A DNA stretch of 30,588 nucleotides, taken from IMG/VR virus record IMGVR_UViG_3300032738_000255, positions 1 through 30,588 of that record; one strand, written 5' to 3'. Within the stretch, counting starts at the first letter, position 1. Each line of letters begins with the position of its first letter. The position numbers were made by a program, and so were the translations under genes. The DNA is from a virus. This document shows, one piece after another, positions 1 to 30,588 of the stretch. The notes below the pieces were generated by a model. It had not been told where the DNA came from and made no database searches. It worked only from the letters and a program-made list of their open reading frames with translations.

Positions 1-1215
1 ATCGCCGATCCAGCCGCCGACCTCTTCCCCGTCTGAGTTTAGTATAGCCAGCGCGCCAGACAGCGACCTGATGCTGGGGAAGAACTTGGATAGGCCCGTT
101 TCATTCATTTGAAGCGCGCTCTCTACCGAACCGAACTGCTCCTTCAGCGACATCGCTTCCCACTCAGCGCCGCCGACATTTATGCCGAGGAGTTTCATGG
201 AGTCGGCCAGTTCTTTCGGACTCGCTTCGTCCATCGCTGCCGCGATATGGGCTGCTGTGACGCGCAGGTTGTCTCCCTGGAACGCCGCCGCCTCGAACTG
301 GAGCCCGAGCCCTTCCAGCGTGATGCCCGTATTCTTGAGCGCACTTGCCGCCCCTGCTTCGGCAAGCATGTCGATGGTGCCTTTCAGTCCGCGCGCCTGA
401 ATCGCAGCCTTCGACATGTTCAGTTCCAGCGACTGATAGACTCCTGCAACGGCCGGCGATGGTGCCTCCAGGGCGATGAGCAAATTCTTGAATTGCGTGG
501 CAGCATCCTCAACCGATGTCGCGCGGTGCGTCATTGCAGCGAACACCCCGAGCAGTTCATCTGCGCTGATTCCAAGTTGCTGGCCTATGGGCGCAAACTG
601 TTTGAATCCGGTCAATACCTGGTCCATCGTATCTGTGGCTGCCTTGCCTGTGGCCACGTAGAACTTGCCCGAAATCTCAGTCGCAGTCTCTGCCCCCTCG
701 CCATACATTTTCCAATACAGTGCCGTGGCGGTCGCCAGTAGTGCGGTCTCTGCCCGCGTCGCCTTTGATGCCCTGATGATTTCTTCCAGGAACCCCGGCG
801 CATCCTTGACGTTCTCGAATTCCTTTGTGGAGAACACCATGTAGAAGTCGCGCATGTTCTGCGCTGCCCCGGTGCCATATTCTACAGCCAACTTCCGGCT
901 GGCTTTTTGCAGCATATCGACACTGGTGCGCGCTTCGTCGAATTTTCCACCCATTGACAGCAAGCCAAAGACCCTGTCCGTCTCTTCGGCAAGTTCGATG
1001 GTTTTCTTGATAGGCTGAACGATGCCGACATACGCGGCACCCATTGCTGTTGCGAATGCAGCCAGGCCGGGAACCGCTGCCGTGAGCCCCTTCAGCCTGC
1101 CAGTGATCCCCTTGAAGCCGCGAGACATTGCGTCTTGGCCGCGGATTACTTTCTTGGAGGTGGCCGTGAAGGCATCCTTGAGGGAAACAACGAATCCGTA
1201 GCCGAGATCGGCCAT
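1..1215 (-). CDS. Phage tail tape measure protein (partial, TP901-like core)
   Basis: This is the N-terminal 405 codons of a tape measure protein. The frame is open and runs off the left edge of the window, so the C-terminus is missing. The ATG at 1215 follows AGGAG. The protein starts MADLGYGFVVSLKDAF and has a hydrophobic, Ala/Gly-rich segment at about residues 47-65. It is then helical, with the pattern seen in TP901-type tape measure cores: ...KFYVATGKAATDTMDQVLTG..., then GISADELLGVFAAMTH and VEDAATQFKNLL. In this family the protein sets tail length and passes through the tube during injection. Its position directly after the tail chaperone pair is the standard gene order and supports the call. 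The stop of the frameshift-extended chaperone lies only 8 bases upstream. Confidence 0.85.
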   Translation of the reverse strand, partial: MADLGYGFVVSLKDAFTATSKKVIRGQDAMSRGFKGITGRLKGLTAAVPGLAAFATAMGAAYVGIVQPIKKTIELAEETDRVFGLLSMGGKFDEARTSVDMLQKASRKLAVEYGTGAAQNMRDFYMVFSTKEFENVKDAPGFLEEIIRASKATRAETALLATATALYWKMYGEGAETATEISGKFYVATGKAATDTMDQVLTGFKQFAPIGQQLGISADELLGVFAAMTHRATSVEDAATQFKNLLIALEAPSPAVAGVYQSLELNMSKAAIQARGLKGTIDMLAEAGAASALKNTGITLEGLGLQFEAAAFQGDNLRVTAAHIAAAMDEASPKELADSMKLLGINVGGAEWEAMSLKEQFGSVESALQMNETGLSKFFPSIRSLSGALAILNSDGEEVGGWIGD

Positions 1216-1223
1216 GGCCACTC

Positions 1224-1430
1224 CTACGCGTCAGAACCGGGCATTGCAGCCCCCGTGCGTTCAAGGGTATCCCAACAGAGCCTCGCGTGCAATAGTCGCC
1301 GGCGCGAGGGCATGGCCATGATGTCCTGCTCCCTCCATCCGTACAGTCGTGCGATGACGTGAATCTGACCGTCTAATGACAAGCCCGGCGTGGCGAGTGA
1401 ATCGTCGTCAGAACGCCGGACTACCTGCCG
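1224..1430 (-). CDS. Frameshift-only C-terminal extension of the tail assembly chaperone (gpT-like part)
   Basis: This is a 68-codon open frame, in the -1 frame relative to the upstream chaperone, entered at the slippery site 1430-1436 and ending with TAG at 1224-1226. It has no good start of its own. Its translation contains LDGQIHVIARLYGWREQDIM followed by a basic helix (AMPSRRRLLHARL). This is typical of the short second chaperone frame that precedes tape measure genes: a compact helix with a YGW..EDI motif. Reading through the shift gives a 299-residue fusion of 231 residues from the zero frame plus 68 from this one. In lambda-like and many contractile-tail phages such a fusion recruits tail tube subunits to the tape measure protein. 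That role is inferred from position and architecture. Confidence 0.75.
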   Translation of the reverse strand, partial: RQVVRRSDDDSLATPGLSLDGQIHVIARLYGWREQDIMAMPSRRRLLHARLCWDTLERTGAAMPGSDA

Positions 1431-2122
1431 AAAAAATCAGCACAGATAACCGACACCCGAGTGATCTTCTTGCACTTGCTACAGACGCAAGGCTCCGAGA
1501 GCCCGGGGTTGCCGTCGAGACGGTCGCGGTGCTTCCTGATCTTGCTGAGGAAGGATCCTGGATACGACTTCGATCCCTTGAAAGCGCCACCCCCAACGGT
1601 GTGCACGCGGACCAGCAGCTTGTCGAGGTCCGGGGCAGCGACGTAAGACGCCTCCGTGCTGCCGGTAGACAGCCGGAGAACGACTTCCCCGAAGTGCGGA
1701 TCGTCGAATGTCTTGGCGTCGTAGTCAGGCTCTCGCACGGGGATCTTCGACAGGTCTACAGGAGACTCGTTCGACTCGTTGCAAGGCACCTTGCGCCTTT
1801 CGTGCTGGCAGACCCAGGGCACGTTGACGATGTTGCTGTAGCTGAGGATGCGCACGCGCTTCAGCGTTATCATGCGGTCGAAGGTCGGCCAGGCCAGGAT
1901 CGTGTCCGTCGTGACTTCCTTGACTTTCTCGACCGCGGCGATGCAGGTCAGCAGGTACTCGTCCAACTCTCCATCGTCGATGCCACTGCCGCTCTCCATA
2001 AGTGCCTGAATGATGGCATCGCCATCGCCCATGACTTCGAGGATGGTGACCTTTTCGCCCCGTGATAATGTGGTGATTTCGCTTTTGCGTTGATAGGTGC
2101 CGCCGCCAGATGCTTCGCTCAT
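1421..2122 (-). CDS. Tail assembly chaperone with zinc-ribbon, zero-frame product (gpG-like; resembles T4 gp26-type proteins)
   Basis: This encodes 233 residues from the ATG at 2122, which has AAGGAGG six bases upstream. An upstream in-frame ATG at 2137 itself overlaps that site and is less likely. The N-terminal half is acidic and helical. Cysteines then occur as VPWVCQHERRKVPC, and near the C-terminus as EPCVCSKCKK, so a zinc ribbon is plausible. A helical N-terminus followed by distant Cys pairs resembles the T4 gp26-type baseplate/chaperone proteins found in contractile-tail phages. The gene sits between tube and tape measure and ends with a -1 slippery site, as tail chaperones do. The chaperone assignment rests on position and frameshift; the gp26-type resemblance is by eye. 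Confidence 0.65.
   Translation of the reverse strand: MSEASGGGTYQRKSEITTLSRGEKVTILEVMGDGDAIIQALMESGSGIDDGELDEYLLTCIAAVEKVKEVTTDTILAWPTFDRMITLKRVRILSYSNIVNVPWVCQHERRKVPCNESNESPVDLSKIPVREPDYDAKTFDDPHFGEVVLRLSTGSTEASYVAAPDLDKLLVRVHTVGGGAFKGSKSYPGSFLSKIRKHRDRLDGNPGLSEPCVCSKCKKITRVSVICADFFGR
1430..1436 (-). promoter_or_regulatory. -1 programmed ribosomal frameshift slippery heptamer T TTT TTC
   Basis: On the minus strand the heptamer reads T TTT TTC. It is phased exactly as X XXY YYZ in the zero frame of the chaperone (GAT TTT TTC GGC AGG TAG), three codons before its stop. A run of six T is conspicuous in this GC-rich sequence. Slipping back one base opens a 68-codon frame that ends just before the tape measure gene. 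No stimulatory structure was identified with confidence. Confidence 0.75.
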
Positions 2123-2190
2123 GCCGTCCTCCTTCATTCGAAACCCTCACGCCTGCATTTCGGTGGTGCTGTCGTGGGGGATGGTTGTTC

Positions 2191-2658
2191 TTAGACCGGG
2201 ATGTACTGGACGTCGTCGACCTCGAACTCCAGCGATTCCATCATGGCGTCGTCCGAGTCTCCATCCAACTCTTCCGGGTCCAAAACGATAGGCAGACAGC
2301 CCGTGCAGATGTAGGTCCGTCGTGGCACCTTCGAGACGTCGGTCGGGACGATCATGATGATCCGTTCGACGGTAGATGCCGGACTACCGATGTTCAGCGT
2401 GGAGTCGATGCCGAGCGTCAGCCAGATAAACATCGCCGCGTCCGAGACGTCGGAAGCGATGATCTTGGTCAACGTCAACGTCTCGAAATCCACGTGCCCC
2501 GACAGCGACTTGCGCTTGCGGGCCGCACCTCCAGCACGCGAGGAGGTAACTCCGGCCGTCCGCTTCGGCGGCTTTACCTTGACGCACGTGGCTACCGGAA
2601 TGCCATCAACGATTACCAGGAAATTGCCCTTTCCGATGGGCCTCGCATTCGTGACCAT
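2191..2658 (-). CDS. Tail tube protein (probable)
   Basis: This encodes 155 residues. The start is the ATG at 2658, which follows GAGGAGGTAGCGCA; the longer in-frame version to 2769 would run into the sheath gene and has a low-complexity Arg/Ser leader. The sequence begins MVTNARPIGKGNFLVIVDG and continues as beta-strand-rich segments with a basic stretch at residues 27-46 and an acidic C-terminus. Length, position directly downstream of the sheath gene and position before the chaperones all match the inner tail tube protein of contractile tails. There is no unmistakable motif, so the call is mainly from gene order. Confidence 0.6.
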   Translation of the reverse strand: MVTNARPIGKGNFLVIVDGIPVATCVKVKPPKRTAGVTSSRAGGAARKRKSLSGHVDFETLTLTKIIASDVSDAAMFIWLTLGIDSTLNIGSPASTVERIIMIVPTDVSKVPRRTYICTGCLPIVLDPEELDGDSDDAMMESLEFEVDDVQYIPV

Positions 2659-2683
2659 TGCGCTACCTCCTCGATTCCTACTG

Positions 2684-4246
2684 CTAGACCGTGACCTCGA
2701 ATTCAACCGCGGTCTTGTTGACGATGATGGTGAGTTCCGCTTCGCGCAGCAACCCATAGGGAGCCACACTCACGCGGGCCTTGTACTTGCCGTCCGCAAG
2801 GTCGTCGGGATCGTTGACCTTGCAGTCGGCCAGGGTGACCGCGTGCTGGTCCCCGTCGTAAGCCCAACCGTCGCAGCCCTCGTTTTCCATCGGGCCTTCT
2901 GCGCCGTCCATGTCCTGCGTGAACCCCATGAAGATGTACTTCCAGGTCGTGGGGTTGTTGGCCTTGAACTGGCGCTTGTTCTTCCAGTAACGCCACCGCC
3001 GCGTCATCCAGTTCAGGAGTTCGATGACGTGCGCCCAGGACAGAAGGCTCTCGGATTTCTGCAATGTCAGATCGTCGTAGATGAGCACCGCGCCGGCGCT
3101 CTCCTTCGCACTGCGATCGAAGATGATGGGATTGATCTGGTTCGCGACCAGCGTGGCGTGCGCGGCCTTGTTGAACCAGTTCTTCGACACGCCGGTGGCC
3201 TTCGGGATCTCCCCGAAAGAGTTCTCGCCGGCGACGCCATCCCAAGGATATCCGTCCGCGTACTTCCGTGCGAACTGAGCCAGCACGTAGGTGAGGTTGT
3301 ACTGCGCCGTGGCACCATAGGACCCCTTCTTCCGCAGTTTCGGGTCGCCGGCATAGAGCACCACAAACGGGTCGTCGATGGATTCCCACCCATACCCGCC
3401 CGTGGCCAGGCGATAGTTGACAAGGTCGTCGGAGTCCAGCCCCTTCGGCCCTCCGTCAATGACCAAGAAGTCTCGGCGCGTCTTGGTGGCCGACACATAG
3501 TCCTTCATCGCAGCGACGACCTGCCCCTGCAGGATGGAGTCGGTGGGATTGCCGATGGTCGGGGTGTAGGACGCCATGTGCGTGATGTCGAGATATCCAT
3601 CGTAGAGGGGGAAGAGGTCCTCGTAGTCGTCCACGTCGATGCCCGTGATGACCTTCGCGCCGCCAGCCAATGCAGTGGCGACGATGTTGACGGGCCGGGT
3701 GTCCTTCAACTGCGTCACTGTGACGATCTTCGACACCCCATTGACGATGCCCTCGACGAAGGAGCCACTCGCACGGTCGAAGGCCGCATGCGGGAACAAC
3801 TTCCCGAGGCCGGTCTGCGTGGAATAGCCGATGGTGAAGTTGTAGAAGTTCACCGCATCGGACGGGTCGTTCTCGACCTTCGCCGTGATGTTGTGCCCCT
3901 CCGGACCATAGAAAAGAGCGTCGACCCGCAGGCACGGCTCTGCAAGGGCATCGAGCAGCGTCAGCGTTGCCACGGTCCCGCTGTGCACCACGTTGGTGAA
4001 CAGCAACTCCGCGCCGGCGTTCACGAGAATATTCAACTCCTGGACCAGGAGGTTGTTTGCCCCGCTAAGACCGCAGTGGTTCTCGATGTCGGTTTCGGAC
4101 TTCAGGGACACCGGGGCCCCCTGTTCTTCGGTTGTCGGACCGCGGAGCGTCACGCCGAAGAGTGCGAACTTCGCCTTCTCCCGCTTGCTGCGAGACTGGC
4201 TGCGGTCAACCCTCTGAGAAGTGGTTTCCGGGATATTCTTGCTCAT
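2684..4246 (-). CDS. Contractile tail sheath protein
   Basis: This encodes 520 residues with an ATG at 4246 preceded by AGGAGG. After a basic N-terminus the protein shows sheath-like features: an early GVTLRGPTTEEQGAPVSLKS beta segment, then a LSGANN...LNILVNAGAELLFTNVV segment that matches the conserved 'strand, helix, NGG..L.vvRV' region of sheath proteins. The C-terminal half contains a conserved-looking helical region (SWAHVIELLNWMTRRWRYWKN). The C-terminal strand (LREAELTIIVNKTAVEFEVTV) resembles the arm that links sheath subunits. Sheath proteins surround the tube and contract on host binding. Adjacency to the tube-like gene supports the call and marks the phage as myovirus-like. Confidence 0.8.
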   Translation of the reverse strand: MSKNIPETTSQRVDRSQSRSKREKAKFALFGVTLRGPTTEEQGAPVSLKSETDIENHCGLSGANNLLVQELNILVNAGAELLFTNVVHSGTVATLTLLDALAEPCLRVDALFYGPEGHNITAKVENDPSDAVNFYNFTIGYSTQTGLGKLFPHAAFDRASGSFVEGIVNGVSKIVTVTQLKDTRPVNIVATALAGGAKVITGIDVDDYEDLFPLYDGYLDITHMASYTPTIGNPTDSILQGQVVAAMKDYVSATKTRRDFLVIDGGPKGLDSDDLVNYRLATGGYGWESIDDPFVVLYAGDPKLRKKGSYGATAQYNLTYVLAQFARKYADGYPWDGVAGENSFGEIPKATGVSKNWFNKAAHATLVANQINPIIFDRSAKESAGAVLIYDDLTLQKSESLLSWAHVIELLNWMTRRWRYWKNKRQFKANNPTTWKYIFMGFTQDMDGAEGPMENEGCDGWAYDGDQHAVTLADCKVNDPDDLADGKYKARVSVAPYGLLREAELTIIVNKTAVEFEVTV

Positions 4247-4271
4247 CCTATCCTCCTTGCGGTCCTCGGCG

Positions 4272-4952
4272 TCAAGACGTGATTTCCCTCACCACTTCCT
4301 CGACACCTGTCCTATCGTACAGTGCTTCATCAATGAGGTCAAGAGTGCCCTCCAGGAGCACAGATCCCCAATAAAGCTCATCGAACACTATCAGCGGAAC
4401 TCGCTTGTAGACCACCTGGTGAAACGAAACGAGAACGTCGGATTGGCGCGGGGCCCACGTCTGCGAGAGCGGTGCGTCCACTGCGATCTCTATCTCCTGG
4501 CCAGCTACGGTGATGACTTGCGGCGTGAAGAGACTGAGCAGTTTCATTTCCACATCATATGGCGGGTACTTGTCGCCGGTCTTGACGACCAGGCGCACCG
4601 GCAGGTCGTAGACCCGGGGTCGGCGCATCTCGAAATACTTCTGCGCCAGCGGGTCGTCGCCATAGAGTTCGCTGAAGAATGCCATGCGGCTGCCCTGGTT
4701 GGCCGACTCGACTGGCTTGAGGAAGGACCAGATGAGGGCGGGGGTCTGGGACGTATTGACCCACTGGTCGGGGTGCCGAACGACGTGCCCGTACTTTACA
4801 TCTCCAAAGAGGGCGGGGGTCAGACGGCCCCACAGTTCCTCTTCCACGAGTTCCTTCAGCCAATTGACCGACCTGATGTCGACGAAGCCAGTATCGACGC
4901 TCTCCGCATCCACGAGGTTGGTCTTGGTGTAGAACTCGGTCGTGTACGCCAC
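4272..4952 (-). CDS. Tail-region protein of unknown function (tail terminator/neck position)
   Basis: This encodes 226 residues from the ATG at 4952 (MAYTTEFYTKTNLVDAESVD), ending 25 bases before the sheath start. It is mixed alpha/beta and acidic, with a central block rich in aromatic residues and a C-terminus ending LIDEALYDRTGVEEVVREITS. I recognise no motif. In contractile-tail phages the gene between the gpS/gp10-like protein and the sheath is often the tail terminator or another tail-completion factor. Position suggests that here; the sequence does not prove it. Confidence 0.6.
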   Translation of the reverse strand: MAYTTEFYTKTNLVDAESVDTGFVDIRSVNWLKELVEEELWGRLTPALFGDVKYGHVVRHPDQWVNTSQTPALIWSFLKPVESANQGSRMAFFSELYGDDPLAQKYFEMRRPRVYDLPVRLVVKTGDKYPPYDVEMKLLSLFTPQVITVAGQEIEIAVDAPLSQTWAPRQSDVLVSFHQVVYKRVPLIVFDELYWGSVLLEGTLDLIDEALYDRTGVEEVVREITS

Positions 4953-4963
4953 TGCCTATTCTC

Positions 4964-5461
4964 CTATCGAAAGACCTTGCGAACCCGTCTGCGCAGATAT
5001 CGTTCCACCACCCGGTTCGCCTTCTTGCGGATGGTGCCAGAACTGATAATGGGCTCAAGGAAAGGCCGGGGCGGAATAACTCCGTCATCGGTCCCTTCTT
5101 CGTGTATCTGCATCAGGTTCGCCATCGGCTTGCCAGACGCCTCGTGCTCCTCTTGCCGCAGGCCTCCGACGAATACGGCGGTGCCGTGCATCATCTCGCT
5201 CGTCACTCCCATCATCATGTCGTTGTGCTCAATGAGAGCCTTCTCGGACCCCTTGCGAGCGCTGGTGGCGGGAGCCAACTCAGCAAACGGCATCCCGCCG
5301 GGCTGCTGGCTTTCGATTCCTTCCTTGACCTCGGCCTCGTAGAACTTGCCCAGGTACTCAAGTCCGTCCGCTGACAACTGATTGAGGTTCTTCTGCAAGG
5401 CGCGGATAATCCGGTTGGCCTTCTTCCACTCACCGATGGGTTTGTAGTCGGCTACTGCCAT
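4964..5461 (-). CDS. Virion morphogenesis / tail completion protein (gpS or HK97 gp10-like)
   Basis: This encodes 165 residues with an ATG at 5461 overlapping the upstream stop as TGATG. The N-terminal half is helical and basic. A conserved-looking segment follows: NLMQIHEEGTDDGVIPPRPFLEP. The IHEfG...IPpRPFL pattern is the hallmark of phage virion morphogenesis (P2 gpS) and HK97 gp10-type proteins, which complete the head-tail interface or tail end. The C-terminus is a strongly basic helix (KKANRVVERYLRRRVRKVF), also usual for the family. The length is normal. It lies between connector-like and sheath genes, as expected. Confidence 0.8.
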   Translation of the reverse strand: MAVADYKPIGEWKKANRIIRALQKNLNQLSADGLEYLGKFYEAEVKEGIESQQPGGMPFAELAPATSARKGSEKALIEHNDMMMGVTSEMMHGTAVFVGGLRQEEHEASGKPMANLMQIHEEGTDDGVIPPRPFLEPIISSGTIRKKANRVVERYLRRRVRKVFR

Positions 5462-5820
5462 CAGTCGTCCCTCTTGATGAGGAATGCGACTCGGATTGCT
5501 CGAGGTTTATTGTAGCGCACGCCGTCCTCGACCTCGACTATCTCAGCGTCCAGGGTGCGGGACTCCACCGACTTGATGCGGTCGCCTCTTTCGAGGTCGT
5601 ACTGCAGCGGCTTGCGAAGCCACACGTGCCCGTCTGTTTCCGGGAGGTCGCCTTGCTCACGGTTCTTTCGGACCTCTTCGGTCGTGAATTTTACCTGGCC
5701 GTACATCGTGACTTCGGTTTCCGGGAGGTCCCCTTTAGGCCGGCCCCAGTTGGTATCGAAGTTGGCTGCTGACCTGTCGATGATACCAAAGACGATCTCG
5801 CTCTTGTAGATAGGCTCCAT
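5461..5820 (-). CDS. Small neck/head-tail joining protein (unknown family)
   Basis: This encodes 119 residues. The start at 5820 overlaps the upstream stop (TGATG), and the stop overlaps the next start in the same way, so it is tightly coupled on both sides. The protein looks beta-rich. The hexapeptide GDLPET occurs twice, at residues 30-35 and 57-62, and the underlying DNA also repeats (GTTTCCGGGAGGTC on the plus strand). Size and position between the connector-like gene and the gpS-like gene suggest a head-tail stopper or joining protein. No family motif is evident. Confidence 0.65.
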   Translation of the reverse strand: MEPIYKSEIVFGIIDRSAANFDTNWGRPKGDLPETEVTMYGQVKFTTEEVRKNREQGDLPETDGHVWLRKPLQYDLERGDRIKSVESRTLDAEIVEVEDGVRYNKPRAIRVAFLIKRDD

Positions 5821-6698
5821 CAGATCATCCTCATCGGTTCCATTTCACCGGTGATGATGTCGAGCAGTCGTTCCCACTCCTCAACGGCGGAAAGAACCTC
5901 TGACGGCATCTCCCGCTTGAGGCCGGAGCCGTCGAAGTTCTGGTCCGTCCTGGACGAATGGATGGGCAGGGGGCTGATCTTGCGCCAAGCCTGCAGGAAC
6001 GCATCCAGGAGAATGAACCGCTCGAAGGTGGGATGAATGCGCCCGCAAAGCAGAAGCGATGCTCCTGTCGCAATTGCCCGGTCTGGCGTGCCCCACTGGT
6101 CCAGGACGACATCTGTACCGGACGCAGATGCAACGACGAGCGCCTGCTTGCCGACACTGTCATAGAGCAGTTCGCCACCTTCCAGGACAGGAGACGTGGT
6201 CAGTTTGAGCGCGGTAGCTCCGGCCAGCACATTGCCATCGACGACGAGGCTGCCGGCCACTGAATCGCGTTCGATGATGTCTGAATCAGCGACTCCCCAC
6301 GTACCGGTGATATCGAACCAACCCCACCGAGTGGACGTAAGCCAGTCGATGTGGTCAGTATTGGGGTCGAAGTCCCAGGAGCCTGAATCCAGTTGGGTGC
6401 GGCTCTTTTCCTGCGTCGAGTCCTCTGTAGTGATGGAGTAGATCTCGGTGGCATGAATGAGCCAGGCCCGCAAGGGCAGCATGGGCCGCGGTTCCTCGCA
6501 GATGATCTTGCGTGTGTGTGTCCGGGGGATTACCGGATACATGGCTCGGCCCTCGAGGCGCTTCGTGGCACGCACTGCCATGTCGAGAAGCAGGTCGTAG
6601 ATATCGGATGAGTACCAGCGGGATTCAATCAGGAGTTCTCGCTCAAGCAGGTCGAGCGGAAGTTGGTCTAGTGAATCGAACCTCGCATAGGAGCGCAT
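5820..6698 (-). CDS. Connector/adaptor-region protein of unknown family
   Basis: This encodes 292 residues (MRSYARFDSLDQL...). The N-terminus and C-terminus are helical: residues 1-50 contain LLERELLIESRWYSSDIYDLLLDMAVRATKRL, and the end contains FILLDAFLQAWRKI. Between them is a beta-rich middle with SLVVDGNVLAGATALKLT and LLYDSVGKQALVVASASGTDVVL, which looks like an inserted beta domain. A gene in this position, after capsid and before tail completion genes, is often the head-tail adaptor. The Shine-Dalgarno site is weak. The adaptor role is inferred from position only. Confidence 0.6.
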   Translation of the reverse strand: MRSYARFDSLDQLPLDLLERELLIESRWYSSDIYDLLLDMAVRATKRLEGRAMYPVIPRTHTRKIICEEPRPMLPLRAWLIHATEIYSITTEDSTQEKSRTQLDSGSWDFDPNTDHIDWLTSTRWGWFDITGTWGVADSDIIERDSVAGSLVVDGNVLAGATALKLTTSPVLEGGELLYDSVGKQALVVASASGTDVVLDQWGTPDRAIATGASLLLCGRIHPTFERFILLDAFLQAWRKISPLPIHSSRTDQNFDGSGLKREMPSEVLSAVEEWERLLDIITGEMEPMRMI

Positions 6699-6715
6699 TT
6701 CATCATTCCATTACG

Positions 6716-7054
6716 CTACGCCTTTGGCGTGAACTTCCTCGTCATAACCGGTGCCTTGAGGGTCTTGGCCCCCTTGGCTTTGTCGGCTTCCCCTTCTTCC
6801 TTGAACGCGTTCGTGTTGGACTTGAACCACTGATACATCGGCCCGCCGGTGGGAACGACGTGCTTCATTCCACGTTTCGAACGGAGTTCTCCCATGATGG
6901 GGTCGCGCAAAAGAACCGCTGGCGACTTGCAGACGAATGTGGTGTGCGGCACTTGCCGAGCATCCTGCGTCTCGCCCGCAGAGTCCTCAGCGCTGTGGTC
7001 AGTCGGCGGAAGAAGATCTTCCGCTGCCGGCTTGCGTGCTCGTTGTGATTTCAT
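6716..7054 (-). CDS. Small protein downstream of the major capsid gene, unknown function
   Basis: This encodes 112 residues from the ATG at 7054, with GGAGG nine bases upstream. The protein is basic with a disordered-looking N-terminus rich in charged residues and Pro. Its middle holds TTFVCKSPAVLLRDPIMGEL, and the C-terminus is Lys-rich. It lies between the major capsid and connector-like genes, where decoration or head-completion proteins are often found, but I recognise no family. Confidence 0.6.
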   Translation of the reverse strand: MKSQRARKPAAEDLLPPTDHSAEDSAGETQDARQVPHTTFVCKSPAVLLRDPIMGELRSKRGMKHVVPTGGPMYQWFKSNTNAFKEEGEADKAKGAKTLKAPVMTRKFTPKA

Positions 7055-7094
7055 TGGCGGTGGCCTCCAGGAAGGTTCGAGGAGGAGGGACTTG

Positions 7095-7116
7095 CCCCGG
7101 GCCGGGGGCTGGCCCC
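7095..7116. other. GC-rich hairpin region after the capsid gene
   Basis: The 113-base gap 7055-7167 between capsid and the next gene contains overlapping GC-rich inverted repeats: CCCCG-GGC-CGGGG at about 7095-7107, and GGGG-CTGG-CCCC right after it. There is no U tract on either strand, so this is not a classical intrinsic terminator. It could lower read-through or stabilise the 3' end of the capsid message. Confidence 0.35.
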
Positions 7117-7167
7117 TCCCCCTTCAGTGTTGTCAGTTGTCAATCAGACCGCTCAGTCAGCAGCCTG

Positions 7168-8514
7168 CTACACGCTCCGCATCTTCTTGATGTTCTTGAT
7201 GAGCACCATCGCATCGAGGTCCTCGATGGTCGCGTCGTACTCATCGAAGATGACGATCTCCAGGTGGTCCGTGTTCTTCTCCCAGCCGACATGCATCCGG
7301 GTATGCAGACCCTTGATGGCGACGAGATTGGAGGGGTCCGTGAGCATCATGTAGGTGCCCTCGTAACGGGTGCCTGCGGTCCCGGCATCGGAGCCGGTGG
7401 CGGTGCTCGCGGTCAGACCGAGGATGGTGTAGCAATCCAGTGCCACGGCCATGACCTCGACTTCGGTCGCCACGCCGGTGTTCTCGCAGTAGATGAGAAG
7501 GTGGCCATCCCAGTCGCGTGCAACGACACGACCGAATGCCGTGTTGAGCGCCTCGGCGATCTGCGACGTGGTGCGGGCCTTGCCTGCGGTCAGGGCGAGG
7601 GTTTTCGTTACGTTGCCATAGGCCCCGTCATCGATGCGCACCTTCAGTCCGGTCGTCGAGCCGGCAGTGATGGTGAACGGGCCGGTGTTGACGGACTTGA
7701 CCTGCGCCGGGGTCGCCGCCATGATGCTGACTTCCTTGCTCTTCGGGATGGCGCTGATCGGCAGGGCCGGCGCGTCCGGGAAGATCATGTCCTGGTAGCC
7801 GGGCCCAGTGAGCGCCTGCTCCAGGATATTGCCACCGGTCTTGGTCGCCAGGTAGCGCCGATAGTCACGCCGCAGCCCCATGTTGCAGAGCCACTTGGTC
7901 TTGTCGGTCACCGCCGAGTCGGGGTACATGTCCAGAGCCTCGAAGAGCAGGTCAGCATCGATCTCAGCACCGCCTGCGTCCAGCACCCGGGCCTGCTGCG
8001 CCTGGAGATACCATCCGTCGAAGGTCTTGAGCAACATCGAGTACTTGTCGGTGCCGGCCGCATAGGTCGTGGTGTCTCCCTCGAAGCACACCAGTTCCAC
8101 GTCGACGCCGTGCCTGTTTTCGATGCCGGCCAGCACTGCCGCCTCGAAGGTGGACTTTCCGCCCGCCGCGTGCAGCAGGGACTTGTAGGACAACTCGATG
8201 CGGACCTTGACGGTCTGGCCCGAATACGAGATGGCGTCCAGCTTGGGCTGGCCGGTCTGGGCGGTCGTTTCCGTCTCTTCCGCCTTGGCGGTGATCGGCT
8301 CACCCCAGTGCATCCGAGGCATCTCGCCGTCGAGGTTTTCGACCTGTTCGAACCGGGCGAACTGGTCGAGGAACACGCGGGAACCGCGCACCAACTGCGC
8401 CCATTCCTTCTGCTGGTCCGGGTTCATCAGAGCCCCGGAAGCGAAGTCGGATTCGAGGATCGCTTTCCTGAATCGGTTTCGGTCCGAAATGACATCAAGC
8501 AGTTTGTCGCTCAT
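7168..8514 (-). CDS. Major capsid protein, HK97 fold, with an inserted domain
   Basis: This encodes 448 residues with an ATG at 8514 behind GAGGAGAGTACC. The N-terminal helix and the E-loop-like segment (MPRMHWGEPITAKAEETETTAQTG...) are followed by KVRIELSYKSLLHAAGG, a helical domain containing WLCNMGLRRDYRRYLATK, and a typical capsid ending (YMMLTDPSNLVAIKGLHTRMHVGWEK... then FDEYDATIEDLDAMVLIKNI). The LTDPSNL and final strand are characteristic of HK97-fold coat proteins. Residues of about 263-383 look like an inserted beta domain (FTITAGSTTGLKVRIDDGAY...), flanked by ALPISAIPKSK and the return to the core. The gene follows the protease/scaffold gene, as expected. Confidence 0.85.
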   Translation of the reverse strand: MSDKLLDVISDRNRFRKAILESDFASGALMNPDQQKEWAQLVRGSRVFLDQFARFEQVENLDGEMPRMHWGEPITAKAEETETTAQTGQPKLDAISYSGQTVKVRIELSYKSLLHAAGGKSTFEAAVLAGIENRHGVDVELVCFEGDTTTYAAGTDKYSMLLKTFDGWYLQAQQARVLDAGGAEIDADLLFEALDMYPDSAVTDKTKWLCNMGLRRDYRRYLATKTGGNILEQALTGPGYQDMIFPDAPALPISAIPKSKEVSIMAATPAQVKSVNTGPFTITAGSTTGLKVRIDDGAYGNVTKTLALTAGKARTTSQIAEALNTAFGRVVARDWDGHLLIYCENTGVATEVEVMAVALDCYTILGLTASTATGSDAGTAGTRYEGTYMMLTDPSNLVAIKGLHTRMHVGWEKNTDHLEIVIFDEYDATIEDLDAMVLIKNIKKMRSV

Positions 8515-8570
8515 GGTACTCTCCTCGCTTTGGCCACATGGACCGGTTCAGTCAATGCCCTCCAGGGCGC

Positions 8571-9725
8571 TTACACCTTATCGAGGTCGATGATCGACCC
8601 GCCGAATGTCGAAAACTTCGGCTTCTTTCCTTCGGGCGTCGGTTCCGCCGGCGGCTGCGGCACCGGCTCCTGGCGGCTGGCGGCTGCGGCCAGGTCCGCT
8701 TTCTTCCGCTCCATGACAGCAATTTCTGCTGTGACTCGGGCCAACTCGTCCTGCTTGTCCTTCAGCGCCTTCTCGCCATCCTCTGCCGGCGTCGGCGTCG
8801 GCTCTACGGGTCCGGGCGGGTCCGCAACCGGAGGAGTTGCCGGAGGCTCTTCCACGGGCGGCTCGGCCGCGGGGGGAGGCTCGACAACCGGAGGCTCCTC
8901 GCCCGGGGGCGGGTCTGCCGGAGGATCAGCGGGCGGATCCGCAGGTGCCGGGTCCGCGGGAGGGTCCTCTGCCGGGGGTTCCGCCGCGGGGGGATCAGCA
9001 GCAGGCGGATCGGCCGCGGGAGGATCGGCCGCGGGAGGATCGGCAGGAGGAGCCCCGCCGTCGCCCTTCAGCGCCTTCAGAACCGAACCGACGATCCTCT
9101 CAACGATGCCGCTTTCCTTGCCGAGTGCTTTCTCGACGGCTTTTTCCAGTTCGTCCTTGTGCATGCTGAGAACCTCCCTACCGAACGACTTGACGTAGAA
9201 ATCCAGGAGCTTCGCTCGCTCCTGTACGGGGACGGAGGTCATCGACAACTCGACGACTCGCTCCCATGCCTCAATGATAATCCTGAACTCGTCAGGTGTG
9301 TCGATGATGCGATACTCGGACGGGTATGCATGGATGGAGAATGAATCGATCCGTCCGTCCATGACCTTAGCGGGAACACTATCCGCATCTTCCAGGAGGT
9401 ATTCATCCTTTCCGAGCGCAAGCCATCCCTTGATCCAGACTGCCGGCTCCTTCGCCACATACTTGGCTTCGACGACGCGGCCAATCTCCTGGTCCGGGTT
9501 GTGGTTGTGGAGCATTACCACGTCTGCGATTTTCGCAGCGAGGTCTTTCATGCCGGCTTCGCTGATCTCATCGCCATAGGTGTCTACGGATCCATGACTG
9601 GCGTAGCCTTCCACCCACAATTTCCGCTCTTCGGCCTCTCCATCCTCTGCTTTGATGACTTCCAGGTAACTCTTTTGCAGGCTGAAGTTGGCTTTGAATA
9701 GGGGCATGGCGAGGCTTCGCTTCAT
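8571..9725 (-). CDS. Prohead protease with proline-rich linker and scaffold-like C-terminus
   Basis: This encodes 384 residues from the ATG at 9725, which has GGAGGT six bases upstream; the GTG at 9737 overlaps that site. Residues 1-170 are an HK97/U35-type prohead protease: VEGYASHGSVDTYGD, a catalytic-His region VVMLHNHNPDQEIGRV (H73/H75), a Ser region GRIDSFSIHAYPS (S128/S130), and VVELSMTSVPVQERAKL. Residues 224-314 are a Pro/Ala/Asp/Glu repeat. Residues 320-350 form a probable coiled coil (LKDKQDELARVTAEIAVMERKK), and the last 18 residues form a conserved-looking tail. A protease fused to a scaffold is known from P2 gpO; this arrangement, directly before the capsid gene, points to the same dual role. 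Confidence 0.85.
   Translation of the reverse strand: MKRSLAMPLFKANFSLQKSYLEVIKAEDGEAEERKLWVEGYASHGSVDTYGDEISEAGMKDLAAKIADVVMLHNHNPDQEIGRVVEAKYVAKEPAVWIKGWLALGKDEYLLEDADSVPAKVMDGRIDSFSIHAYPSEYRIIDTPDEFRIIIEAWERVVELSMTSVPVQERAKLLDFYVKSFGREVLSMHKDELEKAVEKALGKESGIVERIVGSVLKALKGDGGAPPADPPAADPPAADPPAADPPAAEPPAEDPPADPAPADPPADPPADPPPGEEPPVVEPPPAAEPPVEEPPATPPVADPPGPVEPTPTPAEDGEKALKDKQDELARVTAEIAVMERKKADLAAAASRQEPVPQPPAEPTPEGKKPKFSTFGGSIIDLDKV
8784..9056 (-). repeat. Degenerate tandem repeat encoding a (A)DPPA proline-rich linker
   Basis: This stretch inside the protease/scaffold gene encodes about 91 residues of mostly Pro, Ala, Asp and Glu. The clearest DNA units are 15 bases (GGATCGGCCGCGGGA on the plus strand) at 9007-9021 and 9022-9036, with a partial third copy following. 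Such repeats are prone to length change by slippage. The linker probably separates the protease from the scaffold helix. Confidence 0.8.
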
Positions 9726-9741
9726 GTGGACCTCCACGCAA

Positions 9742-9802
9742 AGGGTACTTGTGCCTCTGCCACATTGTCAAACTGTTTTTTGAAAGCGTGCCTTTATGTC
9801 AA
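9742..9802 (-). promoter_or_regulatory. Candidate promoter region for the protease/capsid genes
   Basis: The 105 bases between the metallo-beta-lactamase-like gene and the protease contain two TTGACA boxes on the minus strand, at 9797-9802 and 9766-9771. The second is followed after 18 bases by TACCCT (9742-9747), a weak -10 match; the first has no convincing -10. Both boxes are followed by AGGCAC further downstream, so the segment looks partly duplicated. The region is AT-richer than its surroundings, including a run of six A on the minus strand. It would give extra transcription of the highly expressed head genes. Confidence 0.45.
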
Positions 9803-9830
9803 GTAAGGCGTGTGGTTTGCCATCATGGCA

Positions 9831-10871
9831 CTACGCATCGTCTGGTTGTGGATCAGCCGTCGGCCTGGCGACTGCTTGCGGTGCTGCGCCCTTGAGGCAC
9901 AAGTCAAACAGTTCCACGGCCCCGGATGGTGCGGGTTCACCGAAACTGAATTCTATCTTGTCTCGCAGATCGTGACCTACCAGTGCCGCCAGTTGGGCCT
10001 TGAGTGCGTCGCTCGGGTCGCCGGCCACGTGGATGGTTGGCTTGCCGTCCGTCTCGCTCATCGAAACCCAACCCTTCGCCAGCACCAGGTCCTCGGTTGT
10101 TTCGCGCAGCACCTTGACCGCCCCATCGGAAAGCGCCAGACGATCCCCACGCATCAGCGGAGTGACGTTCGCCGGCAGGTCGACTGCCTTCGAGTGCCAC
10201 CCATCGGACCCGTAGGCAACCAGGAACGTCGGCATCTCGGCGGGGAGCGACTTCAGCCCAAGATACTCGGGGTCCGATCCGTCGACCTGGCCAACGCCAA
10301 GAAGGAGCACGTCGGGACTCAACTCTTCCATCATGCCACCGAACGACCGGACATGAGGGGCCAGCAGCACCTTGCAGCCGCCTGCTTCGATGAGGAACGC
10401 ACTGGACTGCTCTCCGGCTTCATGCCGCACTCGGATCGCCTTGACCATCCCGCCACACACCGGAAAGGACGGAACACGCCCGCCGCTTTCCATGAGCGGA
10501 GACAGCGTCTTGCGGTTCTCTCCGTAGGCAACTACCTCGCAGCCGAGTCGCTCGAAGAGTCCCATGCCGGCCCGCACCAGGTGGTTCTCGTGCGTGAGCA
10601 AGACAGCCCCGATGGCCTTCGCACCAGAGCCATAGCGCCACAACTGTTGCTCGATGTCGGGGCCTGGGTCCACCACCGCAGAGCGACCATTGCCTTCTAT
10701 CAGCAGCCCGAAGGACATGTCGTGCGCCTTCATTACCTGCCGCACGTCGGTCCCGAGTATGGTGATGGTGAGTTCTGGTGAGCCGCCACCGAAGCCCTTC
10801 TTCAGCATGTTGACAAGCCATGCGAATGCCGGGTGGCCGGCGTGTGCCGTGTTGAATCTTCGCAGTCCCAT
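9831..10871 (-). CDS. Metallo-beta-lactamase-fold-like protein with degenerate metal motif
   Basis: This encodes 346 residues from the ATG at 10871 (GGAGG upstream). Residues 35-100 look like a metallo-beta-lactamase-fold core: a strand with ILGTD, FGLLIEGNGRSAVVDPGPD (strand-turn-strand with an Asp), and IGAVLLTHENHLVRAGMG where active members carry THxHxDH. Later segments (VRHEAGEQSSAFLIEAGGCKVLLAPHV, then SPDVLLLGVGQ) also fit the fold. The metal motif keeps only H94, N96 and H97 and lacks the Asp and final His, so hydrolase activity is doubtful. The C-terminal 100 residues are an added region ending in a Pro-rich tail. It sits among head genes between MuF and protease. The role is unknown, and the fold call is by eye. 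Confidence 0.5.
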   Translation of the reverse strand: MGLRRFNTAHAGHPAFAWLVNMLKKGFGGGSPELTITILGTDVRQVMKAHDMSFGLLIEGNGRSAVVDPGPDIEQQLWRYGSGAKAIGAVLLTHENHLVRAGMGLFERLGCEVVAYGENRKTLSPLMESGGRVPSFPVCGGMVKAIRVRHEAGEQSSAFLIEAGGCKVLLAPHVRSFGGMMEELSPDVLLLGVGQVDGSDPEYLGLKSLPAEMPTFLVAYGSDGWHSKAVDLPANVTPLMRGDRLALSDGAVKVLRETTEDLVLAKGWVSMSETDGKPTIHVAGDPSDALKAQLAALVGHDLRDKIEFSFGEPAPSGAVELFDLCLKGAAPQAVARPTADPQPDDA

Positions 10872-10879
10872 GATGCCTC

Positions 10880-11056
10880 CTACAGTTCCAGTTCCGTAGC
10901 TCGCACAACCACCTCGACGTGGCCGAACTCCTCAGTCTCGAATTCTACCACGAACGATCCGACCAGCGCATCTGCGATGTCATCGAGCGCAGCATCGGCA
11001 GCATAGAGCGACTTCATGTCCCCATCTTCTGCCACTGCCTTGAGTATCTCTGCCAC
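10880..11056 (-). CDS. Small acidic protein (58 aa, GTG start), unknown function
   Basis: This short gene fills the gap between the MuF-like and metallo-beta-lactamase-like genes. It starts with GTG at 11056 behind TAGGAGG at good spacing, and ends with TAG at 10880-10882, within the GGAGG-containing leader of the next gene. The product (VAEILKAVAEDGDMKSLYAAD..., ending VEVVVRATELEL) is acidic, with an N-terminal helix and two C-terminal strands. I recognise no family. Good ribosome binding, tight spacing and lack of any alternative reading support it as real. Confidence 0.65.
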   Translation of the reverse strand: MAEILKAVAEDGDMKSLYAADAALDDIADALVGSFVVEFETEEFGHVEVVVRATELEL

Positions 11057-11065
11057 GTCAGCCTC

Positions 11066-12802
11066 CTAAGGCAACCACTCGAAAGTGGCGTCCGCATTCT
11101 CGTGCAGGAACTGCTGCACCGGTGCGACGCCGTTCACGCGCACAGTCAGCAACTCTCGCATGGTCGCATTGGTATTGAACGACACGCCGAGTCGCTTGAA
11201 CAGGTCGCGCATCTTCCGCTTGTCCAGCCATGCCCCGAACTCGCCGGCCGTCTGCGCCTCGAGGTGCCAGTCCAGCAATGCCTCTGCCGTCCGTCCGGTG
11301 TTCGAACCGAGCGGAAGGACCATCCTGGCTTTCACTCCAGCCTTGCCCGCTACCTTCTCCAAGGCCTTCCCGATGCGCTCGATTGTCGAGCAAGGCATCT
11401 TCACCATGGCTTCGTTGACGACGGCAATGGTGTCGCTGGTGGCGGCGACCATCCACCGTGCAGCCAGCCACCCGGTGTCCTTCTTCGACCAGTTCGTTGT
11501 CATGGAAAACGCATCGTCAGTCGAGTTCCAGGTATACGACTGGTTGAGGAAGCGCTCGCCGTATTCCGAGACGCCCGCGATGCCTTGCAATTCGTCCACG
11601 CGGTATTGCTCTGCCACGGCCGGCACTTTCTTACCCTGCTGTGCCAGGATGGAGGCGGCAGATGCAGCGTTCTTGGTGACCGTGACCTTTGCCTCTGAGG
11701 TCCTCGTCTCTGTCCACGAGCGCCGCTCCTCTTCCGACTCTTCCTTGAACACGCCGATCAGTTCGCTGCGGCAGTTGCCGTGAAGAGGAGGGACCACCCT
11801 CCCGGAAGCCTTCAGCTCGTCCAGTTCAACCTCGTGTCTACCCTCGGACGTGCTCTCGAACCACGTCTGCTCCTTCGTCTCCGGGTCGACCGTGACTGAC
11901 AGCCAGGGCTGCGCGTCCATGGCCTGCTCGGGCGTGGTGGAGTTCTCGACGTTGGTGACGATCTCCATGAGCTTGACCGTCTTGAACTCGTTGCCGTGGA
12001 GGCTCTGGCAGACCTCCGATGTCCGTTTATCCATCGGGTTGAAGAACCTCACGATCTCGATATCGAGACGAGCCATCTCCCGCATCCTCGAAAAGACACG
12101 GGCCCGGTTCATGGCGGCACTCGCAACGACGGCCCATCTGCTCTCTTCCACCTGGTAGGCATGGCCGAGCGCCGAGCGCAGGTTCTCAGCGATGGTCTTG
12201 CGGCCGAGTCCTTTGTCGAGGCCTTCCTTCACCACCTTCGCCAGGCCGGGCTCGATATTCCGGTGCCCCCCCGTCTTCACCCAATACAGGTTGTTGTTGG
12301 CGAGGTGCTGAGTAGCCTTCACGTCCTGGAGGTTGTAGTTCTTGATGACGCCCGCGGCTCCGCTCAGTCCCTCCGCACGAATGCCGGCTGCCTTCGCTGC
12401 CTCCGCAGATGACTGCGTTTGCTCGCGGACGAACAACTTCGACATCTCGTCCTTGACCTCCTGCCCCATGGGGATACCGATGCGCTCTTCAGACAGTCGC
12501 ACGAAGTCATCCCACAGCCCGGGACGAAAGCCTACATCGCCGGCCGCGGTGTAGACCAGATTCCCAGGTAGAGCCATCTCGTCTAGGATATCCTTGACCG
12601 GACCCGCCTCGAGGAATGCGCCTGCCTTGGAGCGAAACGAAGTGGCCAGGACCTCGTCTAGATCCAACTCCCAGAGTGCCGCTCGCCGGATGGCTGGCAG
12701 TGGGTGGTGGACTGCATCGAAGAGCATCCCGGACTTGATGAGCCGCATTGTCCGCATGGCGTTCAAGAGAGCCTCATCATATGGCGACGATGGCTTTCGC
12801 AT
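11066..12802 (-). CDS. MuF-like minor head protein (SPP1 gp7 family) with extra C-terminal domain
   Basis: This encodes 578 residues. Residues 180-350 carry the MuF/SPP1 gp7 signature: helices with GLGRKTIAENLRSALGHAYQVEESRWAVVAS and NRARVFSRMREM, then FNPMDKRTSEVCQSLHG (C265, H269) and VPPLHGNCRSEL (H341, C344). These Cys/His residues are the family's usual metal-type motif. The protein enters the head with DNA in SPP1-type phages. Residues of about 360-578 form a further region of mixed alpha/beta composition that I cannot assign; MuF proteins often carry variable C-terminal effector domains. The ATG at 12802 lies inside the portal gene with a weak ribosome site; a TTG or ATG about 40-50 bases downstream is an alternative start. 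Confidence 0.8.
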   Translation of the reverse strand: MRKPSSPYDEALLNAMRTMRLIKSGMLFDAVHHPLPAIRRAALWELDLDEVLATSFRSKAGAFLEAGPVKDILDEMALPGNLVYTAAGDVGFRPGLWDDFVRLSEERIGIPMGQEVKDEMSKLFVREQTQSSAEAAKAAGIRAEGLSGAAGVIKNYNLQDVKATQHLANNNLYWVKTGGHRNIEPGLAKVVKEGLDKGLGRKTIAENLRSALGHAYQVEESRWAVVASAAMNRARVFSRMREMARLDIEIVRFFNPMDKRTSEVCQSLHGNEFKTVKLMEIVTNVENSTTPEQAMDAQPWLSVTVDPETKEQTWFESTSEGRHEVELDELKASGRVVPPLHGNCRSELIGVFKEESEEERRSWTETRTSEAKVTVTKNAASAASILAQQGKKVPAVAEQYRVDELQGIAGVSEYGERFLNQSYTWNSTDDAFSMTTNWSKKDTGWLAARWMVAATSDTIAVVNEAMVKMPCSTIERIGKALEKVAGKAGVKARMVLPLGSNTGRTAEALLDWHLEAQTAGEFGAWLDKRKMRDLFKRLGVSFNTNATMRELLTVRVNGVAPVQQFLHENADATFEWLP

Positions 12803-14237
12803 CGCGCAGTTCTTCGACCTGGCGGTTCAGCGCCTTCACGGTCGTCTCCAGTTCTGCCTGCTGCTTCTCTTCGGGCGTGACGTTCTTGAGATAGATGAGC
12901 GGGATATCCGCCTTGTCGTCACCGAGTTTCTCCCACCCGATAACCTCCCGAATCTCGTTGATGGTCAGCACTCCGAGATCGGCACCGTAGACTTTGATGA
13001 TCTCTGCCTGCAGCGCAGCGTCGGTGATGTCGGACTTCTGCAAGTCGATGCGCACCGCGGGGTGAAACTGCTTGGCGATGCACTGAGTGAGGCGGTAGGA
13101 GTAGGCCAGCGTTTCCGGCCAGAAGATGTTCTCGATGGTCGCCTTTGCCGTGACGATGGCAGAGGCCCGGTTGACGTCATCTGCGGTGCCGAAGAACACC
13201 TTGCCAATGCCGAAGGCCTCCCGGATCTCCTCTTCCTTGGCCTTCCGGTATTCCGAGAACGTCGCATCGCGGTCGTACTTTCCGAGTTCGTGAATGTGAA
13301 TCTTGGGCGCGGTGCCATCGCGTCCAGCGCGTGCTTGGACGTAGAGGATGCGGCTCGACTTGGTGTTGCCCCTGTTCTGCGAGATGAAGGACTGGATTTT
13401 CTTCTCCAGCCCCTTCATGTCCTCTTTCACGCCACCTTCAACGGCGATGATGATCCTTGGCATTGCCTCGAAGTCGAAGAAGTCGACGTTGCGAAGGTCG
13501 ACCTTGTTGAGCCCTTGGATGGCGATATCGGCGGTCGAAGCCCGCGGCACGCCGTAGGTCGAGTCATAGGGCGAGTAGATCTTGAAGTGGATCATCTCGC
13601 TGGCGCGGTGTTCCATGTCGAGCGACGGACTCTCCTTGCCTGTCTTGGGGTCGATGATGCGCTCGTCGCCCCACGGAATGAAGTACCTGTCATCGGAAAA
13701 CTTCTTCTGGATGAAGAGGTCCTGGTTGGTGACGCGGGTGCGGGCCGACTGGCAGTGGTACAGTCCTGCCGGCTTGCCATCGCTCACCCGACGTGTCATC
13801 TCAATGTAACCGTTGCCGGTGGATTCGTGGTCTGTCTTGACCAGGTCCAGCAGTACGTTTATCGGCACCTCAGCATTCGGAGTCGCCAGCAAGGCACGGC
13901 ACTCATCTGCCGCAGCGTCAGCCTCGCCCTTTTCCTTCCCGTCCCGCAGCGCTTCATACAGAAGCGGGTCGAAGGTCACCTCGTAGCCCAGCCCGACGGT
14001 GTTGTGCGCCATGATGGAAATGCAGCGTTTGAAGCGAGTAGAGCACTCGACCAGAGCCGCCCAGGTCGCGGGGTCATAGCGCGGCGCGATAACGCTCTTG
14101 TTGTCATCGAAGTCCGGGAGTTGCTTCGATTCTGGAATGCCCAGGCCCGCGAGCCCACGGAGCACCGGGACCTCTGCGAGAATTGCATCAACGAAGCCCG
14201 TCCTGTCAGTGTCTTTGCTGGCTGCCCTTTTACCCAT
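12777..14237 (-). CDS. Portal protein (phage portal, HK97/PBSX-like)
   Basis: This encodes 486 residues with an ATG at 14237 behind AAAGGAG. The family-typical order is visible: an N-terminal segment with crossing helices (ALVECSTRFKRCISIMAHNTVGLGYEV), LLDLVKTDHESTGNGYIEMTRR, SEMIHFKIYSPYDSTYGVPRAS (the conserved 'G.P' region), FFDFEAMPRIIIAVEGG, and the helical stem (KAKEEEIREAFGIGKVFFGTADDVNRASA). The C-terminus (LTINEIREVIGWEKL) is the usual 'lT.NEvR...gl..' ending, followed by a coiled coil. Portals form the dodecameric DNA channel at the head vertex. The terminase genes lie directly upstream and the MuF gene overlaps downstream. Confidence 0.9.
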   Translation of the reverse strand: MGKRAASKDTDRTGFVDAILAEVPVLRGLAGLGIPESKQLPDFDDNKSVIAPRYDPATWAALVECSTRFKRCISIMAHNTVGLGYEVTFDPLLYEALRDGKEKGEADAAADECRALLATPNAEVPINVLLDLVKTDHESTGNGYIEMTRRVSDGKPAGLYHCQSARTRVTNQDLFIQKKFSDDRYFIPWGDERIIDPKTGKESPSLDMEHRASEMIHFKIYSPYDSTYGVPRASTADIAIQGLNKVDLRNVDFFDFEAMPRIIIAVEGGVKEDMKGLEKKIQSFISQNRGNTKSSRILYVQARAGRDGTAPKIHIHELGKYDRDATFSEYRKAKEEEIREAFGIGKVFFGTADDVNRASAIVTAKATIENIFWPETLAYSYRLTQCIAKQFHPAVRIDLQKSDITDAALQAEIIKVYGADLGVLTINEIREVIGWEKLGDDKADIPLIYLKNVTPEEKQQAELETTVKALNRQVEELRDAKAIVAI

Positions 14238-14249
14238 CTTCTTCTCCTT

Positions 14250-15671
14250 TTACGCCGAGACATCGCTGATCGACGGTCCGACCTCGTAACCCCATTCTAG
14301 AAAATCATGCCTTTTCGAATTGCCCATTGCAAGTGCCATCACATGATCGAAGTGGTGGACCTCGCCATCCTCGTCCTCTGATTTGACGTGCCTCGTGTGG
14401 CGAACATCGCCTTCCTCGAACGTGATTAGTTGGTTGATGAGTTCCGGGTCGTCAAGCAGCCAGAGGCCTTCCGGGTTGTCTTCCTCGAGGTCGAAGTTGA
14501 GCGTCTCAAGTGACGTCGGCTTGCTAGTGCCGGTGGTCACGAACGCTTCCATGGTCGGCGTGTGGTAGCCGGCGACATCGAATTCCTTTGCGATGCGCTC
14601 GGCAAGAGCATGGCCTCCAATGGAGACCACCTCGGGCACGAAGCAGATGTACTCGGGCGGCACGCCGGCATCGATGAACTGCTGTGCGAACTTGTGCAAC
14701 TGCTTGAATTGGAAGTCGAAGCCCTTGCGGTAGATGGACTCGGTGGCGAGCATGTGACCATGCAGGTCCAACGCAGTGAAGATAGTCGGATCGCCGGTAC
14801 GGCCCCAGTCGATGGAGATGATGACGGGCAATGCGATAACCAGTTCCTTGCCGTCGGGCCATTTGCGGGGCCCCGGGTCCGGGAAGTATGCCTCGCCGGC
14901 CCCCAGGAAGATGGCGTGGACCTCCTGGCGCTGCTTGCGGCGGGACATGTTCCTGAGGACTTCCCGCAGTCGCGATGGCGTGATGTGAGGGTTGGTGTAA
15001 CTGCCGGCCTGCAGTGCCCATCTGCCGGCCTTCGGGCCGTGCTTCTTCATGGCGTGGATGGCCCGGTCGAACTCCTTCTTGAACCAGTTCGGGCCCTTGG
15101 GAGTGCCGTTGCCGATGACCATTCCGACGCGGCCAGGGCTGAAAAGGCAGGGCTGCAGGGCCTCGTCCCACGCCACCTTCTTTACAAGCCCGGCTTCGGT
15201 GATGACCAGGACGTCGAGGCCCACGGACGTGAGCGACTTCGGCTTGACGGCAGACTTCAACTCAATGAATATCTGTGGCTCCCGGTCGCCGGTGACCGTG
15301 CACTCCATTCGGTGCTTGGCTTCGTTGACCTTGACCTGGCAGATGTCCGGGATAAAGACCTTCATCTCATTCCAGAACTGCTCAAGGCGAGGATAGTCTG
15401 GAGCTACCACCCACACATGGACGAGCGGAACGAGGCTGCGATACCTGGCTCGGTTGTGCACTCGGCGGATTGCTATCTTGCTGCAGGCCCTCCACATCTC
15501 CTGGATCGTGGCGCGGTCCTTCCCCCACCGCCGCCCGCACACAAGCCACCGCCAAAGCAGATGGCCGTGCTTGTGGAAGTCAACCTGGCCTCCGTTGTGA
15601 GGCACGTAGGCTGACTCTTGCCGGATGAAGTCGGTCGGCTGAAATGATGGGGCTGCTCCGGTCAACGTCAT
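14250..15671 (-). CDS. terL: Terminase large subunit
   Basis: This encodes 473 residues, with a start overlapping the small-subunit stop (ATGA). The ATPase part has a Walker A-like CGRRWGKDR (residues 45-53) and a Walker B-like region VGLDVLVITEAG (E159), followed by a GNGTPKGPNWF coupling motif. The nuclease part begins with VIISIDWGRTGDPT (D288), has CFVPEVVSIGGHAL (E347), and ends with HHFDHVMALAMG (D442), matching an RNase H-like nuclease with three acidic residues. Two oddities: the Walker A Lys is followed by Asp instead of Ser/Thr, and Walker B reads TE instead of DE. The protein packages DNA into proheads with the small subunit and portal. Confidence 0.9.
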   Translation of the reverse strand: MTLTGAAPSFQPTDFIRQESAYVPHNGGQVDFHKHGHLLWRWLVCGRRWGKDRATIQEMWRACSKIAIRRVHNRARYRSLVPLVHVWVVAPDYPRLEQFWNEMKVFIPDICQVKVNEAKHRMECTVTGDREPQIFIELKSAVKPKSLTSVGLDVLVITEAGLVKKVAWDEALQPCLFSPGRVGMVIGNGTPKGPNWFKKEFDRAIHAMKKHGPKAGRWALQAGSYTNPHITPSRLREVLRNMSRRKQRQEVHAIFLGAGEAYFPDPGPRKWPDGKELVIALPVIISIDWGRTGDPTIFTALDLHGHMLATESIYRKGFDFQFKQLHKFAQQFIDAGVPPEYICFVPEVVSIGGHALAERIAKEFDVAGYHTPTMEAFVTTGTSKPTSLETLNFDLEEDNPEGLWLLDDPELINQLITFEEGDVRHTRHVKSEDEDGEVHHFDHVMALAMGNSKRHDFLEWGYEVGPSISDVSA

Positions 15672-16483
15672 TCCTCGTACTTGCCGTCGCCTTTCTTGAC
15701 TGAGTATGCCACACTGCGATGCCTGGAGTCCGGCTCTTCTGCCGTAAACTCGTCGTCGTCGCCTTCCTCTTCATCTGCCGGTGCGTCAATCGCTTGGCCA
15801 GTGCCGAGGCGCATGGCATCTGGCTCGGGGGGGTCTGGATAGGGGTCGTTGCCCCACTGCATGATGAGCGTCTTGTTTACCACTCGCTGCACGTGGTTGA
15901 GTGCGATGCTGACCTGGCCGGTCGTCATAATCTGGCCGAGCCTCGCTATCTGCGACAGCACGATAGGGCTCAACATCACCTTGCGATACATCAGAACTTC
16001 ACCCGACAGCACGTCTGCGCCGGCCTGCAAGAGGCTGTTTACTTTCGTCATCGCCTTGGCGTGGATGTACAGTTCGAACTCGATTGCTTTGAGCGCGGCC
16101 TCGGTGACCTTCTTGGTGCCGGAGAGGTAGGACTCCATGTGCCCGATGATCGCCAGTTTCGTCCGGTTGAGAAGGGCGTCCTCGCTGGTCCCCTCGACAT
16201 TCATCATGTCGCCTTGTGGAGCCATGCCCTCATCCTGCGACGTGGTCTTGCCGCCACTCACCCGACGCATGGCCGCGGTTATGAAAGCGTCCCGCTCACC
16301 ACGCCAACCCTTCTCTGTGATCTTCCGGGAGATGGTCACGCGGCCTACGTTCAACCCGAACTCCTCATTGATGATGGCTGCGATATTCGAGGGGCCTCCG
16401 AAGCGGGGCTTGCCGTCCGGCTCAAGCGTCAGAAAGAGTTGTCTTACCCTATCCCAAATGTGTAGTGGTATCCGCCCAGACAC
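15668..16483 (-). CDS. Terminase small subunit (probable)
   Basis: This encodes 271 residues. It starts with GTG at 16483 behind GGGAGGGCAACCT. The N-terminus looks like a helix-turn-helix DNA-binding domain: an F-G-G-P-SNIAAIINEEFG segment followed by VGRVTISRKITEKGW. A long helical middle with many Met, Leu and Ala residues fits oligomerisation. The C-terminus is acidic (ADEEEGDDDEFTAEEPD) and basic at the very end. Small subunits recognise packaging sites and stimulate the large subunit. It overlaps terL by four bases and is the first gene of the late block after the only longer intergenic region. Confidence 0.75.
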   Translation of the reverse strand: MSGRIPLHIWDRVRQLFLTLEPDGKPRFGGPSNIAAIINEEFGLNVGRVTISRKITEKGWRGERDAFITAAMRRVSGGKTTSQDEGMAPQGDMMNVEGTSEDALLNRTKLAIIGHMESYLSGTKKVTEAALKAIEFELYIHAKAMTKVNSLLQAGADVLSGEVLMYRKVMLSPIVLSQIARLGQIMTTGQVSIALNHVQRVVNKTLIMQWGNDPYPDPPEPDAMRLGTGQAIDAPADEEEGDDDEFTAEEPDSRHRSVAYSVKKGDGKYEE

Positions 16484-16503
16484 AGGTTGCCCTCCCGTAA
16501 CAG

Positions 16504-16532
16504 AGCGTATCTGAAATGCGTATCTGCGTCAA
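16504..16532 (-). promoter_or_regulatory. Sigma70-like promoter for the late (terminase) operon
   Basis: On the minus strand TTGACG (16527-16532) is followed after exactly 17 bases by TACGCT (16504-16509). The start codon of the small terminase lies about 20 bases further on. The -35 matches 5 of 6 consensus bases; the -10 matches T, A and the final T only. Location in the one intergenic region of more than 200 bases supports it. Confidence 0.5.
16505..16526 (-). repeat. Direct repeat GCGTATCTG x2 over the late promoter (possible operator)
   Basis: The 9-mer GCGTATCTG (plus strand) occurs at 16505-16513 and 16518-16526, a 13-base period. The first copy covers the proposed -10 box and the second lies in the spacer. 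A related copy, GCGTATCCG, lies at 16633-16641. This placement would suit a repressor or activator controlling late transcription. Confidence 0.4.
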
Positions 16533-16709
16533 GATGGGCCGCGAATGCGTGCGATTGCCTCTCTGCACGATCCGGGGGGCGTTTCGAGAGTTCAACTTTG
16601 CATGAGAAACGCGTAGCGGAGGTGCATCACGCGCGTATCCGACTGTAGCATTGACGGGCTTGGCGGGGTGGTCCTCGCGCGTGTGCGGTTAGCCTGCCCT
16701 ACTACAACT

Positions 16710-17489
16710 CTAGGTATCTTGTTCTACCACGCGCACAGGCGTAAGTCCCGTCTCTGCGAAGAAGCGCTCCAGACACACTGCGAGATACTTCGGTGCAAGT
16801 TCAACTCCCCGGCAGCGGCGGTTGGTGCGTTCGCAAGCAATCAGAGTCGAACCAGAGCCAAGGAACGGGTCAATGACCAAGTGTCCTGCAGCAGTGGAAT
16901 TCGAGAGGCACTGAAGAATCAGCGAGATGGGCTTCATGGTAGGATGCTCTTCGTTCCGAGACGGCTTGTCGTGTTCGAGGACGGTTGTCTGGCAATGGTC
17001 CCCATACCATTTGGAACCGGCATGGTCGCCGCGTCCCGACCGGCCTTGCCCTGGAGTCCATCCATACAGAATGTCCTCGTGCCTGTAGTGATAATCGCTG
17101 TGGCCGAGGACCATGGAACTCTTCACCCATACCAACGCCTGGTGAAACCTCCACTCTGCCTCCTGGAGGGCCAACCGGAATACTGTCCCCATGGGCCCAG
17201 CCGGTGCGGCGATGTAAAAAGGAGAGCCAGGCTCAAGGAAGTCGGTGACAGTGGCGAACGCCCTCCGCAGGAGGTCCGGCAGGTCTTTCGCCCCATCGTT
17301 GCCAATGACCAGTTCGTTCTTCGTCTTGCCGACGTAACTGACTCCATATGGTGGGTCCGTCCACATAGCGATAGCCTTCTCACCATCCATGACGGCAGCG
17401 ACGACCTCCTTGTCCGTCGAGTCTCCGCAGACGATCCGATGGCGATACTGAACCTCGGGCTCGAACTCATGTCCGCAATTACACTTCAT
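16710..17489 (-). CDS. DNA methyltransferase, DPPY type (N6-adenine or N4-cytosine), with N-terminal Cys motif
   Basis: This encodes 259 residues from the ATG at 17489, which overlaps the previous stop by 11 bases and has GGAG seven bases upstream. The order is that of beta-class methyltransferases: IVCGDST and TDPPYGVSY (DPPY at residues 45-48) near the N-terminus, HPTMKP in the middle, then the AdoMet motif VIDPFLGSGSTLIACER and GVELAPKYLAVCLERF at the C-terminus. DPPY favours adenine as the target. The N-terminus MKCNCGHEFEP is a Cys/His knuckle almost identical to that of the next gene upstream. It is the last gene of the modification island; its likely role is self-modification against restriction. 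Confidence 0.85.
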   Translation of the reverse strand: MKCNCGHEFEPEVQYRHRIVCGDSTDKEVVAAVMDGEKAIAMWTDPPYGVSYVGKTKNELVIGNDGAKDLPDLLRRAFATVTDFLEPGSPFYIAAPAGPMGTVFRLALQEAEWRFHQALVWVKSSMVLGHSDYHYRHEDILYGWTPGQGRSGRGDHAGSKWYGDHCQTTVLEHDKPSRNEEHPTMKPISLILQCLSNSTAAGHLVIDPFLGSGSTLIACERTNRRCRGVELAPKYLAVCLERFFAETGLTPVRVVEQDT

Positions 17490-18345
17490 TGAGTTTCTCC
17501 ACGGCCACGCCAAGGGTGGCCATCCGTTCAAGCGCAACTGCGATGTATTCAGGTGCGATGTCGATTCCGATGCAGCGCCGGCCGGCCTGCTCCGCTGCTA
17601 TGACGGTGGTGCCACTTCCGACGAAGGGGTCGCAGACAAAGTCTCCTGGAGCCGAGTATGCATCGATGACGAGCTTTGCGAAGGCAACGGAGAATGGCGC
17701 TGGATGCCCGGGGACTCCTCCATACTGGCGAGGCTCTCGGATAACGGAGTCGGGGATCTTGTGGCTCTGCACCTTCTTGTCTAGTCCATTCCATCCGCTC
17801 CTTCCGCCAGCTGCGTTTCTAAGCCCAGACGTATCGCCGGTGCTGGACAGACGGTGGAATTCCCCGGCACACTTGCACTCCACAATCTTGTTCGCCTGCC
17901 TGGCAGCAGCAGCGAAATGGAACACGAATTCATGCGATGGGCCCAGACGACCGTTCCAGTCTCCGGGGAGGGCGCATCCCTGATCCCACACATACCAGCC
18001 GAAAAGCGGGGCCCCTTCAGCCTCCATCCGTTCGAGAAGCGAGGTCCAATACATCACGACTCGTCGCTCGCGGTGCACCAGCCCAAGGTTGATGAGCGCC
18101 TGGTGGTCCGGGACGCCGTGGCTGTGGCAGTTGGCAATGACCGCCGGCACGACGGCATTCCAGTCAAAGCCAGTTCCGACCTTGTAGTCTCGCTGATTGC
18201 CATATGGTGGCGAAGTAAATGTGAGATGGACCAGAGGCTTTCCGGGGATTGCCTCGAACGCCTCTTTCGTGGTGGCGTCTGCGCAGACCAGGTAATGCCG
18301 GTGCTGGCGAACTGGCTCGAAGTCGTGTCCGCATGAGCATCTCAT
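17479..18345 (-). CDS. DNA methyltransferase, SPPY type (likely N4-cytosine), paralogue of its downstream neighbour
   Basis: This encodes 288 residues from the ATG at 18345, in an ATGA overlap with the ParB-like gene. It begins MRCSCGHDFEP and has VCADATTKEAF, then TFTSPPYGNQRDY (SPPY at 45-48, the same position as DPPY in the neighbour). It ends with VCDPFVGSGTTVIAAEQAGR and GIDIAPEYIAVALERM. SPPY is typical of N4-cytosine enzymes but also occurs in others. The middle holds a target-recognition region (FGWYVWDQGCALPGDWNGR...) not shared with the neighbour. Matching ends with differing middles suggest tandem duplication followed by divergence. Confidence 0.85.
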   Translation of the reverse strand: MRCSCGHDFEPVRQHRHYLVCADATTKEAFEAIPGKPLVHLTFTSPPYGNQRDYKVGTGFDWNAVVPAVIANCHSHGVPDHQALINLGLVHRERRVVMYWTSLLERMEAEGAPLFGWYVWDQGCALPGDWNGRLGPSHEFVFHFAAAARQANKIVECKCAGEFHRLSSTGDTSGLRNAAGGRSGWNGLDKKVQSHKIPDSVIREPRQYGGVPGHPAPFSVAFAKLVIDAYSAPGDFVCDPFVGSGTTVIAAEQAGRRCIGIDIAPEYIAVALERMATLGVAVEKLNEV

Positions 18346-18953
18346 GATAACTCGTGCACCTTGCCGCACTTCGGACAGGCCGTGAATGCTCCGAGGCCCC
18401 ATACATCGCCAACATTGGTCTTCCACTTCTCCCGCAACTTCTCAGCCGGGTCTGGCGGCGGATCGTCTCCACCTCCACCCGGCCCAGGTCCGGGCGGTTT
18501 CAGGCTTGCCAGCAACTCCGCTATGGTATCGTCTGCGAGTCCCGTAAACTCCACGTCGATGTCCGACAACTGAATCTCGCCGATGAGAACGCTGAGTGCT
18601 TCCACGTCCCACTCGCCAGCCGCGTCCTGTGAATTCAGCGCGATATTCAGCGCCTTCTCTTGCGGCGAGTTTGGCACAAGGTCTACCCAGGTGATATCCG
18701 CAGAGTCAATCCAGGATTGCCCCAGTTCGAGCAGGGCCTTGACGCGCTGGTGCCCGCCCACGATTCTCATTCCCTGCCGGTTCACGGTGATGGTCGTAGC
18801 CAGTCTGAGCCCGTCCTTGACGTCCCATCCCTCGACGGCTCCCGAGTGCTCTCGAATCAACGTCTTGAGTCTGGCCATGTGCTCGGGCGCAATCTTCCGG
18901 GGGTTGTAGTCTGAGGGTTCCAGGTCCGACAGTGGTATCTTCTTTCTTGCCAT
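18342..18953 (-). CDS. ParB/Srx-like nuclease-fold domain protein
   Basis: This encodes 203 residues with an ATG at 18953 behind GGGAG. The N-terminus has the ParB-like pattern: IPLSDLEPSDYNPRKI, then RIVGGHQRVKALLELG (GGHQR at 66-70) and NSPQEKALNIALN. A Pro/Gly linker (153-169) leads to EKWKTNVGDVWGLG and a CPKCGKVHEL ending. In many phage proteins this same ParB domain is fused, through KW...GDVW.LG, to a DPPY/SPPY methyltransferase. Here the chain stops after a CxxC and the methyltransferase follows as a separate, overlapping gene. The protein probably acts with the methyltransferase; whether it cuts or binds nucleotides is unknown. Confidence 0.8.
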   Translation of the reverse strand: MARKKIPLSDLEPSDYNPRKIAPEHMARLKTLIREHSGAVEGWDVKDGLRLATTITVNRQGMRIVGGHQRVKALLELGQSWIDSADITWVDLVPNSPQEKALNIALNSQDAAGEWDVEALSVLIGEIQLSDIDVEFTGLADDTIAELLASLKPPGPGPGGGGDDPPPDPAEKLREKWKTNVGDVWGLGAFTACPKCGKVHELS

Positions 18954-18963
18954 GCGATCTCCC

Positions 18964-19224
18964 TCAGTTCGCCTTCGTTGTCAGCGCCGTTTTCCGGTAG
19001 AGCCCGAGCGCCATGGGGATGGAAAGCCCGCCCCCGCACTTGCCGCATAAAGCCTCGAATGCAACCTCTGCCAAGCATCCTTCCCGGAGTATTGCTTCCC
19101 GGAAGTCCATGTTGACCGTGACGTTGACCAGAGCCCCGCAGAATGGGCACTCGACGCGCAGGAGAAAGCCTGCCTCGCTCGTGCCCGGGTCCTCGATTAC
19201 TTCCTTGATTTCGTGCTTGGCCAT
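18964..19224 (-). CDS. Small zinc-ribbon protein
   Basis: This encodes 86 residues. The start overlaps the Dam-type gene's stop by one base (TAATG). Two Cys pairs, CPFCG (C26, C29) and CGKCG (C60, C63), 31 residues apart, fit a zinc ribbon; the segment between them has a strand and a helix. No family name can be given. Its place between methyltransferase genes suggests a nucleic-acid-binding accessory, but that is inference. Confidence 0.65.
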   Translation of the reverse strand: MAKHEIKEVIEDPGTSEAGFLLRVECPFCGALVNVTVNMDFREAILREGCLAEVAFEALCGKCGGGLSIPMALGLYRKTALTTKAN

Positions 19225-20048
19225 TACAGCAGTACCCCCATTCCGTTTCTGGCAGACTCGTTGAGCCAGATGGTTTCAGTTCTCGCCACTGCGCCGGTGC
19301 CAGGACGTTCCGACATCGTTGACGCACTCACCGACCACCAGGTTGCGAGCCGCTCCTCGTAGAGGTCGCTGTCGTAACCCGACAGAATGACCTTGCCCTC
19401 CAACCCGCACAGGAAGTCGATGAGTTTCCCGTGGGCTTCGGGGGAGTCGAACTCTTCCGTGTACTTCCGGTGGCTGGTCCTGGTCTCGCGGAGGTATGGA
19501 GGGTCCACGTAGAACAGGGAGTGGATGCTGTCGTGGCCACGCATCAGAGTTTCGTAGTCTCGGTTTTCTATCGTCACCCCACGGAGCCGGTTCGCCACGT
19601 CTCTGATGCGCTCTGGATATTCGGCCCATGCTCTGGCGACTGCCGAAGCGTTGTAGGTGATGTTGGTGCGAAAGCTCGTCTTGCCCTGGCATCCGCTCAC
19701 CATTCCCTGCGCGCTGAGGATGGCGAAACGCCTAGCCCGTTCCATCGGATCGTCCGCTGGCTCGTAGGCCTGGTCGAACTCGTCACGAGCGAATGGCGTG
19801 AGCGACAGGACATGCATGAACTCTTCCGTTCGCTCCCGGAGGACCTGGAAGAAGTTGACGACGTCGCAGTCGAGATCGTTGTAGACCTCGGACCAGGACC
19901 TGGGCTTGCGCAGGAGGACAGCCGCTCCCCCACCGAAAGGCTCGCAGTAGATTCGGTGCGCTGAGAAGTGCCGGATTATCCACGGTGCCATTCGCCACTT
20001 GCTTCCGTGGTATCTGAGTGCCGGCCCCGTCGGTGCTTGGTCAGCCAT
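19224..20048 (-). CDS. Dam-type (D12 class) N6-adenine DNA methyltransferase
   Basis: This encodes 274 residues from the ATG at 20048, with GGAGG eight bases upstream; an in-frame TTG precedes it. It starts with the D12-class motif ALRYHGSKWRMAPWIIRHF, then the AdoMet-binding YCEPFGGGAAVLLRK, SEVYNDLDCDVVNFF, and the catalytic SLFYVDPPYLRET (DPPY at 182-185). These are the alpha-class (Dam/DpnM-like) motifs in order, and the length is normal. It methylates the N6 of adenine, likely to protect phage DNA or to mark it. The recognition sequence cannot be read from the protein. It is coupled by TGATG to the gene upstream. Confidence 0.88.
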   Translation of the reverse strand: MADQAPTGPALRYHGSKWRMAPWIIRHFSAHRIYCEPFGGGAAVLLRKPRSWSEVYNDLDCDVVNFFQVLRERTEEFMHVLSLTPFARDEFDQAYEPADDPMERARRFAILSAQGMVSGCQGKTSFRTNITYNASAVARAWAEYPERIRDVANRLRGVTIENRDYETLMRGHDSIHSLFYVDPPYLRETRTSHRKYTEEFDSPEAHGKLIDFLCGLEGKVILSGYDSDLYEERLATWWSVSASTMSERPGTGAVARTETIWLNESARNGMGVLL

Positions 20049-20215
20049 CAATGCAACCTCCCCTCGAGGCGTTCCTTCAGTCTGGCTACCTCGACTTCAG
20101 CCGTGTGCGCCTTGTGCTTCAGGAGCGCAATGCTGCGGTCGTCTGCCGACGGACCTGCGAACCGTCGTTTTGGGTTGAATGGTACTTGCAGTCCTGTTGT
20201 TTTGCTGGTGTCCAT
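20048..20215 (-). CDS. Small basic protein (55 aa), unknown function
   Basis: This encodes 55 residues from the ATG at 20215, with GGAGG seven bases upstream. It is translationally coupled to the Dam-type gene (TGATG). It begins MDTSKTTGLQVPFNPKRRFAG and ends in a charged helix (EVEVARLKERLEGRLH), possibly a short coiled coil. A longer in-frame version reaching to 20509 is low-complexity Thr/Arg sequence antisense-like to the beta-helix gene and is not credible. No function is apparent. Confidence 0.6.
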   Translation of the reverse strand: MDTSKTTGLQVPFNPKRRFAGPSADDRSIALLKHKAHTAEVEVARLKERLEGRLH

Positions 20216-20240
20216 GGTTCCGCCTCCATGTTGTTGCTGG

Positions 20241-21632
20241 TTATCTTGCCATTCCCTCGTCCCTGGTCGGCACGGTCGGCGGGACGGTGACCCGAGTGCG
20301 CATCGAGCGTGGGTTGTCCTGCTGGTACTCGTAGCAGCCCCGGTCCATGCGTGGGCCGGACGGCGCGTGCTGTCCTGCCAGGTCGCTGCTCCTGCCGGAC
20401 GGCCACATGCCGGTGTCCAGGCACGGAGAGGCGAGCGAGAGGCTGTAGTCGTCGTTGGCGGCGTCCTGGAATAGGGGGTCAGTGTCGTCGAGGTCGGTGG
20501 CGGTCGCATTCCAGAACGCGAAAAAACCGGCTCCCGCCGCCTTGTTGCATACGTTGTAGCTACTCAGCACTTGTCCGGCAGTCGTGGAGTAGTAGCCCAG
20601 AGCCGTACTGCCATCGACGATACAGTTGCGGGCAGTCACGGACGCCGCAGGATTGTTTGAGCTCGTGAGCCCCTGGGCGACTGGACCCACCACAGTGAGG
20701 TTGCTCACGACGGACGCAGCCATGGCGGTGCCGCCGCCATCTATCTCCAGGGCCTTGTCGGTCCCGATGGCGGTGAATCCATACGCCAGCACGTCGGACA
20801 CCACCATCGCCCGGCGCAATGACCTCAGACCCCAAATGCGATCAGCGGTCAGGTCGTACACTCGGCATCTAGACACGGTGAGGACATCGAGATCGGCGGC
20901 ATTGTCGGACGAATTCACGCCCCAGATCCGGTTTTCATGGGATATGTCGTGAATGGAGCAGTCCGACACTGACGAGAGCGTCGCAGACGTGTCGACGTAT
21001 ATTGGATAAGCGTTCTGTGTCGCACCCGTAAGGGTGGCGTCCTTGATCTCGCAGCCAGTAACGGTCTGCGATGCGCCGTTCAGGTAGATCCCCGTCCAGT
21101 TCTGGTTCGTCGGGTCCACCGGGTTGTCTATCAGGATGTCGGTGAAAGTGACCGAGTTGCCCGTCGCAATGGCTGTGACCTGCGCCACGCCCGCCGCCCC
21201 GTTGGCCGTGAGCCGGAAGCCGCCGACGGTATTCGACGCCCCCGTGACCACGAACGGGTTTGCCCCGATGTAGCCGGTCATAACCACCCGGCCCGTGCCG
21301 TTGTTGACGTCGATGTCCCAGCCGGTGTTGGTGGCTGCGAGGGTCAGGAATGTCGCCGTGCCGCCCCCTCCGTCGAACGTGTAGTCGGCCTCGTAGTGGT
21401 TCCACGTCACGCCGGTGATGCCCGCGGCCGGTTGCAGGGTCTGGTTGTTCTCGGTGTACCCGCCGACGCCCCCATAGCTCTCGATCACGTCGTCGTTGGC
21501 CAGGGCGGCGAAGGCCGTCGCCATGACGGTGTAATCCTTTCCCGCCCCGACGGTGCAGACTCCGGCGGGACATGCGGCGTGGGCCACTGCTGGCAGGAGG
21601 CAGAGCAGGGCCGTAAGCAGTAGGCGTCTCAT
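20241..21632 (-). CDS. Secreted parallel beta-helix protein
   Basis: This encodes 463 residues, with a start in an ATGA overlap with the upstream gene. Residues 1-19 (MRRLLLTALLCLLPAVAHA) are a clear Sec signal peptide with an AHA-A cleavage site. The rest is rich in Gly, Thr, Asn, Val and Ile, with repeating short strands such as VSDCSIHDISHENRIWGVNSSDNAADLDVLTVSRCRVYDL. This pattern fits a right-handed parallel beta-helix of pectate-lyase or tailspike type. The ending (DPLFQDAANDDYSLSLASPCLDTG, then GCYEYQ) is a common ending of secreted bacterial beta-helix proteins. A signal peptide is odd for a virion protein, so it may act on the host envelope or outside the cell. No catalytic residues can be assigned. 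Confidence 0.75.
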   Translation of the reverse strand: MRRLLLTALLCLLPAVAHAACPAGVCTVGAGKDYTVMATAFAALANDDVIESYGGVGGYTENNQTLQPAAGITGVTWNHYEADYTFDGGGGTATFLTLAATNTGWDIDVNNGTGRVVMTGYIGANPFVVTGASNTVGGFRLTANGAAGVAQVTAIATGNSVTFTDILIDNPVDPTNQNWTGIYLNGASQTVTGCEIKDATLTGATQNAYPIYVDTSATLSSVSDCSIHDISHENRIWGVNSSDNAADLDVLTVSRCRVYDLTADRIWGLRSLRRAMVVSDVLAYGFTAIGTDKALEIDGGGTAMAASVVSNLTVVGPVAQGLTSSNNPAASVTARNCIVDGSTALGYYSTTAGQVLSSYNVCNKAAGAGFFAFWNATATDLDDTDPLFQDAANDDYSLSLASPCLDTGMWPSGRSSDLAGQHAPSGPRMDRGCYEYQQDNPRSMRTRVTVPPTVPTRDEGMAR

Positions 21633-22087
21633 TCTATTGCCTCCATGTCGGGCGGCACGATGACGACCGCGGGCTTGACTCCGGGCACCTTGACCATGGC
21701 TCCGTCACGGTATTCCCACTTGCGCAGGGCAAGGTCCTGGACGCTGAAGTCGGGCGGCAGGTCCACGTCGGCGGTGGCCAGCGGCTCCCGGTTCGGCCCC
21801 GGCCCCCACCGTTGCCCGTATGGCAGTGCGGCGATGACCACGCCCGTGCCCCGGTGGTAGCAGATGGTCATGGCCGGGTGCGCCACCACTTCCGCCGTCG
21901 GTTGCTCGGTGACGTCCGTGGGTTGAGCCACCACCTCGACGGCCACGACGTCCGCGGTCGCCACGACGTCCACCTTCACCGGCCTCGCGAACACGGCGAT
22001 CACGCCTGCGGCTATGAGGAGCAGGGCCCCGGCCGCGGCTGATGTCCCTGCGATCTTTCTATTCTCTTCGGCCGTGCGCGGGCTCAT
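21629..22087 (-). CDS. Single-pass membrane protein with Val-rich periplasmic part
   Basis: This encodes 152 residues from the ATG at 22087, overlapping the upstream stop (ATGA); the longer in-frame version is antisense-like. A charged N-terminus (MSPRTAEENRKIAG) is followed by one membrane segment at about residues 17-37 (AAGALLLIAAGVIAVFA) and then a Val/Ala/Thr-rich stretch and a compact C-terminus (WEYRDGAMVKVPG...). The expected topology is N-in, C-out. It is sandwiched between two signal-peptide genes and coupled to both. A lysis or anchoring role is possible but not shown. Confidence 0.65.
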   Translation of the reverse strand: MSPRTAEENRKIAGTSAAAGALLLIAAGVIAVFARPVKVDVVATADVVAVEVVAQPTDVTEQPTAEVVAHPAMTICYHRGTGVVIAALPYGQRWGPGPNREPLATADVDLPPDFSVQDLALRKWEYRDGAMVKVPGVKPAVVIVPPDMEAIE

Positions 22088-23235
22088 CGGGTGTTCCCGT
22101 TTGTGTAGGACAGGACGCGCATCTGGGGGTTGGTCGCTGGCTCGGTCACCGCGCTGATCATGATCAGCACCAGGTAGGAGGCGTGGGTACGGATCAGCGG
22201 CTGGCTGATGACGGCCTTGGTGGCGTCCCGGGCCACCTTCCACTGTGGCACGACGAGAGCCCCGACGCTCATCCATGCGTCGAAGTCGTAGACCGCCGAG
22301 GGAATGTCGTTCGTGGTCAAGATTATCAGGTCGTACTCGAAGTCGTTCGTGTCGTCGTCGGTGGCCGTGATCGTGATCTCGTGCAGATCCTTTGCCGGTG
22401 GCAGCACGTAGAGTTTCAGCGGCAAGTTGGTGTCAGCGGGTTCCAGGTCGTTGTGATCGATGACGCCGTGCAGCGCGTCGTGGCCTCCGCCGGTGGTGAC
22501 GTCCAGCCACGATGCCTCCTGGTCGACGTCCAGGCTGTCGATCGCCGTGCCCGCGGCGATGCTGACCGGCTGCGTCACTTGCCAGAATGTTCCCGACACG
22601 GGCTGCGTGACCTGATAGAAAGCACCTGATACCGGCTGGGTCACCTGCCAGAACGTGCCGTCCACGGTCAGCGAGACGTTGTCCACCGTGACGTTGTGCC
22701 CGTCCGGCAGTTGGTTGGCCTTGCTGGCGAGCAATCCGATCTGGTCTGTAGCCAGCGCGACGGGAGACGAGGCCGCGGCCAGCGCCGCGCCCGGGGCGAG
22801 CGTCTTGCTGTCGATGCTGGCGGTGTCGAGGAGCATGTCGTTGGTGTCTGCCAGGATGAGCAGCGAGGTCGTGTCCCTCGCAGCGCCGACGGGCAGCGTT
22901 ATCGTCCCGGAGATGTCGTTGATATCCCACGTCCCGGATTGGCTCACTGCCCAGACGGTCCTGACGACCCCGAGCGCGTCGACCGCTATGGTGTGCAGTG
23001 CGTCCAGGGTGTGGCCCAGAGCCGTCCCGTCCGCGGCGTGGATATTGGCGTCGATGCCAGCAGCCGGAGCAGTGCACTCCACCCGCAAGAGGTCGTCAAC
23101 CCCACCCCCAAAGGTGTAATGATGCTTCTGGCCATCCCATCCCGTGAATGTCTGAATGTTCTGCGCACTCGCCGGCATCGCTGCCAGGAGCACGACTGCG
23201 AGTGCGATTACTGCGATGGTTATTCTCTTCAGCAT
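22084..23235 (-). CDS. Secreted protein with TFWQVTQPVSG repeats
   Basis: This encodes 383 residues from the ATG at 23235, which has GGAGG five bases upstream. Residues 1-24 (MLKRITIAVIALAVVLLAAM then PASA) are a Sec signal peptide. Residues 193-225 are three 11-residue repeats of the form GTFWQVTQPVS. Such PVSG-type repeats are widespread in phage structural proteins, usually without a signal peptide. The C-terminal 130 residues look like a beta-sandwich (LHEITITATDDDTNDFEYDLIILTTND..., WMSVGALVVPQWKVA). It heads the exported cassette and is coupled to the membrane protein and the beta-helix protein. Its function is unknown. Confidence 0.72.
   Translation of the reverse strand: MLKRITIAVIALAVVLLAAMPASAQNIQTFTGWDGQKHHYTFGGGVDDLLRVECTAPAAGIDANIHAADGTALGHTLDALHTIAVDALGVVRTVWAVSQSGTWDINDISGTITLPVGAARDTTSLLILADTNDMLLDTASIDSKTLAPGAALAAASSPVALATDQIGLLASKANQLPDGHNVTVDNVSLTVDGTFWQVTQPVSGAFYQVTQPVSGTFWQVTQPVSIAAGTAIDSLDVDQEASWLDVTTGGGHDALHGVIDHNDLEPADTNLPLKLYVLPPAKDLHEITITATDDDTNDFEYDLIILTTNDIPSAVYDFDAWMSVGALVVPQWKVARDATKAVISQPLIRTHASYLVLIMISAVTEPATNPQMRVLSYTNGNTR
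22561..22659 (-). repeat. Three 33-base tandem repeats encoding GTFWQVTQPVS
   Basis: This is an in-frame tandem repeat inside the secreted-protein gene. The three 11-residue units differ at only two positions (GTFWQ, GAFYQ, GTFWQ), while synonymous sites differ more. That suggests selection on the protein sequence rather than very recent duplication. Confidence 0.85.
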
Positions 23236-23291
23236 GTGTTCCTCCAAGAAGATTCTACCCGCACAGAGCATAACTGCTCGGCTTGCCTTGG

Positions 23292-23567
23292 TCAACGGGT
23301 TCGCTTCTCCTCGTTTCTGCGATACGCCTCGTCCATTGCCTCAACGCACCCGTCCTGCACCGTTCTGCATTTGCAGCGCACCGGATGGAAAGGCTCGACG
23401 CGTGGCAGTCCCTCGCTGTTGCGCTTCCAGTTCACCCACAGCCAGCGCGGCAGCCAGATCGGAGTGCAGAGAATAGTCAACGTCCACAGCAAGAGGCGGA
23501 TGACCCGAAGATATCCTTCCTCAATCACAAAAAATAGGCTGTCCGCTGCACTCTCTTTCTTCTTCAT
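23292..23567 (-). CDS. Small membrane protein with Cys-containing tail
   Basis: This encodes 91 residues from the ATG at 23567, overlapping the upstream stop by four bases. After MKKKESAADSLFFVIEEGY there is one hydrophobic, Trp-rich segment (VIRLLLWTLTILCTPIWLPRWLWV, about residues 22-46). It is followed by a basic tail with CKC and a lone Cys and a charged C-terminus. One transmembrane helix with a cytoplasmic tail is likely. It could be part of a lysis system, but no endolysin lies nearby to support that. Confidence 0.6.
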   Translation of the reverse strand: MKKKESAADSLFFVIEEGYLRVIRLLLWTLTILCTPIWLPRWLWVNWKRNSEGLPRVEPFHPVRCKCRTVQDGCVEAMDEAYRRNEEKRTR

Positions 23568-23965
23568 GGTGATGCGTCCTCCTCGTCCTGGGGGTAATCC
23601 TCCGATGCGCATATGGTCTGGTGCTCGGGCTGTACCGGCACTTCCGCCGGCAGCACGACTATCTTGGCCGGCCCTTTCTGTACTATCCACTTCAACCGCT
23701 CCATGAGAATGCGCTGGGCACCGAGCGGCAGTTTGACGACCGGGAGCGTGGCGAGGAGTTTGAAGTTACGCTCGCAACCCGGGACCGGCTCGCATGGCAC
23801 CGGGTCTTCCTGGGCAATGCAGACGCTTGTACCATCCTCGCATCCACGCGGGTCCTCGTCATGCAGCGCGAACAGGTCCCCGGCCCGCAGGTCCTCGAAC
23901 GGAACCGCCTCGATGGTGATCCGGTATGCCTTGCGGCTGTTCTCTTCTGGTGTGCTATCCTTCAT
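23564..23965 (-). CDS. Hypothetical phage protein (133 aa)
   Basis: The ATG at 23965 lies behind GGAGGAAGGAG and overlaps the preceding gene by 11 bases. The product contains VPFEDLRAGDLFALHDEDPRG, which looks like a short beta-barrel-type segment (the 'l..Gd.f.l' pattern), then several Cys, a helix (GAQRILMERLKWIVQKG) and an acidic C-terminus. The long in-frame extension to 24352 is Arg/Ser low-complexity shadow sequence. Function not recognised. Confidence 0.65.
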   Translation of the reverse strand: MKDSTPEENSRKAYRITIEAVPFEDLRAGDLFALHDEDPRGCEDGTSVCIAQEDPVPCEPVPGCERNFKLLATLPVVKLPLGAQRILMERLKWIVQKGPAKIVVLPAEVPVQPEHQTICASEDYPQDEEDASP

Positions 23966-24815
23966 CTCCTTCCTCCTTCTCCGGGTTCGATTCCACGTCC
24001 AACTCTCGCTGAGCCTTGGCCTCGCCAGCGTAGCTCTCAAACTCCACGCCATAGGCCCCGGCCGGGTCGTAGACGCTGCAAAGCAATGCCCCGACTTCCG
24101 GCCGAGTCGCGCCCACCGGAATACCCTCGCCGTCCTGCCACTCTTCCATCCACCGGTAGTGCAGATGTGCGGTCCTGGTAATCTCGCACTGGGCCAGGCT
24201 ACGGGCGATATCCACAATCGCCTCGATGGAGAGCCGGCCAGGCAGGACAATGAATGCAACCTGATTCTCCGGCGTGTGGTGGACGTAGATGCTCCGAGGG
24301 ACTTTTGCCTTGGGTGCCACCTCGGGGGGGTAGATAACTGCCTCGGGCTCAAGCCACGCAGCTATGTCCACGGCAAGGTCCATTTGGAATGGAGTCAGTT
24401 CTTCCCGGAACCGCTCGCATTGCCTATCCAGCACCTCGCCCCAAGTCGTCTTGTGCTCGTCGTCTTTCTCCGCGTCGTAGACCACCCACGCCGCCCACCA
24501 GTCGCAGACCATCTCGACGATATCGAGCCAGCCCATTTCGCCGGGTGCGTGGTGCTCCGGGTGATGTTCGTTGCGAGAGTAGTGCAGGTCGATGACTGCT
24601 CCGTGCTCTTTCATGGCCGCGCGCTGTTCGTCGCTGCCGTACTTGGTTGATATCGTCGCCTCGTCCAAGGCGCAGATCCCCCCGAACTCATCGCCCCGAA
24701 GTTTCGAGAGGTCGTGCAACTCGCAGCGCGTCTGCAACTCCTGAATCAAATTTCCCACGGCGACCTTCAGCATGGCCCGATGCCGCATGATCTTCGCCAG
24801 CGTTGTAGTGCTCAT
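23955..24815 (-). CDS. DUF5662-like (HD-type) domain protein with extra C-terminal domain
   Basis: This encodes 286 residues from the ATG at 24815, in an ATGA overlap. Residues 10-110 match the DUF5662 pattern known from phages: a helix with GNLIQELQTRCELHDLSKL (H34-D35), a central AMKEHGAVIDLHYSRN followed by EHHPEHH (84-89), and MGWLDIVEMVCDWWAAW. The conserved His and Asp residues suggest an HD-like metal site, possibly a nucleotidase or phosphohydrolase; the activity of the family is not established. Residues of about 175-260 form a second region (SIYVHHTPENQVAFIVLPGRL...) that I cannot name, ending in an acidic tail. Confidence 0.72.
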   Translation of the reverse strand: MSTTTLAKIMRHRAMLKVAVGNLIQELQTRCELHDLSKLRGDEFGGICALDEATISTKYGSDEQRAAMKEHGAVIDLHYSRNEHHPEHHAPGEMGWLDIVEMVCDWWAAWVVYDAEKDDEHKTTWGEVLDRQCERFREELTPFQMDLAVDIAAWLEPEAVIYPPEVAPKAKVPRSIYVHHTPENQVAFIVLPGRLSIEAIVDIARSLAQCEITRTAHLHYRWMEEWQDGEGIPVGATRPEVGALLCSVYDPAGAYGVEFESYAGEAKAQRELDVESNPEKEEGDEG

Positions 24816-25009
24816 CGGGTCCCCCCTTTTCCTTCGAGTAGTTCGCTTGGCAGTCCCATAGCCGAGTGCATCTGCCGGAGCATCTTCAGTTCGCACTTCC
24901 GAAGCCGGGCTTGCGCAGGCGACTCCAGAAGGACGAGGTTCTTCAGCAGTCGTGGGTCCAGTACGATATCGATTCCTTGGCCGTCAGGCCACCGCGGTTT
25001 CTTGCACAT
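24812..25009 (-). CDS. Small protein (65 aa), unknown function
   Basis: This encodes 65 residues from the ATG at 25009, inside the end of the preceding gene, with a G-rich ribosome site (AAAGGGGGC). It overlaps the DUF5662-like start by ATGA. The sequence (MCKKPRWPDGQGIDIVLDPR, then a helix with LRKCELKMLRQMHSAMG) is mostly helical and basic. No family was recognised. Confidence 0.55.
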   Translation of the reverse strand: MCKKPRWPDGQGIDIVLDPRLLKNLVLLESPAQARLRKCELKMLRQMHSAMGLPSELLEGKGGTR

Positions 25010-25445
25010 CAGGTGCCCCCTTTCTTGTAGTGGTGCTGAATCTAGCACGGATTTTGAAGTCAATCGGACGGCCCGGCTTGGTCTCGATCCGCAACGTGTC
25101 TGGTGTGTGCATCGAGGTCGCAACGAAGCAACAACTAATCCCCGCCCAGTGAGGCCCCGGTCCGTGGCCACTGAGATCTCCGAGCCATGGCGTCCCGTCC
25201 GGATCGCACGGACGAGGCTCTTTGTAGATGGCCACGCGGAGCAATGTACAGTGTTCGCCCCATTCCCCCGGGCTCGGTGCCAGTTCATACAGGTCGACCG
25301 TAGCCTCGTCTTTGCCGATCTCTGCCGCTTTGTGCCGTTTTACCAGTGCCCAGACCGCCTTGGACGTGGTGTCAGTAATGGACGGTGGCTCCGGTGCTGG
25401 CTCAAGGCCGGGTAGGAACGGCCATGGTTTTCGCTTCGTTCTCAT
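24984..25445 (-). CDS. Hypothetical phage protein (153 aa)
   Basis: The start at 25445 overlaps the upstream stop (ATGA), and the end overlaps the next gene by 26 bases. The protein starts with a basic, Pro-rich segment, followed by a helix (KAVWALVKRHKAAEIG) and a Gly/Pro/His-rich middle (GDLSGHGPGPHWAGISCCF) and ends with basic strands. I recognise no motif. Confidence 0.6.
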   Translation of the reverse strand: MRTKRKPWPFLPGLEPAPEPPSITDTTSKAVWALVKRHKAAEIGKDEATVDLYELAPSPGEWGEHCTLLRVAIYKEPRPCDPDGTPWLGDLSGHGPGPHWAGISCCFVATSMHTPDTLRIETKPGRPIDFKIRARFSTTTRKGAPDVQETAVA

Positions 25446-25741
25446 TCTACATCGTCCGTCAACGGAGCCGGATACATCGAAATCGGACCGACGGAATACC
25501 CGTTGTCAATATCGATGATCTTCCGGCGCAGTGCCACCGTGAGTTCGATGCCTCCTCCGCTCATCGTCGCTTCTGTGACCTCCCCCACAGCCTCGCCGGC
25601 ATAGTCGCGCACCGCCTTGCCTATGTAGGATGCCGCCACTCTCCTGAGTGCCGTCTTGGTGATCCTCGCACTGGCCTCTCCTGAAACACCAAGGCATTGC
25701 TGTGGCGTTATGTGAAAAACGATTTGCTCAGGCTTCGACAT
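25442..25741 (-). CDS. Hypothetical small protein (99 aa)
   Basis: This encodes 99 residues from the ATG at 25741, preceded by GGAGG; the in-frame ATG further upstream has an Arg-rich leader and poor context. The product contains MSKPEQIVFHITPQQCLG, a helix (ITKTALRRVAASYIGKAVRDYAG), and a beta strand (IELTVALRRKIIDID). Compact alpha/beta; no family recognised. Confidence 0.6.
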   Translation of the reverse strand: MSKPEQIVFHITPQQCLGVSGEASARITKTALRRVAASYIGKAVRDYAGEAVGEVTEATMSGGGIELTVALRRKIIDIDNGYSVGPISMYPAPLTDDVE

Positions 25742-26216
25742 CGCTTGCCTCCTCTCCCTTCTCGTCTGCCTCTGCCGCTTCCTCGGTGGCCGACTCATCG
25801 CCGTCCGGTCTGACCGAGATGGTGCCCGGGACGACGTGGCAGCACTCGTCCACGGTGAAGGTCAGCACGCAAGGCCCAGCGTCATGCTCCGTATGGAATG
25901 CCTTGAATGCGGCATCCATGTCGTCAACGTCCTGCGGACACAGCCGGAACGGTGCGGGCTCCAGGACCGGCGGCAGGAACGGACTCCCCTCGCAGACTTC
26001 TTCGAACCACTCCTTCAGCCGTTTTTTGACATAGCCTGACAGGTCCGCTGCATTCACATCGCTGATGACAAGTTCGCCCTCGAACGGTAGCCCAACAATG
26101 CGAATGGGCGGCGCATCCAGATCAACTTCCTTGATACGCACCCCATCCGCTACAGGCACTCCGTCGATAATGAGTTCAAACCCTTTCTTTGCTTCATCCT
26201 TTTTGAGCGTTGCCAT
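25728..26216 (-). CDS. Hypothetical phage protein with acidic tail (162 aa)
   Basis: This encodes 162 residues from the ATG at 26216, behind AAAGGAG. The first 50 residues look like a small beta domain (FELIIDGVPVADGVRIKEVD and FEGELVISDV), followed by a helix (GYVKKRLKEWFEEVCE) and a second region containing VLTFTVDECCHVVPGTISV. The last 22 residues are mostly Glu, Asp and Ala. It begins one base after the sliding-clamp stop and so is probably co-transcribed with it. Function unknown. Confidence 0.6.
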   Translation of the reverse strand: MATLKKDEAKKGFELIIDGVPVADGVRIKEVDLDAPPIRIVGLPFEGELVISDVNAADLSGYVKKRLKEWFEEVCEGSPFLPPVLEPAPFRLCPQDVDDMDAAFKAFHTEHDAGPCVLTFTVDECCHVVPGTISVRPDGDESATEEAAEADEKGEEASDVEA

Positions 26217-26217
26217 G

Positions 26218-27423
26218 TCAGTCTCCTTTCGCTGTGGGTGTCTCTTCGCTGCCACCCTCTTCGCCATCGACCGTCCTCAGCAACGGCGGTCCGTCCTCGT
26301 CCATCACAGCCATGATGATGTGCATCGTAGTCTCTGCCTCGTCCGAGGGGCGCAGAACGCAGGTGCCACCGTCGTGCAACTGGAATTCGGCCATGGGCGA
26401 CTCAAACGTGCCGATTGCCTCGGTCAGATACTTGTGGTTGAACCCCACCGTCCGACCGACCGGGCCGTCATAGTCCGCGTAGATCTCTACGGATGCCGTG
26501 CCGAACATCGGACTGCGGCAGGAGACTGTCATCGACTCCGGGGAAACGGCGAGGCGCACCGTGCAACTGCCCTCGTCCACCAGCGGCTTCACGCGCCGGA
26601 GGGATTCGAGGAGTTCGCACACGTCGACCCGGAAGATGGTCGCTCCCTCCGACTTCGGGACGATGGTTCGCCAGTCCGGGTATGTTTCGTCGATTTCCCG
26701 CACGGCCAGCGCCGTCCGGTCGCCCACGTCAAAGATGTACTCGTTGTCGAACTGCTCGAAGAACACCGGACAGACCGTTGCGTCGAGGAGTTTCAGGAGC
26801 GTCGCGATGCCGCTCCGGTGGACGATGCCGGTAGTCTCTCCGAACGGACCCGCGTCCTCCGCTGCATCCATGTACCAGGTCATCGCCAGCCGGTGACCAT
26901 CGGTCGCAACCATGTGCACCACGTCGTCTTTGCAGTCGATGTGGACTCCGTTGAGGTTCAGCCGCGCTTCCTCGGTGCTCATGGCGAAGCTGACCCGGCT
27001 GAGCAACCGCTGCAAGTGTGCGGATCGAATGCCGACCGCCGTGGCCTTCTGGAATTTCCTGGTCTCCGGGAAGTCATTCGGGTCCGCTCCGAGCAGATCG
27101 TAGGTGGCATTGCCTGCTTGCAATGACACTCTCCCGATGTCCTCTACCTTCACGGTGACTGGAATATCGGGCAGGACGGTGAGAATGTCGAATAGCGTGC
27201 GGGCGTGCAGTGCGCACCGCCCGAATCCCTCTGCATCCTCTACGACGGCGCGATGCTGGAGTATGACATCGTAATCGGTGACCGTCGTGTAGATGGTGCC
27301 TCCATCCTCGTCGACCAGATCGATCAGGACATGTGCCAGGATCGCCACAGCCCCGGTGCTGGCGACGTTCTTTGTGCCGAGCAGGCTTGCCAGCAAGGCA
27401 CTTCGGTGTACGGTAAATTTCAT
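26218..27423 (-). CDS. dnaN: DNA polymerase III beta sliding clamp (DnaN-like)
   Basis: This encodes 401 residues from the ATG at 27423, with GGGGG upstream. It begins MKFTVHRSALLASL and has the family's landmarks in order: ...VLIDLVDEDGGTIYTTVTDYDV, RCALHARTLFDIL, DLLGADPNDFPE, NLNGVHIDCKDDVVHMVATDGHRLAM (the TDGHRLA motif), VREIDETYPDWRTIVP, and NHKYLTEAIG. The clamp forms a ring that tethers a polymerase to DNA. It is longer than the usual 366 or so residues because of an acidic C-terminal tail, and the normally conserved C-terminal MPMRL is not present. No polymerase is encoded in this window. Confidence 0.93.
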   Translation of the reverse strand: MKFTVHRSALLASLLGTKNVASTGAVAILAHVLIDLVDEDGGTIYTTVTDYDVILQHRAVVEDAEGFGRCALHARTLFDILTVLPDIPVTVKVEDIGRVSLQAGNATYDLLGADPNDFPETRKFQKATAVGIRSAHLQRLLSRVSFAMSTEEARLNLNGVHIDCKDDVVHMVATDGHRLAMTWYMDAAEDAGPFGETTGIVHRSGIATLLKLLDATVCPVFFEQFDNEYIFDVGDRTALAVREIDETYPDWRTIVPKSEGATIFRVDVCELLESLRRVKPLVDEGSCTVRLAVSPESMTVSCRSPMFGTASVEIYADYDGPVGRTVGFNHKYLTEAIGTFESPMAEFQLHDGGTCVLRPSDEAETTMHIIMAVMDEDGPPLLRTVDGEEGGSEETPTAKGD

Positions 27424-27445
27424 GCTGTCCCCCTTCGTTGTGGCT

Positions 27446-28069
27446 CTACGAGCCGTTTGTGTCTTCGACCTTTCCGCCAGGCCGTGCCGGGTAAACGAAC
27501 TTCGCGGCCCGCAACATCTCTTCTCTGACTGCCTTGTCCGCAAACTCCGCTGCCGTCATCTTCAACTCAGCAACACCTTCTTGCCGGATCGTCACGTCGC
27601 CAGTCTCGTCGTCGACCGACATCTTGAGTACCGCAACGGCGTCGGTTACGCCGGGGAGTCCGGTTGCCAAAGGCTCTCCGTCAACCCTCTCCGCTCCGTA
27701 TCCGAACCGTCCATCGGGCAGCACCTTCTCGATAAGCCTCCACTCGAACGGGCTCCCGTCCAGTTGGATGCCGACGCGTGTCTGCCCTATCAAGGTGGCC
27801 AGGACGCCCTCAAGCCAGTTGGCCCGGTCCGTGAGCTTGCTGAACACCAGTTCCAGCTTGGACTGGTCTGCGTCGGTCATAATCGGGGTTGGCTCGGCCG
27901 CGGGAGTGCGCGCCGGCGCGATGGCTCCATTTTCGGTCCACTCCTTGGACCACTCATCGATGATGGCCGTCAGTGCCTTGGCGGCGACTTTCTCGGCTCG
28001 ATGGCCCCACCGTTTTCCTACTACCAGAGCAGCGGCACTTACCGCCGTGCAGATAACCTCAGTCCACAT
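27446..28069 (-). CDS. Hypothetical protein with hydrophobic N-terminus (207 aa)
   Basis: This encodes 207 residues from the ATG at 28069, overlapping the upstream gene by 11 bases; a TTG at 28087 is the alternative. The N-terminus (MWTEVICTAVSAAALVVGKRWG) is hydrophobic and may be a membrane or amphipathic helix. It is followed by a long helix, a Pro-rich linker, and a C-terminal region with ADQSKLELVFSKLTDRANWLEG and a strand-rich segment. No function can be assigned. It lies between replication genes. Confidence 0.6.
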   Translation of the reverse strand: MWTEVICTAVSAAALVVGKRWGHRAEKVAAKALTAIIDEWSKEWTENGAIAPARTPAAEPTPIMTDADQSKLELVFSKLTDRANWLEGVLATLIGQTRVGIQLDGSPFEWRLIEKVLPDGRFGYGAERVDGEPLATGLPGVTDAVAVLKMSVDDETGDVTIRQEGVAELKMTAAEFADKAVREEMLRAAKFVYPARPGGKVEDTNGS

Positions 28070-28463
28070 CGTTTTCGTCCGTTTCAAGTTCGAGTGCCAT
28101 GGCGACCGACGCCCGGCATTCCGCGCACTGTTGTTTCAAACTGTCCGATGTCGGCAGGCAGTCGTTCATGGCTGCCCGTACCGGAGATCCCGGCTCGCAC
28201 GCCCACCCCTCCAGCGAGCACTTGACCTTGGAGTCGAGCAGTTCCCACGGCGGATCGGGCGTGTAGTCAGGTGGAGCGACCCCGACTTCCTGCAAGCGGC
28301 GCACTACCGCAAGGAGGTCCCGCCGGTCGCACAGCAGCAATTCTTGCGCTACCCCGGTCAGCGGTCCAGACGTGGCGCGGTCGCGTTTGTCTCGTATCGC
28401 CATGTCGAGTAGGGTTTGCTCGTCAATTTCCGTTGCCACCCCATGCCTGATGTGCATGCTCAT
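28059..28463 (-). CDS. Hypothetical small protein (134 aa)
   Basis: The start at 28463 overlaps the upstream stop (ATGA). The helical N-terminal half (IDEQTLLDMAIRDKRDRA, then LLLCDRRDLLAVVRRLQEVG) is followed by a Cys-containing region with five Cys and an acidic C-terminus. A zinc-binding role is possible but the spacing is irregular. No family recognised. Confidence 0.6.
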   Translation of the reverse strand: MSMHIRHGVATEIDEQTLLDMAIRDKRDRATSGPLTGVAQELLLCDRRDLLAVVRRLQEVGVAPPDYTPDPPWELLDSKVKCSLEGWACEPGSPVRAAMNDCLPTSDSLKQQCAECRASVAMALELETDENDVD

Positions 28464-29233
28464 GTCTGCCCTCCGTCAGTTGCTCCCTGAGTAACCGGAA
28501 AATCGGGCGCATCTATCGCGTCCATCTTCGCCTTGATTGCGGACAGCATCTCGTCACCTTCGTCGCAGCCCCAGTCGCCAGCCCGGTTGAGTTCTGACAG
28601 GGTTTCGCATACTTCTTCCAACCGTCTCCTTATCCCGTCCAGATGGATCAAGATCGGCGTGCTTCCCTTCGCCCGCTCCGAGCACCGAAACAGCGCCCCC
28701 GCTTCTCCGTGCTCGATTACAGCCTCCCCCAAGAGTCGATGGCAGAGCCGCCACGTATTCGGCGGCACAAGTTCTCCGTCGGACTTTTTCACCATGAACT
28801 CGGCAGGGATTGTCCCGCAGTCTCCCCTCGGGGTCGGATGGCTGAACACCTCCTGCGCCGACGCGGTTATCTGGTCGGCGTGCAAGGCCATGGACCAATG
28901 CAACAGGTCTTCCGTGCTCATGCACGATGCCACATTGCGCCAGAACAGATGCTGTCGATACTTCTCAGTCAGGGTGCGCCGCCCTTCGTGTGCCGTCCGG
29001 TCGGCTGCGAGCGACTCCCGAACGTAGTCGGTGAACTGCCGGGGCGAAGGGGCATAGGTGCGATAGGCTTCGGCATCTTTCACCCGACTCATAAGCAGCG
29101 TTACCGGCCCCTTGCCATATTCGTTTACCAGCCCAATCAGGACTTCCACGTAGACGGCAAGGTCTTCTTCGGTCTTCTGGTGTCCCCAATAAGCCAGCCA
29201 CCTCTTGACTGACTGTCTGTTGCCTCCGCTCAT
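28460..29233 (-). CDS. Replication-region protein, possibly helicase-loader-like (257 aa)
   Basis: The ATG at 29233 lies behind GAGGAGGAAGG and ten bases after the initiator gene. The N-terminal 70 residues have a helical pattern (WLAYWGHQKTEEDLAVYVEVLIGLV ... LLMSRVKDAEAYRTYAPSPRQFTDYV) that resembles the 'W...L.d......A...y......FPPs..ei' layout of phage helicase loader/inhibitor proteins of the G39P type. The rest is helical with a Cys-containing middle and a negatively charged end. Position right after an initiator-like gene supports a replication role. The loader call is by eye and weak. Confidence 0.55.
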   Translation of the reverse strand: MSGGNRQSVKRWLAYWGHQKTEEDLAVYVEVLIGLVNEYGKGPVTLLMSRVKDAEAYRTYAPSPRQFTDYVRESLAADRTAHEGRRTLTEKYRQHLFWRNVASCMSTEDLLHWSMALHADQITASAQEVFSHPTPRGDCGTIPAEFMVKKSDGELVPPNTWRLCHRLLGEAVIEHGEAGALFRCSERAKGSTPILIHLDGIRRRLEEVCETLSELNRAGDWGCDEGDEMLSAIKAKMDAIDAPDFPVTQGATDGGQT

Positions 29234-29243
29234 GCCTTCCTCC

Positions 29244-30098
29244 TCAGAATGGGAATAATGCTTCCTCTGTGCTCTCTTCTTCCTTCTTCTTATGATCTCT
29301 CAGAAAGTCCAGTCCCTTCTCTAGCAGTCGGGGCGTACCTATCAGCAGTTTCAGATCCCGGAGACCGCCCTTCTTGCGCTTGTCCCAATCGTCATGCACC
29401 CATCCGTCTATCGACTCGTTCACTAGCTCCGATCCGTACTCTGCTATCCGGTCCTCTATCATCCGTTCTCGGTCGCCAGTCATCAGCGCATGTGGCTGCT
29501 CGTGTTTCTCTTTCCATCGGTCCAGTATGCTCTGGTTCTCCCGCGCCTTCGACTCGGCAATCTTGCGTGCCATGGGGCTTATCGGGTCCGGGTTGCCTTT
29601 GCCTCTTCTTACTTCAGCGGGAGAGGGGGAGGGGGGCTTTTCGGGCGCACGCACGTGCGCTTCTGTCTCTCTATCTTTATCTGGTTCTACTTCTCTCTCT
29701 CTCTTTAATTCTCTCTCTTGGTTACAATTGTTACCGGACGTTACGGTTGTTACAGATGTAACGCGGGTAACGCCCAGAGAATCAAGCAGATCCTTGCGTT
29801 CCCGGTACTCCCGCACCCTCCGCGCTCCGTCCGTCTCCTGCTCGTCTTGCCACTTTACCCAAAGGAATTGGTCACCAAACGGCACAAGCCAGCCGATACC
29901 ACATAACTGCTTGGCGGCATCGAGCACCCATGTCTCCGGCCTGTGCAAGTCCCAGGCGGCACGAGCAACGCACGGCATCACACCCTTGTCATCTGAGATC
30001 AAAAGCAACTCAGTAAAGCCAAGCCTGCCTATGTCGTCAAGTCTGCGCCAGCCAGTGCCGCCGATCATGCGCCGATGGACCTTCAGCCAGGGCTTCAT
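29244..30098 (-). CDS. Replisome organiser / origin-binding initiator-like protein
   Basis: This encodes 284 residues, starting in an ATGA overlap. Residues 1-100 look like a winged-helix replisome-organiser domain: WLKVHRRMIGGTGWRRLDD, IGRLGFTELLLISDDKG, then WLVPFGDQFLWVKWQDEQ and a basic YRERK. Residues 110-126 are a VTRVTSVTTVTSGNNCN stretch encoded by the GTTAC boxes, and 127-150 are Glu/Arg/Lys-rich, encoded by the polypurine tract. The C-terminal third is helical (ESILDGWVHDDWDKRKKGGLRDL-like) and ends EEALFPF. A DNA-binding N-terminus, a repeat-encoded linker with the origin, and a C-terminal loader-binding part is the layout of lambda O-like initiators. Confidence 0.7.
   Translation of the reverse strand: MKPWLKVHRRMIGGTGWRRLDDIGRLGFTELLLISDDKGVMPCVARAAWDLHRPETWVLDAAKQLCGIGWLVPFGDQFLWVKWQDEQETDGARRVREYRERKDLLDSLGVTRVTSVTTVTSGNNCNQERELKREREVEPDKDRETEAHVRAPEKPPSPSPAEVRRGKGNPDPISPMARKIAESKARENQSILDRWKEKHEQPHALMTGDRERMIEDRIAEYGSELVNESIDGWVHDDWDKRKKGGLRDLKLLIGTPRLLEKGLDFLRDHKKKEEESTEEALFPF
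29645..29771. other. Candidate replication origin embedded in the initiator gene (lambda-type layout)
   Basis: Three elements adjoin. A perfect hairpin, GCGCAC-GCAC-GTGCGC, lies at 29645-29660. A 60-base tract at 29661-29720 has about 85% pyrimidine on the plus strand (purine on the coding strand) and about 37% GC by my count, in a GC-rich genome. The iteron-like boxes lie at 29721-29771. Lambda's origin has the same parts inside gene O: iterons, then an AT-rich, purine-biased segment. The match is in architecture, not sequence. Confidence 0.6.
29721..29771. repeat. Six GTTAC/GTAAC boxes (iteron-like) inside the initiator gene
   Basis: On the plus strand GTTAC starts at 29721, 29730, 29740 and 29749, and its reverse complement GTAAC starts at 29758 and 29767. 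Spacing is 9 or 10 bases throughout, close to one helical turn. The orientation flips after the fourth box. Short regularly spaced boxes of this kind bind initiator proteins in phage and plasmid origins. Confidence 0.7.
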
Positions 30099-30310
30099 TC
30101 TGCCACTCCCGCTCTCAACGCTTCAAGCAGCTCGGGGGCGTTCATCTTGTGCCATCGGTTCTTGCGTGCCAGAGTGCGGCACTGTAGCACGTCTCCGTGG
30201 TAGCGGTACTTGCGGCCTTCGTGGAGTGCGTAAAGCCAGGGAAGCAACGGAATGCCGTCACGCACCAGCCATTCTTGTTTTGTGTGATACCAGTTTGGAA
30301 GAGCACTCAA
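30095..30310 (-). CDS. Small protein with probable TTG start (71 aa)
   Basis: The frame is open from 30496, but the best start is TTG at 30310, with AAGGAG six bases upstream. The product begins (M)SALPNWYHTKQEWLVRDG and has a basic middle (EGRKYRYHGDVLQCRTLARKNRW) and a helical end. It overlaps the initiator start by ATGA, so it is translated with it. A small DNA-binding role is possible; no family was recognised. Confidence 0.55.
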   Translation of the reverse strand: MSALPNWYHTKQEWLVRDGIPLLPWLYALHEGRKYRYHGDVLQCRTLARKNRWHKMNAPELLEALRAGVAE

Positions 30311-30588
30311 TGTCAACTCCTTAGCTCGTCGGAAGGGCAGGGCGCTAAGGTACCGCACCGCTTCCCGACAGTCCCCCCGGGGAGCTACCCCGGAGCCGGG
30401 CTTTCGCCCGCAACACCAAGTTACCGTTCCGCCGCAGCCAAGGCAAGCGCAAAATCCAGCGGTGGCGGAAAGCCCTTTCACGCGCACGCATGTCAACTGG
30501 TGTATACGGGCGCAACGGAATCTCCGGCCATGCTAGGCCGAATTCTACCCAGGCATTCCGCCTTTCCGCAGGATTTTTCCACGCCACG
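30311..30588. other. Leader region at the right edge with two hairpins and uncertain coding
   Basis: These 278 bases at the window edge have no confident gene. Two overlapping minus-strand frames are open: one at 30345-30587 (possibly the end of a gene from outside the window), and the upstream extension of the 71-residue gene, which contains FCACLGCGG and VTWCCGRK. A pair of hairpins, CCGGGG-AGCTA-CCCCGG at 30377-30393 and CGGGC-TTTC-GCCCG at 30397-30410, could be an attenuator or an RNA element before the replication genes. Neither has a U tract. Confidence 0.4.

Follow-up and report, generated by a model that had tools for sequence, protein, structure and literature searches.

The window, meaning the whole 30,588-base stretch of DNA that was analyzed, is a viral contig record and probably a fragment. 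On its minus strand lie three coupled genes, P1, P2, and P3, and from their sequences we conclude that the virus probably exports part of a surface-acting toolkit from the infected cell. Export of P1 and P3 is well supported at the sequence level: both have true starts and signal peptides, and similar coupled exported cassettes are found on other phage contigs. Exported sets of this type recur across dozens of uncultured viruses.

All main genes of the window are encoded on the minus strand, in the order early genes, the P1-P2-P3 trio, a small gene, a Dam-type methyltransferase, a ParB-like gene, two more methyltransferases, and then TerS, TerL, portal, MuF-like, capsid, sheath, and tape measure genes. 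The early genes beside the trio encode a beta clamp (phrog_947, 3e-53) and a helicase-loader-like protein. This order bears out the earlier note, which had placed the cassette between the early genes and the modification island and outside the virion block. A metallo-beta-lactamase-fold-like gene (positions 9831-10871; weak matches) adjoins the MuF-like gene in the head block. Another contig (L011:1-2556) encodes a TerL 100% identical to that of the window with a different methyltransferase region before TerS (compared with window 15668-18426); thus, the modification island has been swapped between near-identical phages.

Each of the three genes begins at an ATG. P1 (22084..23235, minus strand) is a 383-aa open reading frame for a predicted exported, fiber-like SQSGTWDI/PVSG-repeat protein that has relatives in a repeat family. 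P2 (21629..22087, minus) encodes a 152-aa single-pass membrane protein, and P3 (20241..21632, minus) encodes a 463-aa exported protein predicted to form a right-handed beta-helix. The P1/P2 and P2/P3 junctions are both exact 4-base ATGA overlaps, confirming the coupling proposed from the first reading of the sequence. Third-position GC is 0.81-0.84 across the trio (0.84 in P1), similar to TerL (0.78) and the major capsid gene (0.85), so all three genes are coding. In P1 and P3, GGAGG ribosome sites lie immediately 5' of the ATG that opens the signal peptide. A sigma-70-like promoter candidate, TTGACC-17-TATGCT (23267..23295, minus), falls within the 56-bp gap upstream of P1; it is the sole match in the region, where 0.8 would be expected by chance, so its frequency is at chance level. 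The transcription-signal scan of the region found no terminator on the trio strand.

We rated signal peptides with a simple home-made score for n, h, and c regions, the result of which depends on start-codon choice. P1 scored 6.46, a value reached by none of 2000 shuffles, and P3 scored 6.02, reached by three of 2000. These are the top scores of the window; the only others above 5 are P2, where the score stems from the membrane segment, and a TTG-start frame (27446-28087), where the segment is followed by charged residues. The P1 signal peptide is MLKRITIAVIALAVVLLAAMPASA, with a predicted cut before Q (23164..23235, minus), and that of P3 is MRRLLLTALLCLLPAVAHA, with a predicted cut before AC (21576..21632, minus). 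At their true starts, both proteins show the n, h, and c regions, while P2 shows a membrane segment only (residues about 13-34; 21986..22051, minus; located by hydropathy). Thus, the Sec signal peptides that the earlier note had assigned to two of the proteins, with a membrane protein flanked by the exported pair, stand. A cleavable signal is unlikely in P2 because the n-region is long and charge follows the segment, and its orientation is uncertain because basic residues are found on both sides. We infer that both P1 and P3 are cut by signal peptidase and accumulate outside the cytoplasm, in the periplasm or beyond. The cassette proteins showed neither an outer-membrane anchor nor a secretion domain, which suggests that in a diderm host they would stay periplasmic until lysis and act there or after lysis.

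P1 resembles other proteins mainly through its repeat motif. The SQSGTWDINDISGT motif (22879..22944, minus), identified by alignment, is common to its phage relatives, and motifs of this type are shared by many viral proteins. Sequence inspection shows three (F)WQVTQPVS-type repeats at residues 193-226 (22558..22659, minus). Family searches gave no assignment for P1, no relatives were found in annotated phages or plasmids, and P1 as a single query had no match in genome contigs. Its single-sequence structure model is useless (pLDDT 34). P2 likewise had no match in family searches or in the fetched loci, and viral contigs gave no detectable relatives of it.

The beta-helix assignment of P3 is drawn from several weak matches. 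P3 scored 18.9 bits against Beta_helix PF13229 (E=0.0012), below the cut-off of 25.9, and was also under the cut-off for PF17161 (E=0.0025). Its single-sequence model is all-beta but of low confidence (pLDDT 46, core 50-74), which lends weak support to the fold. The fold matches include polysaccharide lyases and tailspikes, P22 and Det7-like among them; none is significant (E > 0.001 throughout), and they fit a beta-helix in general terms. The end of P3 (20313..20489, minus) resembles the choice-of-anchor Q domain NF041518, with a match at residues 395-437 that scores 20.9 bits against a curated cut-off of 25. The mature part of P3 holds nine cysteines, and no catalytic residues could be named. 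P3 had no relatives in viral contigs, annotated phages, or the fetched loci, and a sequence search of solved structures gave no match.

To place P1 among its relatives, we used a profile scan, which recovered 67 viral and three genome loci (set 1), along with a second set of relatives of the repeat protein from phage record MW202554.1 (set 2). Signal peptides open about 10 of the 59 distinct repeat proteins in set 1 and are carried by 20 of the 27 distinct set 2 loci with a visible start; these fractions are no estimate of prevalence, because the sets were found with different queries and the second query was picked for bearing a signal. By eye, two or three further set 1 members bear signals (L070, L081, and L083). 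Duplicate contigs were removed by hand for these tallies and kept in the neighbor count. Proteins that are not related may also be grouped by repeat motifs. The premise of the earlier note that a signal peptide is normally absent from PVSG proteins holds in part: signal-less relatives do adjoin virion genes, but signal-bearing members are found in both sets. In L060, L071, and L078, the signal directly precedes the N-terminal motif that opens signal-less relatives, and the signal-bearing L078 protein matches the signal-less L075 protein at 52% over 158 aa.

In set 1, signal peptides were found in 17 of 128 neighboring frames around signal-bearing repeat proteins versus 7 of 518 around signal-less ones (Fisher 4e-8), where the greedy gene calls contain false frames equally in both groups. 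This enrichment indicates that signal peptides occur as cassettes. Among signal-bearing neighbors of repeat proteins, there are two matches to polysaccharide lyase 14 and matches to apiosidase (1e-41), LamG, fn3, and DUF4082, and a few neighbors match minor tail protein profiles; one signal-bearing protein of 1392 aa has a tail-fiber C-terminus (L065; phrog_863, 6e-13). These predicted partners point to surface or matrix polysaccharide. The window shares the defining arrangement, a signal-bearing PVSG-type protein (P1) grouped with another signal-bearing gene (P3) on a phage contig. Because the fetched loci contain no match to P2 or P3, and P1 matches through repeats only, the trio is linked to this class by type, not orthology. 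The search for the trio in other phages that the earlier note had suggested turned up recurring exported cassettes of like type and no relatives of P2 or P3 in viral contigs.

Related cassettes showed two further features. A C-terminal tag like LLGVG/LMGAG, three or fewer residues from the end, occurs in 13 of 91 signal-bearing versus 8 of 722 other frames (Fisher 2e-8), a pattern picked after the data were seen and with several of the eight "other" frames looking signal-bearing by eye. Tagged proteins stand next to repeat genes in L089 (10800-11591), L098, L106, L107, L109, L112, L117, L122, L127, and others; the tag is absent from the window trio. Twin-arginine (Tat-type) signals were seen at L060:8975-11179 and L078:7805-8731 (MITRRRAS..., MTLFIPRRRL...). 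In G308, the record of L106, the TerL match includes two in-frame TAA codons and the portal match one TAG, which may reflect an intron, a frameshift, or recoding.

The genomic position of these cassettes varies. Cassettes follow the major capsid gene in L060 (PF20911, 3e-132), baseplate and tail-fiber genes in L015, and the portal gene in L058; in L007 the cassette lies between TerL-like and portal-like genes (named by eye), and in L085 it lies in a stretch that resembles, by eye, the tail block of a P2-like prophage in Sphingomonas. The window cassette lies before methyltransferase and terminase genes. Among signal-less members, the L075 relative is found just before terminase and portal genes, and a repeat-family member in L005 follows a putative capsid gene. 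Few matches came from scanning the signal-bearing records with terminase and portal profiles. A constant type with a varying position is the pattern expected of an accessory module. In addition, L012, whose TerL is related to that of the window (29%), encodes four signal or membrane proteins between portal-like and MuF-like genes, one of them with YadA-head repeats; this set is similar in kind to the trio and is not homologous. The L012 TerL frame (7600-9909; 769 aa) has an apparent intein insertion, identified by eye.

The closest parallel to the window cassette comes from a complete circular phage, podovirus ctLwi270 (MW202554.1; locus L089). Its gene order is portal, signal-bearing repeat protein, unknown, LamG, GH28 beta-helix, and capsid (the last named by eye). 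As in the window, a signal-bearing PVSG-type protein is followed by further signal-bearing genes with short overlaps and the beta-helix last; unlike the window, there are four exported genes, located in the head block, with LamG and GH28 domains, and they are undescribed in the record. The annotated start of the GH28 beta-helix is 11627 of locus L089, and a GTG at 11588, overlapping the preceding stop, restores a signal peptide. A signal-bearing gene at about 10213-10800 is missing from the annotation. The GH28 beta-helix had no relatives in viral contigs.

A second parallel is found in Sphingomonas sp. JC676 (L081:7629-12200), which encodes an exported trio of a repeat protein, a DUF4082-like protein, and a beta-helix-like protein. 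Like the window trio, these are three adjacent overlapping genes, with a repeat protein first, a small protein second, and a beta-helix-like protein third; they differ in lying on a bacterial chromosome near a tRNA-Arg, where no phage genes were seen for about 15 kb, and in the 1031-aa length of the third protein. None matches P2 or P3 in sequence. We considered whether the trio is a family of the genus Sphingomonas and rejected this, as this trio is found in one of 295 genomes, with a prophage-borne relative in another; it is therefore no core host system.

Based on these comparisons, the best explanation, held at about even confidence on sequence evidence, is an accessory exported cassette directed at surfaces or glycans. 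The trio would serve a contractile-tailed phage as a moron-like accessory cassette, translated as a single coupled unit and sent out through the host Sec pathway. P1 would be a fiber-like repeat protein and P3 a beta-helix of a glycan-binding or glycan-cleaving kind, while P2 would remain in the inner membrane. P1 and P3 may bind or trim polysaccharide of the surface or matrix, on the infected cell and in its surroundings, which could help progeny leave and spread or prevent their rebinding to debris. Several findings count against this reading: no outer-membrane anchor or secretion domain, a link of the window trio to the class by type, no catalytic residues that could be named in P3, a chance-level promoter site, and signal peptides called by a simple score. 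Exclusion and conversion morons such as Lom, Bor, Cor, HK97 gp15, and TP-J34 Ltp are single small membrane proteins or lipoproteins. Like the trio, they are phage-coded, exported or membrane-bound, and outside core operons; unlike it, they include no fiber-like repeat proteins with beta-helices. Phage tailspikes of the P22 type attach to the virion through an N-terminal anchor and lack a signal peptide. They share with P3 a right-handed beta-helix (predicted in P3) and a probable glycan target, but P3 has a signal peptide where they carry the anchor. We did not classify P3 as a phage tailspike, given this signal peptide and a gene position before methyltransferase and terminase genes.

The earlier note had taken export to suggest action on the living cell, by receptor masking, exclusion of other phages, or release of an enzyme. 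Export itself is supported by the starts, the signals, and the recurring cassettes, but the living host is one option only: given signal-bearing relatives in virion blocks and the signal-less L075 protein beside terminase and portal genes, exported proteins may serve the virion or the post-lysis surroundings. In one such scheme, they would be adhesins of the virion: folding would take place in the periplasm, and attachment to heads or tails would wait until lysis brings the compartments together. The virion-block cassettes of L060, L015, and MW202554.1, the tail-fiber C-terminus in L065, and the position of L075 all fit this scheme. Yet the window cassette lies outside its virion block, the JC676 trio stands without phage genes, glycan enzymes do not need a virion, and we know of no tailed phage that assembles exported fibers, so we consider it unlikely. 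If the proteins were instead ordinary virion decoration proteins with hydrophobic N-termini that do not lead to export, as signal-less family members beside head genes (L005) might suggest, one would have to dismiss the textbook n-h-c layout and AxA sites seen in two trio proteins and in many clustered neighbors of relatives, along with scores that shuffles of P1 and P3 reached zero and three times in 2000; this seems very unlikely.

Action on the living cell, by receptor masking or superinfection exclusion, is quite unlikely in our estimate. Exclusion factors, known or proposed, include phage proteins with signal peptides and phage membrane proteins (PMC11437467). P2 is predicted to be membrane-bound, and the cassette may have its own promoter, if the chance-level sigma-70-like site is functional. 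Still, the exclusion proteins known so far are lipoproteins or membrane proteins of small size rather than repeat fibers with beta-helices, and no sign supports surface display or lysogen expression. We regard a lysis module, with P2 as holin or inner spanin and P1 and P3 acting on the wall, as highly improbable: none of the three proteins matched a muramidase, amidase, or peptidase, and P2 has no obvious coiled coil. No lysis gene was recognized in the window, although the window is a fragment; the trio does occupy a common position for lysis genes, before the terminase genes, and small membrane coiled-coil genes are found near other signal cassettes (L078, L023, and MW202554.1).

The fibers of tailed phages are thought to be built in the cytoplasm, and most of the known phage proteins that are exported are small factors for exclusion or conversion. 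Exported phage proteins are already known as a kind, while a widely recurring exported fiber-plus-beta-helix cassette is apparently undescribed; we found no description of such a class in the open-access literature searched, which is no proof of absence. A bolder and rather doubtful proposal is that many uncultured phages Sec-export fiber-type and glycan-active sets, whose proteins reach maturity in the periplasm and at lysis cover progeny virions or cell debris. The accessory surface- or glycan-directed cassette remains our preferred reading, and an exported set of fiber-like and glycan-type proteins recurs in dozens of uncultured phages and one complete phage genome. If export is real, it would add an extra stage late in the infection cycle, in which the envelope or matrix is conditioned before and after lysis; alternatively, it may represent a novel means of producing surface parts of the virion, by a second, extracytoplasmic route.
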